Notes under the pieces: generated by a model | What the model saw: the letters and a program-made list of their open reading frames with translations, nothing else | Database searches by the model: none | Told to the model about the DNA's origin: nothing | Assembly: GCF_017310505.1 (NCBI RefSeq) | Contig: NZ_CP065957.1 | Span: 1,116,001 to 1,180,000, forward strand | Direction: 5' to 3' | DNA length: 64,000 nucleotides | Source: Methylacidiphilum caldifontis | GTDB lineage: Bacteria; Verrucomicrobiota; Verrucomicrobiia; Methylacidiphilales; Methylacidiphilaceae | Translations under genes and position numbers: made by a program | In this document: piece by piece, positions 1 through 64,000 of the stretch | Numbering within the stretch: the stretch's first letter is position 1 | Layout of the letters: every line of letters starts with the position of its first letter

Positions 1-453
1 CTGCCTACTCAACTCAGCCCAGTTGAACCCCTCACCCCAAGGCTTTCTCAACTCATTGCTGAAAGCCAAAGAAAGTTTCCCCTTCTTTACGCTCAACTCT
101 ACAAAACTCTTGTTGAAGGAGAGATCTTCGGCCAACAGCTCCGGATAGAAGGGATTTCTAGCTTTTACAAACGGGTACTGGAACGGGTAAAAACCATCCC
201 TAAAGGGACGATCAAAACCTACAGCGAACTTGCCAAAGAGGTTGGCAGCCCACGGGCCGTCCGAGCCGTAGGCTCTGCTCTGGCTAAAAACCCCTTACCT
301 TTACTCATTCCTTGCCATCGAGTTGTGAAAAAAAATGGCTGTATCGGCTCGTTCAGTATGGGAGGTAGGGTAGTAAAAGAAAAACTGCTCGAAAAAGAAG
401 GATTTGTGATAAGCAAAAACCATAAAATTATGTTAGCCAGACAAGATATTTAA
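1..453 (+). CDS. ogt: Methylated-DNA-protein-cysteine methyltransferase, C-terminal part (5' end outside window)
   Basis: This is a suicide DNA-repair enzyme that moves an alkyl group from O6-alkylguanine in DNA to its own cysteine. The reading frame is open to base 1, so the start lies outside the window and 150 residues are visible. The active-site motif IPCHRVV sits at visible residues 103-109, so the acceptor Cys is present and this is not an ATL-type paralogue. Just before it is the helix SPRAVRAVG, which in this family carries the arginine that helps flip the base. The C-terminal segment after PCHR (GSFSMGG, then a KEKLLEKEG helix) is normal. The next gene is convergent, 14 bases beyond the stop. 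The family is clear; Ogt versus Ada-C naming is a convention. Confidence 0.9.
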   Translation: MPTQLSPVEPLTPRLSQLIAESQRKFPLLYAQLYKTLVEGEIFGQQLRIEGISSFYKRVLERVKTIPKGTIKTYSELAKEVGSPRAVRAVGSALAKNPLPLLIPCHRVVKKNGCIGSFSMGGRVVKEKLLEKEGFVISKNHKIMLARQDI

Positions 454-467
454 GAGATGAACTTTTT

Positions 468-1388
468 TTATGGGCTGCCAACCTCTATCCAACAGCTGGC
501 AGGAAGTTCATTTTGAGGTATATCCGGTAAAGAGACAGGATAGTGAAGAAAATTAACCCTTATACTTTTTGCCCAAGCAACTCTTTTTGCTTTTAGGAAG
601 AGATCCTTAGTGTTCCACCGCTTATAATTGGTTGAAAGAAACAAGGTGGCCTTTTGTTTAGAACAAAGCCCAAAGACTTTTTCAAGCAAAGAGTCCAAAT
701 CCCTAACGATTGAAAACTCACCGCTATCTTTCCCGTAAGAAAATGTGGGAGGATCGATAACCACATGATCAAAGATTATCCCTTTTTTGGTGAAAATTTT
801 TAATGCTTCCCGCACGTCCATTGCCCAAAACTTGTGTGCGGCAGGATCAAGTCCGTTCAGTCTAAAATTATCTTTGCCCCATTCGAGACAGCCTTGAGAT
901 AAATCCACATTCCAACTCTCAGCTCCGCCAAGTGCAGCACAGAGTCCAAAAGAACAACTAAAAGCAAATAAATTAAGGAGCCTGTCTACTTTCCTCTTTC
1001 TTAAAAACATCCTGTTCTGTCTTTGATCCATGAATAAACCGGCTGATCCACCTTGATCAAACCGGATAGAATATAAAAGACCATTTTCCCTACATACAGT
1101 ACGCATGGGAAGATCACTCCTTCCATGAATAAGATGCAGCCGGTTAGAAAGAGATTTTTCGTTTTTTGCATACCGTTTTTTTAAAAAAACTCTTTTACAG
1201 GCAAAGCCCTGTGAGCAACACCAACTTAACAGATCCTCCAACAACCTTTCTTTCTGCTTTTCCTCATTCAATACCAATACGAAATCCTGCCCATACCTTT
1301 CTATCCATCCTAAGGGCGAAGAATATACACGGTGTATATCGGTCGCCGACTGCTCGAAAGATTTGATAATTTTTGGATCGATCCACAT
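468..1388 (-). CDS. RlmI/RlmK-like class I SAM-dependent rRNA methyltransferase
   Basis: This is a probable 23S rRNA methyltransferase of the RlmI/RlmK (YwbD-like) group. A Rossmann SAM-binding core is visible: NLFAFSCSFGLCAALGGA (motif I region, about residue 145 on), the acidic WNVDLS end of strand 2, and the catalytic-loop motif VVIDPPTFSYG, typical of RlmI/RlmK. A flexible N-terminal third precedes the core, with a short beta linker (SIRFDQGGSAGLFMDQR) seen in this family. The frame can be extended to a TTG at 1403 that overlaps the oppF stop. The ATG at 1388 was preferred, although neither start has a good ribosome binding site. It is the last gene of the oligopeptide-transporter operon, and this linkage says nothing clear about the rRNA position modified. 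Confidence 0.78.
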   Translation of the reverse strand: MWIDPKIIKSFEQSATDIHRVYSSPLGWIERYGQDFVLVLNEEKQKERLLEDLLSWCCSQGFACKRVFLKKRYAKNEKSLSNRLHLIHGRSDLPMRTVCRENGLLYSIRFDQGGSAGLFMDQRQNRMFLRKRKVDRLLNLFAFSCSFGLCAALGGAESWNVDLSQGCLEWGKDNFRLNGLDPAAHKFWAMDVREALKIFTKKGIIFDHVVIDPPTFSYGKDSGEFSIVRDLDSLLEKVFGLCSKQKATLFLSTNYKRWNTKDLFLKAKRVAWAKSIRVNFLHYPVSLPDIPQNELPASCWIEVGSP

Positions 1389-1399
1389 GCCAGTAGTTT

Positions 1400-2203
1400 T
1401 CAAAGTGTGGGAATGGCTGAAATGAGCTTTTTTGTATATTCATCCTTGGGATGCTTATAAATCTCTTCAGGGATTCCCTCTTCAACGATTTTTCCCTTGT
1501 TTAAGACCAAAACATAGTCACTGACATATTCAACCACAGCGAGGTCATGAGAAATGAAAAGATAAGAAAGCTTGAGCTCTTCCTGCAGATCAAGAAGCAA
1601 ATTAATAATTTGAGCTTGAACAGAAACATCCAGGGCACTCACCGGTTCATCACAGATGATCAATTGGGGATTGACGGCAATGGCCCGGGCGATGCCAATG
1701 CGCTGGCGCTGTCCCCCACTAAATTCATGCGGATAGCGAAAAATATGATCAGCTTTAAGGCCAACTTTTTCCAAAAGATCGACAATTTTTTCCCTTTTTT
1801 GATTTTTGGTCATTCCGGGAAAATGAATATCCAAAGGTTCCCTGAGTATGGCTTCGATATTTAATCGCGGATTCAACGAATTATGAGGATCCTGGAAAAT
1901 CATCTGAATTTTTTTCCTGTAGGGACGGAATTGTCTCTGAGAAAGATGATGGATCGGTTCACCCTCAAAAAGAATCGAACCCGCGGTAGGGTCCTGGAGC
2001 TTAACAATGGTTCTTCCAATGGTTGTTTTGCCGCTGCCACTTTCTCCCACAAGACCAACGGTTTGCCCCTTTTTAATCTTAAAGGAAACTTCATCAACAG
2101 CCTTTACAAACTGCTTTGATTTGCCGAATAGACCCTTGCGCAAGGGGAAATAAACTTTGAGCGCCTCAACAGATAGAAGAGGCAGTGCAGTGGGTTCATT
2201 CAT
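1400..2203 (-). CDS. oppF: Oligopeptide/dipeptide ABC transporter ATP-binding protein (OppF-like)
   Basis: This is the second ATPase of a peptide-type ABC importer. Walker [10 protein letters not shown] (about residues 51-59), signature SGGQRQR, Walker [13 protein letters not shown] and the switch histidine in FISHDLAVV are all present. The C-terminal [15 protein letters not shown] is the oligo/dipeptide transporter C-terminal segment. The frame reaches upstream to 2281, but the ATG at 2203 overlaps the stop of the upstream ATPase as ATGA, the classic translational-coupling arrangement. It also gives an N-terminus that starts at the ABC domain ([15 protein letters not shown]), so 2203 is preferred. 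It acts at the cytoplasmic face with the OppD-like partner. Confidence 0.9.
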
Positions 2204-3042
2204 GGGTTTATCGAAGAGTCGATTAAAGCATAATCGATTGCACGCAATCTTTTTCCTTTTTCTCCAAGTTTCGGAACACAATCGATCAGAGCTCGAGTAT
2301 AGGGATGTTCGGGAGAGTAAATGACTTTTTCAGTTGGTCCTTCTTCAACCACCTTTCCCCGAAACATGACAATAACCCGATCGGCAAAGCCTTTAACTAT
2401 CCCAAAGTTATGGGTAATGAGCAAAATGGACATACCCAACTCCTTCTGAATTTTTGAAAATAATTCGAGGATCTGAGCCTGGATCGTTACATCAAGAGCG
2501 GTTGTGGGTTCATCAGCCACAAGAAGTTTAGGTTTACACAGCAGGGCCATGGCGATCATCACTCTTTGTTGCATGCCACCACTTAACTCATGGGGATAAC
2601 TCTTCCAAACCCTCAGGCAATCTCCAATTCCTACTTTTTTCAGCACGTCTAAGCCAACCGCCCTTTTATCCTTAAGCTGGGGCTGATGGAGCTCGATTGC
2701 CTCCATAAGCTGAAAACCAATAGAATAAACCGGATTCAAAGACGTTGAAGGCTCCTGGAAAACATAAGCGATTTCTCCACCACGATATTTCCTCATTTCC
2801 TTAAGAGGTAATTTTAAAAGATCGACACCTTCATAGAGAATTTTCCCTTTCTTATAGACCGCAGGTGGACTATCCAAGAGTCTTGTCAAGGCAAGCGCTG
2901 TTACCGATTTGCCACTGCCACTTTCTCCGACAATGGCCACCGACTCCTTTTGGCCTATGCTGAAATTCACCCCGGATAGAGCAGCAATTTCGGCTGAAGG
3001 AGTTAGAAAATGGACATGAAGGTCTTCTACGTCAAGAAGCAT
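2200..3042 (-). CDS. oppD: Oligopeptide/dipeptide ABC transporter ATP-binding protein (OppD-like)
   Basis: This is the first ATPase of the peptide-type importer. It shows Walker [13 protein letters not shown] (about residues 39-50), Q-loop [13 protein letters not shown], signature [13 protein letters not shown], Walker [13 protein letters not shown] and H-loop [11 protein letters not shown]. The C-terminal part [24 protein letters not shown] is the OppD/DppD tail. At 280 residues it is a little short for OppD (around 330). It lies 25 bases after the OppC-like gene and overlaps the next ATPase by 4 bases (ATGA). D/F pairing and order match standard opp/dpp/yej operons. Confidence 0.9.
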
Positions 3043-3067
3043 GGTACTATCCTATACAATTCAACTA

Positions 3068-4135
3068 TTATTTACTCCCAGTCTGGTACATGCGAAACTT
3101 CGGATCCACAAGATCTCTCAGGACATCACCAAGCATATTAAATGCTATAACTGTTATCAAAATAGCAACTCCTGGAGTTAAAAGCCACCAGAAGTTCAAC
3201 ATAAAGACTTTCATATCCTGTGCCTGTGCTAACATCAATCCCCAGGAAGAGGCAGGTTCCTGGATGCCCAAGCCAAGGAAGCTTAAGGCTGCTTCACCCA
3301 GAATATATCCTGGAATAGACAAAGCGGCCGATACCAATAAATAGCTTGCTAGATTGGGAAGCAAATGCTTGAGCAGAATGAGCACCGAAGATTGACCAAG
3401 GACAACCGCCGCATCCACAAAAGTCTGAGAACGAAGTGAAAGAACAAGTCCCCTAATAACCCTTGCAAATCCAGACCATCCGATGAAACTCAAGATGATG
3501 ACAATAAGAAAATAGACTTGTGCTGAGCTAAATTTTACGCCAAATACCCCTCTCAAAGCCAGGAGCAAATACAGGCCAGGAACAGCCATAAGAAATTCAG
3601 TAAGCCGCATCATCACGTTATCAAACCATCCTCCATAATATCCTGACAATCCTCCAATCAGAAGCCCCAAGACCAGAGTAATTGTCACACCGATTAATCC
3701 GATACTTAAAGAAACCTGCGAGCCATAAACAAGCCTAGAAAAAACATCCCGTCCCGTATTATCACTACCAAGCAGGTAAATCCGATCAGGTTTATCTACC
3801 CCAAAAAGATGAATATTGGCGGGGATAATCCCTAAAAATCGATAAGGGTAGCCTCGGACAAACCACTTGATTGGACAGCCGTCTCCAGCAATCTCTTTAT
3901 AGGTCGCAGAGGTCGGATCGACATTCCTGTAACGAGCAACAACCCATTGCCCATTGTGCCAGTAGATTTTGGTCGGAGGGTGATAAGTTCGCTTTAGGTC
4001 CTGGTCAGAGGGCTCATAAGGGGCAAGAAAAGGAGCAAAAAAAGCGATTAAATAAAGCAAAATGAGAAGGCTACAAGAGAGTATTCCAAGAGGATTTCTT
4101 AAAATTTCTTTAATAAAAGATCTTTTATCTTTCAT
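3068..4135 (-). CDS. oppC: Peptide-type ABC transporter permease (OppC/YejE-like) with enlarged periplasmic loop
   Basis: This is one of two inner-membrane permeases of the importer. A first membrane segment (about residues 14-36) is followed by a periplasmic stretch of about 95 residues (YEPSDQDLKRTYHPPTKIYW through DKPDRIYLLGSDNTGRDVFS). The five-helix BPD core comes next. The EAA-loop region reads GEAALSFLGLGIQEPASSWG, diagnostic of OppC/DppC. The large loop makes it longer (355) than E. coli OppC (302) and recalls YejE-type permeases. It overlaps the OppB-like gene by 11 bases, which indicates tight co-translation. Confidence 0.9.
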   Translation of the reverse strand: MKDKRSFIKEILRNPLGILSCSLLILLYLIAFFAPFLAPYEPSDQDLKRTYHPPTKIYWHNGQWVVARYRNVDPTSATYKEIAGDGCPIKWFVRGYPYRFLGIIPANIHLFGVDKPDRIYLLGSDNTGRDVFSRLVYGSQVSLSIGLIGVTITLVLGLLIGGLSGYYGGWFDNVMMRLTEFLMAVPGLYLLLALRGVFGVKFSSAQVYFLIVIILSFIGWSGFARVIRGLVLSLRSQTFVDAAVVLGQSSVLILLKHLLPNLASYLLVSAALSIPGYILGEAALSFLGLGIQEPASSWGLMLAQAQDMKVFMLNFWWLLTPGVAILITVIAFNMLGDVLRDLVDPKFRMYQTGSK

Positions 4136-5096
4136 GATGAACCACTCGAGGATCGACCCAAGCTAGAAGAATATCAGCAACAAGATTACCCACAATGAGC
4201 AGAATGCAACTGAAAACAACAGATCCAAGGACAACAAATTGGTCTTGTTTCATTAAAGCTGAATAGATAAGTTGACCAATTCCAGGATAATTCATGATAT
4301 TTTCGACCAGAAGTGACCCACTCAAGAGCCCCGCAATCACATAACCAAAGGTGCTAATCAAAGGATTTACGGCATTACGAAATACATGCCTAAACATAAC
4401 GAGGCTCTCGGGTAGTCCTTTAGCTCTGGCCGTCAATACATATTCAGCACGGATCGCATCCAAAAAACTGCCTCTCATGATCTTCATCATGTTCGCTATG
4501 CCACCCACACTCAAAACGAAGGTAGGAAGTATAAGGTGATATACGATATCTATCGCTTTATCCAAAGGAGAAAGAAAAGGATATTCTATGGATGTCAATC
4601 CTCCAATGGGGAACCAACCTGTTCTCGCAGCAAAATAGACAGCCAGGAGTGCAAGAAAAAATTCCGGGAAAGAGATAGAAATATAAGCAAAAAAAGAACT
4701 CAGACGGTCTATAAAAGAGTCTTTATAAATAGCCGCTAAAACCCCCAGTGGAAGAGCAATACACCAGGCGATAGCCAGAGAAGAAAGGTTTAATAACAAG
4801 GTGGCTTGAACCCTTTGTAAGAGCAACTCAATGACAGACATTTTGTAAGTCCAAGAGTAGCCGAAATCTCCATGGAGGACATTGGTTAGCCAGAGAAAAT
4901 AGCGTTCATACCAGGGTTTATCAAGGCCAAATTTTTTTTCCAGAGCAGCAATCATCTCTGGACTGATATCTCTTTCGGCTTTTAGGGGAGTCAAATAATT
5001 AGTTTGAGTCAATGACATTAAGAAAAAGACCATGAAGGTCACCCCAAGTAAAAGTGGGATAAGAGCTAAAAGCCTGCGAATAATAAACGCTATCAT
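4125..5096 (-). CDS. oppB: Peptide-type ABC transporter permease (OppB/YejB-like)
   Basis: This is the partner permease and first gene of the minus-strand transporter operon. It begins with the canonical N-terminal helix IIRRLLALIPLLLGVTFMVF. The segment SPEMIAALEKKFGLDKPWYE and the NVLHGDFGYSW motif are typical of OppB/DppB. The EAA loop reads YVLTARAKGLPE. Length (323) is normal. A 110-base divergent intergenic region separates it from the AsmA-like gene. No periplasmic substrate-binding protein gene adjoins this operon within the window, so the binding protein must be encoded elsewhere. Confidence 0.9.
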   Translation of the reverse strand: MIAFIIRRLLALIPLLLGVTFMVFFLMSLTQTNYLTPLKAERDISPEMIAALEKKFGLDKPWYERYFLWLTNVLHGDFGYSWTYKMSVIELLLQRVQATLLLNLSSLAIAWCIALPLGVLAAIYKDSFIDRLSSFFAYISISFPEFFLALLAVYFAARTGWFPIGGLTSIEYPFLSPLDKAIDIVYHLILPTFVLSVGGIANMMKIMRGSFLDAIRAEYVLTARAKGLPESLVMFRHVFRNAVNPLISTFGYVIAGLLSGSLLVENIMNYPGIGQLIYSALMKQDQFVVLGSVVFSCILLIVGNLVADILLAWVDPRVVHHER

Positions 5097-5206
5097 AGCT
5101 AAGTTACAAATAGACGTACTTTAGGGCGGTCACAAACCGCCGCTTGAAGATAAATAGTTAAAGGTTATGATAAAAAAAACTCTTGCATAATTAGAAAACA
5201 AACTCA

Positions 5207-6571
5207 ATGTACAAGAAATTATCTTATCTCTTTATAATTGCATTAGTTCTTATCCTAGGTGTTTTTGTGGCATTTATTTCTATCGTCAATTTTTATCTTT
5301 CAAGTCAAGGATTTCGAGATTTTCTTTCAGAAAAAATCACCCGCGTAATCCAGGTGGATGGAAAATTCAGCCCTATCCATATTCAAGGCAATGCGCTCTC
5401 TGCCGAAAAATACCTGGGTTATGGAGAACCATCCAGCCCGATCAAACAGATCGACGCCACTTCAATCGAATGCCAACTGCTCTTGCGCAAGATCTTTTCT
5501 CGACTAATCTACATCAAACAACTTAAAGTTGATCACCTGCGGGTCGATTTCAAAAAACAGGACTTCCAACATCCCAACTCTTCCATCTCCGCCACTCCTT
5601 CCTCAAACCCTGTTGAGAAGAGGCCATTAAAAGAATCCATTCTGACTCAGTTTATTCCTACAAAGGTCGAATTAGGACAAATAACGATTAAGAGCAGCAC
5701 CGTGAGCTGGCCACAAGATATTGCCGGAGGAGGAAAGCTAGAAAACAGCAGTTTTGAGCTGAATAAATCTGAAGGCACCGACATGTGGATAGGTCAGGGA
5801 TCGGGAGGAAATCTTTACATGGGATCCTATCCGCCTTTCAAACTCAAAGAACTTTTATTTAAACTCTTCTCTGATCATTGTTATATCCAAAGGCTAGTCC
5901 TTCTTCATGACCTGCACGGCCAAGTAGAAATAAGTGGGGAATGGAGTTGGAAAAATAGAGAAAAAAACATCGAAATCAATTTAACTGCTCTTCCTCTTCC
6001 CCTATTCATCCCTCCGTCTTGGAAAGGTAAAATAAACGGCAATATTTATGGAAAAACTTTTTTAACTCAAAGCAAAGCTTCAGAAACTTCCTTGGAAGGA
6101 ACCATTCATTTAGAAAATGGAGTTATTGGAGACCTACCTTTGTTTGCTTCTTTAGCCCTATTTGGGACGAAAGAGAGTGTTCCTCTTGACTTAGCCAAAG
6201 CTAATCTTTATGTGACCAAAAACAAAACGCAATTAAACCACATCGAATTGGAAGCAAAAGGCAAAATAAAATTGGAAGGGCAGATAGAAATAGATGGAGA
6301 TCAAATTCGAGGCGAGCTTTTAACGGGGATCAATCCTGAACAACTCAAACTGATACCCGGGGCGAAACAGAAAGTTTTCGTCCAGGAAAAAGAAGGTTAC
6401 CAATGGACAACCGTCAATATTACAGGTTCTGTTGAAGATCCCAAAGAAGATCTTACACCAAGGATAACCGCCGCTGCTACTTCGACTTTGAAAGAAAACG
6501 CGGGACAAATCCTTCAATCAGCTCTGGATTTTTTAAAAAAAATTCAGAACCAGAAGCCTTCTTCCCAATAA
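5207..6571 (+). CDS. AsmA-like envelope protein, N-terminally membrane anchored
   Basis: This 454-residue protein has a single N-terminal hydrophobic anchor (about residues 5-30) followed by a long, beta-rich, soluble region expected in the periplasm. The N-terminal GNALSAEKYLGYG, a run of short amphipathic strands, and the C-terminal repeat-like LNHIELEAKGKIKLEGQIEIDG resemble AsmA/DUF748-type bridge-like proteins tied to outer-membrane lipid homeostasis. The resemblance is by pattern only and no catalytic motif is visible. The ATG at 5207 is the first in frame and directly precedes the hydrophobic helix. It is divergent from the opp operon and monocistronic as far as can be seen. Confidence 0.6.
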   Translation: MYKKLSYLFIIALVLILGVFVAFISIVNFYLSSQGFRDFLSEKITRVIQVDGKFSPIHIQGNALSAEKYLGYGEPSSPIKQIDATSIECQLLLRKIFSRLIYIKQLKVDHLRVDFKKQDFQHPNSSISATPSSNPVEKRPLKESILTQFIPTKVELGQITIKSSTVSWPQDIAGGGKLENSSFELNKSEGTDMWIGQGSGGNLYMGSYPPFKLKELLFKLFSDHCYIQRLVLLHDLHGQVEISGEWSWKNREKNIEINLTALPLPLFIPPSWKGKINGNIYGKTFLTQSKASETSLEGTIHLENGVIGDLPLFASLALFGTKESVPLDLAKANLYVTKNKTQLNHIELEAKGKIKLEGQIEIDGDQIRGELLTGINPEQLKLIPGAKQKVFVQEKEGYQWTTVNITGSVEDPKEDLTPRITAAATSTLKENAGQILQSALDFLKKIQNQKPSSQ

Positions 6572-6693
6572 AATATATGTTTTTTAGCTCAACTACGATC
6601 TATTTGCGAGTCATATATCCCCAGTTTCTTAGAAAATATTTTCCAGCAGGATATTTGAAAGCCAAAACAAGACGATAGGGAAAATAACAAAGC

Positions 6694-6855
6694 TTATTTA
6701 TTTTTTTCACCTACGATTTGCCATAAGGGGCCCTTTTTTCCTTCAACGACAATCTTATGTTTTATGGTCAACTTATTCCAACTTACTATCGCAACGACAG
6801 CCATGAAAATAAGCAATATTAAAATATCGAAGAATCGTAGAATGAATTTGTTCAT
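6694..6855 (-). CDS. Small single-span membrane protein, 53 residues, function unknown
   Basis: A 53-residue ORF begins at an ATG with a well-placed Shine-Dalgarno-like TAGGA about 8 bases upstream (positions 6862-6866, minus strand). It has a basic N-terminus (MNKFILRFFD), one hydrophobic helix (ILILLIFMAVVAIVSW) and a short basic tail ending KKGPLWQIVGEKNK. The reading frame could be extended to a TTG at 6879, but the ribosome binding site favours the ATG. The gene stands alone, convergent with the AsmA-like gene. No family was recognised. The good ribosome binding site and membrane-like composition are the main support. Confidence 0.5.
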   Translation of the reverse strand: MNKFILRFFDILILLIFMAVVAIVSWNKLTIKHKIVVEGKKGPLWQIVGEKNK

Positions 6856-6914
6856 ATGCTTCCTACAGGCTTTACTCAAAAGAGGGACAAAGATGCAACT
6901 TGGAAATAGCCTGC

Positions 6915-7088
6915 ATGAATAGATTTATTTATTATATGATGACAGAGGTTTTTTTGGATGTCAAATCTGCAGTACGAGAGAAAGCCTTAAGAGCCCTTGT
7001 CAGCCGCCTCACGTTTTTTTCTTTGATCTTCTTTTGCATTTCCTTTACATTATTAGCTTTTATTAAAAGGACCTTGCAGCTTGGATAA
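6915..7088 (+). CDS. Possible small membrane protein, 57 residues
   Basis: This is a weakly supported ORF just upstream of the nrnA-like gene. It has a hydrophilic N-terminal half (VFLDVKSAVREKALRALVSR) and a C-terminal hydrophobic helix (LTFFSLIFFCISFTLLAFI) followed by KRTLQLG, like a tail-anchored miniprotein. No convincing ribosome binding site precedes any of its ATGs (6915, 6936, 6939). It may simply be an AT-rich chance ORF. Confidence 0.25.
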   Translation: MNRFIYYMMTEVFLDVKSAVREKALRALVSRLTFFSLIFFCISFTLLAFIKRTLQLG

Positions 7089-7170
7089 GCTGCAATAGGA
7101 GAGCCCAAAAAGAAAGAACAATGGAGCAGGCTTTTCGATCCCCTAGCCTCCTCCCTCAGAGAACCTAAAA

Positions 7171-8142
7171 ATGCAACCCGAATACGATTTAGCTGCCCTT
7201 AAATCCTTTTTCAAGGAGAACAGTTCTTTTGTCATACTTTCCCATTGCAGGCCAGATGGCGATGCCTATGGTTCGGCAATCGGCTTGGGACTAATCCTAA
7301 AAGATCTTGGCAAGAAAGTGGTTGTCCATATCGAAGAAGGGCTTCAAGAACATTTCAGGTTTTTACCCGGCTCCTCGATACTCCAAACGCCTCCCCCACA
7401 AGCCCCTGATCCCTGCGCTAAAATCATTCTTGTGGATTGTTCTAATGCCAATAGACCTGGATCTTATTTTGAATCATGGAGCCGGAAAGTCGATCTCAAT
7501 TTCGATCATCACATCGATAACACCCTTTTTGCGACCCTTAACGTGGTTGATCCTCAGGCATCTTCTACGAGTGAGGTGATTTTTAGATGCATAGAGAAAC
7601 TTTCTCTTCCCTGCTCAAAGGAAGCAGCTTCCAATTTTTATGTCGGGCTACTGACCGATACCAATGCTTTTTGTTTCCGATCTTTTCCTCCTGAAACTTT
7701 TGAACTCGCTGCAAAACTTGTCCGGTTGGGAGCTGATCCAGAACAGTTATCCGTCTTTTCTTTTAGAAATTATCCTCTTTCCCGGTTTTATTTGCTCAGG
7801 GAAGTCTTGAATCAAACCCAGTTTGTCGAACAATCTCAAATCGCCTTTTACATTTTAACTCAGGATATGTACCAAAGAACGGGTTCAGTACCCGGAGAGT
7901 CCGAAAATTTTCTTTATTATCTTCAAATGGTTAAGTCGGTTATCGTTGCGTTCATGCTTGAAGAACTTTCCCCAGTACTTACTCGATTAAGCTTACGTTC
8001 TTCCAAGAATTTTGATGTTCGTCAAGTCGCCTCAAAATTTGGAGGAGGAGGACACAAACAAGCTGCAGGAGCACGTTTGAAGCTTGGGCTAGAGGAAGCC
8101 AAGAGAGCTGTTTTATCTGAAATCAAGGCTTTATTGCGCTAA
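7171..8142 (+). CDS. nrnA: DHH-family phosphoesterase (NrnA-like nanoRNase / pAp phosphatase)
   Basis: This is a DHH/DHHA1 phosphoesterase that probably degrades very short RNAs and dephosphorylates 3'-phosphoadenosine-5'-phosphate. The metal-binding motifs appear in order: SHCRPDGDAYGSAIG (about residues 24-38), VDCSNANR, the name-giving NFDHHIDN, and a DHHA1 domain ending in the glycine-rich GGGGHKQAAGARL. Length (323) is normal. It heads the nrnA-truB-ribF cluster common in bacteria, where nusA-infB-rbfA often lie upstream; those are not present here. A 40-base gap separates it from truB. Confidence 0.9.
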   Translation: MQPEYDLAALKSFFKENSSFVILSHCRPDGDAYGSAIGLGLILKDLGKKVVVHIEEGLQEHFRFLPGSSILQTPPPQAPDPCAKIILVDCSNANRPGSYFESWSRKVDLNFDHHIDNTLFATLNVVDPQASSTSEVIFRCIEKLSLPCSKEAASNFYVGLLTDTNAFCFRSFPPETFELAAKLVRLGADPEQLSVFSFRNYPLSRFYLLREVLNQTQFVEQSQIAFYILTQDMYQRTGSVPGESENFLYYLQMVKSVIVAFMLEELSPVLTRLSLRSSKNFDVRQVASKFGGGGHKQAAGARLKLGLEEAKRAVLSEIKALLR

Positions 8143-8182
8143 ACGATTACAATTATACGGACGATGTTTTCAAGAGAGGGAT

Positions 8183-8896
8183 ATGGATATCGATGGTGTT
8201 CTATTGATAGACAAGCCTAAGGGATTCACTTCCCATGATGTTGTGGATTTTGTGAGAAAAAAATTCAAAATTAGAAAAGTTGGCCATTGCGGTACTCTAG
8301 ACCCTATAGCCACTGGACTCCTTGTGCTTGTTTTAGGAAAGGCTACAAAAATTCAAGAATTGCTTATGTCTGAAGATAAGCGCTACGAAGGGTTGTTGCG
8401 ACTTGGACAAACGACTTCAACCCAAGATTCTGATGGGCAGATTATTGAAGAAAAACCGGTACCTTTTTTTACTTTGGAAGAAATCCAGAAAGTTTTTGAT
8501 CGGTATGTCGGAGATATCTACCAACTTCCTCCAATGTTCTCTGCGATTAAAAGCCATGGTGTTCCTCTGTATAAACTTGCCAGGCAAGGAAAAGAGGTCG
8601 AAAGAACACCCCGGCTCGTTCACGTCTACAGCTATACGATTAAAAAATGGGATCCCCCTTTCATCGATTTTGAGGTCTTTTGCGGAAAAGGGTTCTATGT
8701 CCGCACTTATTGTCATGACATTGGACAGGACTTGGGTTGCGGTGGACACCTTTTTTCTCTAGTCCGTCTCCAATCTGGAAATTTCAAGTTGAACCAGGCT
8801 CTTTCTTTTGATTTCCTAAAGTCTTTGAAAAGCCCCGAAGAACTTTTAAACCATGTGCTTTCCCTTCCCGAGGTCTCCAGAATCCGTCGGCAATGA
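8183..8896 (+). CDS. truB: tRNA pseudouridine-55 synthase TruB
   Basis: It isomerises U55 to pseudouridine in the T loop of tRNAs. The N-terminal GVLLIDKPKGFTSHDVV is the TruB family opening, and the catalytic aspartate lies in GTLDPIATGLL (about residues 38-48). The motif YEGLLRLGQTTSTQDSDG, the QLPPMFSAIK loop and YVRTYCHDIG further on are also standard. At 237 residues it lacks the long C-terminal PUA extension of E. coli TruB, like many short bacterial forms. Its 3' end overlaps the ribF reading frame by 44 bases. Confidence 0.93.
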   Translation: MDIDGVLLIDKPKGFTSHDVVDFVRKKFKIRKVGHCGTLDPIATGLLVLVLGKATKIQELLMSEDKRYEGLLRLGQTTSTQDSDGQIIEEKPVPFFTLEEIQKVFDRYVGDIYQLPPMFSAIKSHGVPLYKLARQGKEVERTPRLVHVYSYTIKKWDPPFIDFEVFCGKGFYVRTYCHDIGQDLGCGGHLFSLVRLQSGNFKLNQALSFDFLKSLKSPEELLNHVLSLPEVSRIRRQ

Positions 8897-9860
8897 GAAA
8901 GACGTTCCTTTCTTTGGAAATGATCTCAAGGAAAACGTCCTGTCCTTCTTTGCCCTTAGAGAAAATGTCCAAATAGAAAATATAGCCATAGGCGTATTCG
9001 ATGGCTTGCATTTAGGTCACCAAAAGATTCTGCAGACCCTACTTTCCCAAGGAAATTCCGAAAACTGCCTTGTTCTGAGTTTCGATCCCCATCCTCTGGT
9101 TATCATATCCCCTGAACAGGCTCCTCCAATGCTTATTTCTCTAGCCCAGAAAAAAAACCTCCTCCATTTATATGGTATTAGCCATGTTCTTTTCATCCAG
9201 TTCGATCAAAGATTTAGACAGCTTACAGCGGAAGCCTTTTTGACTGGACTAAAGCAAATTTTCCCAAGATTAAAAACCATTGTCGTGGGTGAAGATTTTA
9301 GGTTCGGCTGGCATGCCGAAGGTAATGTGAATTTTTTAAAGGAAATGGGTAAAAAACTTAAGTTCGAAACCCTTGTCGTTCCACCTCTAACCTTTAATGG
9401 GGAACCGATCGCCAGTACAAGAATAAGGAAGGCTATAATAGAAAGAAATTTCGGACTGGCTTCTGAACTTATTGGTCGGAGCTATAGAATTGAAGGTGTT
9501 GTCACGACAGGTCAAGGCGCTGGTAAAGAAATAGGTTTTCCGACAGCCAATCTCAAGGACGTCGTTCAGCTTCTGCCTCCTTCTGGAGTATATGGCTGCC
9601 AGGTCGAATACAAAAAAGAAATTTTTCTTGGAGTAGTCAACCATGGCCGCAGACCTACCATTCAGGAGGAAGGGAAACTCGTCATCGAAGTCCATCTGCT
9701 TAACTTTAAGGGAAATCTTTATGGTGAAAAGCTTTCCCTCTTTAATTTTCTGTTCTTAAGAGAAGAAAAAAAATTTGACTCCTTATATGCCCTAAAATCG
9801 CAGATAGAAAAAGATATTCAAAGGACAAAAGAATTTTTCCTTCCAAAATTCCCTCAATAA
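8853..9860 (+). CDS. ribF: Bifunctional riboflavin kinase / FAD synthetase RibF
   Basis: It makes FMN from riboflavin and then FAD. The N-terminal nucleotidyltransferase domain shows IGVFDGLHLGHQ (about residues 46-57), SFDPHP, the GEDFRFGWHAEG loop and ASTRIRKAI. The C-terminal riboflavin-kinase domain shows GKEIGFPTANL, GVYGC and EVHLLNF. The only ATG before the conserved core is at 8853, inside truB, which gives a 44-base overlap and an unusually long N-terminal tail of about 45 residues. A non-ATG start closer to residue 30-40 is possible. Co-transcribed with truB. Confidence 0.92.
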   Translation: MCFPFPRSPESVGNEKDVPFFGNDLKENVLSFFALRENVQIENIAIGVFDGLHLGHQKILQTLLSQGNSENCLVLSFDPHPLVIISPEQAPPMLISLAQKKNLLHLYGISHVLFIQFDQRFRQLTAEAFLTGLKQIFPRLKTIVVGEDFRFGWHAEGNVNFLKEMGKKLKFETLVVPPLTFNGEPIASTRIRKAIIERNFGLASELIGRSYRIEGVVTTGQGAGKEIGFPTANLKDVVQLLPPSGVYGCQVEYKKEIFLGVVNHGRRPTIQEEGKLVIEVHLLNFKGNLYGEKLSLFNFLFLREEKKFDSLYALKSQIEKDIQRTKEFFLPKFPQ

Positions 9861-9891
9861 ATCGAAAAGAGCTTTGGCCGCAATCAAGGTT

Positions 9892-10437
9892 ATGATAAAA
9901 ACCTTTAGCCCTTCGATGCTTCACTTCACAAAAATCCCCTCACTGCTGTTTTGGATACGACTCTCAAAAATGATCATCCTTCTATTTTTTTCTTTCTATT
10001 TTCTTTTGATTGCCCTCAACAACATTCTGGATTACCAAGCCAATTTTCAATTTGTCCAACACATCTTGCTCATGGATTCGATTGACAAAGTCTCTCCTCT
10101 CCACAGTCGAGCCTGGAAATCACCAAACTTTCACGGTTTTGTATACACCCTCCTCATCGGGTGGGAGGCCATTTGTGGACTGGTCCTTTTTTTGGGTACA
10201 GCGGCTCTTTTTAAAAACCTGTTTCGATCTAAAGAAGAATTTCAACAGGCTAAGCGGTGCGGATCGATAGGTCTTTTTTTAGGTCTTTGCGGATGGCTCT
10301 TTTTTTTCATTCTCGGAGGGGGTGAATGGTTCCAGATGTGGCGAAGCACATCATTCAATGCTTTGCCTCAAGCTTTTAGAATGGCTATTTTAATCCTCCT
10401 TTTCCTTTCTTTTTTCATTCAAACTGAACCTGAATAA
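9892..10437 (+). CDS. DUF2165-family small integral membrane protein
   Basis: A membrane protein of 181 residues with four predicted helices (near residues 20-40, 85-110, 125-145 and 160-177). The segment ALNNILDYQANFQFVQHILL after helix 1 and GGGEWFQMWRS before the last helix match my recollection of DUF2165, a family of unknown function. The frame can start at a TTG at 9874; the ATG at 9892 with AAGG just upstream was chosen. It follows ribF by about 30 bases and is probably the last gene of that operon, because a terminator-like hairpin follows at 10541. Confidence 0.65.
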   Translation: MIKTFSPSMLHFTKIPSLLFWIRLSKMIILLFFSFYFLLIALNNILDYQANFQFVQHILLMDSIDKVSPLHSRAWKSPNFHGFVYTLLIGWEAICGLVLFLGTAALFKNLFRSKEEFQQAKRCGSIGLFLGLCGWLFFFILGGGEWFQMWRSTSFNALPQAFRMAILILLFLSFFIQTEPE

Positions 10438-10540
10438 TACCCCTTAAGTTCTGCGACCATAAAAAGAAAGCTTATTTTCCGTTTCGTTGTGGCTCCGTCT
10501 TCCACAAGGTTTTCGTTCTAGCTAAGTTTAATAATAAAAA

Positions 10541-10592
10541 GCTGTGCTTCTATAGCTGATGCTACGAGTGCACAGCAGATTAAATTTTTTTT
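10541..10592 (+). terminator. Rho-independent terminator of the nrnA-truB-ribF-DUF2165 operon
   Basis: The arms GCTGTGC (10541-10547) and GCACAGC (10570-10576) form a perfect 7-bp base. An inner TAGC/GCTA pairing is also possible. The stem is followed by TTAAATTTTTTTT. This separates the ribF operon from the efflux operon. Confidence 0.6.
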
Positions 10593-10602
10593 ACAAAATA
10601 TT

Positions 10603-10629
10603 TTGACAACTTTTTTTAAAAGGAATACT
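10603..10629 (+). promoter_or_regulatory. Candidate sigma-70-type promoter for the first fluoride riboswitch
   Basis: A perfect TTGACA (10603-10608) is followed after 15 bases by AATACT (10624-10629), a 4/6 match to the -10 consensus. The start of transcription would fall near 10636, about a dozen bases before the aptamer. The -35 is convincing and the -10 is weak. Confidence 0.4.
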
Positions 10630-10648
10630 CGAAACTGAAAAAGAATAC

Positions 10649-10731
10649 CTGGCAATGGAGTTTGCCAGCCCTCGGTTCCGAAGTGTTTGGGCAAACCCCT
10701 TTTCTTTCATGAAAAGGTGATAACTCCTACT
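10649..10731 (+). promoter_or_regulatory. Fluoride riboswitch (crcB RNA) upstream of the outer-membrane efflux lipoprotein
   Basis: The aptamer architecture is complete. P1 is CUGGCA (10649-10654) with UGCCAG (10663-10668). The P1 loop contains AUG and the pseudoknot strand GGAGUU (10657-10662), which pairs with AACUCC (10722-10727). P2 is CCUUUUC (10698-10704) with GAAAAGG (10711-10717), followed directly by UGAU (10718-10721) and ending CUCCUAC. This is the layout of the Thermotoga petrophila fluoride aptamer. It differs in an extended linker between P1 and P2 (10669-10697, 29 bases), possibly folded by CCC/GGG. No terminator stem follows before the start codon, so control may act on translation. 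Confidence 0.82.
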
Positions 10732-10754
10732 TCATTAACTTGGGCTGCAAACAA

Positions 10755-12509
10755 ATGAATTCAGGTCGAAAGGCAAAGGGGAAAAAAGAAAAAGGACTTT
10801 TCGGTTTAAATAAGCCTTTGGCTTCTTTTAGCCTTCCTTTGCTTTCGGTTATACAATGGGCAATATTGTTTGTTTTTGTTAGCTGTTCGGTTGGTCCTGA
10901 CTATAAACCCCCTAAAGTCGACATTCCCAAAAATTGGAAATGGGGAGAGCCAAAGCCTAACCCCAACCCTTCCCCAAGCCAGGGAAAGCCAAAGCCAGCA
11001 GTCAACAAAGAAGCAAATAAAGGAAATGGTCTTCAAAGTGAAGAAAACATAAAAAAAGCGATTGAAGAAGCGAAGAAAAACCCGGGAAAATGGAAAGTCG
11101 CTGAACCAAAAGATTTCATCAAAAAAGGAGAGTGGTGGAAAATCTTCAACGATCCGGTTCTTAACCAACTTGAAGCTGAAGCCGAAGTGGCTAACCAACA
11201 GATCAAGATGGCGATGGCCAACGTCGTCGAAGCCCGTGCGGGGGTGGGAGCAGCCTTAAGTGCTTTTTTCCCCCATACCAATTTCACTCCAAGCTACCAG
11301 CGTTGGAAACTCAAGACTCATCTTCCCTGGCTCCCTTTCATTTTACCTGAACCCATCTATTCCACAGTTCCCCTACCCGGTATACCCGCTGGCTCGATCA
11401 TTGGAACAACCCACTATTATGGATTTCAGCCTACCCTGAATATGTGGCAAGTATATCTTAATTCAAACTGGGAACTGGATATATGGGGAAAACTAAGGAG
11501 GCAACTGGAAGCGGCAAAGGCCGAAGCTCAAGCTTCTCAAGCCGAACTAGAAGGCATGAAACTAACGATTCATGCCGACGTAGCCCAGGCTTATTACCTA
11601 TTGCGTTACATCGATAGCCAACTTGAGGTAATGGAACGGATGATCCATGTCTACGAAGACAACCTGAAAAGGGTAGAAATTCGCTATAAAAGCGGTCTAT
11701 CTAACGAGTTGGACCTAGCAAGGGCAAAAACCGATCTTTCACGGATAAAGGCCCAGTATATTGCTCTGGAAAGCCATAGGGCAAAAGTGGAAAATTCGAT
11801 TGCCAGGCTCCTTGGTCAGCCCGCCTCAACCTTCCATTTTCCCCGAAAGCCCTTAAAAGAAGAACCTCCTGATATCCCCACAAGCCTACCTTCAGAAATT
11901 TTAGAGCAAAGACCAGACATATCTCAAGCTGAAAGGGAAATGGCTGCAACCAATGCGATGATCGGAGTAGCCTATGCGGCCTATTTTCCATCCGTCAATC
12001 TCAATGCCTACTTTGGATTTTTCAACACCGATTTTGGCCAGCTCTTTACTTGGCCTTCCAATTCATGGATATATGGCCCTTTGATTGATCTTCCTCTTTT
12101 TGAGGGCGGTAGACTATTGGCCAACTTGATGCAGGCTCGTGCTGCATATGAAAAAGCGGTAGCTTCCTACCGAGAGACCGTTCTTTCTGCGTTTGAAGAA
12201 GTGGAAAATGCTTTGATCGGTGTGCGGTTGTTGGAAGAAGAACAAAAAGTCGAGGATGAGGTTGTCGCTTCAGCTAAAAAACAATATGAGCTAGCTTTCG
12301 ATCGGTTTCAAAGAGGACTTTCTCATTACATTGAAGTTGATACCACCGAAACGGTTTGGCTCAACGCCATTCTTACAGACATTGCATTGCGAGGTGAAAG
12401 ATTTATTGTCCGCATCGCCCTTATACGTGCATTTGGTGGAGGATGGCAAGACAGCTCGATGAAAAAGTCGCCTATTAAAGAAGCTGAGTCTAAAAAAGTC
12501 CAAAAATAG
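10755..12509 (+). CDS. NodT/TolC-family outer-membrane efflux lipoprotein under fluoride-riboswitch control
   Basis: This is the outer-membrane channel component of a tripartite efflux pump. A signal peptide with lipobox (FVFVSC, about residues 35-40 from this start) leads into the NodT hallmark CSVGPDYKPP. A lysine/proline-rich, low-complexity insert of about 70 residues precedes the EWWKIFNDPVLNQL motif. Two OEP repeats follow, including ANELDLARAK-like SNELDLARAKTDL, EQRPDISQAEREMAATNAMIG and GLSHYIEVDTTE. A TTG at 10740 is in frame, but the ATG at 10755 gives a better signal peptide. It is preceded by one fluoride riboswitch and followed by a second, ahead of MFS and fusion-protein genes that would complete the pump. 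Confidence 0.92.
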   Translation: MNSGRKAKGKKEKGLFGLNKPLASFSLPLLSVIQWAILFVFVSCSVGPDYKPPKVDIPKNWKWGEPKPNPNPSPSQGKPKPAVNKEANKGNGLQSEENIKKAIEEAKKNPGKWKVAEPKDFIKKGEWWKIFNDPVLNQLEAEAEVANQQIKMAMANVVEARAGVGAALSAFFPHTNFTPSYQRWKLKTHLPWLPFILPEPIYSTVPLPGIPAGSIIGTTHYYGFQPTLNMWQVYLNSNWELDIWGKLRRQLEAAKAEAQASQAELEGMKLTIHADVAQAYYLLRYIDSQLEVMERMIHVYEDNLKRVEIRYKSGLSNELDLARAKTDLSRIKAQYIALESHRAKVENSIARLLGQPASTFHFPRKPLKEEPPDIPTSLPSEILEQRPDISQAEREMAATNAMIGVAYAAYFPSVNLNAYFGFFNTDFGQLFTWPSNSWIYGPLIDLPLFEGGRLLANLMQARAAYEKAVASYRETVLSAFEEVENALIGVRLLEEEQKVEDEVVASAKKQYELAFDRFQRGLSHYIEVDTTETVWLNAILTDIALRGERFIVRIALIRAFGGGWQDSSMKKSPIKEAESKKVQK

Positions 12510-12531
12510 AAATAAAAAGAGAAAATTTAAG

Positions 12532-12559
12532 TTGAAAATTAAAAATCTCTGGTTAATAA
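12532..12559 (+). promoter_or_regulatory. Possible promoter for the second fluoride riboswitch
   Basis: TTGAAA (12532-12537) with TAATAA (12554-12559), spacing 16, would start transcription about a dozen bases before the second aptamer. The match is modest in a very AT-rich stretch, so it is only a candidate. No terminator was seen between the lipoprotein stop and this point. Confidence 0.3.
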
Positions 12560-12580
12560 GGTCTGTAACACGACTATATT

Positions 12581-12645
12581 GGGCGATGGGGCTCGCCGAC
12601 CGTTAACCGCCTTTCTTCAAAAAAAAGAAGGCTGATAGCTCCTAC
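12581..12645 (+). promoter_or_regulatory. Fluoride riboswitch (crcB RNA) upstream of the MFS efflux transporter
   Basis: This is a near-textbook fluoride aptamer. P1 is GGCG (12582-12585) with CGCC (12594-12597), enclosing AUG and the pseudoknot strand GGGGCU (12588-12593). That strand pairs with AGCUCC (12637-12642), with one G-U pair. P2 is GCCUUU (12609-12614) with GAAGGC (12627-12632), followed directly by UGAU (12633-12636) and then CUCCUAC. Downstream, GGGGC (12671-12675) could pair alternatively with GCUCC (12638-12642), a possible expression platform. About 117 bases separate the aptamer from the MFS start. Confidence 0.9.
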
Positions 12646-12762
12646 TGCTAATTTAATAAAAAATGAAAATGGGGCGGAAAACGGTCATCTTTACGAATAA
12701 CTTCAAGTTATATTTCAATTTTCTCGATCCCCTCTTGACTAAAAGGAAAAGGATAAATTCTT

Positions 12763-14289
12763 TTGCCCACAATGAATAATTCCCTAAAACTTTTTTTTCT
12801 CTTTTTTCTTTATTTTATCCTTCAATGTTTCTGTTTTTTCCAATCGGGTTCCTATACGGACATCATTCCCTATGCAACCGCTGAGCTTGGCCAAAGTCAA
12901 AGTCATGGTGCATGGACTAATGGATTTTTTTTCTTAGGGCAAGGATTCGGCCTTCTCATGGCTAGCCCATTGAGCCTTCATTATGGAAGAAAAAAAACCG
13001 TACTCTTCTTTTCTTTTCTTCTCTCGGCCAGTAGCATCCTTTGTGCATGGGCCTGGGATTTCTACTTTTTTTTGATTGGTCGGTTATTGCAGGGTATTTG
13101 CTGTGGTGTGCTAATCATCGGCTCTCAAAGTTTAATGTTTGAAAATACTCCTGAAACCTGGAGAGTCTTTCCCTTAATGCTAGGGGCCATGGCTAGTGTG
13201 CTACCCTTTACAATTGGTCCAACAATTGGTGGCTATGGCAAAGAGTTTTTAGGCAGAGAGTCAAGCAGTTGGAGGTACTGGTTTTATCTGAGTGCTATTC
13301 TTTTTCTTATCCTCAGTTTGTTGCTTTATCAGCTGTTCGAAGAAAAGGGAGAAGTTCCGACAAAAAAGCGATGGGATTGGAAAGGCTCAATCCTTCTTTT
13401 TATAACCTTGGCTGCTGCACAAATGATTTTCAACATGGGCGATGATTACGAGTGGCTTATTTCTCCCATTATCGATTTTATGCTTATCTTGGCCATTGCC
13501 AGCTTTATTGGTTTGATAGTCGTGGAATTTAACCAGATAGATCCTTTCCTCCGTGTAAACCTTTTATTAAGAAAAAATTTTTTAATCGGTTCGGTATGCT
13601 TGACAATTGGCTTTCTCTTTTTTTATGGCTTGTGGACAACGCTGCTTGTCCGGCTTCAGAATCAATGCCTGTTCCCGCCACACCAAGCGGGGACTCTCTT
13701 TATCGGCATGGCACTTTTTTCCACACCCATCTCTTTTTTTCTACCCAGGCTAGTAGGCAAAATAAAATTTCGCATCTATGGTTTTTTTGTATTTGTCCTT
13801 CTGGGTGGACTTTACAGCTGGATGGGCTATTTCGATTTTTACCAGAAAAGATGGTTCTGGGTGCAATCCCCTTTTATTTTTCTTCTTCAGGGTATTGCTT
13901 TAGGTCTTTTCTTTATCCCTCTTACTAATCTGATCATCTCCGGCCTTTCTCCTAAAAATCAACTTCTAGCCGTTGAGCTTTCAAGCAGTATGCGTATTAT
14001 TGGCCAGGGATGGGCTTCCCCCATTATCGGCACGATCCTCTACCACCGGATTGTTTTTCACAAGATGCGGCTAGCTGACTGGCTCTACATGGGTAATCCC
14101 TATTTGATGGAATATTATTCAAAGTTCAAAGAGCAAGGAATGGATAGAGAAATAGCCTTTAAGTTTCTCGATCAATCGGCCCTTTCCCACGCCTTTATCA
14201 TAAGCCTTGATGATGCTTTCAGGTTCTGTGGCATAGGTTTCTTCATTTTATCTGGATTGATCCTTTTGGCTAAGGAAAAACAAGACTAA
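12763..14289 (+). CDS. DHA2-type MFS multidrug/solute efflux transporter (EmrB/QacA-like)
   Basis: This inner-membrane proton-coupled exporter of about 508 residues has around 14 hydrophobic segments, as in the EmrB/QacA group. Family features are the loop GRKK between helices 2 and 3 (PLSLHYGRKKTVLFF), the GRLLQGICCGVLIIGSQ helix, and motif-C-like FTIGPTIGGYG. The TTG at 12763 has AAGGA nine bases upstream, while the ATG at 12772 is 18 bases from it, so TTG may be the true start. The gene lies behind the second fluoride riboswitch and 14 bases before an EmrA-like fusion protein. What it exports is unknown; the riboswitch suggests it serves fluoride resistance or a fluoride-linked stress. Confidence 0.88.
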   Translation: MPTMNNSLKLFFLFFLYFILQCFCFFQSGSYTDIIPYATAELGQSQSHGAWTNGFFFLGQGFGLLMASPLSLHYGRKKTVLFFSFLLSASSILCAWAWDFYFFLIGRLLQGICCGVLIIGSQSLMFENTPETWRVFPLMLGAMASVLPFTIGPTIGGYGKEFLGRESSSWRYWFYLSAILFLILSLLLYQLFEEKGEVPTKKRWDWKGSILLFITLAAAQMIFNMGDDYEWLISPIIDFMLILAIASFIGLIVVEFNQIDPFLRVNLLLRKNFLIGSVCLTIGFLFFYGLWTTLLVRLQNQCLFPPHQAGTLFIGMALFSTPISFFLPRLVGKIKFRIYGFFVFVLLGGLYSWMGYFDFYQKRWFWVQSPFIFLLQGIALGLFFIPLTNLIISGLSPKNQLLAVELSSSMRIIGQGWASPIIGTILYHRIVFHKMRLADWLYMGNPYLMEYYSKFKEQGMDREIAFKFLDQSALSHAFIISLDDAFRFCGIGFFILSGLILLAKEKQD

Positions 14290-14303
14290 AGAGCTGGGAT
14301 ACC

Positions 14304-15611
14304 ATGAAAGAGCATCGGAAAGAGGGAATGAAAAATGGATTTTCTCCTATTTTTAATGTCGTAGGGGAAAAGAAAAATAAGGGCCGTTTTCAGCAACTTT
14401 TCAAAGCGGTATTTCGCTCATGGGAAAAGGATCTTTCATCGTTTTTTTCCAATAAATATTTTATTTTACTGTTCTTTTTTATCCTGTTTGTCTTAGGAAG
14501 CTGGTGGTTTTTCTTTGCAACCCGTTGGGTATCAACAAATGATGCTTACGTAACCGGTAATGTTATTCCTGTCAAAGCCCAGACTTCAGGGAGAGTTGTG
14601 GAAGTCTTGGTTGAATCCACTCAATTCGTCCAAAAAAATCAGCTGCTTGTCCGGTTGGATTCGCTGAAACAGCAGGTAGCCTTTGAAAGTGCTAAGCACA
14701 ACCTGGCTATGGCTGTTCGAAGGGTTGAAGATCTCTTCAACAAGGCAAGATCCTTGCGCAACAAAATCGCTGCACAAAAAGCCATTTTAGGCAGACAACG
14801 TTATGATCTTGGCCTTTACACGTCAGGAAGCAAAGCCGGAGTAGTTTCAATCCAAGATGCTGTGGATGCTCAATGGAAAGTAGAGGAGATAGAATCGACA
14901 ATAAGGCAGCTTGAAGATGAATTGAGGTCAACCGAAGCTTGGATTCAGAAAACGACCATATGGGATAATCCCATTGTGCTCAAAGCGGCAGTAGAACTCA
15001 AAGATGCCTACCTGGCTTTATACCGGTGTCAGGTTGTGGCACCTGTAGCGGGTTATATCGCAAAGAGATCGGTACAGGTTGGCGATGAGGTGAATCCTGA
15101 AAAGTTGCTCATGTCTGTAGTGCCCCTAGATTATTACTGGGTTGTCGCTAATTACAGGGAGACCGAACTTAGGAAGATGAAACCGGGGCAACCTGTAAAA
15201 ATCAGGGCAGACATCTATGGTAGGCGCTATTTGTTTCATGGAATAGTTGAAGGGATAGAACCGGGTTCTGGAAGTGTTTTTTCTCTACTTCCTCCTGACA
15301 ATGCCACAGGCAATTACATTCATGTCGTTGAAAGAGTTCCTGTAAGAATAAAAATTGATCCCAAAGAACTCCAAAAACACCCTTTAAGACTTGGACTGTC
15401 GGTTGTGACCAAAGTGGATGTGGCCTATAAGGGTCAATCAGTGCTTAAACCCCTGACAGAAATTCCTCCTGAAGTCAAGAAAACCGATTATACTTCGTCT
15501 TATTTTACCGAAGAACTGGTGGGAGTAGACAATTTAATAAGATCGATCATTGAACAAAACCGTTATCCCCAAGACCAAACTCAAGGTTCTTTAAGCCAAA
15601 AAAAGGAATGA
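14304..15611 (+). CDS. HlyD/EmrA-family membrane fusion (periplasmic adaptor) protein
   Basis: It links the MFS pump to the outer-membrane channel. A cytoplasmic N-terminus of about 50 residues precedes one inner-membrane helix (YFILLFFFILFVLGSWWFFF, about residues 52-71). The EmrA signature STNDAYVTGNVIPVKAQTSG comes next, the first lipoyl half. A long alpha-helical hairpin follows (about residues 125-230), then the second lipoyl half CQVVAPVAGYIAKRSVQVGD and a beta-barrel with DYYWVVANYRETEL. A 14-base gap after the MFS gene implies one transcript under the second fluoride riboswitch. Its C-terminal 40 residues are variable. Confidence 0.92.
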   Translation: MKEHRKEGMKNGFSPIFNVVGEKKNKGRFQQLFKAVFRSWEKDLSSFFSNKYFILLFFFILFVLGSWWFFFATRWVSTNDAYVTGNVIPVKAQTSGRVVEVLVESTQFVQKNQLLVRLDSLKQQVAFESAKHNLAMAVRRVEDLFNKARSLRNKIAAQKAILGRQRYDLGLYTSGSKAGVVSIQDAVDAQWKVEEIESTIRQLEDELRSTEAWIQKTTIWDNPIVLKAAVELKDAYLALYRCQVVAPVAGYIAKRSVQVGDEVNPEKLLMSVVPLDYYWVVANYRETELRKMKPGQPVKIRADIYGRRYLFHGIVEGIEPGSGSVFSLLPPDNATGNYIHVVERVPVRIKIDPKELQKHPLRLGLSVVTKVDVAYKGQSVLKPLTEIPPEVKKTDYTSSYFTEELVGVDNLIRSIIEQNRYPQDQTQGSLSQKKE

Positions 15612-15725
15612 AATCCCTAAATCAGCTAAAACTGGACTTTCCTGATTTTTAAAATCCATTCTTAGTGTTTTTCTTTTGGGCTATAAAGTTCTAGAATCTA
15701 TATTTATGCAACGTTAAAAAAAACA

Positions 15726-16133
15726 ATGACCTTGGAAAAAATCCTTGTCGGCTACGATGGCTCGGAAGGAGCAAAAAAAGCGTTAAGTTTCGCTTTGAAA
15801 TTAGCAACTGTTATGGGTTCAAAGATAACGATCCTTGCTGTCAGTCATCCTCCCGAGTTCAACCAAGATACTGAATTTAGTCTTGAAAGGCAGAAAATTG
15901 TATCTGAAATTAAATGGGCCATGGAAAAAGCGGCAGAAGAAAAAGTAGGGATTGAGGTAAAAACCGCGATGGGAGATCCAGCAGACAAGATTATTAAACT
16001 GGCCCGGGAAGGTAACTTCGATCTCGTAGTCTTGGGTCGAAGGGGGCTATCCAGGGTTGGATATTGGCTCACCGGTTCAGTGTCTGAACGAGTTGTCCGT
16101 CACAGCCCTTGCTCAATTCTGATTGTAGAATAG
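15726..16133 (+). CDS. Universal stress protein, UspA family (ATP-binding type)
   Basis: A 135-residue single Usp domain. It starts with the strand KILVGYDGSEGAKKAL and ends with the nucleotide-binding motif G-2x-G-9x-G-S (GRRGLSRVGYWLTGS) followed by RVVRHSPCSILIVE. The intact motif predicts ATP binding, as in the MJ0577-like branch. It lies 114 bases after the fusion-protein gene, probably with its own promoter. Usp proteins are general stress factors, so a link to the fluoride-controlled efflux genes is only suggested by position. Confidence 0.9.
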   Translation: MTLEKILVGYDGSEGAKKALSFALKLATVMGSKITILAVSHPPEFNQDTEFSLERQKIVSEIKWAMEKAAEEKVGIEVKTAMGDPADKIIKLAREGNFDLVVLGRRGLSRVGYWLTGSVSERVVRHSPCSILIVE

Positions 16134-16365
16134 TTTTTTATCCCCCGTTTAGAGATTTAAGCTTTAAAATAAGCAAGCATCATCTATTTTATTTCGAATT
16201 CTTAAGAGAACTAACAGATCGACCAAATCAGCGTTTCCATCACGGGATTGGACAACAAAGCAGAGGATTTTTTTCTTAAGCTCAAAAACAATTTGTTAAA
16301 AAGAGCATTAATATCCTTGAATACTTTATTCCTTTTTTTTAATATTGTAATAACAAGGAAAAGTT

Positions 16366-16779
16366 ATGGAAGAAAAAATATCGATCATTCTTTTTTCTGG
16401 AACCGTAGACAAACTTCTTGCCGCAGTTACAATTGCATCAGGTGCCGCAGCCATGCAAAAGAAGGTCCAGATTTTTGTGACCTTTTATGGGCTTTTAGCT
16501 TTTAGAAAAGATGATTGGAAAACCAATAGACGACTCAGTAAAGATTTTGAAGATTTTGCTACGGAGGCCTTAAAGGCGATGGAAGCCAAGAAGGTCCCCA
16601 ATTGGTTGGATACGTTAAAAAGTGCGATGGAAATTGGAGATGTAACGGTTCATGCCTGTGGGCTAACCATGGATCTTTTAGCCATTAAACTTGAAGATTT
16701 AGAATCTGTTGTCAGTGATATTGTTGGTGTAGGGACGTTCATAGAAAATGCTTCCGGCGGCCAAATTCTCTTTCTCTAA
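16366..16779 (+). CDS. DsrE/DsrF/DrsH-like (DsrE2-type) sulfur-trafficking protein
   Basis: A 137-residue protein of the DsrE-like superfamily. The N-terminal KISIILFSGTVDKLLAAVTI and the middle FVTFYGLLAFRKD are family-typical. The conserved cysteine lies in HACGLTMDLL (about residues 99-108), the expected persulfide carrier site. A good Shine-Dalgarno (AAGGA) precedes the ATG. Only 12 bases separate it from a TusA gene and then an SQR-like flavoprotein, an arrangement known from sulfur-oxidising bacteria and archaea, where DsrE-type proteins and TusA pass sulfane sulfur. Confidence 0.85.
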   Translation: MEEKISIILFSGTVDKLLAAVTIASGAAAMQKKVQIFVTFYGLLAFRKDDWKTNRRLSKDFEDFATEALKAMEAKKVPNWLDTLKSAMEIGDVTVHACGLTMDLLAIKLEDLESVVSDIVGVGTFIENASGGQILFL

Positions 16780-16791
16780 CAGGAGGTTAAT

Positions 16792-17034
16792 ATGGAAGGA
16801 ATTAAAATTACAAAAGAAGTCGATGCTCGGGGCAGCTTTTGTCCAGGACCTTTGATGGAAATGATCAGGTTAATCCGATCTGCAAATGTAGGAGATGTAG
16901 TCGCTGTCATTTCGGGTGATGAAGGCACAAAAAAAGACCTGCCTGCATGGATCAAAAAGGCAAAGCATGAACTGATTGCTGAAGAACCCATAGAGGGTGG
17001 TGCTACTCGTTTTATCTGTAAGAAACTCCATTAA
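16792..17034 (+). CDS. tusA: TusA-family sulfurtransferase
   Basis: An 80-residue sulfur carrier. The TusA motif CPGP (in DARGSFCPGPLMEMI, about residues 15-22) carries the active cysteine. The fold-typical GDVVAVISGDEGTKKDLPAW follows and the protein ends in FICKKLH. The ribosome binding site AGGAGGT is strong. It sits between the DsrE-like and SQR-like genes and probably relays persulfide sulfur between them; the direction is inferred. tusA is used as a family name; a role in tRNA 2-thiolation cannot be excluded. Confidence 0.9.
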   Translation: MEGIKITKEVDARGSFCPGPLMEMIRLIRSANVGDVVAVISGDEGTKKDLPAWIKKAKHELIAEEPIEGGATRFICKKLH

Positions 17035-17057
17035 TTCAATCAAAAGAGAGAGTTTTT

Positions 17058-18203
17058 ATGGCCAAAAATATCTTGGTATTGGGAGGAGGAACAGGAGGTT
17101 CTATTGTTGCCAACATTTTGGCACGAACATTAAAGAGCCAAGAAGCACAAATTACGGTCATATCTGATTCTCCTCTTCATGTCTATCAACCTTTCCAGCT
17201 TTACATTCCTTTTGGCTACCAGGACCCCCGCAAAATCGCACGCTCTGAAAGATCGCTTCTGAACAGAAGGATATCCCTGGTTATCGATCCCGTTGAACAG
17301 CTCGATGTCAAGAACCATCAAGTCATATGTCATTCTAAGAAAAGCTATCCCTATGATTATCTGGTTATCGCCACCGGTTCTGTTGTCGATGAAGAGCAGA
17401 TAGCGGGTTTTAAAGAGGGAGCTGATCATTTTTATACACCCAAGGCCGCTTTTTCTCTCTATGAAAAACTTCAAAATTTTAACGGGGGAACGATCGTTGT
17501 GGGTATTGGAGGACTGCCTTACAAGTGTCCTGTAGCGCCCATTGAGTTTACTTTCATGCTTGAGGAATTTTTGACGAAAAAAGGGTTACGTCAGCGGACT
17601 GAAATTATCTATACTTTTCCTCTTAATGATGTTTTTAATATCAAAACCGCAGCCGATTACATTCGAACTGACTTTGAAAAGCGAAATATTAAGACTGAGC
17701 TTTTCTTTAACTTGGCTGAAATTCATCCCGAAAAAAAGGTTGTTGAAAGCTTAGAAGGGACTGAGCTTTCCTATGATCTCCTTGTCATGACTCCACCTCA
17801 TAAAGGAGCAACTTTTCTTAGGGGACACGAAATTGCGGATGCCGAAGGTTGGATAAATACGGATCGACATTCACTAAAGGTATTAAATGCGCAAGACATC
17901 TGGGCTCTCGGAGACACTACAAACTTGCCGATAAGCAAGGCAGGCAGCACAGCTCATTTCCAGGCCCCTGTTATTGCAAGACAAATCTGTGCAGCGATCA
18001 GGCAGGAAAATCTAGAGGATGGGAAAAACCGTTACAATGGTCATGTGGCCTGTTTTATCGAATCGGGGTACGGAAAGGCAACCATGCTCGATTTCGATTA
18101 CGATCATCCTCCTCAACCCCCACCCCCTTCCGAGTTTATCCATTTTCAAAAATTAGCCCTAAACAAGTTTTATTGGTATCTTATTCCCAAAGCAATCATA
18201 TAG
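17058..18203 (+). CDS. Sulfide:quinone oxidoreductase-like FAD flavoprotein
   Basis: This is a pyridine-nucleotide-disulfide-type flavoprotein of the SQR/FCSD group. FAD-binding GGGTGGSIVANIL lies at about residues 8-20, the YLVIATGS strand near 108, and the C-terminal FAD motif WALGDTTNLPISKAGSTAHF near residue 280. A cysteine in GGLPYKCPVAPIEF and another near residue 334 (GHVACFIESGYG) are candidates for the sulfide-oxidising pair. It should be a peripheral inner-membrane enzyme passing electrons from sulfide to quinone. It is the third gene of the cassette, 23 bases after tusA. An unusual substrate such as a persulfide carrier is possible. Confidence 0.82.
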   Translation: MAKNILVLGGGTGGSIVANILARTLKSQEAQITVISDSPLHVYQPFQLYIPFGYQDPRKIARSERSLLNRRISLVIDPVEQLDVKNHQVICHSKKSYPYDYLVIATGSVVDEEQIAGFKEGADHFYTPKAAFSLYEKLQNFNGGTIVVGIGGLPYKCPVAPIEFTFMLEEFLTKKGLRQRTEIIYTFPLNDVFNIKTAADYIRTDFEKRNIKTELFFNLAEIHPEKKVVESLEGTELSYDLLVMTPPHKGATFLRGHEIADAEGWINTDRHSLKVLNAQDIWALGDTTNLPISKAGSTAHFQAPVIARQICAAIRQENLEDGKNRYNGHVACFIESGYGKATMLDFDYDHPPQPPPPSEFIHFQKLALNKFYWYLIPKAII

Positions 18204-18277
18204 AACAGAATTCCCGGGCAAAGTCAGCCTTGAGTATCTTTAGAAAGAACCCTTTATATTTGTTCTAGCCTTAATAT

Positions 18278-18895
18278 TCAGATCCTTACCGCCTCTATCC
18301 ATTTAACAATATCGAGATAAATGTTTTCTTCCTTCACAATCCTAAAACCACTGTTGCGCACGTTAGACACCGTATCCCGGTTCAAATCAGGGCCAAAGCG
18401 TTGAGAAAGAGGCGTAAGAAGATCAAAAAGAACACCAATAGGCCCTATCCGACTCCGGACATGTTCGAAAAGATAGAAATTTCCACTTGGACGTAAGACT
18501 CGATAAATTTCTCTCATCCCTCGGAGTGGATCAGCTACCGAACAAAAAGTACAGACGCTCAGAACGGAATCAAAAAATGCGTCGGGGAAATCCAAGGCAC
18601 AGACATCGGCTTCTTTAAGTTCGAGAATAGCTGGGAAAAATTTTGCTTTCTGTGCTGCTCTTTCAAGCATCTTAGGACTGATATCGATGGCTATAACCTG
18701 CCCATCATGGGGTAAAAACTTGAAATCCTTACCGGTGCCCGCACCTACAAGCAAGGTTTTCCCTTTTATTTTCTTAAAAAGCCTGGATTTAAATGGAGAA
18801 AACCGCTTGTCATCAGCCCAAGTAAGGCAATCAAAGAAAAAACTAGCAAAATTCCATTTTTCACGACTCTTTTGTGCCTGCAGCTTCGTCTCCAT
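18278..18895 (-). CDS. Class I SAM-dependent methyltransferase (methyltransferase domain 11)
   Basis: A 205-residue small-molecule or lipid methyltransferase. Motif I is LLVGAGTGKDFKFLP (about residues 38-52), with post-motif acid VIAIDISPKML, motif II LDFPDAFFDSVLSVCTFCSV, and motif III EIYRVLRPSGNFYLFEH. This pattern is shared by UbiE-like and phosphatidylethanolamine methyltransferases. The substrate cannot be told. The frame extends to 18976, but the ATG at 18895 begins with the usual METKLQAQKSREKW and limits overlap with the upstream gene to 35 bases, so it is preferred. Confidence 0.8.
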   Translation of the reverse strand: METKLQAQKSREKWNFASFFFDCLTWADDKRFSPFKSRLFKKIKGKTLLVGAGTGKDFKFLPHDGQVIAIDISPKMLERAAQKAKFFPAILELKEADVCALDFPDAFFDSVLSVCTFCSVADPLRGMREIYRVLRPSGNFYLFEHVRSRIGPIGVLFDLLTPLSQRFGPDLNRDTVSNVRNSGFRIVKEENIYLDIVKWIEAVRI

Positions 18896-19310
18896 AAAAT
18901 TTTTCCCTTTCCCTCTGTAAAGCTCTGTCATATACATGAAATAAAGCCACAACAATGGCTCCAAAAAGTGCTCCAACCCATAGAGCTTCAGAAAGAGATT
19001 TCGAACCTGCTCCCATCGAATCTCTCATGGCAAAAAGCATACCCCCATACATCCCAATGATAGAACCAGGAACCATGGTCTGGAACATGCCTAACAAAGG
19101 AGCAATCAAGAAGCCTATCGCTAAATGCAGAACCATCCCTACTCCCATACCCAAGATCATGGCCAATACCATGTCTAGCCCTGAAGGAATTATACGGCGT
19201 ACAGCCCAGGCAATAGCTACCCCAGTCAGAATACCTCCCAAGTAATCACCTAGCATAAACCAGAATAAATTTCCTTGTTTATCAGAAGGGCAATGTTGAG
19301 TGTTTTTCAT
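18861..19310 (-). CDS. Four-helix integral membrane protein, function unknown
   Basis: A 149-residue protein with four hydrophobic segments rich in glycine and methionine. Examples are GDYLGGILTGVAIAWAVRR, MVLAMILGMGVGMVLHLAIG, MVPGSIIGMYGGMLFAMRD and ALWVGALFGAIVVALFHVYD. The cytoplasmic tail is charged (REREKFYGDEAAG). It resembles small membrane proteins often found beside PmtA-like methyltransferases, but I do not recognise the family with certainty. It overlaps the acetyltransferase gene upstream by 29 bases and the methyltransferase downstream by 35, so the three are one operon. Confidence 0.75.
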   Translation of the reverse strand: MKNTQHCPSDKQGNLFWFMLGDYLGGILTGVAIAWAVRRIIPSGLDMVLAMILGMGVGMVLHLAIGFLIAPLLGMFQTMVPGSIIGMYGGMLFAMRDSMGAGSKSLSEALWVGALFGAIVVALFHVYDRALQREREKFYGDEAAGTKES

Positions 19311-19863
19311 CTATGTATCCTTTCTTTCCAGCTATTTCTTCAGCTAAAAGGCCATACACAAGCAGGTCTTCAAAAATTCCTCTCACTTTTAAATGTTTTC
19401 TTAAACAGCCCTCCCACTTCATCCCTAATTTCTGAATCAATTTTATCGAAGGAGTATTGCGAGCCAGGCAATAAGCACATATCTTGTTCAGGTTCAATTT
19501 CTTGAAAGCATAATCGATCACTGCCTGGCAGGCTTCAGTCCCATATCCTTTGGACCAATGCGGTTTGCCAATCCAACAACCAATTTCAGCCCGCTCATGA
19601 TGTGGCTCAAAGAAAAGAATTACCGAACCCACCAATACAGAGTCTGCCCTCGAAACAATGGCCAAACTCAGTGTCTCTCCCCTGTTAGTCATGGCTATAT
19701 GATCTTGAAGCCATAAGGGAGCTTTTTCAGGGCTATCGGGGTATGTAATCGGGCGCGTTCCCCAAGAAACATCTGGATCACCAGAAAGGCTTATAAGGCT
19801 TTCCTTATCTGTTTCTTCAAAAGGTCGAAGACAAACTCGATCAAGAACTAGGGGAAAAATCAC
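19282..19863 (-). CDS. GNAT-family N-acetyltransferase (RimJ/RimL-like)
   Basis: A 193-residue GNAT enzyme transferring acetyl from acetyl-CoA to an amine. It opens with the RimJ/RimL style LDRVCLRPFEETDKESL. It has beta4 AEIGCWIGKPHWSKGYGTEA, where GKGYGTEA-like WSKGYGTEA is the CoA pyrophosphate loop, and ends with NTPSIKLIQKLGMKWEG, the standard motif B region. The acceptor may be a ribosomal protein N-terminus or another small amine. The start codon is GTG at 19863, with no clear ribosome binding site. It is the first gene of a three-gene minus-strand operon. Confidence 0.85.
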   Translation of the reverse strand: MIFPLVLDRVCLRPFEETDKESLISLSGDPDVSWGTRPITYPDSPEKAPLWLQDHIAMTNRGETLSLAIVSRADSVLVGSVILFFEPHHERAEIGCWIGKPHWSKGYGTEACQAVIDYAFKKLNLNKICAYCLARNTPSIKLIQKLGMKWEGCLRKHLKVRGIFEDLLVYGLLAEEIAGKKGYIDEKHSTLPF

Positions 19864-19900
19864 CGTTTTTTTCTGCTAAAAAGAATTCTTCAAAACACAT

Positions 19901-19937
19901 AAAAAAGGACTTTTTTTAGAACACCCAATCCTTTTTT
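19901..19937. repeat. AT-rich inverted repeat in the phoU/GNAT divergent region
   Basis: AAAAAAGGA (19901-19909) and TCCTTTTTT (19929-19937) form a 9-bp perfect stem with a 19-base loop. It lies upstream of both divergent genes, so it is not an obvious terminator for either. It could be a weak bidirectional terminator insulating them or chance in AT-rich DNA. Confidence 0.35.
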
Positions 19938-19947
19938 ATGTTATTAT

Positions 19948-19968
19948 TATACTATTTTAAATAGTATA
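19948..19968. promoter_or_regulatory. Perfect palindrome upstream of phoU, candidate operator
   Basis: Arms TATACTATTT (19948-19957) and AAATAGTATA (19959-19968) are perfect reverse complements around a single T. The centre lies about 47 bases before the phoU start and about 95 bases before the divergent acetyltransferase start, a plausible operator location for a homodimeric regulator. No PhoB box is claimed. Confidence 0.4.
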
Positions 19969-20005
19969 CGAGAACAAAAGGCCGATCAATACCAAAGAGA
20001 ACATA

Positions 20006-20683
20006 ATGATAACAATAGGCGAAATCCGCGAGACACTTCTTTTAATGGCAAGCATCGCTGCCCGCAACCTTCAACTCGCCCTCAAAGCCCTGATAGAACG
20101 CAACGATGAACTAGCCCAAAGTGTTATTAAGGGAGATGAAGATCTTGACGCCCTTGAAATCAAAATTGACGATCAAATCATTACTTTTATTGCTACACAT
20201 AGCCCGGTTGCGATCGACTGCCGGTTAGCCCTTGTCGCTTCGAAAATTTCAAGCGATCTTGAACGGATTGGTGACCAAGCGGTAACGATTTCAAGGATCG
20301 CATTACAACTTAACGAAAAACCTCCATTAAAATCATTTTTCAATATCGATAAAATGGCTGAAATCGCTAGAAAAATGTATCAAGAAGCCATTGAAAGCTT
20401 CATCACAGGTAACCCCAAAGAAACGTTAAGCGTTGTTCGAGAAGACAAGCTTGTAGATCGAATGAACAAGGAGCTGTTCAGCACCCTGGTTAAAATCATG
20501 AGAGAAGATCCAGATACTATTCCCCAGGGACTCAATCTTATGCTCGTTTCTCGAGCGATAGAACGAGCAGCTGATCACGCTAAAAACATCGCCGAAGAAG
20601 TCTACTATCTTTACAGGGCCAAAGACATTCGACACAAAACCAGCCTCATCAATGTAAATAAAGCAATAGGAGAAAACGTCTAA
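20006..20683 (+). CDS. phoU: Phosphate transport system regulatory protein PhoU
   Basis: PhoU dampens the Pst/PhoR phosphate-starvation response at the membrane. The protein is a pair of three-helix bundles. The first carries VIKGDEDLDALEIKIDDQII followed by SKISSDLERIGDQAVTISR (about residues 80-98). The second carries EDKLVDRMNKELFS and SRAIERAADHAKNIAEEVYY. The two E-R-[IA]-[GA]-D metal-binding helices are both intact. Length 225 is normal. No pst or phoR/phoB genes are visible in the window, so it stands alone here. A perfect palindrome upstream may be its operator. Confidence 0.93.
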   Translation: MITIGEIRETLLLMASIAARNLQLALKALIERNDELAQSVIKGDEDLDALEIKIDDQIITFIATHSPVAIDCRLALVASKISSDLERIGDQAVTISRIALQLNEKPPLKSFFNIDKMAEIARKMYQEAIESFITGNPKETLSVVREDKLVDRMNKELFSTLVKIMREDPDTIPQGLNLMLVSRAIERAADHAKNIAEEVYYLYRAKDIRHKTSLINVNKAIGENV

Positions 20684-20696
20684 ATTGATTGACCAT

Positions 20697-20867
20697 TTAA
20701 AGATATATCCATTGACGCCAGAGGAACAAAAGGATTAAGCAAAGAAAGAAGAAAAGCAAAATAAAATTTCTTCGATCCTTTCTTTTTTGTGCCCTGTGAG
20801 AAAAAACAGAGGAACGAGACTCAACTCTCAATAAATATTGCCTAATTTCCTCGTCGTCGTTTTGCAT
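20697..20867 (-). CDS. Small tail-anchored membrane protein, 56 residues, function unknown
   Basis: Reading the minus strand from ATG 20867 gives 56 codons to a TAA at 20697. The N-terminal half is charged (MQNDDEEIRQYLLRVESR, then HRAQKRKDRR) and is followed by one strongly hydrophobic helix (NFILLFFFLCLILLFLW) and the end RQWIYL. Positive charges before the helix would place the N-terminus in the cytoplasm. The ORF begins 24 bases after the stop of the coiled-coil gene upstream, on the same strand, so it is probably its operon partner; both proteins end in a membrane anchor. AAGGG lies about 18 bases before the ATG, a long spacing. Confidence 0.5.
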   Translation of the reverse strand: MQNDDEEIRQYLLRVESRSSVFSHRAQKRKDRRNFILLFFFLCLILLFLWRQWIYL

Positions 20868-20891
20868 AGATGATTTTCCAACCCTTTTGCA

Positions 20892-21467
20892 TCATTTTTT
20901 GAGAAACCATATGGCCATGCCCGCCAAAAGTACAATAATAAGGGGTAAGGAATAGGCAAAGCCGCTCAAGACTTTATTCCAGAAATGAAAAGGCACTTCT
21001 TCCTCTTCAATTTCTTCCTCAACCTCGAGTTTCTCTTGGGCCGTACCTACTTTGTCTCGATACTGTGAATATATCGTCTTTGCCTGTTCGACTGTTACTA
21101 GAGCTCGGTTAAGTTCTTCTTCAAGGTTCATGGGATCCCATGAAGCAGGCTGAATACTTTCTATAGCCTTCAGCTGCTCGGTAAAATGAGAATGAATGGT
21201 TTCAAGCTCTTCAAGCTGTCTTTTTAACTCTCCACCCTGTCTTTCAAGAAGGACAAGACCCCTTGTTAATAAATCAACAGCCATTTTATGACCCTCTTCG
21301 AAGGTCCGCTGTTTCTGCCGAAGTTCCTCCAATTGTTTCTTCTGACGTTCAATCTCTTCTTTCCTTCTCTCCAGGTCAAGAAGGATTTCTTGGGCTTGCT
21401 GAACTTTTATATTCAAATCATCTATGGAAAAACGATTTTCATCGTTCTCGCTCACAGCTGCCTCCAT
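20892..21467 (-). CDS. Coiled-coil protein with C-terminal membrane anchor, function unknown
   Basis: A 191-residue protein. Residues 10-150 are almost entirely heptad-like and charged (for example QEILLDLERRKEEIERQKKQ and GGELKRQLEELETIHSHF), predicting long coiled coils. A hydrophobic C-terminal helix (FAYSLPLIIVLLAGMAIWFL) ends in KK. A cytoplasmic coiled coil tethered to the inner membrane by its tail is the likely topology. No enzyme motif or named family is recognisable. It pairs with the 56-residue ORF downstream and is divergent from gcvT. Confidence 0.7.
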   Translation of the reverse strand: MEAAVSENDENRFSIDDLNIKVQQAQEILLDLERRKEEIERQKKQLEELRQKQRTFEEGHKMAVDLLTRGLVLLERQGGELKRQLEELETIHSHFTEQLKAIESIQPASWDPMNLEEELNRALVTVEQAKTIYSQYRDKVGTAQEKLEVEEEIEEEEVPFHFWNKVLSGFAYSLPLIIVLLAGMAIWFLKK

Positions 21468-21716
21468 AGGATTTAGACTTCAAGAACTTCAAAAGGGAAT
21501 TCAAAAAGATAAAACCAAGCATGTAATAGAAATCTCCAAATCAATCGTAGTATTACCTTTTAATGCTAGATCTGTCAAAAAGAATAAAAAGAAAAAATTT
21601 TTTTGTTTTTTCTGCTTATTTTTTGTGACCTCTAAGAGGACCAATCAAACTTTTGAAAAGACACTGTCAAATAGGCTGTTCTGAGCTATTGAAAAAAAAG
21701 CCTTATACAGTACAAT

Positions 21717-22844
21717 GTGGTTGTGAGTAACACTAATCAATCGGTTCCCTTCACTACCTTCTTGTATAAACACCACATTGAGCTTGGCGCACACATGGGA
21801 TTGTTCGCCGGTTGGTGGATGCCCATCTATTACCATTCAGCATTAGCAGAACATAAGGCAGTAAGGGAAAATGCTGGAATCTTTGACCTTTGCCATATGG
21901 GACAATTCTTTGTCGAAGGACCGCAAGCCGCTGAATGGCTTAATGGTATTTTAACAAACGATTTGTCGCTTTTAAATGATGGTCAAAGTCAATATAACCT
22001 GCTGTTGACGGACAGTGGAGGTATTATAGACGACCTTCTTCTTTACCGGATTAATTCCACAAGTTATCTTCTTGTCGTCAATGCTTCCGTTGCCGATAAA
22101 GATTATAGCCTATTCCATCGTTTCTTACCCCACCAAGGAGTAACGCTCACTGACAATCGGCACAAATGGGGTTGTATCGCTATTCAGGGGCCACAATCCT
22201 GGGCTATTGTTAAAAAAGTTTTTGGGTTAGATCCTCTTCCAAAGCATACACTCAAAAAAATTATTTTCGAAAAACAGTTTTTATATATTGCTAGCACCGG
22301 CTACACGGGTGAAACGGGGGCTGAATTATTTTTCCCCGCAGCAATCGCTTCTCTCATCTGGACTAGACTCTTAGAGGAGGGAAAAATCATTCATTTGCTG
22401 CCCTGTGGCCTTGCGAGTAGAAATATTCTCAGACTTGAAGCTTCTCTTCCGTTGAACGGGATCGATCTGAGAGAAGACAAGAATCCATGGGAAGCCGAAT
22501 TGGATAAGGCGGTTTGCTTATCTAAGCCCTATACTTTTCCTGGCAAATTTGCTCTCGTCCAGCTAAAGAACACTTTTCAAGATCTTCTGGTTGCTTTTAC
22601 AGCTAAAGATATCATGTGTCCTCAACCAAGAACGGGATCTCCGATTTTTTTCATGGGAGAAAAACGGGGTGAGGTCACAAGCGGGGTATGGTCTCCTTCT
22701 TTAGGCCGCGTTATAGGCATGGGATACATTCATAAATTTTGCGCTACTGTGGGAAACACCATTGAGATAGAGATCAGAGACAAGCGTTATCCTTTTTTGA
22801 TTCAGAAAAAACCCCTTTACAGAAAAGGCAGTTCTCATTCATAG
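21717..22844 (+). CDS. gcvT: Glycine cleavage system T protein (aminomethyltransferase)
   Basis: The T protein releases ammonia and transfers the one-carbon unit from the aminomethyl-lipoyl H protein to tetrahydrofolate. Typical motifs are HIELGAHMGLFAGWWMPIYY (about residues 18-37), GIFDLCHMGQF, the LNDGQSQYNLLLTDSGGIIDD stretch, STGYTGETGAELFFP and the late GVWSPSLGRVIGMGYI. Length 375 is normal. No ATG is available at the expected place; the start is the GTG at 21717 (or GTG at 21723). It is followed by gcvH and gcvP, all on one strand. No glycine riboswitch was recognised upstream. Confidence 0.93.
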   Translation: MVVSNTNQSVPFTTFLYKHHIELGAHMGLFAGWWMPIYYHSALAEHKAVRENAGIFDLCHMGQFFVEGPQAAEWLNGILTNDLSLLNDGQSQYNLLLTDSGGIIDDLLLYRINSTSYLLVVNASVADKDYSLFHRFLPHQGVTLTDNRHKWGCIAIQGPQSWAIVKKVFGLDPLPKHTLKKIIFEKQFLYIASTGYTGETGAELFFPAAIASLIWTRLLEEGKIIHLLPCGLASRNILRLEASLPLNGIDLREDKNPWEAELDKAVCLSKPYTFPGKFALVQLKNTFQDLLVAFTAKDIMCPQPRTGSPIFFMGEKRGEVTSGVWSPSLGRVIGMGYIHKFCATVGNTIEIEIRDKRYPFLIQKKPLYRKGSSHS

Positions 22845-22874
22845 TGAAATTTTGTGATCTAATTCTTTTTAATC

Positions 22875-23261
22875 ATGAATATCCCAAGCGATCGATTGTA
22901 CACTGAAACCCATGAATGGGTGTCTGTTAATGGAGATATAGCCACCATAGGTATTACCGAGCATGCCCAAAGAGAGCTATCGGACATTGTATATATTGAA
23001 CTGCCTAAGGTTGGAGACCGTTTTACTCAGAAAGCGGTTGTTGGTGTTATCGAATCGGTCAAAGCGGCAAGTGATCTCTATGCACCGGTTAGTGGAGAGA
23101 TAGTGGCAGTAAATACCCAGTTAATTGATCACCCCTCATTAGTTAACAGTAACCCCTATGGTGAAGGGTGGATGTTCAAAATGAAAATGAACCATCTTGA
23201 AGAACTTTCCTCTCTTAAAGACGCCGAAGCTTACAACGAATTTTTACGTGAAAAAGGCTGA
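22875..23261 (+). CDS. gcvH: Glycine cleavage system H protein (lipoyl carrier)
   Basis: A lipoyl-domain protein that shuttles the aminomethyl group between P, T and L proteins. It begins IPSDRLYTETHEWVSVNGD. The lipoylated lysine lies in GVIESVKAASDLYAPVSGE (about residues 57-75, Lys at about 64), and NSNPYGEGWMFKMKM follows. Length 128 is standard. It lies 30 bases after gcvT and 85 before gcvP. The L protein (dihydrolipoamide dehydrogenase) is not in the window. Confidence 0.96.
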   Translation: MNIPSDRLYTETHEWVSVNGDIATIGITEHAQRELSDIVYIELPKVGDRFTQKAVVGVIESVKAASDLYAPVSGEIVAVNTQLIDHPSLVNSNPYGEGWMFKMKMNHLEELSSLKDAEAYNEFLREKG

Positions 23262-23346
23262 TATTCCTCTTCAAGGCTGCAATGTAGGGCTGTAATCTTT
23301 AAAGAAAAAAATTTAAATTTTGCTCCTTAAAAAGGTATAGAGCAAC

Positions 23347-26184
23347 ATGGATTCCTTCATAAAAAGACATATTGGCTCTTCGGAAGAAGAAATTCAGCAG
23401 ATGCTTGATTTCCTTCAACTCAAAAGCTTGGATGAACTGATAGACAAAGTCATTCCTCCCTCTTACCGCACTCATACTGAGCTGCGCCTTCCCAGCGAAA
23501 CTTCCGAAGAGCAAGCCTTAAAAGAGCTTAAAAACATTGGTAACCAAAACAGTTCCTTTCGATATTTCATCGGGATGGGCTATAGCGAAACTACTTGTCC
23601 CATGGTCATTCGGCGAATGATCTTGGAAAACCCAGAGTGGTATACTCCCTATACTCCCTATCAGTCAGAAATTTCTCAAGGACGGCTCGAAGCTTTGCTC
23701 AACTTTCAAACAGTCGTTTGTGAGCTGACGGGGCTACCTATTGCTAATGCTTCACTTCTTGATGAGGCTTCTGCCTGTGTCGAAGCCATGCTCATGTGTA
23801 AGCGGCTTGCTTCAAATAAAAACCGTAATAAATTTTTTCTCTCCAAAGATTGCCATCCTCAAATTCTTTCTGTCATCACTACTCGCTCTTCCCCTTTAGA
23901 GATCGAGCTTGTGATCGATGATTGGAGAAAGACCCATATCGATGAAAGTTTTTTTGGAGCCTTAGTGTCTTACCCGGATACAGCAGGAAGTATTTTTGAT
24001 TATAGCTCTTTTTGTGAAGAACTTCACAAAAAGGATTTGGTTGTCGTTGTCAATACGGATCTTCTGGCTTTAACCCTTTTCAAATCCCCTGGAGAGTTTG
24101 GAGCGGACATTGCAGTAGGTTCCGCTCAAAGATTTGGTCTGCCTCTTTTTTGTGGAGGTCCTCATCCGGCTTTTATATCGGCGAAAAAAGGGATGGAAAG
24201 AAAAATGCCTGGAAGAATTGTGGGCATATCAAAAGATGTCTATGGGAATCCAGCCTTGAGGCTTGCCCTGCAAACACGAGAACAACATATAAGGAGGGAA
24301 AAAGCGACAAGTAATATCTGCACCGCTCAAGTTCTTCCCGCAATTGTTGCTTCTATGTATGCAGCTTATTATGGTGCTGAAGGTCTAAAAGAGATTGCTC
24401 AAAAGATCCTTTCGTATTCTTATTTCCTGTACAAGAGATTTTTGTTGTCAGGATTTTCTCCTTACCCCTTCCCTTTTTTTGATACCCTGAAAATTCCCCT
24501 CGAGGAACAAAGCATTCAAGAAATCAAGAAAAAAGCTATAGCCCAAGGTTACCTCTTCAGAGAGTTTAAGGACAGCCCCGCTTTAGGAATAACTCTTGGG
24601 GAAAAAACGACAATAGAGGATCTGCGTTGCATTTTGAATATTTTTGGCATTAGCAAACAGGACGAGCCGCTTCCTTCTACAGATATAAGCCTACCAGATA
24701 TTCCTATTGCCCTACAGCGACAAACTGAATTTTTAAATTATAAGGTTTTCAAAAACTACCGCACCGAAACAAAACTTAACCGTTACATCAAAAAACTTTC
24801 CTCAAAAGATATCAACCTGACTACCTCTATGATTCCGCTGGGATCTTGTACCATGAAACTCAACCCCGCATCGGCAATGATCCCTATTCTTTGGGACTGT
24901 TTTACAGAACCCCATCCTTTTGCTGGAGAACAGTTTAATAAAGGATATCTGGAGCTGGCCTCTAATCTCAAGCAGTGGCTAGCAGAAATTACGGCCATGG
25001 ATTGTGTTTCTTTACAACCTAACGCCGGCTCCCAGGGAGAATTAGCTGGTCTTATTGCCATTAGAAATTATTTTCAGTCCATGGGTCAGGATCAAAGAAC
25101 GATTTGTCTTATCCCTACTTCTGCTCATGGAACAAATTGTGCCAGTGCTGCTTTAGCTGGACTCAATATCGAGGAAATAAATTGCGATAGCCAAGGTCGG
25201 CTAAATCTAGATGAGTTAGAACAGAAAGCGAAAAAATATGCTTCTAAACTGGCTGTAATGATGATCACTTTTCCCTCTACCTATGGGGTTTTTGAAAAAA
25301 CTCTCATTGAAGCTTCCCAGATCATGCACAGTTATGGTGGTCAAGTTTATCTTGATGGAGCCAATGCTAATGCTTTCTTGGGATTATGTAAACCTGGAGA
25401 ACTTGGGGTGGATGTCTGTCATCTCAACCTCCATAAAACTTTCTGTATTCCTCATGGTGGAGGAGGGCCTGGGGTCGGTCCGATCGCTGTTAAAAAACAC
25501 CTGGAACCCTTCCTGCCTTCAACCCATTTAGAACTGCCAGTCAAAGGTAAAACCGGGCTACTCTGCTCTGCACCCATGGGTAATGCTGGAGTTCTTCCAG
25601 TCAGTTGGATGTACATAAGAATGGCAGGAGCTAAAGGCCTTAAACTATGTGCTCAATTGGCTATCTTAAATGCCAATTACATTGCAAAAAAACTGGCTGG
25701 TGCTTTCACCATCCTTTACAAGGGAGATCTCGGATACGTCGCTCATGAGTTCATTATCGATTTAAGACCCTGGCAAGAATATGGAATAGAAGTCGAGGAT
25801 GTCGCCAAGAGACTTATGGATTATGGTTTTCATGCACCCACCATTTCCTGGCCTGTACATGGGACAATGATGATTGAACCCACAGAGTCGGAATCAAAAG
25901 AAGAACTCGACCGGTTTTGCGAAGCCTTGCTACTTATTCGTAAAGAACTTGAAGACATTAAAAACGGTGTTTATCCTCAAAACAACAATCCCATAAAAAA
26001 TGCTCCTCATCCTCACAGTCTAGTCTGCTCGGATCATTGGCCTTTTCCCTATTCTCGGCAACTTGCAGCTTATCCCGCTCCATGGCAAAAAGAATTTAAA
26101 TACTGGCCTCCCACGGGGAGGATCGATAACGTCTATGGAGATAGAAATTTTGTTTGCTGTATAGAAAAAAGGCTAGCTCTTTGA
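23347..26184 (+). CDS. gcvP: Glycine cleavage system P protein, full-length single chain
   Basis: PLP-dependent glycine decarboxylase. The 945-residue length is the single-chain (proteobacterial/eukaryotic) form, rather than the split GcvPA/GcvPB seen in many thermophiles. The N-terminal half starts FIKRHIGSSEEEIQQML. The C-terminal half holds SMIPLGSCTMKLN, the ISAHGTNCASAALAGL-like segment TSAHGTNCASAALAG, DGANANAFLGLCKPGELG, and the PLP lysine in HLNLHKTFCIPHGGGGPG. Together with gcvT and gcvH it makes a compact gcvTHP operon for glycine catabolism and one-carbon supply. Confidence 0.96.
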   Translation: MDSFIKRHIGSSEEEIQQMLDFLQLKSLDELIDKVIPPSYRTHTELRLPSETSEEQALKELKNIGNQNSSFRYFIGMGYSETTCPMVIRRMILENPEWYTPYTPYQSEISQGRLEALLNFQTVVCELTGLPIANASLLDEASACVEAMLMCKRLASNKNRNKFFLSKDCHPQILSVITTRSSPLEIELVIDDWRKTHIDESFFGALVSYPDTAGSIFDYSSFCEELHKKDLVVVVNTDLLALTLFKSPGEFGADIAVGSAQRFGLPLFCGGPHPAFISAKKGMERKMPGRIVGISKDVYGNPALRLALQTREQHIRREKATSNICTAQVLPAIVASMYAAYYGAEGLKEIAQKILSYSYFLYKRFLLSGFSPYPFPFFDTLKIPLEEQSIQEIKKKAIAQGYLFREFKDSPALGITLGEKTTIEDLRCILNIFGISKQDEPLPSTDISLPDIPIALQRQTEFLNYKVFKNYRTETKLNRYIKKLSSKDINLTTSMIPLGSCTMKLNPASAMIPILWDCFTEPHPFAGEQFNKGYLELASNLKQWLAEITAMDCVSLQPNAGSQGELAGLIAIRNYFQSMGQDQRTICLIPTSAHGTNCASAALAGLNIEEINCDSQGRLNLDELEQKAKKYASKLAVMMITFPSTYGVFEKTLIEASQIMHSYGGQVYLDGANANAFLGLCKPGELGVDVCHLNLHKTFCIPHGGGGPGVGPIAVKKHLEPFLPSTHLELPVKGKTGLLCSAPMGNAGVLPVSWMYIRMAGAKGLKLCAQLAILNANYIAKKLAGAFTILYKGDLGYVAHEFIIDLRPWQEYGIEVEDVAKRLMDYGFHAPTISWPVHGTMMIEPTESESKEELDRFCEALLLIRKELEDIKNGVYPQNNNPIKNAPHPHSLVCSDHWPFPYSRQLAAYPAPWQKEFKYWPPTGRIDNVYGDRNFVCCIEKRLAL

Positions 26185-26253
26185 TTCCCAATTTCTTTAT
26201 TCTTTTTTCTGCTTTCTATTCCTTTACTTTGGGAGTTGAAATTTTGTCTTTTT

Positions 26254-27237
26254 ATGAGCGATAAATCCTCCACGGCCAAGAGAAAGAAAAATTGGCTTTC
26301 GATCTTTTTACGCTCAGCTGTTTCAACAGGAATTCTCTCTTTTCTTTTTTTTAAAGTTGATTGGACAAAAATAACAAGCGTAGTCGAACGATCCAATCCT
26401 ATCGATATCGTTCTGGGCATTTTTTTTGGTGGATGCCAAGTTTTTTTTTCCGCTGTGCGCTGGAAGATCTTGTTGCAAACCCAGGAAATCTTTATTCCCA
26501 TGTTTAAGGCTTTTGAACTGACATTGATCGGACAATTTTTCAATGCTTTTCTGCTGGGCTCTACGGGCGGAGATATCGTTCGCATTTACTATATTGTGAA
26601 GTTGTACCCTGAAAAAAAAACTGCGGGTTCCCTTTCCGTTATTTATGATCGGGTAATAGGCCTAGTTGGTTTAATTTTAATTGGGCAACTCTTAGCCCTT
26701 AACTTTTTTAAACTGTTTGAAGCCCATCCTATTACCCGTCACGCTGTCTGGCTGTTTTTCTCCATCTCTCTGTTTATTCTATTTCTTTTTGGGCTGATCC
26801 TGTTCTTCCCGAATATCTTTTCTTTCGATAAAAGAAAAAAGAAAACGATAAGCTTATTTTCAAAACAGAACTTAAATAATCTCATTGATGCTATAAGCCG
26901 TTACCGGCACGGGAAAAAAGAGAATTTTATGGCTCTCTGCTACTCGGTCATTAGTCATGGATCGACTTTGATCATGGCATATTGTGCCACCCGTTCACTT
27001 CATCTCGATATTCCTTTTTTATTTCTTGCATCCATTCTTGCCATAGTCAGTGTTCTTATTTCCATTCCTGTGACAATATCAGGGCTAGGAGTCAGAGAAG
27101 GACTGATCGTTGTTTTTTTCCAGCTATTGGGGATCAAAGCGGAGCCCGCATTAAGCTTTTCTCTTCTTGTTTTTGCAATGAGCGTTTTCTGGAGCCTCGT
27201 TGGGGGTATCGTGTATTTACGCTACAAAAAACCTTAG
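26254..27237 (+). CDS. Lysylphosphatidylglycerol-synthase-like (UPF0104) membrane protein
   Basis: A 327-residue polytopic membrane protein of the LPG synthase transmembrane-region family. Without the C-terminal synthase domain it may act as a lipid or glycolipid flippase-like protein. Recognisable features are LIGQFFNAFLLGSTGGDIVRIYYI (about residues 93-116), the SVIYDRVIGLVGLILIG helix, and PVTISGLGVREGLIVVFF near the end. All are conserved in UPF0104. A TTG at 26236 right after GGGAG is in frame, but the ATG at 26254 is used here. It lies 70 bases after gcvP and 20 before the nucleotidyltransferase gene. Confidence 0.82.
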   Translation: MSDKSSTAKRKKNWLSIFLRSAVSTGILSFLFFKVDWTKITSVVERSNPIDIVLGIFFGGCQVFFSAVRWKILLQTQEIFIPMFKAFELTLIGQFFNAFLLGSTGGDIVRIYYIVKLYPEKKTAGSLSVIYDRVIGLVGLILIGQLLALNFFKLFEAHPITRHAVWLFFSISLFILFLFGLILFFPNIFSFDKRKKKTISLFSKQNLNNLIDAISRYRHGKKENFMALCYSVISHGSTLIMAYCATRSLHLDIPFLFLASILAIVSVLISIPVTISGLGVREGLIVVFFQLLGIKAEPALSFSLLVFAMSVFWSLVGGIVYLRYKKP

Positions 27238-27257
27238 ACTCATGATACAATTTTCCA

Positions 27258-28598
27258 ATGAGAGAAGAAGCCATTCGGATCGTGCGCATCCTTCAAAAGG
27301 CTGGCTTTATTGCTTTTTTTGCAGGAGGGTGTGTAAGGGATATCCTGCTCAAAAAGGAACCCCATGACATCGACATAGCAACATCAGCGACTCCCGATGA
27401 AATTCAAAACCTATTTCAAGAAAAAGCTACAGGACTTACTGGCAAATCCTTCGGAGTTATTCGGGTAAAATCTGGAGCTCATTTCTTTGAAGTAGCTACA
27501 TTCCGAACCGATATCGGATCAGAGGGAGGAAGATGGCCACAGGCAATCAAATTTTCAACACCCGAAGAAGATGCTCTAAGGAGGGATTTTACAATTAATG
27601 GAATTTTTTATGATCCCCTTGCCAATAAAATCATCGATTATGTTGGGGGGAAAGAAGATATTGAAAAAAAAGTAATAAGAGCTATTGGAGATCCCCAAAA
27701 AAGATTTGAAGAAGATCATCTCCGTATGCTCAGGGCGATCAGGTTTGCCGTAAGCCTCGGATTTGAAATAGAAGAAAAGACTTGGAAAGCCATTCAAATT
27801 TCTGCTCATAATATTATTCACATAAGTGCCGAAAGAATAAGAGAAGAACTGGATAAAATCTTTACCAGTTCTAATCCCTCCAGAGGATTAGATCTTCTTG
27901 ATCAAAGTGGTCTTTTGTATATTATCCTTCCTGAAATTTATAACTTGCACGGAGTAGAACAACCCAAGGAGTTTCACCCTGAGGGAGATGCCTTTAATCA
28001 CGTTCGACTCCTATTAAGCCATCTTCATCATCCCAGCCTTGAGCTTTCCTTAGCTGCCCTTTTCCATGACGTAGGGAAAGCTGTTACTTTTAGTCGGGAC
28101 ACAACCGGCCAGATCCATTTTTACGGTCATGAAATAGTTGGCGCCCAGATAACAGAAAAAATCATGACCCGGTTGAGATATAGCAAGGATATCATAAAGA
28201 AAGTTGTCGAGTGCGTAAAAAATCATATGTCATTTAAAGATGTCCCAAAAATGAAAAAATCCACACTTAAAAAACTGATATTAAGACCGACTTTCCCCAT
28301 AGAACTTGAATTGCATCGAATAGACTGCTTATCTTCGCATGGGAATCTTTCTATTTATAATTTTCTTAATGAAATAAAAGGACAGTACACTGCCGAAAAC
28401 TTAGCTCCACCTAAACTCATCACGGGTTATGATTTGATTGCTTTAGGGATACAGCCAGGAAAGAGAGTTGGTGAAATCTTAGAGCTTATTCGGGAAGCCC
28501 AATTAGAAGACAAAATTTCTTCACGTACTGAAGCCCTATTAATGGCAGAAGATCTTGTTCGCAACGAACAAGTTAAAAAAATCAATAATTTTAAATAA
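27258..28598 (+). CDS. CCA tRNA nucleotidyltransferase / poly(A) polymerase family with HD domain
   Basis: A class II nucleotidyltransferase that probably adds or repairs the CCA end of tRNAs. The N-terminal head contains AGGCVRDILLKKEPHDIDIAT (about residues 22-41, with the GG and DxD motifs), the RRDFTINGIFYDP motif and EDHLRMLRAIRFA. The C-terminal part carries an HD phosphohydrolase domain (SLAALFHDVGKAVTF, then HEIVGAQI), as in CCA enzymes with 2'-phosphodiesterase or phosphatase activity. CCA addition versus polyadenylation cannot be settled by eye. Length 446 is normal. Confidence 0.88.
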   Translation: MREEAIRIVRILQKAGFIAFFAGGCVRDILLKKEPHDIDIATSATPDEIQNLFQEKATGLTGKSFGVIRVKSGAHFFEVATFRTDIGSEGGRWPQAIKFSTPEEDALRRDFTINGIFYDPLANKIIDYVGGKEDIEKKVIRAIGDPQKRFEEDHLRMLRAIRFAVSLGFEIEEKTWKAIQISAHNIIHISAERIREELDKIFTSSNPSRGLDLLDQSGLLYIILPEIYNLHGVEQPKEFHPEGDAFNHVRLLLSHLHHPSLELSLAALFHDVGKAVTFSRDTTGQIHFYGHEIVGAQITEKIMTRLRYSKDIIKKVVECVKNHMSFKDVPKMKKSTLKKLILRPTFPIELELHRIDCLSSHGNLSIYNFLNEIKGQYTAENLAPPKLITGYDLIALGIQPGKRVGEILELIREAQLEDKISSRTEALLMAEDLVRNEQVKKINNFK

Positions 28599-28693
28599 AC
28601 AATATTTTTGCTTTTTATTTTTTTATTTTGTTCTATATATTCATTGACTAATTATTTATAGTCACAGTAAACTTTAATTAAAAAGGAGAAATT

Positions 28694-28999
28694 ATGGCAA
28701 ACGAAGAAAAAAAGCAGGTTAGATTTAATAAGGCAAATTTAGTTGAAGTTGTCCAAAAAAATATGGGCAAAGATACAACTAAGGCTTTAGCTGAGAAATC
28801 GGTTGATGCTGTCATCAATGGTCTGAAGACTGGAGTATTAAAAAATGGAATCGTGCAGTTAATCGGTTTTGGAACCTTCCGAGTTATTACAAGAAAAGCT
28901 AGGACAGGCGTCAACCCCAAAACTGGAGAAAAAATTAAAATTAAAGCCTCAAAAACGGTCCGTTTCTCTCCCGGTAAAGAATTAAAAGAAAAGTTGTAA
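28694..28999 (+). CDS. hup: HU-family DNA-binding protein
   Basis: A 101-residue histone-like protein that bends DNA as a dimer. The helices NKANLVEVVQKNMG and ALAEKSVDAVINGLKTG lead to the HU signature GFGTFRVITRKARTGVNPKT (about residues 57-76), where the DNA-binding arm carries the conserved NP, and end in VRFSPGKELKEKL. A strong ribosome binding site (AAAGGAGAA) precedes the ATG. It is alone between the nucleotidyltransferase and an 880-base gap. A terminator-like hairpin lies about 170 bases downstream. Confidence 0.95.
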   Translation: MANEEKKQVRFNKANLVEVVQKNMGKDTTKALAEKSVDAVINGLKTGVLKNGIVQLIGFGTFRVITRKARTGVNPKTGEKIKIKASKTVRFSPGKELKEKL

Positions 29000-29121
29000 T
29001 CAGTTTTCTACGGGAATCGTATTTCATTACAGTCAAAGAGAGGGGGGGTGGATTTGTTAATTTATAACTCATAGTAAGCATTTACTGACATATTTTATTA
29101 ATTTACATTTATAATAAATAT

Positions 29122-29136
29122 AAAGTTGTTGATAAG
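29122..29136. repeat. 15-base direct repeat, copy 1, containing a DnaA-box-like 9-mer
   Basis: AAAGTTGTTGATAAG occurs here and again at 29413-29427, in the same orientation. On the complementary strand it contains TTATCAACA, one mismatch from the DnaA-box consensus TTATCCACA. This copy also forms TTGATAA-GGTT-TTATCAA with the bases that follow (29128-29145). Confidence 0.45.
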
Positions 29137-29170
29137 GTTTTATCAAAATAGGATTTATAAAATTAGTAAC

Positions 29171-29213
29171 GCGGGAAACAACCACCCCCTTGTTTTTTTC
29201 CCGTCTTTTTTTA
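29171..29213 (+). terminator. Terminator-like hairpin downstream of HU
   Basis: GCGGGAAACAA (29171-29181) can pair with TTGTTTTTTTCCCGT (29190-29204) with a bulge in the T run. A CTTTTTTTATC tail follows. It is 170 bases beyond the HU stop, so either HU has a long 3' untranslated region or a small transcript lies between. Confidence 0.4.
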
Positions 29214-29412
29214 TCATTCTTTTTAATCATTAACATTTTTTTGTAGTTTAAAAAATCACGACTGATTAATATAACATTTTTAGAGGGAGTGTTTTCTTAT
29301 TCAACATTGCTCTTCTCTCTCTAAAAGAATGGCTATTCGTCATTCTTCTTAATGAGTTGACAACTGCTGTTGTTTTTTCCCAGCTACCAACTCTGACCAC
29401 CTACGGAGAAGG

Positions 29413-29427
29413 AAAGTTGTTGATAAG
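29413..29427. repeat. 15-base direct repeat, copy 2
   Basis: Identical to the repeat at 29122-29136 (AAAGTTGTTGATAAG), 276 bases further on. It is not inside any recognised gene. Confidence 0.45.
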
Positions 29428-29538
29428 TCCCTGAGCACAAGCAGAGAGCGCTTTGTGTGGGCTTTTCTGTAGGAGTCAACCAGTAAATTTGCAACTAACA
29501 AAAAAGAAAGTACTCAAGAAGAGAGATGCGAAGTGTGC

Positions 29539-29715
29539 TCAGCCGTTCAAAGGAGCAGCACCTATAACTGCACCAACTCTATCTTTTGCTATGGTTGTTT
29601 TTATACCATGATAAAAACTAATCAAGATTAAACTGGTATATATTTCTATGACCACTGCACGCAAAGTAGGCGATAGCGAGCCGATTTTCGTTGTTACCTC
29701 ATAGATCTCATCCAT
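29539..29715 (-). CDS. Small ORF, 58 residues, possibly a gene remnant
   Basis: Minus-strand ATG 29715 opens 58 codons to TGA at 29539, with AAAGG about 10 bases upstream. The translation is protein-like rather than low-complexity: MDEIYEVTTKIGSLSPTLRA, then IEIYTSLILISFYHG and KDRVGAVIGAAPLNG. The frame also stays open 17 codons upstream of the ATG, reading RIRIGFYKERQRLLE, which hints at the tail of a longer, now broken gene. No family was recognised. Confidence 0.3.
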   Translation of the reverse strand: MDEIYEVTTKIGSLSPTLRAVVIEIYTSLILISFYHGIKTTIAKDRVGAVIGAAPLNG

Positions 29716-29825
29716 CTCTAATAGCCTTTGTCTTTCCTTGTAAAATCCAATACGAATCCGAAAACATTATCTTGTCAATATTGAGTTAAAGACGTAAACC
29801 GGCATTCTTCATCAGATTGGCAAAC

Positions 29826-29865
29826 CATAAAAAAAACAAGCCAGGAAATACATCCTGGCTTGTTT
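29826..29865 (-). terminator. Rho-independent terminator of the dnaK-groES-groEL operon
   Basis: Perfect 13-bp arms AAACAAGCCAGGA (29834-29846) and TCCTGGCTTGTTT (29853-29865) enclose a 6-base loop. On the minus strand they are followed by TTTTTTTTATG. It lies 16 bases beyond the groEL stop. Confidence 0.9.
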
Positions 29866-29880
29866 GGATAAGGGATTAAA

Positions 29881-31515
29881 TTAATACTCCATATCACCCA
29901 TTCCTCCAGCACCGGGAGGGGTCATCGGTTTCTTTTCCTTCTCAGGAATTTCAGTCACCATGGCCTCAGTTGTAAGGAGTAAACCAGCAATCGAAGCTGC
30001 GTTTTCAAGAGCTGTCCTCGTCACCTTTGTCGGATCAACGATCCCAGCTTCGAACATATCCACATAGCAACGGCTGGCTACATCAAATCCTTCATTGCCT
30101 TTCTTGGATTTGACTTCGTTGACAATGACACTCCCCTCTAACCCTGCATTGTCCGCAAGGGTTTTCAGAGGATATTCTAGGGCCTTGGAAACGATATTAG
30201 CTCCAATCTGCTCATCTCCTTTTAAAGAAAGGCCTTCAATCGCTTTCTGACATCTAAGGAGAGCAACCCCACCACCGGGAACAATACCCTCTTCCACAGC
30301 TGCTCGCGTTGCATGCAGAGCATCTTCAACCCTGGCTTTCTTTTCTTTAAGCTCGGTTTCAGTAGCCGCACCCACCTGTATAACAGCAACTCCACCCGCT
30401 AATTTAGCGAGTCTTTCTTGGAGTTTTTCCCGATCGTAATCAGAGGTCGTTTCCTCGATCTGTCTTTTGATTTGACTTATTCTCCCTTTTATCTCGCTAC
30501 TGGATCCTGCCCCTTCGATAATCGTTGTATTTTCTTTCTCAACGATGACTCTCTTTGCTCTTCCAAGATCTTCAAGCTGAACATTTTCTAGCTTTATTCC
30601 CAGATCTTCAGTTAAGCAACGACCACCGGTTAAAATAGCGATATCTTCAAGCATCGCTTTCCGCCTGTCGCCAAATCCAGGAGCTTTTACCGCACATACT
30701 TGCAATGTACCCCTTAACTTGTTGACAACGAGGGTAGCCAAAGCTTCTCCCTCAACATCTTCTGCAATAATCAACAAGGGTTTACCCGCCTTGGCTATCT
30801 TTTCAAGGAGTGGTAAAAGATCCTTAAGATTGGAAATCTTCTTTTCATGGATCAAAATGTAGGCATTTTCCAACACCGCCTCAAGCTCTTCAGCATTGGT
30901 CACAAAATAGGGAGAAATATAACCTCTGTCGAACTGCATGCCTTCAACCACTTCAAGGGTAGTTTCAATATGCTTGGCTTCTTCGACAGTGACTGTCCCA
31001 TCTTTACCCACTTTGTCTAGGGCATCAGCGATAATTTCACCAATTGAAGTATCCCAATTTGCGGAAACAGTGGCTACTTGCTTGATTTCTTCCTTACCCT
31101 TGACAATATGGGATATTTCCTTCAGCTGTTTGACTACGGCATGTACAGCTTTGTCAATACCCCGCTTAAGATCCATGGGATTAGCCCCTGCTGTTACATT
31201 CTTTAAGCCTTCCTTATAGATGGATTCAGCGAGAACGGTGGCCGTCGTTGTTCCATCACCGGCAACATCACTTGTTTTCGATGCTACCTCTTTTACAAGC
31301 TGCGCTCCCATGTTTTCCCAAGGATCTTCCAACTCTATTTCTTTAGCTACGGTCACACCGTCTTTAGTGATTGTCGGAGAACCGAATTTCTTGTCGAGAA
31401 TCACATTGCGACCAGCGGGACCAAGCGTGCTCTTCACCGCTTTACTTAACTTTTCAACACCACGCAATAGAGCATGCCTAGCAGATTCATCAAAGATCAA
31501 TTGTTTGGCAGCCAT
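29881..31515 (-). CDS. groEL: Chaperonin GroEL (60 kDa)
   Basis: The tetradecameric ATP-driven folding chamber. The sequence begins [20 protein letters not shown] and contains [20 protein letters not shown], the nucleotide-binding [16 protein letters not shown] (about residues 84-99), the apical [20 protein letters not shown], the equatorial [14 protein letters not shown] and a GGMGDMEY tail. Length 544 is standard. A very strong ribosome binding site (AAAGGAGGT) precedes the ATG. It follows groES by 21 bases on the minus strand. No CIRCE inverted repeat was seen upstream of the operon. Confidence 0.98.
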
Positions 31516-31536
31516 TGATTACCTCCTTTCTTTATT

Positions 31537-31836
31537 TTATCCTTCAATAATGGCTAAAATGTCATCTTCGCGAAGAATCTGAAAGGATTCTCCATCGATT
31601 TTTACTTCTGTTCCACCATACTTACTAATAAGGACCTTATCTCCTTTTTTCACTTCGATAGGAATCCTTTTCCCGTTTTCATCCAATTTTCCAGGACCAA
31701 CAGCGATAACCGTTGCTTCCTGTGGTTTTTCTTTGGCTGTATCCGGAATGATGATCCCACCTTTTCTTACTTCTTGTTCTTCGATGAGCTTAACTAAAAC
31801 ACGCTCACCCAAAGGACGAATTTTCGGTTCAACCAT
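31537..31836 (-). CDS. groES: Co-chaperonin GroES (10 kDa)
   Basis: The heptameric lid of Gro[22 protein letters not shown] opens the protein, the mobile loop is [16 protein letters not shown] (about residues 26-41), and the [20 protein letters not shown] and [15 protein letters not shown] segments are canonical. Length 99. A near-perfect ribosome binding site (AAAGGAGGTAAAG) precedes the ATG. It lies between dnaK (95 bases upstream) and groEL. Confidence 0.98.
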
Positions 31837-31931
31837 CTTTACCTCCTTTCATAAATTTCGTTCTTTTAAATCCTTAAACAAAATTTTTTTGTTTTTAAGC
31901 TGCTTTTCAAAACCAATCGAAAAACCCTGCT

Positions 31932-33848
31932 TCATTTGGGTTTATCTTTGTCCACTTTTTCAAATTCCGCGTCAATCACATCAGACTTTCCCTCTTTAGA
32001 TCCGGAAGAAGGGGGAGGAGGCGCACTGGATTTGGATGATGCAGCTCTATACATCTCTATCGATATCGCTTGCACTTTTTCATTGAGCTCATCCATCGCC
32101 CTTTTTATCGCTTCGGTATCATCACCTTTAATGACCTCCCTAACTTTCTCAATGCATTTTTCAATTTCCATCTTTTTGGCCGAATCAACCTTATCCCCGT
32201 ATTCTCGCAAAAGCTTTTCTGCCTGGTAAGCCGCATTATCGGCATTATTCTTGGCCTCGGCTCTTTCCTTGTTCTTCATGTCTTGTTCTCGGTAAGCCTC
32301 GGCTTCCCGGGTCATCCGTTCTATTTCATCCTTGGAAAGGCCACTGGAACCCGTTATCGTAATTTTTTGTTCCCTTCCCGTTCCCAGGTCTTTTGCCGAC
32401 ACATGCAAAATACCATTTGCATCTATATCGAAGGTCACTTCTATCTGAGGCACTCCCCGAGGGGCCGGGGGTATTCCATCCAGGTGAAACACGCCCAAAA
32501 GTTTGTTGTCCCTAGCCATTGGTCTTTCTCCCTGGAGTACTTTAATTTCCACACTGGGCTGATTATCCGAAAAAGTACTGAAAATTTGGGATTTTCGCGT
32601 GGGTATTGTTGTGTTTCTTGGAATCATGGGTGTAGCAATTCCCCCCGCGGTCTCTATTGAAAGAGTAAGTGGGGTGACATCCAAAAGAAGAACGTCTTTG
32701 ACCTGACCTTTCAAAACAGCTCCCTGGATAGCAGCTCCCACCGCAACGACTTCGTCGGGATTAACCCCCTTGTGAGGTTCTCTGCCTATAAGCTTTCTGG
32801 CTGTCTCAATAATTTTGGGCATCCTTGTCATGCCCCCCACCAATACAAGCTCGTCAATATCCGCAGCCGTTAACTTGGCATCTTTCAAGCAGTTTAGAAC
32901 CGGCTGAACAGTTCTTTCCGCCAGATGTTCTGTTAATTGCTCAAGTTTTGCTCTTGTTAATTTTTTCTGGATATGCTTTGGACCCGTTTGATCAGCTGTA
33001 ATAAAGGGGAGATTTATTTCATATTCAAGTGCCGAGGATAAAGCAATCTTAGCTTTCTCGGCTTCTTCTTTTATCCTCTGCACCGCATCGGGTTGACCAT
33101 GAAGATCGATCCCTGTTTCTCTTTTGAAATCACCAATAATCCATTCCATGATCGCTGCATCCCAATCATCACCCCCTAAATGCGTATCACCATTAGTCGC
33201 CTTAACCTCAAAAACCCCTTCACCAATTTCTAGAACAGAAATATCGAAAGTTCCTCCCCCCAGATCATATACCGCAATTCTTTCATCTTTCTTTTTATCC
33301 AAGCCATAAGCCAATGAAGCTGCTGTAGGTTCATTGATGATTCTCAAAACCTCAAGACCTGCAATTTCCCCTGCAGCTTTAGTTGCCTGTCTTTGGCTGT
33401 CGTTAAAATAAGCAGGAACAGTGATAACTGCCTGCGAAATCTTTTCTCCCAGTTTAGCTTCCGCATCCGCTTTCAATTTCATCAATATAAAGGCGGATAT
33501 TTCCTGAGGGGTATAAATCCTTCTCTCTCCTCCGACTTCAACTTCAACTGCGCAATCCCCGTTTTTCCCTTCTATGACTTTGTAGGGAACTCTCTTTATT
33601 TCTTCTTGAACCTCGCTATACTTCCTCCCAATAAATCTCTTTATGGAATAGATAGTGTTTTTAGAGTTGGTGATCGCCTGTCTTTTTGCTGCCTGGCCAA
33701 CTAATCTTTCACCACTTTTGGTAAAAGCCACTATCGAAGGAGTGGTCCTAGCCCCTTCAGAATTTTCCAAAACAACGGGTTGCCCTCCCTCGACAATTGC
33801 CATGCAGGAATTTGTTGTCCCTAAATCGATGCCAAGTACATGTGCCAT
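31932..33848 (-). CDS. dnaK: Molecular chaperone DnaK (Hsp70)
   Basis: ATP-dependent folding and stress chaperone. The ATPase domain shows [17 protein letters not shown] (about residues 5-21), the phosphate-2 motif [17 protein letters not shown] and [13 protein letters not shown]. The linker [19 protein letters not shown] and a beta substrate-binding domain with an alpha lid follow. The C-terminus is [11 protein letters not shown], so the EEVD-like end is only loosely kept. Length 638 is normal. It is the first gene of dnaK-groES-groEL; grpE and dnaJ are not adjacent. Linking both chaperone systems in one row is less common than separate loci. Confidence 0.98.
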
Positions 33849-33988
33849 GCCTTATTTGGAGCATAATGCATGCCATATTTATAAGTATATTGATATCTCA
33901 CTCACTACAAAGCATTTAAATATTACTACAAAAGAAAAGAGGAGGTTTTTAAGGAATCTTTATGAGTCATTTTGTCCCCTATGATTGG

Positions 33989-35419
33989 TCAAAATGATCC
34001 ATTTTTATTTTTTAAAGTTTCAAACAAACGCAAAGGAATCCCATAAAATGAGCCGTTACTAAAGAAAACAACGATGTCTCCCGCTTTCACCACTTCGAGC
34101 AGTTTACAAAGGATATCTTGGGGATCCAAACAGAAAAATGAGGGTATCCCATTCTTGTTGAGCTCTTGAACAATTTTTTGAGGATCGAGTCTTTCGGAAG
34201 GGGCCAAACTGTCCTTGCTTGAGACTTCACTGATAATCACTCCATCCGCTACGGATAGAGAACGGGGAAGCTCTTGTTGGAAAACCGCTCTTCGGGTCGT
34301 ATTGCTCCTTGGCTCGAAAACAGCCCATAGCCTCTTGCCTGGATAACGCTGCCTTATAGCAAGAATGGTTTTATGGATCGCTGTGGGATGGTGACCAAAA
34401 TCATCCAATATTTTTATGCCACCCGCTTCCCCTATAACCTCCAATCTCCGTTTTACACCCTGAAATGAAGCTAACCCCCTGGAAATGTCTTCAAGCTTTA
34501 TCCCATAAAGCGTTGCCACCGCAAGACACATGGCCGCATTTCTGACATTATATTCCCCAGGAATAGGCATAAAGAATTTTTCTCCAAGCATATGGAACCA
34601 GCTTCCAGTTGGCTCATAGCTGACTTCCGTTATCCTAAAATCAGCTTTTTCTCCAAAACCTACCGTATATACAGGAGCTAAAGCACTTTTGGCGATTTCA
34701 ACTATCCTCGAATCATCCTCGGGAATAACCAGGTGTCCGTTTCTCGGTATGAGATGAATGAGTCTTTTAAAAGAAAGGAAAATCTCGTCCAGGCTAGAAA
34801 AAATATCGGCATGATCATATTCGATATTATTTATAATAACCGTCTGAGGCAGATAATGCAGAAATTTACTCCTTTTATCAAAATAGGCCGTATCGTACTC
34901 GTCACCTTCTAAAATCCAATATTCGCTTTGTGTATATCTACAGCCGGAGGGAAAATTTTTAGGCAACCCGCCAATAAAAAAGGATGGATTCAGAGAAGCC
35001 GACTCAAAAATCCATGCCAAAAGAGAACTTGTCGTCGTTTTTCCATGTGTTCCACTGACCACAATATTTTGTTTTCCCTGGAGAAAAAAAAATTTGAGAA
35101 CTTCAGGCAAGGAAATAAAAAAGTATTTTTTTTCTAAAACCGCTTCTAATTCTGGATTGCCTCTCTTAATCACGTTTCCAATCACGATAACGGTTCCTGA
35201 CTTATCAATGGGAAGATTTTGTGCCCTATAGCCCTCCTTTACCAAAATGCCTTTCTGGCTCAAAAAAGTAGACAAAGGCGGATACACATTTTCATCTGAA
35301 CCCCCTACCTCGTAGCCCAATTCCTTTAGCATCGAGGCCACCGCTCCCATAGCCGTTCCGCATATTCCTAAGAAATGAAATCGCAATTCTTTATTAAAGA
35401 GCAGATCAATTGTGGCCAT
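33989..35419 (-). CDS. mpl: UDP-N-acetylmuramate:L-alanyl-gamma-D-glutamyl-meso-diaminopimelate ligase Mpl
   Basis: A Mur-ligase relative that recycles the cell-wall tripeptide by joining it to UDP-MurNAc. It is distinguished from MurC by the N-terminal HFLGICGTAMGAVASMLKEL and GSDENVYPPLSTFL (about residues 39-52), hallmarks of Mpl. The ATP loop is VSGTHGKTTTSSLLAW (about residues 120-135). EGDEYDTAYFDKRSKFLHY and the late ILDDFGHHPTAIHKT are also typical. Length 476 fits. It implies meso-diaminopimelate peptidoglycan and a cytoplasmic recycling route. It lies 140 bases from dnaK on the same strand. Confidence 0.93.
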   Translation of the reverse strand: MATIDLLFNKELRFHFLGICGTAMGAVASMLKELGYEVGGSDENVYPPLSTFLSQKGILVKEGYRAQNLPIDKSGTVIVIGNVIKRGNPELEAVLEKKYFFISLPEVLKFFFLQGKQNIVVSGTHGKTTTSSLLAWIFESASLNPSFFIGGLPKNFPSGCRYTQSEYWILEGDEYDTAYFDKRSKFLHYLPQTVIINNIEYDHADIFSSLDEIFLSFKRLIHLIPRNGHLVIPEDDSRIVEIAKSALAPVYTVGFGEKADFRITEVSYEPTGSWFHMLGEKFFMPIPGEYNVRNAAMCLAVATLYGIKLEDISRGLASFQGVKRRLEVIGEAGGIKILDDFGHHPTAIHKTILAIRQRYPGKRLWAVFEPRSNTTRRAVFQQELPRSLSVADGVIISEVSSKDSLAPSERLDPQKIVQELNKNGIPSFFCLDPQDILCKLLEVVKAGDIVVFFSNGSFYGIPLRLFETLKNKNGSF

Positions 35420-35462
35420 GGACTAAGAAAAAGCCAATTTTTATTGAACCGGAAGAAAAAGT

Positions 35463-36185
35463 TCAAGATTTTTCAGTAAAATAAGAATCTAATTTTGAGT
35501 TGATAAAATTTTCTATTTCCTGAATCCTGAACGTTGGCCAGAGAAAAAATTTTTCCCAGTGATTGATTATTTTGTCTATTCCTGAACTCAGAAGATAAAA
35601 CTTCCATCGCAAGGAGTGAACAATAAAAGGATCAAAGCTACAAAAGCCAATAAATTTTTTTGAGCTTATCTCAGTTGCACGATTGAGCTGTTTGCAAACA
35701 AATACAACTTCTAACTTTGAGTTCCTAAATAAATAAAACCGATATTTAGTTAAACGGGGATGAACAGGATGAATGAGATCAATATTAGAGGGAAGCTCAT
35801 CGAGTGGATCAATACTCCATATTCTTATTCGATCCAGCTTTTTGGATAGCAGTTCATATCTTTTTTTAAAATTGGAAAAATTCTTCGCTCCGTCGAGTAG
35901 GAGCGTTAGCTCACCTCCTTGCTCCCCATTTTCCAAGGCAAGGTCTTCTATGGTATGGCCTAAAGCTCTTTGCACATATCCATTGAAGAAATGGAGATGG
36001 TCAATTTTGGGAATCTCAACAATCTCTTTGGGTAATAACCCGTTTGTTGGACAATATCTTAATTTGACAGAATAACTCGCTGAACAACTACGCTTGAGAT
36101 TCTCATGGAACTTTTTCTGAAACAATAAATCGATATCCGTTAATGGTCTTACACCAACTTTGTCATGAACGGGTTTTTCTTCCAT
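35463..36185 (-). CDS. Unrecognised protein, possibly DICT-domain-like
   Basis: A 240-residue soluble protein without signal peptide or membrane helix. The part from about residue 75 on (GGELTLLLDGAKNFSNFKKR, then RIRIWSIDPLDELP, a strand VVFVCKQLN and KFIGFCSFDPFIVHSLRWKF) recalls the DICT sensory domain by strand pattern and the GF-x-S/T-[YF]-D-P stretch. This is tentative and no catalytic motif was found. The frame extends to a TTG at 36209 overlapping tadA by 14 bases; the ATG at 36185 is 10 bases after the tadA stop and is used here. It is cotranscribed with tadA and mpl at least by proximity. Confidence 0.6.
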   Translation of the reverse strand: MEEKPVHDKVGVRPLTDIDLLFQKKFHENLKRSCSASYSVKLRYCPTNGLLPKEIVEIPKIDHLHFFNGYVQRALGHTIEDLALENGEQGGELTLLLDGAKNFSNFKKRYELLSKKLDRIRIWSIDPLDELPSNIDLIHPVHPRLTKYRFYLFRNSKLEVVFVCKQLNRATEISSKKFIGFCSFDPFIVHSLRWKFYLLSSGIDKIINHWEKFFLWPTFRIQEIENFINSKLDSYFTEKS

Positions 36186-36195
36186 GATATTGACA

Positions 36196-36714
36196 TTAAC
36201 TAATCCCAATATTGCGAAGTGGCAACTCCCTTTTTTTATTTCTTAGGATAAAAAAAAATTTGCGTATTAATTCTAATGACTCTTCAGATCTAACTCCCGG
36301 AACAATAAGAGGTTTTTTCTTCTCTGAAAAAAAATCTTTAAAAAAAGAAAAATTCTGTTGTTTCGGATCAGAAATTCCAAAGACAACCCGCTCTATTCTA
36401 CTTAAAAAAATAGCTCCCCAGCACATCATACAGGGCTCTTTGGTTACATAAAGGGTTGTGGAGTCAAGCCGCCAATCACCAAGAAGAAGCTGGCTATGCC
36501 GAATCGCTTCCATTTCAGCATGCGCTGTTATATCCCGGCGTGCTTCAACCAGATTGTATCCAGAACCTAAAATTCTATCACCCTGGACAATAACGGCTCC
36601 AACTGGAACTTCTCCGTTATCAAAAGCCTCTCTGGCTTTTTGCAGAGCCAAGCCCATAAAATAATAATCGACCTCTAGCTTTCCCTTTTCAACGATTTGT
36701 TTTTGCAGAATCAT
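36196..36714 (-). CDS. tadA: tRNA-specific adenosine deaminase TadA (A34-to-inosine)
   Basis: A zinc-dependent deaminase that makes inosine 34 in tRNA-Arg(ACG). The CDA-fold motifs are intact: the zinc ligand and proton shuttle HAEMEAI (about residues 65-71) and PCMMCWGAI with both zinc cysteines (about residues 94-102). FDNGEVPVGAVIVQGDRIL and YNLVEARRDITAHAEM are TadA-like. The C-terminal extension after the core (to 172 residues) is mildly longer than usual. The first ATG has no strong ribosome binding site; a start further inside at Met-20 is possible. Confidence 0.88.
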   Translation of the reverse strand: MILQKQIVEKGKLEVDYYFMGLALQKAREAFDNGEVPVGAVIVQGDRILGSGYNLVEARRDITAHAEMEAIRHSQLLLGDWRLDSTTLYVTKEPCMMCWGAIFLSRIERVVFGISDPKQQNFSFFKDFFSEKKKPLIVPGVRSEESLELIRKFFFILRNKKRELPLRNIGIS

Positions 36715-36965
36715 TTCTCAGTTCTTTAATAGAACAGGCTTAATTTCCATGCCCAAAAGATCCCTTAAAATCAATCATCCTACGTTCTCCCTCGACTCCC
36801 TCAATCCATTAATTTATTCTGACTAAAAAATTAAGAGCAGAGGACTACAAAGATCAACTCAAAGATTGATTCTTTGTATTTTTATCCTATTACATTATAA
36901 AACAGTTAATAAAATCCTTATCTTTATTAACTATCTCTATAGCCCTAGGCATAGGGAAGAAAAAA

Positions 36966-37841
36966 ATGAACGAACAAAAACTGTACGAAAGCTTAGTCCA
37001 AGGTCATCCGGGTTGGTGTTCTCTTTTAAGTCAATCGCTTTGGACGGTTCGAGGTAAAGATAGAATCAGGTATCTTAATGGACAGCTTGCAGCTGATATT
37101 TCCTCTCTTCCTATAGGATCTAGCGTGCACACCGCAGCGCTCAACCGCAAAGGAAGAATAGATTGCGATCTTTGGATTGCCAACCAGGGAGAAACGATTT
37201 TTGTGGACGGTCCCAAAGAGATTGAAGAACAAATAGCAAATCGGCTTAGTCGTTTTCTCGTCGCAGATCAGGTTTCGATCGAAAAGATCGATGGCCAGTT
37301 TTTCCTCTATCACTATTTTGGTCCCCATCCTCCAAAAGGATTCACACTTTGTTTTCAAAACAAAAGATTTGGTATCGAGGGTTGGGATATCTGGTCTGAT
37401 ACTTCTTTGGTCGATTTCGGCTGTCCAGAAGTTCCCCCTACAGTACAGGAAAGTTTACGGCTTGAAAACATGATTCCCCAGTGGGGCAAAGAGATAACCG
37501 AACAAACAATACCCTTAGAAGTATTTTTAACTAAACAATCTATAAGTTTTACAAAGGGTTGTTACGTAGGCCAAGAAATCATATCAAGGATTCATCACTT
37601 AGGACAGATTAATCAACTTTTAACTCTCTTTATTGCCTTAGAAAACAGCAACCCTCAGCCTGGACAACTGTATTATGAATCCCGGGCCGTAGGCCGGTTA
37701 ACTTCCTGTGGATATTCTTTTGGTTATAACAAAACCATCGCTTTAGGTTTTATCCATAGAGAGCACAGGAAAGAACAAAATAGAGTTGAATCCAACGGGT
37801 GTTTTTTCAAAATCCTAAAAGCCCCACCTCCTATTGGATAG
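36966..37841 (+). CDS. ygfZ: YgfZ/GcvT-like folate-binding protein
   Basis: A folate-binding paralogue of GcvT that aids Fe-S cluster enzymes such as MiaB. The diagnostic YgfZ motif KGCYVGQE lies at about residues 197-204 and is followed by IISRIHHLGQINQLL. Before it are VRGKDRIRYLNGQLAADISS (about residues 28-47) and SVHTAALNRKGRIDCDLW, both family-typical. Length 291 is normal. An AT-rich leader of 250 bases precedes it. It lies between two minus-strand gene groups. Confidence 0.9.
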   Translation: MNEQKLYESLVQGHPGWCSLLSQSLWTVRGKDRIRYLNGQLAADISSLPIGSSVHTAALNRKGRIDCDLWIANQGETIFVDGPKEIEEQIANRLSRFLVADQVSIEKIDGQFFLYHYFGPHPPKGFTLCFQNKRFGIEGWDIWSDTSLVDFGCPEVPPTVQESLRLENMIPQWGKEITEQTIPLEVFLTKQSISFTKGCYVGQEIISRIHHLGQINQLLTLFIALENSNPQPGQLYYESRAVGRLTSCGYSFGYNKTIALGFIHREHRKEQNRVESNGCFFKILKAPPPIG

Positions 37842-37851
37842 ATTTGAGGTT

Positions 37852-38307
37852 TTAGTCGGTTTCTTTTATCTGCTCGTTGTCTAAGGACTTCTCTATAGAC
37901 TTATCTTTTTTAAGCTCAGATTCTTCAAATCTATAAAGGCCTTTACCTAATTTTATGATTCCTGGAGTTTTTTTCCCCGTCGTATAAAACCAACAGTAAA
38001 GATTATTTACTTTTACTCCCAATTTCTTAGAAAGTTCTTTAACTGTCAATCCTTTACTTCCTGAGCTTCTTAAAGCCTCTATTATTGAACTTTTGAGTCG
38101 ACCAGGGATGCTTCCTTTTTCTGGTCCCCTTCTCTTTTCTATTACTTGAGACTTAGCCGCTCTTTTCCCAGGCACTTTAATACCGACTTTCCATAAGGTT
38201 TGGATTTTCCGCTCTATTTCTGAAACTTTTTCTTGAAGTGCTTCTTTTTCTTGTACGAGCTTTGCTAATTCTTTTACTTCGGCACTCGTTAGTTGTTTTA
38301 GTCTCAT
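37852..38307 (-). CDS. Predicted winged-helix DNA-binding protein, function unknown
   Basis: A 151-residue basic protein. Residues 7-45 form a heptad-rich helix (KELAKLVQEKEALQEKVSEI) suited to dimerisation. After a lysine/arginine-rich linker a C-terminal domain reads RLKSSIIEALRSSGSKGLTV, KELSKKLGVKVNNLYCWFYT and GLYRFEES, the pattern of a winged helix with recognition helix near residues 108-120. I cannot name a family. Cues for a role are its basic character and solitary position; it could be a nucleoid or regulatory protein. It is convergent with ygfZ. Confidence 0.65.
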   Translation of the reverse strand: MRLKQLTSAEVKELAKLVQEKEALQEKVSEIERKIQTLWKVGIKVPGKRAAKSQVIEKRRGPEKGSIPGRLKSSIIEALRSSGSKGLTVKELSKKLGVKVNNLYCWFYTTGKKTPGIIKLGKGLYRFEESELKKDKSIEKSLDNEQIKETD

Positions 38308-38409
38308 ATTATTATATGAATAATTTATTTAAATGAACAAATCTTACTTTATTATGTTCTCTATTTTTCTCAAATATTTTTAACTAAATATTCTTTTTTA
38401 ACAATTTTC

Positions 38410-38733
38410 TTATGATTTTTTTTGCCAGGACAAGATTCGAGCTCTTAAAGAAGCTTTTTCAGCTTCGATTTTATTTCCTTGTCTGATATAAGCCAAAGAA
38501 AGACTTGTCCACACCATGGGATCATGAGGTCGCAACTCAATTGCTTTTTTATTCGCGTTAACAGCCTCATCGTATTGTCCTAATTTATAATAGGTCATGG
38601 CTAAAGCTTGCCATCCCTCAAAATAGGATGGATCAGAATCGATACTTTTTTCGTAATAATACTTCGCCTTCTCCAAATCCCCAATAGCAAGGGCTTCATT
38701 ACCTAATTCATAAAATTCTATTTTGGGTTCCAT
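38410..38733 (-). CDS. Tetratricopeptide-repeat protein
   Basis: A 107-residue protein made of about three TPR units: FYELGNEALAIGDLEKAKYY, then YFEGWQALAMTYYKLGQYDE and MVWTSLSLAYIRQGNKIEAE. Each has the canonical small/aromatic positions and a Pro-containing turn (DSDPSYFEGW, ELRPHDPMVW). No signal peptide is present, so it should be a cytoplasmic protein-binding adaptor. It is the last gene of the tetrapyrrole operon, 21 bases after the cobA-hemD fusion. A functional tie to heme synthesis is not evident. Confidence 0.85.
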   Translation of the reverse strand: MEPKIEFYELGNEALAIGDLEKAKYYYEKSIDSDPSYFEGWQALAMTYYKLGQYDEAVNANKKAIELRPHDPMVWTSLSLAYIRQGNKIEAEKASLRARILSWQKKS

Positions 38734-38754
38734 AAATAAATTGAGTAAAAACCA

Positions 38755-40293
38755 TTAATCTTTCTGCTTATTGCCTCTTAATTCTTCAAGAAGGGTTTCT
38801 ACTAAACCATCGATAGTATGAACCTTTGATTCGATATAAACTTCTTGGTTAAGCTCTTTGAGAGCCCGAGTGGTTTGAGGTCCAATGCTAATAATTTTGG
38901 GTAACAGAGAAGTATCATGACAACTGAGATTAAGCCTATACCAGTATTTAACTGAACTTGCACTGGCAAATAAAATCCAGTGTGCCCCTGTTTGTTTAAA
39001 CTTTTCTCTATCGCCACGCACATCTTCGGTTTCAGGTTGTATATCATAAAGAGACCACTGATCAACAGAAGCTCCAAGAGAGGTTAAAAACTCTAAAATT
39101 CCCTCATCAGCGAGAGCACTTCGAGGAAGCAAAAAACGTAGACCTTTGATCCTTTTCAGCGAGAAACAGCGAGCAAGATCCACGGAGGTAAACTTTTCTG
39201 GAATCACTTCTACAGGAAGATTATAAAGGCTAATAGCTCTTGCTGTAGATGTGCCAATAGCACCTATTTTGACTCCTTTAAGCTGTCGAATATCTCCTGT
39301 AAGCTTGAGAAATTCCTTGAAAAAAAGCTCTACTCCCGTCGGACTCGTAAAGAGAATCCAATCGTAAGAGGACCCTATGTTCTTTAAAAGGCGGATCTGA
39401 TTTTCATTCAAGCATTGCGGAACTATCCTGATAGTCGGGATCTCCAGGACTTCGGCTCCTAAATTGGCCAGTTTTCCGGCAAGCTTGGCCGATCCTTCTT
39501 TAGTCCGGGTAACAACGATCTTTTGCCCATAGAGGGGTCTTTTTTCAAACCATTTTAAATCCTCTCGGAGCCGAACGACTTCTCCTATAATAAGAACGGC
39601 TGGAGGATCAATGGAAGGATGGCTGCCTGCTCCTATATCTGCCAGCTTTAATGTAATTACCTTTTGATAAGGCAAAGTTCCCCAACTAACTATGGCCATA
39701 GGTGTAAGAGGATCCATGCCCTGCTTGAGGAGTATTTTTGCTATAATGGCTAAACGTTCTACACCCATTAAGACAACTATTGTTCCCTTTGATTTTGCAA
39801 TGGTTTCCCAACTCAGAGCTGATGATTCTTTTAGGGGATCTTCATGTCCGGTTACAATCGTCAACTGAGATGCCCAGTTTCTATGGGTCAGAGGAATACC
39901 CGCATAAGCGGGCACAGCTAAAGCAGAACTCACTCCAGGGACAATTTCAAAAGGAATTCCAGCTTTTTTCAATGCCTCCGCTTCTTCTCCTCCCCGACCA
40001 AATAAAAAGGGATCCCCCCCTTTAAGCCGCACAACGGTTTTACCTTCCTTCGCTTTAGCGATCAACATCTCTTCAATTTCCCTTTGAGAATAGGTCGCTT
40101 TAGAGGCAATTTTACCCACATAAACTTTCATGCAATGGGATGAAGACCAATCCAGGATTTTTGGATTACAAAGATAATCGTAAAATATCACATCAGCCTT
40201 CTCAATCAGCTCCTTGGCCCTGAGAGTCAAGAGCGAGGGGTCACCTGGACCAGCTCCAACCAAATAAACGACTCCATAGTCTTTGCCATTCAT
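38755..40293 (-). CDS. cobA-hemD: Fused uroporphyrinogen-III C-methyltransferase / uroporphyrinogen-III synthase (CobA-HemD)
   Basis: Two enzymes in one chain. Residues 1 to about 245 are SUMT (CobA): VYLVGAGPGDPSLLTLRAKE, VRLKGGDPFLFGRGGEEAEA and the YAGIPLTHR segment, which makes precorrin-2. From about 255 to 512 is uroporphyrinogen-III synthase (HemD), with QKIVVTRTKEGSAKLAGKLA, WILFTSPTGVELFF, and FASASSVKYW near the end. The fusion is known from Gram-positive and PVC-type genomes. It converts hydroxymethylbilane to uroporphyrinogen III and on to precorrin-2 for siroheme or cobalamin. It lies 46 bases after hemC. Confidence 0.93.
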   Translation of the reverse strand: MNGKDYGVVYLVGAGPGDPSLLTLRAKELIEKADVIFYDYLCNPKILDWSSSHCMKVYVGKIASKATYSQREIEEMLIAKAKEGKTVVRLKGGDPFLFGRGGEEAEALKKAGIPFEIVPGVSSALAVPAYAGIPLTHRNWASQLTIVTGHEDPLKESSALSWETIAKSKGTIVVLMGVERLAIIAKILLKQGMDPLTPMAIVSWGTLPYQKVITLKLADIGAGSHPSIDPPAVLIIGEVVRLREDLKWFEKRPLYGQKIVVTRTKEGSAKLAGKLANLGAEVLEIPTIRIVPQCLNENQIRLLKNIGSSYDWILFTSPTGVELFFKEFLKLTGDIRQLKGVKIGAIGTSTARAISLYNLPVEVIPEKFTSVDLARCFSLKRIKGLRFLLPRSALADEGILEFLTSLGASVDQWSLYDIQPETEDVRGDREKFKQTGAHWILFASASSVKYWYRLNLSCHDTSLLPKIISIGPQTTRALKELNQEVYIESKVHTIDGLVETLLEELRGNKQKD

Positions 40294-40339
40294 TTTTTTA
40301 TAAGCCCTATAAAAAACGGCCCTAACATCCCGCTAAAAC

Positions 40340-41236
40340 CTATAATTTCTTTAATAGATCTGCTAACTTCTTGCCTAGTTGCTCCGCTTGCTGCATTTCA
40401 CCTACAATTTTGCCCTCCTTGGGTTGAATCGCTTCTTCGGGCCACCAGATTCCCTCCAATATCAACCTAGAGCCTTCGGGTTGTGCTTTTGCTCCAACAG
40501 CCGTTCTACATCCGCCCCCTAACTCATGCAGAAAAGCCCTTTCTGCATAAACGGCACAAGCCGTGGGAAAGTCATTAAGGCATTTGACGAGACTCTGGGT
40601 GTATTTATCGTCGATGCGAGTTTGAAGAGCTAAAGCTCCCTGTCCAGGAGCAGGTAACATCCAATCATCCCCCAGGGGAGTCCAAAGAAAGGAAGACAAA
40701 TCTAACCCCATTCTTTTTATACCCGCCAGGGCCAATACCGTGCCTTGCCACTCTCGATTTTCCTTAAGTTTCTTAAGACGGCTTTCGACATTGCCCCGAA
40801 TAGGGACAATCCTCAAATCAGGCCTTCTGCGCAAAAGTTGATTAGCCCTCCTGGGGCTTCCCGTACACACAATGGCACTGGGTTGAAGGCAAGAAGGATG
40901 GGGATGATTAAGACTTATCCAACAATCACGAGGATCTTCTCTTGGGGGTATAGCTGCGATAACCAGTTCAGGATGCAATTCTACGGGAAGATCTTTTAAG
41001 CTATGAATAGCCAAGTCAATTTCTCCCCCTAGAAGTTTATTTTCAATTTCTTTGGTAAAAATTCCCCTCTGGTCGATTTCACCTATGGGATGTGTATCAA
41101 AACGATCACCTGCCGTTTTGATGACCCGTGTATAAATATCTAGGTCAGGAAACTTTCTTTTGAGATTGTCAATAACAAGCTGGGCTTGTATTAAGGCCAG
41201 TTGACTGCCTCGACTACCTATAACAAGCGGTTTCAC
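40340..41236 (-). CDS. hemC: Porphobilinogen deaminase (hydroxymethylbilane synthase)
   Basis: It polymerises four porphobilinogens into hydroxymethylbilane. The features are GSRGSQLALIQAQLV (about residues 7-21), DLAIHSLKDLPVELHPEL with the catalytic aspartate, the RRANQLLRRRPDLRIVPIRGN stretch and the dipyrromethane-cofactor cysteine in LGGGCRTAVGAKA (about residues 236-248). Length 298 is standard. Its ATG overlaps the hemA stop by 4 bases. Confidence 0.96.
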   Translation of the reverse strand: MKPLVIGSRGSQLALIQAQLVIDNLKRKFPDLDIYTRVIKTAGDRFDTHPIGEIDQRGIFTKEIENKLLGGEIDLAIHSLKDLPVELHPELVIAAIPPREDPRDCWISLNHPHPSCLQPSAIVCTGSPRRANQLLRRRPDLRIVPIRGNVESRLKKLKENREWQGTVLALAGIKRMGLDLSSFLWTPLGDDWMLPAPGQGALALQTRIDDKYTQSLVKCLNDFPTACAVYAERAFLHELGGGCRTAVGAKAQPEGSRLILEGIWWPEEAIQPKEGKIVGEMQQAEQLGKKLADLLKKL

Positions 41237-42297
41237 GCTATTCGGAAATTCCTCAAAAATTGTGTATCCTTAGAATTGATCGATCCAACCATCCAGTTAT
41301 AAAAGCGATCGACGTAAGGTTCGATAAGCCGTTTACATTTATCAACCTCAGCGAGACGATCTTTCAAATTCTGCTGCGCTATCGACTGGAGATCATCGAT
41401 GTTGTAGCAATAAACCTCTTCTAGATCCTGAACAGCAGGCTCAATATCTCGAGGAACAGCAAGATCGATTAAAAAAAGAGGCCTGCCTGCACGCAAACCT
41501 ATATAGGCTGCCAGTTTTTCTTTTGTAATGATATAGTGAGGAGCAGAAGTTGAGCTAATGAGAATATCTATTTTGGCGATTCGCGAAGGGAATTCTGTCC
41601 AGGGAATAGCTTCTGCTTCTATCTCTTTACTGAGCTCCAATGCCTTTGCATAGGTTCGATTCGCAACAAGAATAATGTTCCCCCCTTTCCTCTGGAGTGC
41701 TTTAGCCGTCGTTTCGCTCACAGCCCCCGCTCCAACAACCATTATGGAACAACCATTTAGTTTTCCAAAGAGTTTTTCCGCTAAGTCCACTGCCACTGCA
41801 CTCACCGAAATGCTTCCCCTAGTTATCCAAGTGGACGATCTTATTGTTTTAGCGGCTGAAAAACTGGCTTGAAAAAGTCTGTTTAGGTATTTTTTGGCCA
41901 TTCCCTGCTCCTTGGCAATATGGTAGGCTTCTTTCAGCTGACCTAATATCTCTGTTTCACCCACAACCATGGATTTCAGTCCACTAGCAAGCTCAAAAAG
42001 ATGCCCAATACAATGTTTCCCAATATAAAGCTGAGAATATAATTCGAAGGGAAAATATTTTTTATGGTATATTCTCAAAAACTCTCCCCATCCCTTAGAT
42101 ACTTGGTGAGGATCTTTACTTACAGAAAAAAACTCAACCCTGTTACATGTAGAAAGCAAAACCCCCTCTTCGAGATGCATGATCTCCTTCATTAGGGATA
42201 AAGCCTGAGGATATTCATCAGAGCGAAAAGCCACCTGTTCACGCAACTCTATGGATGAAGTGTCAAAAGAAAGACCACCGCCGACAAGAACATTCAT
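41233..42297 (-). CDS. hemA: Glutamyl-tRNA reductase HemA, with shortened C-terminal dimerisation domain
   Basis: It reduces glutamyl-tRNA to glutamate-1-semialdehyde, the committed step of C5 tetrapyrrole synthesis. The nucleophilic cysteine is in LLSTCNRVEFFSV (about residues 48-60). GLKSMVVGETEILGQLKEAY (about residues 107-126) and the NADPH fold MVVGAGAVSETTAKAL are intact, as is the LIDLAVPRDIEPAV linker. At 354 residues it is clearly shorter than typical HemA (about 410-430): the C-terminal helical dimerisation domain is cut to about 40 residues. The operon order ccsA-hemA-hemC-hemD is classical. Confidence 0.93.
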   Translation of the reverse strand: MNVLVGGGLSFDTSSIELREQVAFRSDEYPQALSLMKEIMHLEEGVLLSTCNRVEFFSVSKDPHQVSKGWGEFLRIYHKKYFPFELYSQLYIGKHCIGHLFELASGLKSMVVGETEILGQLKEAYHIAKEQGMAKKYLNRLFQASFSAAKTIRSSTWITRGSISVSAVAVDLAEKLFGKLNGCSIMVVGAGAVSETTAKALQRKGGNIILVANRTYAKALELSKEIEAEAIPWTEFPSRIAKIDILISSTSAPHYIITKEKLAAYIGLRAGRPLFLIDLAVPRDIEPAVQDLEEVYCYNIDDLQSIAQQNLKDRLAEVDKCKRLIEPYVDRFYNWMVGSINSKDTQFLRNFRIA

Positions 42298-42305
42298 GTT
42301 ATAAC

Positions 42306-43115
42306 TTAAAATTTGTGCATTTGACTAAAATAATTTATTCCCCAAAAGGTTAAAAAAATAAATAAAAATCCTCCAATCGATAAAAGCGATAAACGTTTCA
42401 TTCTCGAATGGGAGAAAAAGCAACAGAAAACCAGATACAAGTAAAATAACCAGACCGCAATCGACCAACTGATTTTTACCCAATCCCATGTGCTTTTTGG
42501 AGAAATAAGAAGACCACCCATAAGACCTGCGGTAAGCAACAAAAGACCCACTAACAACACCCTTTTTTGAATGTAAGAAAGATCCCCAATAGGAGGGAAC
42601 CAGAAAAAAAGAGAAGAAAGCTTGTGCGTTTTGAGTTCTTTTTCTTCTAACAGGTAAATCAACGCAGCCAAAGCCGCGATCGCAAAAATCGCATAGGCTA
42701 AGATCGAAAAAGCGGCATGCAGTTCAAGCATCCAACCCAATTCAGGTAATATCTTAGGGCTATCTGGACGCAGGATCAACCCAATAATATTAATGAAACA
42801 GGCAGCCGGAGCCGTGAAGAATCCAAGGATAGACATTCGATAAGCTGAACCAATGATGAAATAGAGCAAAAGTAAAGCCCAGGATAAAAAAACCATGGTT
42901 TCAAGAAAATTGGTTATAGGACAATGGTTTATCGAAATTCCTCTTAAATAAAGAAAAAGAGTTTCGAAAAAAAAGGCGACAAGAAGAGCAACAAAGCTGA
43001 TGTTATCGCTTGCTGCCCTTTTTTTGCCTCTCAATACAAAAAATCCGTAAAGAGAGACAAAAAACTCAATAAAAGTAGCAACGATTAATTCAATTTTTTC
43101 TTGGCCAAAACTCAT
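42306..43115 (-). CDS. CcsA/HemX-like cytochrome c assembly membrane protein
   Basis: A polytopic inner-membrane protein with about eight hydrophobic segments. The position just upstream of hemA is that of hemX. The segment LELHAAFSILAYAIFAIAAL (about residues 130-149) matches the histidine-bearing helix of CcsA/HemX-type heme-handling proteins, and the SPKSTWDWVKISWSIAVWLF part recalls the tryptophan-rich region. Its role is inferred to be heme delivery or cytochrome c maturation, or modulation of HemA level as for HemX. Length 269. It lies 8 bases before hemA. Confidence 0.8.
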   Translation of the reverse strand: MSFGQEKIELIVATFIEFFVSLYGFFVLRGKKRAASDNISFVALLVAFFFETLFLYLRGISINHCPITNFLETMVFLSWALLLLYFIIGSAYRMSILGFFTAPAACFINIIGLILRPDSPKILPELGWMLELHAAFSILAYAIFAIAALAALIYLLEEKELKTHKLSSLFFWFPPIGDLSYIQKRVLLVGLLLLTAGLMGGLLISPKSTWDWVKISWSIAVWLFYLYLVFCCFFSHSRMKRLSLLSIGGFLFIFLTFWGINYFSQMHKF

Positions 43116-43161
43116 GTGACAACGTGAATCTTCAAAATAACATCTCCTATAGAGAAAGAAT

Positions 43162-43608
43162 CTAGCTCAAAAATTTTTTTGCTATTTCTTGTAGCTTTTT
43201 TCCATCGGCTTTGCCCTCTGCACGAGCTATTGCCGTCTTCATCACCACTCCTAAATCTTTTTTATCTTTAGCGTGAGTTTCCTCTATCACTTTTTTCACC
43301 AGTTCTTCCATTTCCGCTTCAGTCATTGGTTGGGGCAAAAATTCTTTTAAGACAGCAATCTCTACTTTTTCCTTTTCAGCAAGCTCCAGCCTCTGAGCTT
43401 TTTCATACTCCTGGATCGACTCTTCCCTTTTTTTAATTTCTTTTGTGATTACCCCGATCACTTCTTGATCAGAAAGCTCTTTATGGGCTTTCTGGATTGA
43501 AGCATAGCTTATGGCTGCCTTGAGAAGTCTCAAAACAGAAATTCTCTCCACATCTTTTTTCTTCATCGCCTCTTTGAGCTGCTGGTCTATCTGAAGTAAC
43601 AACGACAT
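43162..43608 (-). CDS. yqeY: GatB/YqeY domain protein
   Basis: A 148-residue stand-alone YqeY domain, related to the tRNA-binding tail of GatB. It begins LLQIDQQLKEAMKKKDVERI and contains LRLLKAAISYASIQKAHKEL, DQEVIGVITKEIKKREESI, FLPQPMTEAEMEELVKKVI and the GVVMKTAIARAEGKADGKKL end. The gene is the first of the minus-strand tetrapyrrole operon. Its biochemical role is not established; a link to amidotransferase or tRNA has been proposed for the family. Confidence 0.92.
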   Translation of the reverse strand: MSLLLQIDQQLKEAMKKKDVERISVLRLLKAAISYASIQKAHKELSDQEVIGVITKEIKKREESIQEYEKAQRLELAEKEKVEIAVLKEFLPQPMTEAEMEELVKKVIEETHAKDKKDLGVVMKTAIARAEGKADGKKLQEIAKKFLS

Positions 43609-43741
43609 AATAGGTTTTCCTCTCTTTTCTTTATCACATGTTGCAATTAATCATTCCTTCTTCGATATTCTAACTCTAGAGTGTATACATAAAAAAGAGA
43701 AATATCTTTCTAAACATTATTTTATTTTATTCTCATCTTTT

Positions 43742-44860
43742 ATGAGAACAATTTATAAATTTCTTTTTTTGGAACTATTTAAAAATTCTCTGATAACCAC
43801 CTCGATTTTGACTTTTTTCTTGGTCATAGCTAACGCTTTTCGAGATCTATCTGATCTTCTTGTAAACAACGAAGTTCCTTTGTGGATTTCCTTGAAACTG
43901 CTTGTCTCTCTCATTCCCTTTGTCTTAACCTTTACTTTGCCTTGGGGATTATTGATCGCTGTGATCTTGCTTTTCGGTAAAATGTCCCAAGACAGGGAGC
44001 TTACAGCCCTTAAAAGTGCAGGCATTAGCCTTGGAGCGATAATGGCTCCGGTCATCTGGTTTGCCCTTCTTTACAGCGTTTTTAGCTTCGCCATCAATGC
44101 CTATATTGGTCCTAAAAGCCGTCATGCTTTCAAAGAAATATTCTCGGATGTCATGCTGCATAACCCGCTTTCTTTTTTTAAAAGCAACAAAACCATTGAC
44201 CAGTTTGACGGTTTTCGGTTGTATGCAACCAACCGCATAGGAGCTAGGCTCCAAGATGTCTATATCTGGGAAACCGATGCCGATCTTCGTCCCTTGCGGT
44301 CTATCCGCGCTTCTGAGGCAGAAATAGAACCCGATTTAAATCATCAAAGAATTCTATTGACCCTTTGGAATGCACGGCAAGAGGAAAGAAATGTCTCTGA
44401 TCCACTGAATGTAAAACTGGTCATGCCCGGTTCTCGCGCTACACAACTTCCCTATGAAATATCTCTTGCCCAGCTTTTTGACCGGTTGGCTGTAAGAAAA
44501 AGCATAGGGCTTTCGACCTTAGATGAGATTGGCCGGCAGATTGTCGCGGCTGACTTATTTGGTTTTACTTCAAATCCCACCCCGGTCTTAACTGAATTTC
44601 AGAAAAGACTAGCCTTTTCACTCTCCTGCTTTACCTTTGTTCTTGTCGGTGCTCCTTTAGCTATTCAAGTCCAAAGAAAGGAAACTTCTATTGGAGTAGC
44701 TTTGAGTTTACTCATCGTTCTTTCCTATTATGTTATCGTTCTACTTGCCGAAGCACTTAAAGCAAAAACTAACCTTTTCCCTGAGCTCATTATTTGGTTA
44801 CCCAATATCATTTTTCAATCCTTGGGATTTTGGCTTATCTGGAGAGTGAATAGAAGATAG
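43742..44860 (+). CDS. LptF/LptG-family permease (YjgP/YjgQ)
   Basis: An inner-membrane component of the LptBFGC lipopolysaccharide extractor. The N-terminal helix is followed by LVSLIPFVLTFTLPWGLLIA (about residues 48-67), the DRELTALKSAGISL motif after helix 3, and a periplasmic beta-jellyroll (FRLYATNRIGARLQDVYIWE and on, about residues 150-250). The C-terminal helices include LVGAPLAIQVQRKET. Length 372 is normal. Only one of the two paralogues lies here; whether it is F or G cannot be told. It indicates an LPS-type outer membrane. Confidence 0.88.
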   Translation: MRTIYKFLFLELFKNSLITTSILTFFLVIANAFRDLSDLLVNNEVPLWISLKLLVSLIPFVLTFTLPWGLLIAVILLFGKMSQDRELTALKSAGISLGAIMAPVIWFALLYSVFSFAINAYIGPKSRHAFKEIFSDVMLHNPLSFFKSNKTIDQFDGFRLYATNRIGARLQDVYIWETDADLRPLRSIRASEAEIEPDLNHQRILLTLWNARQEERNVSDPLNVKLVMPGSRATQLPYEISLAQLFDRLAVRKSIGLSTLDEIGRQIVAADLFGFTSNPTPVLTEFQKRLAFSLSCFTFVLVGAPLAIQVQRKETSIGVALSLLIVLSYYVIVLLAEALKAKTNLFPELIIWLPNIIFQSLGFWLIWRVNRR

Positions 44861-45226
44861 GTTTTAAGAAGCGATTTGATTCTTATCTGGCTTTTATCAG
44901 CTTTACGCAAGGATAAAACAAGCTTCTTGGGGATAGATGAGTATAGGCGGCCGCTAAGTGATTTTATTCTCAATACCAGACTGCTTTTGAACCGTTAAAC
45001 TACACCACTGTCAGGAAGCTCAGAAGTCATCAATAAAAATACTAGGGCAACTCTCCTGGAGGCATAACGGGACCGGGAAAGCCAGGTAGGGCAGGAGGAG
45101 AAGGTGCACTGGGCTCAGGAGCTTCATCGGGAGCTTTAGGTTCATTTTCCTGCAAGGGAGGTAGCCAGAACAAAAACATGTTCATATCTTTTTTATTTTA
45201 TTAAGAAATGCTTCTTTTTAACCTTT
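44861..45226. other. Interval between LptF/G and the M24 peptidase
   Basis: A 366-base gap between convergent genes. It holds only a proline-rich mini-ORF (45042-45185) and a NotI-type GCGGCCGC (44949-44956). A stretch around 44940-45020 resembles a tRNA D-arm on the minus strand but lacks a T-arm. AAGAAGC and GCTTCTT (44866, 44922) form a distant inverted repeat without a U tract. Confidence 0.5.
45042..45185 (-). CDS. Proline-rich mini-ORF, 47 residues
   Basis: Minus-strand ATG 45185 to TAG 45042. After a short hydrophobic start (MNMFLFWLPPLQ) the chain is almost half proline, with acidic and alanine residues (APDEAPEPSAPSPPALPG). It lies 41 bases after the M24 peptidase stop on the same strand. 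There is only a weak AAAAAGAT before the ATG. The strong compositional bias could reflect a real small secreted or linker-like peptide, or the leftover end of an eroded proline-rich protein. No family. Confidence 0.35.
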   Translation of the reverse strand: MNMFLFWLPPLQENEPKAPDEAPEPSAPSPPALPGFPGPVMPPGELP

Positions 45227-46330
45227 TCAAGCTATTTCCAATATTTCCTCGATTGTCGTCAAATTTTCTATACCCTCTTCTTTGATGACAACCATGTCTT
45301 CGAGCCTTACTCCTCCAATTTCTGGGTAATACAAACCGGGTTCGACAGTGAGAACCTGGTTTTTCTTAAACACCGCTTTCCTGAATCGAGGAGGCTCATG
45401 AATTTCAAGTCCCACACCATGACCTAGTCCATGGAAAAAACCAACCCATCTTCCGCCGCGAATTTCAGTGGGATATCCTTTCTTGGTAAACGAATTCCGA
45501 AGATCATTTTCTATTTTGTTGCCTCTTAACCCTTCTCGCAAAACACTTAAAACCCACTGTTTACCCTCTTTAACCGTTTTGTACAGCTCGACGAGTTGTT
45601 TTGCAGGTTTTCCTTTGACAACCGTCCGACTAAGATCTCCATAGTAACCTGTTGCCCTGTCTCTTGGGAAAATATCAATAACAATGGATTGGCCAGCCTT
45701 AAGTTTTCCTTTGCCAATCTCGTGAGGATCACAGGCTTCGATTCCACAGGCCACGATGGTTCCAAGAGCCATCCCTCCCTCTCTCATGATCTTTATTTCG
45801 ATCTCTTCCCTTAGTAGCTTGGAGTCAAGAATTTTATCCTGCCATAAAAGTAAGCCCTCATCATTTATTTTACTTTCTCTAATGACTTCAATGGCTCTTT
45901 CCATCCCCTTCTCAGCCATGCGCAGGGCCGTTCTGATTGATTCAATTTCGGTCGGAGTCTTAATGGATCGCTCAGGGAAAAACTCCTCTTTTTTGGCTAC
46001 AATGCTCAACCCTTCTTTTCGTAGGGTTTCAGCCAGTCCCAAAGGAAAATAAGAAGGCACAACTAGCCGGCTAATCCTAAGTTTCTTGCAAATCGTTTTG
46101 ATCAAAAGAGGAATCGTTAATTTCTCTTCTTTTATTCCAGTTGCTTCTTGGTAAGAAAGGATAACATCGGCTTTAGCCTCCCGTTTGGCGCGATCAATTT
46201 CAAGTTTGCTTAAAAAAATATAACTTTTGGAATCCACTTCTATCCAAAGAAAGGGATCGGGAACCATGATCCGAGTAGCATAAAGCATGTTCGCATCTTT
46301 TTCCGATGCAGCAAACATCATTCGAGCCAT
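45227..46330 (-). CDS. M24-family metallopeptidase (Xaa-Pro aminopeptidase-like)
   Basis: A 367-residue creatinase/prolidase-type peptidase. The N-terminal domain is degenerate, as usual. The C-terminal pita-bread domain carries the metal ligands in order: VIDIFPRD and YYGDLSRTV (two Asp), the HGLGHGVGLEIHEPP stretch (His), LTVEPGLYYP (Glu), and GGVRLEDMVVI (Glu). The frame extends to a TTG at 46387 that overlaps the upstream stop, but the ATG at 46330, 20 bases after that stop, is preferred. It probably removes residues before proline in cytoplasmic peptides. Confidence 0.87.
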   Translation of the reverse strand: MARMMFAASEKDANMLYATRIMVPDPFLWIEVDSKSYIFLSKLEIDRAKREAKADVILSYQEATGIKEEKLTIPLLIKTICKKLRISRLVVPSYFPLGLAETLRKEGLSIVAKKEEFFPERSIKTPTEIESIRTALRMAEKGMERAIEVIRESKINDEGLLLWQDKILDSKLLREEIEIKIMREGGMALGTIVACGIEACDPHEIGKGKLKAGQSIVIDIFPRDRATGYYGDLSRTVVKGKPAKQLVELYKTVKEGKQWVLSVLREGLRGNKIENDLRNSFTKKGYPTEIRGGRWVGFFHGLGHGVGLEIHEPPRFRKAVFKKNQVLTVEPGLYYPEIGGVRLEDMVVIKEEGIENLTTIEEILEIA

Positions 46331-46349
46331 AGCTTTTTCTACCGAGTTT

Positions 46350-47999
46350 TCAAGATCCAGAAGATTTCGATTTAGTCGATGCCCCAACAGGTCTCATGCT
46401 GTAATCTTCCCATCCTCCCCCAAGTGCTCTAATCAATGCCACCGTCGAAATAAACCGTTCACCAAGAATTTGTAGATTGAGCAGTTGGGCATTAAGCCAT
46501 ACCTGCTCGGTCGTATCGACTTCAATGTAATTAACCAATCCCTCTTTAAACCTAACCAAAGAAACATCGAACTGATCCTTGGCAAAAGCTACCGTTCTTT
46601 GCTGTGCCTCTTGTTGAGCTTCCAGAATCTTCAAGGCTGCCAGGGCATTTTCCACTTCTTGGAAAGCGATCAGCACTCCTTGCCGGTAATTAGCAACTGC
46701 AGCTTGATAAGCTGCCTTGGCTTGCTGTAATCCCGCCACAAGCTGACCCCCTTCGAAAATGGGAAGACTTACAAATGGACCAAGAGTCCAGAACCTACTT
46801 GAACCGTTGAAAAGCATTTCTATTGTTGAACTCAGCAGTCCAACCGAAGCCAAAAGATTCACCGAAGGGAAGAAGGCACCCAATGCTACCCCAATATCAG
46901 CATTAGCTGAAGCCATCTGCCTTTCTGCTTGAGCTACATCTGGCCTCCTTTGCAAAAGATCAGAAGGCAGATATTCGGGCAAAACGGGGACTGAACCCGA
47001 AATCGGGTTAGAAGCAATTTTTACAGAAGAAGCGGGTTTTCCAAGAAGAACGGCGATCGCATTTTCGATTTGAGCCCTGGTATTTTCCAACCCTATATAT
47101 TGAGATTGCAGGCTGGCCAGATCTGTTTTTGCTCTTGCAAGATCAAGCTCGTTAGCCAGTCCTCCATCATAACGGCTTTGCACCAAGTAAAGATTATCTC
47201 TAAAGACATCGATCATGTAGCGGTAGACAGCCAATTGTGCATCGATATAGCGAATGGAAAAATAATCGGTGGCCAACTCCGCATGCAAACTAAGAAGCAA
47301 GTTTTCATAGGCTGCTTGGGTAGCTTGTGCAGAAGCTTTTGCAGCTTCAAGTTCGCGACGGTATCTTCCCCAGATATCCGCCTCATAAGATGCCGCTAAA
47401 GGCAGCGCCCATTCATTCCAATAAATAGGCAGACCAGTTTGAAACTGGGTAAAACCAATTTGCTGGCCTGTTGTTGAGCTAAAAACAGGGGCGAATACGG
47501 GATGTTGAAGGAAGAAAAAGGGCTGGTTTTGAGAAAATCTTAATCTGGAGTAGAAGGGATAAAACCCGATATGGGGGAAAAAATTGGAAAGAGATTGCGT
47601 TACCAGGGCTCTTGCCTCTACAACTTGAGCATAAATTCCTTTCAGTTGCTGGTTGCCTATCAACAGTTGAGCTTCCAATTGGTCTAACAAAGGGTCTTTA
47701 AAAACCTTCCACCATTCTCCTTTAGCGATTGCATCCTGAGGAAGGGCCTTCTTCCACCGAATACCTTCCAGCCTTTTTCCCGAGGCAGTTTGCACTTCAG
47801 TGGGTGTCACTCCTTCTTCTCCTGTCGTGGGTTTTTCAGCGTTAGGATTGTTTCCCCATTTGAAGGCTAGCGGAGTTTCTGCCACAGGCCGGTGGTAATC
47901 AGGACCAACGGCACAACCGCAGATCAAAAAAACCAATGGAAAAAAGAAAAGAGACTTCGGTGCTCTTTTCATTTCCCTTAGAATAAAAGGGCACTTCAT
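46350..47999 (-). CDS. NodT-family outer-membrane efflux lipoprotein (second copy in window)
   Basis: A 549-residue TolC-like outer-membrane factor. A lipobox in FLICGC is followed by CAVGPDYHRPVAETPLAFKW. It then shows GEWWKVFKDPLLDQLEAQ, the first OEP repeat with NELDLARAKTDLASLQ, the LQRRPDVAQAERQMASANAD segment and LVNYIEVDTTEQVWLNAQLL. It is a clear paralogue of the fluoride-controlled lipoprotein at 10755, but without the lysine/proline-rich insert, and no fluoride aptamer precedes it. It pairs with an M24 peptidase rather than with pump genes, so its inner-membrane partner is unknown. An alternative ATG is at 47972. Confidence 0.92.
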   Translation of the reverse strand: MKCPFILREMKRAPKSLFFFPLVFLICGCAVGPDYHRPVAETPLAFKWGNNPNAEKPTTGEEGVTPTEVQTASGKRLEGIRWKKALPQDAIAKGEWWKVFKDPLLDQLEAQLLIGNQQLKGIYAQVVEARALVTQSLSNFFPHIGFYPFYSRLRFSQNQPFFFLQHPVFAPVFSSTTGQQIGFTQFQTGLPIYWNEWALPLAASYEADIWGRYRRELEAAKASAQATQAAYENLLLSLHAELATDYFSIRYIDAQLAVYRYMIDVFRDNLYLVQSRYDGGLANELDLARAKTDLASLQSQYIGLENTRAQIENAIAVLLGKPASSVKIASNPISGSVPVLPEYLPSDLLQRRPDVAQAERQMASANADIGVALGAFFPSVNLLASVGLLSSTIEMLFNGSSRFWTLGPFVSLPIFEGGQLVAGLQQAKAAYQAAVANYRQGVLIAFQEVENALAALKILEAQQEAQQRTVAFAKDQFDVSLVRFKEGLVNYIEVDTTEQVWLNAQLLNLQILGERFISTVALIRALGGGWEDYSMRPVGASTKSKSSGS

Positions 48000-48167
48000 T
48001 GCTTGTAGTTAGCGATAGGAGATTAAAATGGGTATTTTATTAATCAACATTAATTTTTCTTTTACCCTTATTCCCATATATCTTTTGTTCAATATCATCA
48101 AGTCTATTGGCAAAAGAAAAGCTTGGTAAGTGAAGAAAACTGATCATAAACGCAAAATATTAATGGA

Positions 48168-51100
48168 ATGGAATCAATAAGGTTGCGGAAAATCTATGTT
48201 CATAATTTAAAGGGTATCGATCTAGATATCCCTCATAAAACCCTAACCGTTATCACGGGACTGAGCGGTTCGGGAAAATCTTCACTCGCATTTGACACCC
48301 TCTTTGCTGAAGGCCAAAGCCGTTACATTGAAACTTTTCCTCCTTATATTAGGCAGTTTCTTTTGAGAGTCGAAAAGCCCAAGGCGGAATCCATAGAAGG
48401 GATGTTACCCGCTATTGCCGTTGAACAGGATAGGACCACCGCTAACTCGAGAAGCACGGTTGCTACCATGACAGGGATTGCTGATTATCTTAAAATTCTC
48501 TATGCCAGGCTTTCAGTCCCTATCTGTCCCCGTTGCCATCAACCCATTCAAAAATCTACACCTAAGGGAATTGTAGAACAGCTTTTTAGATCTTACCTTC
48601 ACAAAGACTTTCTTATCTGCTACCCAGTTCGTTTTGCAGCCCACACTTCTTTTAGGGAAGCCAGTCAGCTGCTCCTTTCCCAGGGGTATTCCAAAATCTG
48701 GTTAGGTAATCAGATCGTCAGAATCGATGAAGAACCCACTTGCTCCTCTCTTATGGATTTTGAGGAAATCCTCGTCATTCATAGTCTTGAAAAAGTTGAA
48801 TATGAAAGGGAAAGCCAGCTTTTAGAAACTTTTGAAGAAAGTTTAAAGATGGGCAAGGGAACCATACAGGTCGTTTTTTTTCCCGAAAATAAGAGTCTTT
48901 CATTCAGTAACCGTTTAATCTGTCCGGTAGATAAAATTGAGTTTGAAGAACCTTTGCCTGCCCTTTTCTCGTTTAACAATCCTAAGGGGGCTTGTCCTAC
49001 ATGCCACGGCTTCGGTCGTATCATCACGATCGATTACGATAAGGTTATTCCTGAAAAGAATCTTTCGGTAGAACAAGGAGCTATTCGGCCTTTTCAGTCT
49101 GAACATTTTAAGCATTGGCAAATTTTCCTGGAAAGAATGCTCAAAAAAAGAAAAATTTCCCTTACCAAAAAAATTGCTTCCTACAATAAAGCTGAGTGGG
49201 ACTACCTAGTCCAGGGAGAAGACCCTTCTACGGATGCAGACCTTTTAATCGAGCAGGACCGGTGGTGTGGAATCGATGGATTTTTCTCTATATTGGAAAA
49301 AAAAACTTACCAAACCCATATACGGGTGTTTCTGTCTCGATACCGGCTTTATACTCAATGTCCCGATTGCCAAGGGAGCCGGTTCAACAAAAAAGCGCTT
49401 GGCTATAAAGTTTTCTCTGGTCAAACACCCCTTTCTATCGGAGAGTTCCTGCAGTTGCCTATTACCGAGCTCATCCCTATTGTTAGCCAAATAGACATTC
49501 CGGTATGGGACAAAGCGGCGTTGAAGATAATAGAAGAGCTCGGTAGTCGACTGCGCTATCTAGATGATATTGGCCTTGGCTATCTGACCCTAGACAGAAC
49601 GAGTAGAACACTTTCAGGAGGGGAAACAAGAAGGGCTAACCTGACAATCTGTCTGGGCAATAAGCTTACCAATACGCTTTTTGTCCTTGATGAACCCACA
49701 ATCGGTCTTCATCCCAAGGATTCCTCTAGACTTGTCGAACTCATCAAAAAACTAAGAGACCAAGGCAACACGATCGTTGTTGTCGAACATGATGAAACAG
49801 TTATAAAAAATGCTGATTACATCGTAGAACTTGGTCCGGGGACAGGATCAGAGGGAGGAAAAGTGACTTATTCAGGTAATCTTCAAGGACTGCTCTCGAG
49901 TCCTTCTTCATTGACCGGTGCCTACCTGAGTAGAAGAAAAACAGTAGAGATTCCTCAAAATAGAAGAAAACCCTCTCAAGACCGACTGCAGGTTCGTAAA
50001 GCCAATATTCATAATCTTCAAAACCTTGATGTGGACATTCCCCTTGGCCTATTCGTGACTGTTACGGGAGTCAGCGGATGCGGCAAAAGCAGTCTTGTCC
50101 ATGAGATTATTGCTCAGGGCCTACATCGAATCAAAGAGTTGGATCCCCCCCAGGGAACTTTTTTTACAGGAAGAGCTTATTTTAACGGATGGGAAAACAT
50201 TGGCGAAGTTATCGAAATCGATCAAATGGCCATTTTGAAAACACCAAGGTCAAATATAGCTCTTTATTTAGGAATTTGGCAATATGTGAGAAAACTCTTT
50301 GCTTCTACGGATCAAGCGCTAACTCAAGGAATAGGAGAAAGCAGTTTCTCGATGAACTCTGGGGAAGGGCGTTGCCCAAGATGTCTTGGACTGGGATATG
50401 AAAAAATAGAAATGCAGTTTTTAGCTGATGTCTATGTTTGCTGCTCGGTATGCGGAGGCAAAAGATTCCAACCCCATATTCTTGCTATCCGTTACCAGGG
50501 AAAATCTGTTGATCAAATCCTTGAAATGACAGCTAAAGAAGCTTCACTGTTTTTTACTCCCCAAAAATCGGCTTCAGGTCCACAGTCGGTTCTTTGTAAA
50601 AAAATAGTCGATCGGCTCGAAATGCTCAAAGAGATCGGGTTGGATTATCTCCAGCTGGGCCATCCTCTAAGCCAGCTTTCTGGAGGAGAATCCCAGAGAC
50701 TCAAGATCTTAAGCATTCTCTGCGAAAGCCCTTTTAGCTTTCCTTTGGATTTCAATAAAAAGACAAGAAAGACAAGCGGTGGCCAGCACCGGATAGTGAT
50801 CCTCGATGAACCCACAACAGGCCTTCATATGGATGATGTGAGCCGGCTAATCGGTCTTTTACAGAAACTTGTTGATCGAGGAAACACCTTGATTGTCGTT
50901 GAGCATAATCTTGATGTAATCCTTTCTAGCGACTGGGTTATAGATCTTGGACCATCTGGAGGAAAGGCTGGGGGCAAAATTGTTGCCCAGGGGCCTCCCG
51001 AATCTATTGCTCAGTCTAAGCAAGGTTTTACAGCTTTTTTTCTAAACGAAAAGTTGAACAACAAAAGTTCCTTTTATCTTTCCCCCATGACTCCTTCGAG

Positions 51101-53675
51101 TGCTGCTGTAAAACGGCAAAGTTTATCTATTCGTGGAGCTCGTCATCACAACCTCAAGTCGATTTCTCTTGAAATTGATTTAGAAAAAACAACTGTACTG
51201 ACTGGAATGAGCGGATCAGGAAAATCAACCCTGGCTTTCGATGTTCTCTTTGCCGAGAGCCGGAGGCGTTTTTTGGACTCTCTTTCAGGATATGCCAGAC
51301 AATTTATCCAATCTCTTGAAAAGCCACAAGTCGATGACATCGAATGGCTTCCTCCTTCGATAGCCATTGAGCAAAGATCTACAATCCCCGGGGCTAAAAG
51401 CACAGTTGGAACTCTATCTGGGATCTATCCTTTTCTTAGGCTTCTTTTTGCTAAAACAGGGGTTCCTTTCGATCCAGATACCCATGAAGAAGCCATTCAA
51501 CAAAACCCTAAGGAAATTTTGAATTCCATTCGCTCAAAGCTTCTAGCCGATCGGACATACCGCGTTTTAGCCCCTCTAGTCAGAGAAAGAAAAGGCATTT
51601 ATTCATCTCTTGGCAAATGGGCACAAAAAAAAGGTTATCTTGGATTTCGAATTGATGGAGACTGGTATGAAGCCGTAGAGTTTCCACGGCTTTCCCGTTT
51701 TAAAAACCATACCCTTGATCTCTGGTTATGCACCCTAAATGGAGGAAGTGTTCCAGAAGATCTAGAAAAAAATATTTCCTTGGCTCTTAACCTTGGACAA
51801 GAATCAGTTATTTTATTCGATGAAACTGAAAACAAAGATACCCTTTATAGCACAAAATTTCATTGTCCTCAAAGTGGAAAAAGTTTTGATGCCCTTGACC
51901 CAAGGCTTTTTTCATTCCATTCCCCTTTAGGTTGGTGCCCCACCTGCCTTGGGAACGGCAAAATCGAAGAAAAAACGGGCCAAGACAGTATTCTTTGTCC
52001 CGATTGCCAGGGCAAGAAAATCAACCGACTGGCTCGGTCAGTCTTCCTTCCCTGGCCTATACATGGATTAAAGCCGACAATCGATCATCTCTGTTCTTTG
52101 CCTATAGATCAACTGATCAATTATTTTCAAGCAATCGAACCTTCATTCCATCAAAAAGCTATTGTAGAAAAAATTATTCCTGAACTGATCAAAAGGCTCC
52201 AATTCATAACTCAGGTTGGTCTTCATTACTTAAGCTTAGATCGGGAAGCCCAAACTCTGTCGGCTGGTGAGCTCCAAAGACTACACCTATGTTCTCAGCT
52301 AGGATCGAATCTTCAGGGCATTCTTTATATTCTTGATGAACCGACAATTGGCCTTCATCCCACTGAAAATCAAAAACTTTTAGATAGCTTGGAAGAACTC
52401 AAAAACAAAGGCAATACCTTGGTCATCGTTGAACATGACACAGAAACGATGAAAAGGGCGGACAAAATCATAGATCTTGGCCCAGGTGCCGGAGCAGAAG
52501 GAGGAAAAATTATTTTTGAGGGAAGTTATGCAGAGCTTCTTAATTGTAAAAATTCCATCACTTCCCGATATCTTTCCCAACCCATGAGTCATCCTTTAAA
52601 AGGAAACAAGCGGAGAAGCTGTGACGATCATGCATCTTGGCTAAAAATTTATGGGATCAATGTTCATAACCTTAAAAATGTAGAGCTGGAATTGCCTTTG
52701 GGTCGGTTTGTTGTCATTTGTGGAGTCAGCGGATCGGGCAAAAGTACTCTTTTAAAAGAGGTCATTTTTGCGGCGGTCAAGAAAACCCTTCAAAAATCGA
52801 GAGGACAGATACAAAACGAATATTGGACCAAGGTCATTGGAACCGAAGCACTCAGTGACGTCTGCTTTGTTGATCAAACCCCCATAGGGAAAAACTCTAG
52901 GTCAACTCCCCTGACTTATCTTGGATTGTTCGATATCATCAGAGAACTCTATGCCCAAACTCCCCTTTCTCGGCAACGGGGTTACACAAAAAGCCGCTTC
53001 AGCTACAACTCTAAAGAAGGAAGTTGTCCTGATTGCCAGGGAAACGGGACTATACAGGTAAGCATGCCTCTGCTTCCTCTTTTCTATCTTCCTTGCGAGT
53101 CTTGTGAAGGGAAAAGGTACAACCCACAAACCCTAGAAGTCCGATACAAAGACAAATCGATTTATGATATACTCTGCATGACCGCTGCTGAAGCCTGCAG
53201 CTTTTTCTGCTCGATCGAAAAATTACGCAAGCCTCTGTCTATCCTTTGCGATATTGGTCTTTCTTATCTCCAGCTTGGACAACCCACACCTACCCTTTCT
53301 GGAGGTGAGGCCCAGAGAATAAAGTTAGCCAAAGAACTTATCGCCGTAGAGCAAAAAATGATCCAAAGAGAATTGTTCTGGGGATCAGCCAATGAAGCCA
53401 GAATCCTTTATTTACTCGAAGAACCCACGATTGGACTTCATTTAGCTGACATCGAGAAATTTCTTCATCTGTGCCAGAGGCTGGTTGAATTTGGTCATAC
53501 CGTAGTCATCATCGAACATCATCCCGACGTTATCGCCGAAGCTGACTACGTCATAGAACTTGGACCAGGAGCTGGAGAAAGAGGAGGAAAAATCATTGGG
53601 AAAGGGGCCCCTGAGCATTTTTCTAGAACCATGAATAGTCCTACAGCTCCTTTCCTGAAAGAAATCCTCTCTTAG
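48168..53675 (+). CDS. uvrA: Double-length UvrA (tandem fusion of two UvrA copies), excinuclease ABC subunit A
   Basis: Nucleotide-excision-repair damage scanner. At 1835 residues it contains two complete UvrA units, about 1-960 and 985-1835, and so four ABC ATPase domains, a format known for Chlamydiae. Walker A loops lie near residues 31 (GLSGSGKSS), 633 (GVSGCGKSS), 1013 (GMSGSGKST) and 1519 (GVSGSGKST). Signatures are TLSGGETRRANL, QLSGGESQRLKI, TLSAGELQRLHL and TLSGGEAQRIKL. Walker B boxes are VLDEPTIGLH, ILDEPTTGLH, ILDEPTIGLH and LLEEPTIGLH. Zinc-binding CxxC pairs recur in both halves. The altered LSAGE in unit 2 and the LLEEPT box at the end hint at unequal site activity. Confidence 0.95.
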   Translation: MESIRLRKIYVHNLKGIDLDIPHKTLTVITGLSGSGKSSLAFDTLFAEGQSRYIETFPPYIRQFLLRVEKPKAESIEGMLPAIAVEQDRTTANSRSTVATMTGIADYLKILYARLSVPICPRCHQPIQKSTPKGIVEQLFRSYLHKDFLICYPVRFAAHTSFREASQLLLSQGYSKIWLGNQIVRIDEEPTCSSLMDFEEILVIHSLEKVEYERESQLLETFEESLKMGKGTIQVVFFPENKSLSFSNRLICPVDKIEFEEPLPALFSFNNPKGACPTCHGFGRIITIDYDKVIPEKNLSVEQGAIRPFQSEHFKHWQIFLERMLKKRKISLTKKIASYNKAEWDYLVQGEDPSTDADLLIEQDRWCGIDGFFSILEKKTYQTHIRVFLSRYRLYTQCPDCQGSRFNKKALGYKVFSGQTPLSIGEFLQLPITELIPIVSQIDIPVWDKAALKIIEELGSRLRYLDDIGLGYLTLDRTSRTLSGGETRRANLTICLGNKLTNTLFVLDEPTIGLHPKDSSRLVELIKKLRDQGNTIVVVEHDETVIKNADYIVELGPGTGSEGGKVTYSGNLQGLLSSPSSLTGAYLSRRKTVEIPQNRRKPSQDRLQVRKANIHNLQNLDVDIPLGLFVTVTGVSGCGKSSLVHEIIAQGLHRIKELDPPQGTFFTGRAYFNGWENIGEVIEIDQMAILKTPRSNIALYLGIWQYVRKLFASTDQALTQGIGESSFSMNSGEGRCPRCLGLGYEKIEMQFLADVYVCCSVCGGKRFQPHILAIRYQGKSVDQILEMTAKEASLFFTPQKSASGPQSVLCKKIVDRLEMLKEIGLDYLQLGHPLSQLSGGESQRLKILSILCESPFSFPLDFNKKTRKTSGGQHRIVILDEPTTGLHMDDVSRLIGLLQKLVDRGNTLIVVEHNLDVILSSDWVIDLGPSGGKAGGKIVAQGPPESIAQSKQGFTAFFLNEKLNNKSSFYLSPMTPSSAAVKRQSLSIRGARHHNLKSISLEIDLEKTTVLTGMSGSGKSTLAFDVLFAESRRRFLDSLSGYARQFIQSLEKPQVDDIEWLPPSIAIEQRSTIPGAKSTVGTLSGIYPFLRLLFAKTGVPFDPDTHEEAIQQNPKEILNSIRSKLLADRTYRVLAPLVRERKGIYSSLGKWAQKKGYLGFRIDGDWYEAVEFPRLSRFKNHTLDLWLCTLNGGSVPEDLEKNISLALNLGQESVILFDETENKDTLYSTKFHCPQSGKSFDALDPRLFSFHSPLGWCPTCLGNGKIEEKTGQDSILCPDCQGKKINRLARSVFLPWPIHGLKPTIDHLCSLPIDQLINYFQAIEPSFHQKAIVEKIIPELIKRLQFITQVGLHYLSLDREAQTLSAGELQRLHLCSQLGSNLQGILYILDEPTIGLHPTENQKLLDSLEELKNKGNTLVIVEHDTETMKRADKIIDLGPGAGAEGGKIIFEGSYAELLNCKNSITSRYLSQPMSHPLKGNKRRSCDDHASWLKIYGINVHNLKNVELELPLGRFVVICGVSGSGKSTLLKEVIFAAVKKTLQKSRGQIQNEYWTKVIGTEALSDVCFVDQTPIGKNSRSTPLTYLGLFDIIRELYAQTPLSRQRGYTKSRFSYNSKEGSCPDCQGNGTIQVSMPLLPLFYLPCESCEGKRYNPQTLEVRYKDKSIYDILCMTAAEACSFFCSIEKLRKPLSILCDIGLSYLQLGQPTPTLSGGEAQRIKLAKELIAVEQKMIQRELFWGSANEARILYLLEEPTIGLHLADIEKFLHLCQRLVEFGHTVVIIEHHPDVIAEADYVIELGPGAGERGGKIIGKGAPEHFSRTMNSPTAPFLKEILS

Positions 53676-53745
53676 CGTTTAGAAAAATAAAATGAGGCTA
53701 AAAAAGAAGATTTCTAGGAAGCCTTTTTTTAGGTAAAACTTAATC

Positions 53746-55362
53746 ATGACCACGATTCAATTTCTGGCTCGACAGCTTCTTTCCCATAATGTCAAACATG
53801 TATTCAGTGTTCCCGGAGATTATTCCTTAAAAATCTTGGATAGCCTAGCCAAAGAAGGGATCAGGATTATCAACACCTGTGATGAGCAGGGAGCAGGTTT
53901 TGCTGCCGATGCCTACGGACGACTAAACGGTCTTGGAGCTGTGTGCATTACCTACTGTGTCGGGGGTCTTAAAGTTACAAATCCCGTAGCTGAAGCTTAC
54001 GCTGAAAAATCTCCTGTCATTGTTCTTAGTGGGGCTCCTGGATTAAAAGAAAGACAAAAAGACCCTTTACTTCACCACAAGGTCAAAGATTTTAATACCC
54101 AGTTAAAAGTTTTCGAAGCCTTAACAGTTTTTGCCACCATTTTAGAAAATCCAAGAGATATCGGGGAACAGATTCTTAAAGCAATTGGTCTTGCCCTTAA
54201 ATATAAAAGACCAGTGTATTTGGAAATCCCTAGAGACATCGTCACAGCTGAAATAGAAATCCCCAAGCATGATTTTCCCGAAGATGATCAGTCCAATCCC
54301 AAGGCTTTAGAAGAAGCTCTAAAAGAAGCTAAAGAAATGATCGAGTCTTCAACCCGTCCTCTCATTCTCGCAGATGTTGAGATTCAGAGATTTGGACTGC
54401 AAAAAGAACTTGAGATGCTTACGAACCAGACCGGAGTTCCTGTATGCGCTACACTCCTAGGAAAATCGGTCATTGCAGAAACACACCCCAACTACATTGG
54501 TGTTTATGAAGGGGCTACAGGAAGTGCCGAAGTCTGTGCTTATTTTGACCAGAGCGATTGCCTCATCTTGCTTGGCGTATTCATGACTGATATCACCCTG
54601 GGATCCACGAAATCTATCTTGGATATGGGTAAATGTATCTATGCCACCAGTGAAAAATTAACTATAAGACACCATTCTTTTGAAGATGTGCGCTTTGAGG
54701 ACTTTGTTCGCGGACTTCTCACTTTAAATATTCGAAAAGCTCCTCCTGAAAAACTGCCCAACCCTACCTTGCCTCGAATCGAAGATATCGATGAGAACGA
54801 ACGGATTTCGGTCAATTCCTTTTTTAGCCTTGTTAACAGCTTTCTCTCTTCCCAAACTGTTGTTGTTGCTGATGTGGGTGAATCTCTTTTTGGAGCTATT
54901 GATCTTGTTATTCATGAAAGCACCGAATTCATAAGCCCTGCTTACTATGCTTCCGTTGGATTTTCCATTCCTGCTTCGATAGGTGCTGAACTGGCAAAAC
55001 CTCAGCTTGTTCCTTTTGTCATCTGCGGAGATGGGGCATTCCAAATGACAGGTATAGAGCTTGCTACCGCATGCCGTTACAACCTTCATCCCATCGTTTT
55101 TTTGCTGAACAACCGTGGATATTCAACCGAACGTATATTTCTAGACGGCTCCTTTAACGACCTCTGGAACTGGAACTATAGCAAGATCACCGAGTTATTA
55201 GGATGCGGGAAGTCTTGCAGCGTTAAAACGAATAAAGAGCTTAAAGTGGCGATTGAAAAAGCCATTTTAAACAGGGATTCTTTCTGGCTTATCGAGGTGA
55301 CGATCCCTCCCACGGACCATTCTCAAGCTTTACAAAGAATGGCCGAAAGAATCATGCCCTAA
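53746..55362 (+). CDS. Thiamine-diphosphate-dependent pyruvate/indolepyruvate decarboxylase
   Basis: A 538-residue 2-keto-acid decarboxylase. It shows HVFSVPGDYSLKILDSL, the cofactor-activating glutamate in NTCDEQGAGFAADAYGR (about residues 44-60), the double histidine in LLHHKVKDF typical of pyruvate/indolepyruvate decarboxylases, and the ThDP/Mg motif GDGAFQMTGIELATAC with NNRGYSTERIF. It would turn a 2-keto acid into an aldehyde plus CO2. Substrate (pyruvate, indolepyruvate or a branched keto acid) cannot be fixed by eye. It lies 70 bases after uvrA and 50 before the response regulator. Confidence 0.88.
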   Translation: MTTIQFLARQLLSHNVKHVFSVPGDYSLKILDSLAKEGIRIINTCDEQGAGFAADAYGRLNGLGAVCITYCVGGLKVTNPVAEAYAEKSPVIVLSGAPGLKERQKDPLLHHKVKDFNTQLKVFEALTVFATILENPRDIGEQILKAIGLALKYKRPVYLEIPRDIVTAEIEIPKHDFPEDDQSNPKALEEALKEAKEMIESSTRPLILADVEIQRFGLQKELEMLTNQTGVPVCATLLGKSVIAETHPNYIGVYEGATGSAEVCAYFDQSDCLILLGVFMTDITLGSTKSILDMGKCIYATSEKLTIRHHSFEDVRFEDFVRGLLTLNIRKAPPEKLPNPTLPRIEDIDENERISVNSFFSLVNSFLSSQTVVVADVGESLFGAIDLVIHESTEFISPAYYASVGFSIPASIGAELAKPQLVPFVICGDGAFQMTGIELATACRYNLHPIVFLLNNRGYSTERIFLDGSFNDLWNWNYSKITELLGCGKSCSVKTNKELKVAIEKAILNRDSFWLIEVTIPPTDHSQALQRMAERIMP

Positions 55363-55412
55363 AGCAAAAACAACGACTGACAATTTGTTTTTTTAAAGAA
55401 TATTTCTTTTAG

Positions 55413-56093
55413 ATGAAAGTATTGATTGTAGAAGATGATCAGAAAGTCCGCAAACATGTCAAGGCAGCATTGCAGGCTGAAGGTTATACTGTAGATGAAT
55501 GCGAAGAGGGCGAAGAAGCTCAATGGCTACTTGAAAATTACAACTATGACTTGGCCATTCTTGACTTAATGTTGCCAGGCAAGGACGGAATAAGCATTGT
55601 CCGACAGATACGACGGCAAGGTTATTCTATTCCCGTTCTTTTTCTATCGGGTAGATCCGCAGTTTCTGATCGAGTTCATGGGTTGGATGCAGGCGGTGAT
55701 GATTATCTAACCAAGCCCTTTTCCACTATAGAACTTTTAGCCCGAGTGCGTGCTCTTTTACGCAGGCGATCTCCGATTTCTCCAACAAAACTAAAATTTG
55801 AAGACCTGGAAATGGATCTCACACGAAGAACAGTTAGCCGTGCAGGACACCCTATAGAGTTAACCAACAGGGAGTTTGAGCTGCTCCGGCTTTTGCTCGA
55901 ATCAGCTCCCAATCCTGTCAACAAAGCGATAATCACGGAGAAAATCTGGGATAGATGCTTTGATTCAGAAACCGCCCTTGTCAACGTCCATATTAACCAT
56001 TTGCGCCAAAAAATACATTTAGCAGGACTACCTCCCCTTCTGCATACGGTTAGAGGGGTAGGGTTCATCCTCAAACGCCCAACCGACAAATGA
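55413..56093 (+). CDS. OmpR/PhoB-family response regulator
   Basis: A 226-residue two-component transcription factor. The receiver domain (1-115) has VEDDQKVRKH, the phosphorylation aspartate in LAILDLMLPGKDG (Asp about 51), the switch residues LFLSGRSAV, and the lysine in DDYLTKPFS. The C-terminal winged helix contains LTNREFELLRLLLESAPNPV and VNVHINHLRQKIH, ending in HTVRGVGFIL. It is paired with the downstream histidine kinase (16-base gap) and lies 1.2 kb upstream of tonB and the two receptors, so regulation of that locus is an inference. Confidence 0.95.
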   Translation: MKVLIVEDDQKVRKHVKAALQAEGYTVDECEEGEEAQWLLENYNYDLAILDLMLPGKDGISIVRQIRRQGYSIPVLFLSGRSAVSDRVHGLDAGGDDYLTKPFSTIELLARVRALLRRRSPISPTKLKFEDLEMDLTRRTVSRAGHPIELTNREFELLRLLLESAPNPVNKAIITEKIWDRCFDSETALVNVHINHLRQKIHLAGLPPLLHTVRGVGFILKRPTDK

Positions 56094-56109
56094 ACTATCT
56101 ATTAAACTC

Positions 56110-57081
56110 ATGCTAAGACGCTGGCATCTACTCACCGTTGTTTTTTCTTTTATTTTCCTCTTTCTCTCCGCCATTTTCCACTGGATAGCCACAGCTAAGG
56201 AAGCCCGTTTCCTGCAGTCCCGGGAACATCAAAGGGAGCTTGTTCGATGGGAAGCCTCTTATGCCCTCGTCATGGTCGTGAGTTTTGGATTGGCTAGCTA
56301 TGGGCTTGCAAAACTGTTAAATAAACCGATTGTTCGACTCCGTTTGGATATCGAATCAATCGATCCTCATAACCCTTGGCAAAGAATTAAACCTGAAGGT
56401 TATCCTGAAGAATATTTATCTCTTATCCATGAAATCAACCAACTGCTCTCAAAGATTCAGAAAGTTGTTGAAGAATCCGATAAAGAAGCCGCACAGTTAG
56501 CTCATGAACTCAAAGTTCCTCTCACTCTTGCAAAAATCAGACTAGAAAAATCACTCGAAAAAATGGATCCAGAAATTGCCGAGGAGATCGACTCCGAACT
56601 CGAAAGGCTCAAGCAGCACATGGAAAGGGCAATACTGCTCAACAAGGCTGAAAAAGGCAATCTCACGATTTCCTGGGGAAAAATGGAACTTGGGAAAACT
56701 GCAGAAATCATTATCGAGGGATTTCGGTTGCTTTGTGAAACCGAACAAAGACATATCCATGTTGAAAGAGAAGAGGGGATTTTTATCGAAGCTGATTCTT
56801 CTTATCTTAAACAGATCCTTTACAACCTGATGGCTAATGCGATGAAACACGGCACCGGAGACATAACCGTGCGTATGAAAAAAAAGGGGAGTCTTGCAGC
56901 ACAACTGCTCGTTTTTAATAAAATCAAACCCATAAGGGTAAAAACCGGCAGCCTGGGACTTGGCAAAAGAATAATCCAGGCTCTTGTTTCAGCACACGGG
57001 AATATGACCATCCGCTATAAACAGATGGGTTCTTTATATTGTGCTCGCCTTTCCATCTACCCCAGGACTTCAAAAGCCTAG
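56110..57081 (+). CDS. Sensor histidine kinase, small, with unusual ATP-binding domain
   Basis: A 323-residue kinase. Two membrane segments (about residues 7-27 and 54-72) bracket a periplasmic loop of only about 25 residues, too small for a folded sensor domain, so it may sense within the membrane. A HAMP-like linker leads to the H box AQLAHELKVPLTLAK (about residues 135-149, His phosphoacceptor). The N box is LYNLMANAMKHG and the G2 motif GSLGLGKRI. The D-x-G-x-G G1 box is not visible between them. Partner of the response regulator upstream. Confidence 0.88.
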   Translation: MLRRWHLLTVVFSFIFLFLSAIFHWIATAKEARFLQSREHQRELVRWEASYALVMVVSFGLASYGLAKLLNKPIVRLRLDIESIDPHNPWQRIKPEGYPEEYLSLIHEINQLLSKIQKVVEESDKEAAQLAHELKVPLTLAKIRLEKSLEKMDPEIAEEIDSELERLKQHMERAILLNKAEKGNLTISWGKMELGKTAEIIIEGFRLLCETEQRHIHVEREEGIFIEADSSYLKQILYNLMANAMKHGTGDITVRMKKKGSLAAQLLVFNKIKPIRVKTGSLGLGKRIIQALVSAHGNMTIRYKQMGSLYCARLSIYPRTSKA

Positions 57082-57296
57082 ATTTTGCAATCCTCTCTTT
57101 TTTTTTAGGCTAAGCTAATTTTTTACTTTCTTCTCGGCTAACTTTAAGAAAAATTAAACTATAGTTTTCGATAATTTAAAGTTTAGAGGTTTATTTTTTA
57201 AAAAGGGAACTAAAAGCTTTCCATCGTTATTAGGAAAGCAGAAGGATTTAGAGAAGGAGATGAGGATAAAAGTTATTCAAAGAAAGGGGGTGTAAA

Positions 57297-57992
57297 ATGA
57301 TCAAAGTGCTCAAGAATCAAGCTAAAGGCTACTTTACCTCTGAACCGCTTTTAACCCGAGATGATGAAAGAATTTTTCGACCGACAGAAGGGTTTTATCA
57401 AAAATACCTGAAGCCCATCCATATCTCTACTGAAACATGGGGATGGATATTATCAGTTCTTTTCCACGCACTTCTTCTTTTCGGTATAGGACTTTCCCTT
57501 CTGCCAAAGTCATCACTTCAAATGCCAGCCATACCTCCGGCTATGATCGAACTTGTCCCTTCAGTTGAACCTCAACAACCCCAACAAAAAATTGAACCCC
57601 AACAACAACCTACCATTCATCCTGATGACATGGTCAAAGCGATTGTTCAAAAACCCAAAGCTATACAAAAAAAACCGGCTCCTAAACCCCAACCTCCCGT
57701 TTCACAACGAGTAACGGCAATGGCCATGCCAGATTACCTAAGGAACCCTCCTCCTGTATATCCCGAGGAGGCAAGGAGAAAAGGAGAACAGGGGGTCGTT
57801 TACATCTGGGTAAAAATATCTCCTGCAGGGACTGTTTCTTCTCTAAGCGTCTATAGAAGTTCAGGTTTTGCTGATCTCGATGGTGCTGCTGTTGATGCGG
57901 TAAAAAGATGGAGATTTCATCCTGCTAAATCTGGAAATACACCTGTCGAATCCCAAGCGATAGTTCCTGTCCAGTTCCACCTCACAAAATAA
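57297..57992 (+). CDS. tonB: TonB-family energy transducer
   Basis: Inner-membrane energy transducer that couples the proton motive force to outer-membrane receptors. It has a cytoplasmic N-terminus of about 48 residues, one helix (WGWILSVLFHALLLFGIGLS), a proline/glutamine/lysine-rich spacer (about residues 90-145) and a TonB C-terminal domain (PVYPEEARRKGEQGVVYIWV, SSGFADLDGAAVDAVKRWRF). The ribosome binding site GGGGGTG is strong. It immediately precedes two receptor genes. ExbB/ExbD are not in the window. Confidence 0.93.
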   Translation: MIKVLKNQAKGYFTSEPLLTRDDERIFRPTEGFYQKYLKPIHISTETWGWILSVLFHALLLFGIGLSLLPKSSLQMPAIPPAMIELVPSVEPQQPQQKIEPQQQPTIHPDDMVKAIVQKPKAIQKKPAPKPQPPVSQRVTAMAMPDYLRNPPPVYPEEARRKGEQGVVYIWVKISPAGTVSSLSVYRSSGFADLDGAAVDAVKRWRFHPAKSGNTPVESQAIVPVQFHLTK

Positions 57993-57995
57993 ATA

Positions 57996-58039
57996 TTTAT
58001 CCTACAAAGGGGGATACCTCCACCCCTTTGTAGGATAAA
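57996..58039 (+). terminator. Long perfect hairpin after tonB, candidate terminator
   Basis: TTTATCCTACAAAGGGG (57996-58012) and CCCCTTTGTAGGATAAA (58023-58039) are perfect reverse complements, a 17-bp stem with a 10-base loop. The bases after it are AT-rich but not a clean U tract, so it may terminate weakly, stop readthrough into the receptor or be an RNA-stability element. It starts 3 bases after the tonB stop. Confidence 0.55.
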
Positions 58040-58149
58040 ATTTAGATTTGATTTTGTTCAAAGAACTATGGGAATAAAGGATTGCATTCAGGAATAACTG
58101 AAGGCCCTTAATTTTTATAAGTTAAACCAAGGCAATGACCTAAGCATTT

Positions 58150-60927
58150 ATGTTCTTGAGGAAAGAAAAATGTCTTTTTTTTTCTCTTTATCACCTCATT
58201 TTCTTATTTTTCTTTCCTATTAGCCTTCTTGCTCAAGTTTCAGCTAACTCCTCCATTTCAGCCCCACAACAACAGCCTCAAACAGAACAACCCCAAAACC
58301 CAGTACTTCCTTCAACCCAAAGTCCAGAAGAACCTCAAGTCAACCAAGAACTTCCCCAAGCTCCTTCTCAAGAAGAAACCCCACCTGGGGAAGCCCAACC
58401 TCAAGCCCCTTCAATACCTCCTTCTGAAACAGCTCCTGCCCCTCCTTCAGGACCTGCAACACAGCTCCCTCCCAATATTCCTCTTCTTTTGCCCATTAAC
58501 GTAACAGCTCAAGAAGAGTTGCCCGAAGAAGAGAATGTTGTTTCCACCAACGAGGAAACGGGTGTGCTTGGACCAGCCATGAAAATCATTGATACACCAA
58601 GAACGATACAGGTGGTTACAAGACAGCAATTGAATACGATCAATGCTCAGACTGTGAATGACTTGGCTGCTTTTACTCCCGGAGTTAACCCCACCCAAAT
58701 GACTGGTAGTCCTGTGGCTGAACCGATCATTCGAGGATTACCCGGAACTGTGTACCGCAATGGGATGCTCGTTGGATTTAGCCAATCTGCTCAATGGGGT
58801 CCTCTCATGAACATGATGGCTTATGACAACCTGGATGTGGTCACTGGACCTGTAAGCATTGTTTTTGGTCCCCAGGAATTGGCTGGGGGATTTGCAAATG
58901 AAGTCACCAAGCAACCCTTTTTTGACAAGTTCCGGGGTAGTGCCAGTTATACCACCGGCATGTATTCAACCAACATGTGGAATATTGACCTGGGAGGCCC
59001 AGTCATAAAAGATAAGTTGGCCTACCGGTTCGATTATTTTGGCCAGGACGGCTATGCTCCTTATAATTACTACGATGGAGCTTATCTTCAAAGACAATGT
59101 TTCTATCTCGATGTTGGAGCAAAACCTTATGAAAATTTAACAATCGATTTTAACACTGAACTGGATATCAATCATTTGAATACGGTTGCCGGGCTTAATA
59201 GACCAACCTCCTCATTGATTAACGATGGCTTATACCAGACAGGCAGCTGGGTTGGTTGGTTTGGCCCTCCTGGGGTGTTTCATCCGGGCGTAGGCACTGC
59301 TCCTCCAGGTGCTGGATATGCAGTGGACTGGGGGCCTCTGGTTCCAATAAGTAGAAGGACTAATTTATTTGCCAATCCAGAAAATTCAACCAACCAAGCC
59401 TATTATGTAGCACAAGCCGTCGAAAATTTGAAAATCACCGATAATCTTTCAGTTGTTAATAATTCCCTCTTTGAGTATTTCAGTACTACGATTAACCAGG
59501 CTATACCTTCTACATTTTGGGCCATTCTACCTTCAGGCTATGATTTTGATGACAGGCTAGAGCTTCGCTCTTTTTTTGATACCTTGCCCTCTTCTCAGAA
59601 AAAAGATAGTTCAATAAATATTGATCAATCTACACATACAGAACAGTCGGCTAAAGACCATCCTCTTCTCATGCACCATATCATAGATGCAGGTCTGGAG
59701 TTCAGGTATTTCAGTGATACCGAATATTCGGGAGTCTGGCATAGTCCCATAAATATCTGGAACTTGACACAACCCCTTGGGTATAACGATTTTTCTCCCT
59801 TGGTTTCTTTCGCACAGGCCACATCCCCCATTTTTGCAAACCCCTATCTGACAGATATTCCTGTGCCGGGACATCCCGGGAAATTTTTCAATGTCTTTAA
59901 TTATCTGTCCACATCCAATACGTTTTATGAACTTTCGCCATTTTATCAACACCAGATCAATTTTACGGATCAATGGAGTTTAATGCTAGCGGGAAGAATG
60001 AATGCTTATTTTGTAGAGGCTTCTCCACCAGCTGGTACTCCTGCTATTCTTTCCGAAGTAGCTCCATCCTTCGGACTGCCCCCATACACCTCGACTTCCA
60101 TGAACATTGTCCAGCCTGAAGTCACTATCAGTCCAAGCTATAAGCCTTTTCCTTGGATGACCAGTTATTTCACTTTTTTCTATGGACAAACCACTTTGCT
60201 TTCTCAATTTGGCAGTTTTGCTCCTGAATTTCCTTCGGCCTACTATCATCAGAATAATTTTCTCTATGAAGTAGGTACCAAGTTCAGCCTTCTTCACGAC
60301 AAACTTTTTCTAGGGGTTTCTGGCTATTATCAAACAGGCTTTATTCCTGCCCAAGTCATTCCCGGTGGTCCCATAGCAACTTCTCAAGTTGCCATCAAAG
60401 GAGCCCAGCTTGTAGGCAACTACCAGCCAAACAAAAATTTCTGGCTTAATTTCGGCTATGCGTTTATCGAAGGAGAAGAGTTATGGCAGGGCCTTCCCAT
60501 AGGTCCTCTTGCCTCTCAGCCTTATTCATCAACGGTGGCCAAGCTATATGGTTTACCCGTAGATCCTCTTGTTAACGAAGCGCCACTAAATTATCCATTT
60601 ATTGGATTCCCTCATAACTATGGGAATCTTATGGCTACATACAAATTTGATAATGGTTTAGGCATCTCTCTTTGGGCTCTAGCAGAAAGCGGTAATTTTA
60701 TCTTTTATACTTATTCGACCCGGATTCCAGCATGGTACACCCTGAATGCCAGAATTTTCTATACGGCAAAAAGATGGGAAGCAAGCCTTTATCTTTATAA
60801 CTTTACCGATGAACACTACTGGCTTCCTGGCGCTCCTGGTTTTAGTGCAGCTCGATTCATGAACTATGATTATATCGTTCCACAGCTCCCATTCTGGGTA
60901 CAAGGCACATTATCTATTTTTTTCTAG
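58150..60927 (+). CDS. TonB-dependent outer-membrane receptor, copy 1
   Basis: A 925-residue 22-strand-type receptor. It has a signal peptide (LFFFPISLLAQVSA) and then a very proline/glutamine-rich segment of about 90 residues. The plug (about residues 125-265) includes DTPRTIQVVTRQQLNTINAQ, IIRGLPGTVYRNGMLVG and GPVSIVFGPQELAGGFANEV, which resembles siderophore-receptor plugs. A beta-barrel follows, ending in the aromatic strand VQGTLSIFF. It is closely similar to the receptor downstream, suggesting duplication. The substrate is unknown; a metal chelate is the family default. Confidence 0.93.
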   Translation: MFLRKEKCLFFSLYHLIFLFFFPISLLAQVSANSSISAPQQQPQTEQPQNPVLPSTQSPEEPQVNQELPQAPSQEETPPGEAQPQAPSIPPSETAPAPPSGPATQLPPNIPLLLPINVTAQEELPEEENVVSTNEETGVLGPAMKIIDTPRTIQVVTRQQLNTINAQTVNDLAAFTPGVNPTQMTGSPVAEPIIRGLPGTVYRNGMLVGFSQSAQWGPLMNMMAYDNLDVVTGPVSIVFGPQELAGGFANEVTKQPFFDKFRGSASYTTGMYSTNMWNIDLGGPVIKDKLAYRFDYFGQDGYAPYNYYDGAYLQRQCFYLDVGAKPYENLTIDFNTELDINHLNTVAGLNRPTSSLINDGLYQTGSWVGWFGPPGVFHPGVGTAPPGAGYAVDWGPLVPISRRTNLFANPENSTNQAYYVAQAVENLKITDNLSVVNNSLFEYFSTTINQAIPSTFWAILPSGYDFDDRLELRSFFDTLPSSQKKDSSINIDQSTHTEQSAKDHPLLMHHIIDAGLEFRYFSDTEYSGVWHSPINIWNLTQPLGYNDFSPLVSFAQATSPIFANPYLTDIPVPGHPGKFFNVFNYLSTSNTFYELSPFYQHQINFTDQWSLMLAGRMNAYFVEASPPAGTPAILSEVAPSFGLPPYTSTSMNIVQPEVTISPSYKPFPWMTSYFTFFYGQTTLLSQFGSFAPEFPSAYYHQNNFLYEVGTKFSLLHDKLFLGVSGYYQTGFIPAQVIPGGPIATSQVAIKGAQLVGNYQPNKNFWLNFGYAFIEGEELWQGLPIGPLASQPYSSTVAKLYGLPVDPLVNEAPLNYPFIGFPHNYGNLMATYKFDNGLGISLWALAESGNFIFYTYSTRIPAWYTLNARIFYTAKRWEASLYLYNFTDEHYWLPGAPGFSAARFMNYDYIVPQLPFWVQGTLSIFF

Positions 60928-61067
60928 CATAGGGATGGCTATTCGCTGTTCGAACATCCTGATGCTCAGCCTAATTCATTCACAAAATAAAAAACAAATA
61001 TTAACCCCTTTTTATATTATTAGCCCTATCTGTTAGCCGCTTGTTTTATTACTGTAGGGTTGGCCAA

Positions 61068-63755
61068 ATGACTTATCCACTAAATAGGATAACCACTTTA
61101 TTAAGCCTTAGCCTTTTTTTCTTTTTTATTCCTTGTTATGGGCTCTATATAGCCCAAATTCATGCCCAGTCTTTGTCTCCCGAACAACAGGATAAAGAGG
61201 ACAAAAACTCTTCTCTTTCCACTCCCTATCCAGAAACCCAACCATCTTTTGAAAAGCCACCTTCAGAAGAGCCGCCTCTGTTACCCCCAAGTTCGGAACC
61301 CGCTTTAACTACCCCAGCTCAAGCTGGAAGTGAAATTCCTTCTTCTGTTCCAGTGCTTGCACCGGTTACCGTAACCACCCAAGAAGAGTTGCCTGAAGAG
61401 GAGAATGTTGTGCAATCAAACATGGAAGCCAACGTTCTCGGTTCTCCGATGAAGGTGATCGACATTCCCCGTACGGTCCAGGTCCTAACAAGACAAGAAC
61501 TGAACACGATTAATGCCCAAACCGTCAACGATCTTGCCGCTTTTACTCCAGGAGTCAATCCCTCGCAACAAACAGGTAGTCCCATGGGCGAACCTATCAT
61601 CAGGGGGTTACCGGGAACAGTTTTTCGTAACGGCATGCTTGTTGGATTCAGCCAGTCGGGTCAATATGGGCCACTGATGAACATGATGGCTTATGACAAC
61701 ATGGATGTGGTTACGGGGCCCGTAAGCATTGTCTTTGGTCCCCAGGAACTGGCTGGAGGGTTCATCAACGAGGTTACCAAACAGCCCTACTTTGACAAAT
61801 TCCGTGGAAACGCAAGCTATACTCTTGGCATGTACAATACAAACTTTTGGAATCTCGACATTGGTGGACCTCTGGTTAATGACAAAGTCGCTTACCGTTT
61901 TGACTACTTCGGCCAAGATGGTTTTGCTCCCTATAACTACTACGATGGAGCTTATCTCCAAAGACAATGTTTCTATTTAGACATCGGAGCCAAGCCCTAT
62001 GAAAATCTCACGATTGATTTCAATACTGAACTGGATATCAATCATTTTAACACTGTTGCGGGCCTCAACCGGCCCACCTCCGCTTTGATCAACGATGGGT
62101 TGTATCAATCAGGCAACCTCGCTGGTTGGTATGGTCCTCCCGGGGTTTTTCACCCTGGATTGGGTACAGCTCCTCCGGGTGCTGGCTACGCGGTTTCTTG
62201 GGGACCTCTCTTACCTATCAACCCCAGGACCAATATCTTCGAAAATCCTGAAGATGATGACCAGCAAGCCTATTATGTTGCTCAATGTGTAACGACTTTA
62301 AAAATAAACGATGAAACAAGTCTGATTAACAACAGCCTTTTTGAATATTACTCAGCTCTCATAGATCAGGCTATTCCGTCAGATTTTTGGGGATTTCTGC
62401 CCTCAGGTTACGATTTTGATGATCGGCTAGAAGTTCGTAGCAGCTTTGAAACTCCTCTCCACAGCAAAAATGATAAAGACCCTGAACAACCTTTCTCATT
62501 GCACCACTTGATTGATACAGGACTAGAATTTCGTTATTTCTCAGATACTGAATACGCCGGGGTGTGGCACGAGCCTGTTAACATTTGGAATCTGGTCCAA
62601 CCTTTGGGTAATAATCGGTTCTCTCCTCTTGTTAGCTTTGCTCAGGCTACTTCTCCTCTTTTTGCCAATCCTTACCTGACCGACATTCCTATTCCAGGCT
62701 TTCCCGGAGGTTTCTACAACGTGTTCAACTATTTGTCCACCTCCGATACATTCTATGAACTCTCACCCTTTTACCAGCACCAGATCGATTTTATGGATAA
62801 ATGGTCTTTAATGGTTGCGGGCAGAATGAATGGTTACTTCATCCAAGCTTCTCCTCCTCCAGGTACTCCTGCTATCCTTTCGGCTGTAGCACCTACTTTT
62901 GGGTTGCCATCCTACAGCTCCACTTCTATGAATGTCGTTCAGCCCGAAATCACTATCAGCCCTAGCTACAAGCCCTTTGCCTGGATGACAAGCTACTTCA
63001 GCTTTTTCTACGGTCAAACAACCCTTCTTTCCCAATTCGGTAGTTTTGCTCCCGAATTCCCTTCCAGTTATTACCATCAAAACAACTTTCTGTACGAAGT
63101 AGGGACAAAATTTAACCTTTTACACAATAAGCTATTCTTAGGCCTGTCCGGTTACTACCAAAGCGGATTCATCCCTTCCCAGGTTATCCCTGGTGGTCCT
63201 GTAGCGACAACCGAAGTCGCTATCAAGGGAGCCCAGCTCATGGGCAACTACCAACCAAATAAAAATTTCTGGCTTAATTTCGGCTACAGTTTCATCGTCG
63301 GCCAGGAACTCTGGCAAGGATTACCCCAAGGACCTCTTGCTTTACAACCCTATTCTTCAACCGTAGCCAAACAATTTGGGCTTCCCGTAGACCCCCTAGT
63401 CAACGAAGCTCCACTCAACTACCCCTTTATTGGCTTTCCCACTAACTATGGCAACCTCATGGCTACCTACAAGTTCAACAATGGCTTGGGAATTTCCCTA
63501 TGGGCATTAGCTGAAAGTGGTAATTTTATCTTCTATACCTATTCCACAAGAATCCCCTCTTGGTATACCCTTAATGCTCGAATTTTCTATAGCTCAAAAA
63601 GGTGGGAAGCTAGCCTTTATCTCTATAACTTTACCAATGAACATTATTGGTTTGCGGGTGCACCTGGTTTCAGCGCAGCAAGGAATTTTAATTACGATTA
63701 CATCGTACCCCAGCTGCCTTTCTGGGTTCAGGGAACGCTCTCCATTCTATTCTAG
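61068..63755 (+). CDS. TonB-dependent outer-membrane receptor, copy 2 (tandem paralogue)
   Basis: An 895-residue receptor similar to copy 1 along most of its length. The same plug signatures are present (DIPRTVQVLTRQELNTINAQ, IIRGLPGTVFRNGMLVG, GPVSIVFGPQELAGGFINEV), as are the same barrel end (VQGTLSILF) and a shorter proline/glutamate-rich N-terminal segment. The frame could start at TTG 61041; the ATG at 61068 with AGGG upstream gives a good signal peptide (LLSLSLFFFFIPCYGLYIAQ). Divergence is scattered rather than clustered, with notable change near residues 390-480 (barrel loops) where ligand selectivity might differ. Confidence 0.93.
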   Translation: MTYPLNRITTLLSLSLFFFFIPCYGLYIAQIHAQSLSPEQQDKEDKNSSLSTPYPETQPSFEKPPSEEPPLLPPSSEPALTTPAQAGSEIPSSVPVLAPVTVTTQEELPEEENVVQSNMEANVLGSPMKVIDIPRTVQVLTRQELNTINAQTVNDLAAFTPGVNPSQQTGSPMGEPIIRGLPGTVFRNGMLVGFSQSGQYGPLMNMMAYDNMDVVTGPVSIVFGPQELAGGFINEVTKQPYFDKFRGNASYTLGMYNTNFWNLDIGGPLVNDKVAYRFDYFGQDGFAPYNYYDGAYLQRQCFYLDIGAKPYENLTIDFNTELDINHFNTVAGLNRPTSALINDGLYQSGNLAGWYGPPGVFHPGLGTAPPGAGYAVSWGPLLPINPRTNIFENPEDDDQQAYYVAQCVTTLKINDETSLINNSLFEYYSALIDQAIPSDFWGFLPSGYDFDDRLEVRSSFETPLHSKNDKDPEQPFSLHHLIDTGLEFRYFSDTEYAGVWHEPVNIWNLVQPLGNNRFSPLVSFAQATSPLFANPYLTDIPIPGFPGGFYNVFNYLSTSDTFYELSPFYQHQIDFMDKWSLMVAGRMNGYFIQASPPPGTPAILSAVAPTFGLPSYSSTSMNVVQPEITISPSYKPFAWMTSYFSFFYGQTTLLSQFGSFAPEFPSSYYHQNNFLYEVGTKFNLLHNKLFLGLSGYYQSGFIPSQVIPGGPVATTEVAIKGAQLMGNYQPNKNFWLNFGYSFIVGQELWQGLPQGPLALQPYSSTVAKQFGLPVDPLVNEAPLNYPFIGFPTNYGNLMATYKFNNGLGISLWALAESGNFIFYTYSTRIPSWYTLNARIFYSSKRWEASLYLYNFTNEHYWFAGAPGFSAARNFNYDYIVPQLPFWVQGTLSILF

Positions 63756-63780
63756 GCTACTCAAACAAAAGTTTAGGGAC

Positions 63781-64000
63781 TTAGCTTTCCAAAACATAAG
63801 AAAATATAAGGGGAGCAACAATGGTAGCATCCGACTCAATCATGAACTTGTGGGTATCTTTACTTAACTTTCCCCAAGTGATTTTTTCGTTTGGAGTAGC
63901 CCCGCTATAGGAACCATAACTTGTTGTCGCATCGCTAATCTGGCAGAAATATCCCCATAAGGGAACATTTTCTTGTTTCATATCTTGGTGCAGCATAGGC
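63781..64000 (-). CDS. C-terminal end of a minus-strand protein (start outside window)
   Basis: The minus-strand frame is open from the window edge to a stop at 63781 and gives about 72 residues. These contain the polar, aromatic QENVPLWGYFCQISDATTSY, then WGKLSKDTHKFMIESDATIV and the end APLIFSYVLES. The pattern looks like a real protein and not a shadow, and the gene is convergent with the second receptor. No family was recognised from this fragment. Confidence 0.55.
   Translation of the reverse strand, partial: PMLHQDMKQENVPLWGYFCQISDATTSYGSYSGATPNEKITWGKLSKDTHKFMIESDATIVAPLIFSYVLES

Follow-up and report, generated by a model that had tools for sequence, protein, structure and literature searches.

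Two kinds of bacterial fluoride exporter have been identified, Fluc and CLC-F, both of them inner-membrane systems (2024 review, PMC11139923). In Enterobacter cloacae FRM, a ppaC-uspA-eno-gpmA-crcB operon lies behind a fluoride riboswitch and is experimentally fluoride-induced (PMC5533749). Our literature search found no description of an EmrAB-type pump tied to a fluoride riboswitch, in agreement with an earlier note on this DNA, which knew of no EmrAB-TolC-like system under double fluoride control; an unlisted earlier mention is possible, and Baker et al. 2012, with its gene tables, lay outside the search. Here, we analyzed a 64,000-nt stretch of a Methylacidiphilum genome (the window) in which the genes of such a pump follow fluoride aptamers. 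With a probability of about 0.72, we read this locus as the efflux-pump branch of a fluoride regulon, i.e., a fluoride-switched, EmrAB-like two-membrane pump beside a CPA2 antiporter.

Fluoride aptamers and their leaders

Using cmscan across the whole window, we found exactly two RNA matches above the gathering score, both to the fluoride riboswitch family (RF01734, gathering score 34 bits) and both on the forward strand. Aptamer 1 (nt. 10642–10736; 44.2 bits, E 5.6e-9) precedes the outer-membrane channel gene, and aptamer 2 (nt. 12573–12651; 49.6 bits, E 9.9e-11) precedes the MFS, adaptor, and universal stress protein genes, which bears out the earlier proposal of two fluoride aptamers, one before each gene group. 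By covariance score both RNAs are confirmed as fluoride aptamers, and both presumably bind the ion. The aptamer core, P1, the pseudoknot strands, and P3 are present at both sites, with pseudoknot strands that differ between the sites in a paired manner (GGAGUU/AACUCC vs. GGGGCU/AGCUCC). In 5/5 genomes of the genus, P1 and the pseudoknot strands of aptamer 1 are conserved and the core of aptamer 2 is invariant, with diverging flanks. The whole 2.25-Mb genome contains three fluoride aptamers in total, two at the pump locus and a third, outside the window, preceding a CPA2-type antiporter gene. Given that only three occur in a genome of 2.25 Mb and that the pair is kept in all five genus genomes, we rejected chance matches as their origin.

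Both leaders hold sequence that could act as a switch. A putative switching strand, GGGCTGCAAAC (nt. 10742–10752, forward strand), lies two nucleotides before the ATG at nt. 10755 and pairs with the aptamer 1 strand GTTTGCCAGCCC; it sits at the same place in 5/5 genus genomes, and in one of them (G025) a G-C pair is replaced by U-A in compensatory fashion. The two strands are paired in the predicted fold of the channel leader, which is not significant by energy alone (z −0.50). At the second site, the putative switching strand GGGGCGGAAAACGGTC (nt. 12671–12686, forward strand) is complementary to the aptamer 2 strand GACCGTTAACCGCC and pairs with aptamer 2 in the minimum-energy fold (z −2.63), and GGCGG..AACGG of this switching region is conserved in 5/5 genus genomes. 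A longest complementary run test of the OFF helix at this MFS site was not significant. A duplex-energy test of the aptamer against downstream sequence gave mixed results, with p 0.01–0.11 for the MFS leaders of the genus and mostly non-significant values in Methylacidimicrobium. A leader ORF of 38 codons (nt. 12663–12779, forward strand) overlaps the MFS start region with its stop codon, and a leader ORF of 22–43 codons, with a stop overlapping or touching the MFS start, occurs in 12/12 aptamer-bearing family genomes. In the predicted unliganded folds, both aptamers are disrupted and sequence at the following start codon is base-paired, as would be expected for ON switches.

An intrinsic terminator was rejected as the expression platform in the window, where terminator-like sites numbered 7 vs. 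6.8 in shuffles and the scan placed none on the forward strand just behind either aptamer. We did note a short hairpin with a T run behind the aptamer in four Methylacidimicrobium-side leaders, which the terminator scan of locus L037 did not report.

Pump genes, stress protein, and antiporter

EmrB-type pumps are proton antiporters. The first gene of the locus, likely starting at the ATG at nt. 10755 (nt. 10755–12509, forward strand; ORF open from the TTG at nt. 10740), encodes a NodT/OprM-type outer-membrane efflux lipoprotein (PF02321, 173.1 bits), which scores 359.6 bits against the curated subfamily TIGR01845 (outer_NodT; cut-off 210.05) and in which a candidate lipobox, FVSC, followed by SVGPDYKPP, can be read. 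The next gene (nt. 12772–14289, forward strand; ORF open from the TTG at nt. 12763), whose start is likely the ATG at nt. 12772, encodes a DHA2-family MFS transporter. Its best solved homologue is EmrB (E 2.4e-68); we call it EmrB-like, rather than EmrB, because its TIGR00711 score (172 bits) falls below the curated EmrB cut-off (230.2). The top Foldseek match of the predicted MFS model is 8zal_J (E 3.9e-19), the EmrB of EmrAB-TolC, with which 490 residues align (Z 35.0, rmsd 3.3), so that the modeled protein has the DHA2 MFS fold of EmrB. An EmrA-like periplasmic adaptor, or membrane fusion protein, follows (nt. 14304–15611, forward strand), with an invariant TNDAYVTGNV motif, EmrA as its best solved homologue (E 4.5e-93), and a TIGR00998 score (287.1 bits) under the curated EmrA cut-off (390.8). 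The tripartite set of NodT-type channel, EmrB-type MFS, and EmrA-type adaptor put forward earlier thus stands, on subfamily score for the channel and on best solved homologues for the other two. Homology and the MFS fold favor the EmrB/EmrA assignment, although both proteins remain below the curated TIGR00711 and TIGR00998 cut-offs.

A universal stress protein (Usp) gene (nt. 15726–16133, forward strand; PF00582, 111.1 bits) is a further conserved member of the pump operon. In Methylacidimicrobium it is flanked by the adaptor and channel genes, and in G028, a genome of a third genus of the family, it follows the adaptor gene. With Usp and the CPA2 antiporter, the pump belongs to a wider fluoride regulon that the earlier note had overlooked. 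The antiporter, whose gene and aptamer lie beyond the window, scores 123.3 bits against Na_H_Exchanger (PF00999), which places it in that domain family, and 114.3 bits against TIGR00932, below the cut-off of 238.3. Neither a CRCB nor a Voltage_CLC domain was found anywhere in the genome in any of the 13 family genomes (0/13 for each; control genomes positive), which extends the initial observation that no crcB or eriC lies nearby to the whole source genome and the entire family set.

Conservation in the family and recurrence in Alphaproteobacteria

The family comparison comprised 13 Methylacidiphilaceae genomes, 12 of them aptamer-bearing and drawn from two genera (five in Methylacidiphilum). 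The aptamers of these 12 exceed the gathering score and occupy 5′ leaders of genes. The link between aptamer and pump is kept in 12/12, with a gene order that differs between the genera, the channel gene being first in one genus and last in the other; conservation upstream of orthologous pump genes, the lack of which had been set as a refutation of the original proposal, therefore extends across both genera. In Methylacidimicrobium, the CPA antiporter with its own aptamer adjoins the pump. G028 carries the same OMP-MFS-MFP-Usp operon with no aptamer, and the pump can therefore exist without fluoride control.

Paralogous pumps in the family genomes, in Methylococcales, and in Acidithiobacillus are aptamer-free and served as an internal control. 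Aptamers were absent from all 27 loci with related adaptors (mostly the aptamer-free family paralogs, Methylococcales, and Acidithiobacillus). With 0/27 at related loci, and none at the Methylosinus OB3b plasmid copy (L330), we rejected aptamers as a general trait of EmrAB-type pumps. Acidithiobacillus was likewise rejected as a parallel case: what follows the aptamers there is a hydrogenase/complex-I-like operon that includes CrcB.

The aptamer–pump link is also found in another phylum, within the alphaproteobacterial family to which Methylocystis belongs. The gene order there is aptamer-MFS-OMF-adaptor-CPA, and one such operon ends in enolase. Behind the pump genes at L309–L311 lie a proton-pumping P-type ATPase (plasma-membrane-type; 930 bits, cut-off 615.5) and PPK2. 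Some alphaproteobacteria hold the pump genes plus an aptamer-controlled CrcB, and some loci have the channel and adaptor with no neighboring EmrB-like gene. Because the tree puts the aptamer-linked pump groups of the two lineages apart, aptamers may have been recruited twice, or gained once and then lost in places. At MFS column T32, every aptamer-linked sequence that has a residue at this position, from either phylum, carries Thr, against 0/19 aptamer-free MFS and not E. coli EmrB; it also occurs in G028 and in one aptamer-free alphaproteobacterial plasmid copy. As one column in ~500, T32 is a weak candidate for an MFS specificity site.

Proposed role and relation to known systems

Our analysis established the aptamers and the components of the pump, showed that they are conserved and recur, and found no known exporters; for the working of the locus, we infer fluoride binding, an ON direction, translational coupling, and complex assembly. 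A rise in cytoplasmic fluoride would fold each aptamer around Mg2+-fluoride, freeing start-codon-side sequence otherwise paired with the aptamer. At the first site, this release would expose the start of the NodT-type channel gene; at the second, the short leader ORF overlapping the MFS start would become accessible, with joint production of MFS, adaptor, and Usp. Channel, MFS, and adaptor would then assemble into an EmrAB-like complex that spans both membranes and is driven by protons. It would act beside the CPA2-type antiporter, itself behind the third aptamer, in a lineage with neither CrcB nor CLC. The chances are about even that the substrate is a compound larger than the fluoride ion itself, one that arises or turns harmful at elevated fluoride, and we favor such a fluoride-dependent compound over bare fluoride. 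Candidates of this bulkier class include a fluoro-organic, a metal-fluoride complex, or a metabolite that builds up when fluoride inhibits enzymes.

Export of fluoride or HF itself is possible but doubtful. The pump would then be a proton-coupled third exporter class, replacing CrcB/CLC in the family and delivering the ion straight outside. CrcB/CLC are indeed found in 0/13 family genomes, yet all but one bear fluoride aptamers, and proton-antiporting EmrB-type pumps are well suited to cells whose pH gradient is large. A precedent for non-Fluc, non-CLC tolerance is found in Pseudomonas putida, in which a benzoate transporter unrelated to Fluc/CLC confers fluoride tolerance (PMC13104614). However, a simpler candidate lies behind the third aptamer in the form of the CPA antiporter, the nearest solved relatives of the pump are drug pumps, and an aptamer-controlled CrcB is also present in some pump-bearing genomes; being small, F−/HF should also cross outer-membrane porins, so an outer channel would add little.

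Less probable still is that fluoride is merely a signal and that the pump answers the acid or uncoupling side, as general pH or envelope stress. HF brings protons in, which could induce an antiporter, a proton pump, a stress protein, and a general EmrAB-type weak-acid pump. The neighbors would fit this (CPA2 antiporters, Usp, and the plasma-membrane-type proton ATPase in L309–L311), as would the standing of Na+/H+ antiporters as the second commonest class linked to fluoride riboswitches (PMC11139923), but the aptamer-free EmrAB-type paralogs in the same genomes would suffice for general stress, and the last gene of one operon encodes enolase, which fluoride targets directly. That the aptamers are relics or chance matches with no control of the pump is very improbable: G028 does retain the operon without them, but invariant cores amid diverging flanks, scores above the gathering score in 12 genomes, and recurrence of the link in another phylum all speak against it.

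A fluoride-switched pump beside a CPA2 antiporter would place an envelope-spanning system in an extreme-acidophile family, where HF should enter freely, that is without Fluc or CLC-F and has this pump and antiporter under fluoride switches in their place. Since the link is seen again in another phylum, in one case with enolase as the last gene of the operon, the pump is a strong candidate for a missing fluoride-tolerance part. This points to an undescribed arm of bacterial fluoride defence common to unrelated methane-eating bacteria, makes what fluoride-stressed cells must expel testable, and bears on bacteria that break fluorinated compounds. Tentatively, proton-driven EmrAB-NodT-type pumps could form a third, envelope-spanning exporter class of fluoride defence, dedicated to fluoride or a fluoro-compound, which with CPA2 fully replaces CrcB and CLC in Methylacidiphilaceae and which, in methanotrophs and related bacteria, came under fluoride riboswitches on two or more occasions.

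The locus resembles E. coli EmrAB-TolC in combining a DHA2-type MFS, an anchored adaptor, and an outer-membrane channel, but differs in that its MFS shares ~24% identity with EmrB, MFS and adaptor score below the curated cut-offs, and the cluster has a dedicated NodT-type channel gene and an attached Usp; where E. coli emrAB is preceded by the MprA repressor gene, this locus has fluoride aptamers instead. With known fluoride riboswitch regulons (crcB motif, RF01734) it shares the complete aptamer (core, P1, pseudoknot, and P3) and known partners, namely the CPA antiporter, Usp, and alphaproteobacterial enolase (PMC11139923, PMC5533749), whereas the output here is an envelope-spanning pump in a genome without CrcB or CLC. 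In the E. cloacae FRM operon, too, a fluoride riboswitch stands ahead of several genes, one of them for a universal stress protein, but its exporter is CrcB and it contains no EmrAB-type pump (PMC5533749). The likeness extends to the Methylocystis iwaonis plasmid pSS37A-Re-1 (NZ_AP027143.1, L329), where a fluoride aptamer (59.5 bits) is followed by MFS, OMF, and adaptor genes and a CPA antiporter gene, although that plasmid-borne cluster falls on a separate tree branch, lacks Usp, and has one aptamer for its entire length.

Two fluoride aptamers and a tripartite pump

When the window was searched with every Rfam covariance model, exactly two matches exceeded the threshold. Both are + strand fluoride riboswitch aptamers, aptamer 1 at 10642-10736 (44.2 bits) and aptamer 2 at 12573-12651 (49.6 bits). 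The two aptamers claimed in the earlier note thus both exceed the gathering score of 34. Fewer than 20 bases 3′ of aptamer 1 lies a NodT/OprM-type outer-membrane lipoprotein gene (10755-12509; TIGR01845, 359.6 bits, cut-off 210), and aptamer 2 is followed by the genes for an MFS transporter (12772-14289) and then an adaptor (14304-15611). The complete NodT-channel, EmrB-type MFS and EmrA-type adaptor set proposed earlier is therefore present, with the MFS and adaptor scoring below the curated EmrB/EmrA cut-offs and hence named here EmrB-like and EmrA-like. Their best solved relatives are EmrB and EmrA, respectively. Modelled with AlphaFold2 (mean pLDDT 75.8, pTM 0.80), the MFS aligned over 490 residues with EmrB in the EmrAB-TolC structure (Z 35.0). 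Downstream of the operon (16366-18203) lie DsrE-like, TusA-like, and sulfide:quinone-reductase-like ORFs, the first and last of which also adjoin it in genus relatives.

The complete 2.25 Mb genome holds three fluoride aptamers in total, the third standing 5′ of a gene for a 384-aa CPA2-type cation:proton antiporter (CPA). The earlier remark that no crcB or eriC-type gene lies nearby extends to the whole genome and to the 12 other Methylacidiphilaceae genomes searched, none of which matched the CrcB/Fluc or CLC families; as a positive control, 10 (CrcB/Fluc) and 12 (CLC) of 14 control genomes gave matches.

Conservation and predicted switching

The aptamer pair, ~1.9 kb apart, occurs with the same genes in all five Methylacidiphilum genomes. 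Methylacidimicrobium (seven genomes) also keeps an aptamer upstream of the orthologous pump genes, in a different order (aptamer-MFS-adaptor-Usp-channel), and, where the contig extends far enough, the channel gene is followed by a second aptamer that precedes a CPA gene. The channel gene has therefore been relocated yet fluoride control retained, and pump and antiporter adjoin. Since a universal stress protein (Usp) gene shares the cluster in relatives, that at 15726-16133 belongs to the conserved set. The sole genome of a third genus (G028) carries channel-MFS-adaptor-Usp, and no aptamer was found in it even at permissive thresholds. Aptamer-free paralogous pumps (~50% adaptor identity) are present in the same genome as well as in Methylacidimicrobium, and related pumps in Methylococcales (~50%) and Acidithiobacillus (~40%) likewise lack the aptamer. 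In one family genome (G022, L039:12879-14331), a frameshift around codons 141-152 seemingly interrupts the aptamer-linked MFS gene, reflecting either a sequencing error or a broken gene.

At the channel gene, 11 bases (10742-10752), ending two bases before the ATG at 10755, are complementary to the P1/J strand of aptamer 1. This complement holds the same position in 5/5 genus genomes, and in one (G025) it is altered together with the aptamer, from G-C to U-A. The predicted ligand-free fold uses this segment, with an unremarkable energy (z -0.50). Ahead of the MFS gene, bases 12671-12686 pair with aptamer 2 in the fold predicted without ligand (z -2.63), and the downstream strand is conserved within the genus; a longest-run complementarity test gave no excess at this site and a duplex-energy test was mixed. 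An ORF of 22-43 codons lies between aptamer and MFS in 12/12 aptamer-bearing family genomes, its stop overlapping or touching the MFS start, which suggests translational coupling. Fluoride riboswitches are described as increasing expression (PMC11139923), and in a coherent model both predicted sites would be ON switches acting on translation.

Fluoride aptamers and pumps in other bacteria

Across 388 Verrucomicrobiota genomes, 51 aptamer loci outside Methylacidiphilaceae, classed by the gene 3′ of the aptamer, comprised 19 CrcB, 16 CPA, 7 enolase, 4 CLC, and 5 other, with no EmrAB-like pump (0/51). A further 127 loci from Acidobacteriota and Pseudomonadota comprised 55 CrcB, 25 CLC, 14 CPA, 6 enolase, 2 hydrogenase-like, 1 DUF190, 1 EmrB-like MFS, and 23 without class. 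As the samples were weighted toward high-scoring aptamers and classified with home-made reference proteins, these counts, like those for the alphaproteobacterial family below, serve as guides, not frequencies.

Among the five "other" loci, L139:4748-10376 (G080:C9, minus strand) has an aptamer (37.8 bits) directly 5′ of a complete tripartite OMF-adaptor-RND pump (ACR_tran, 729.6 bits), possibly a further recruitment of an envelope-spanning pump. Elsewhere, G1160:C1 carries 13 fluoride aptamers in two islands (2591204-2629935 and 4428773-4442417; L320-L322) with CLC, CrcB, and enolase copies. Aptamers also precede large proteins with a GQF/GEF/GQYKRGKS-type P-loop, by eye resembling dynamin-like GTPases (L058, L060, L166, L171, L177, L183, L266, L268), and a conserved ~230-aa protein (M.YS.EIQ.MCPIQ...; L192, L193, L197, L230, L231, L233, L234).

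The single EmrB-like MFS came from an alphaproteobacterial genome (G940), in which one aptamer heads MFS-channel-adaptor and a convergent one heads a CPA gene whose product is 50% identical to that of the window's genome. In 199 genomes of its family, 11 of 30 inspected aptamer loci were tied to pump genes: aptamer-MFS-channel-adaptor-CPA (two loci), the same ending in enolase (L314), the same without CPA (three, including G940), aptamer-channel-adaptor (L317), aptamer-CPA-channel-adaptor (L319), and aptamer-channel-adaptor-proton ATPase-PPK2 (L309, L310, and L311, from G1254, G1316, and G1329; order spelled out in L309). The last three have no adjoining EmrB-like gene, and encode a plasma-membrane-type proton P-type ATPase (930 bits, cut-off 615.5) and polyphosphate kinase 2. 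Beyond these 11, the aptamer of L325 precedes an MFS gene with a CPA gene alongside.

Adaptor and MFS trees built by maximum likelihood, with long branches flagged by the tree tool, place the aptamer-linked rows in two groups, Methylacidiphilaceae and alphaproteobacteria, with aptamer-free lineages between. The aptamer label requires 3 (adaptor) and 4 (MFS) changes versus shuffled means of 15.6 and 13.0; on well-supported branches, at least two are unavoidable. These trees would fit either two recruitments or a single gain followed by losses. At MFS residue T32 (numbered from TTG 12763), every aptamer-linked row of either phylum that has a residue at this position carries Thr, as do G028 and an aptamer-free copy on a plasmid; none of 19 aptamer-free relatives has it, and the E. 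coli EmrB residue is Asn34.

Possible substrate and known systems

Enolase is a fluoride-inhibited enzyme. The enolase-ended operon, together with neighbours that defend internal pH (the CPA antiporter and the L309-L311 proton ATPase), would tie the pump to fluoride stress on gene context. Direct export of fluoride by the pump is a less favoured alternative, in support of which Methylacidiphilaceae lack both known exporters and a benzoate transporter confers fluoride tolerance in Pseudomonas putida (PMC13104614). Porins, however, should let bare fluoride or HF through, so the outer-membrane channel argues for a larger substrate. Our preferred reading is therefore that the pump exports a compound arising or turning harmful as fluoride rises, with the CPA antiporter dealing with the fluoride ion or protons.

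Antiporters, enolase, and universal stress proteins are known behind fluoride riboswitches (PMC11139923; PMC5533749); no report of an EmrAB-type pump there was found in the literature searched, a scope outside which the gene survey of Baker et al. 2012 falls. One of the 11 alphaproteobacterial loci lies on the Methylocystis iwaonis plasmid pSS37A-Re-1, where the aptamer (59.5 bits) is upstream of a cluster annotated as MFS transporter, efflux outer membrane subunit, HlyD adaptor, and cation:proton antiporter. The sensor class is known and the pump class is known; what is new is their union, together with a fluoride regulon lacking CrcB and CLC.
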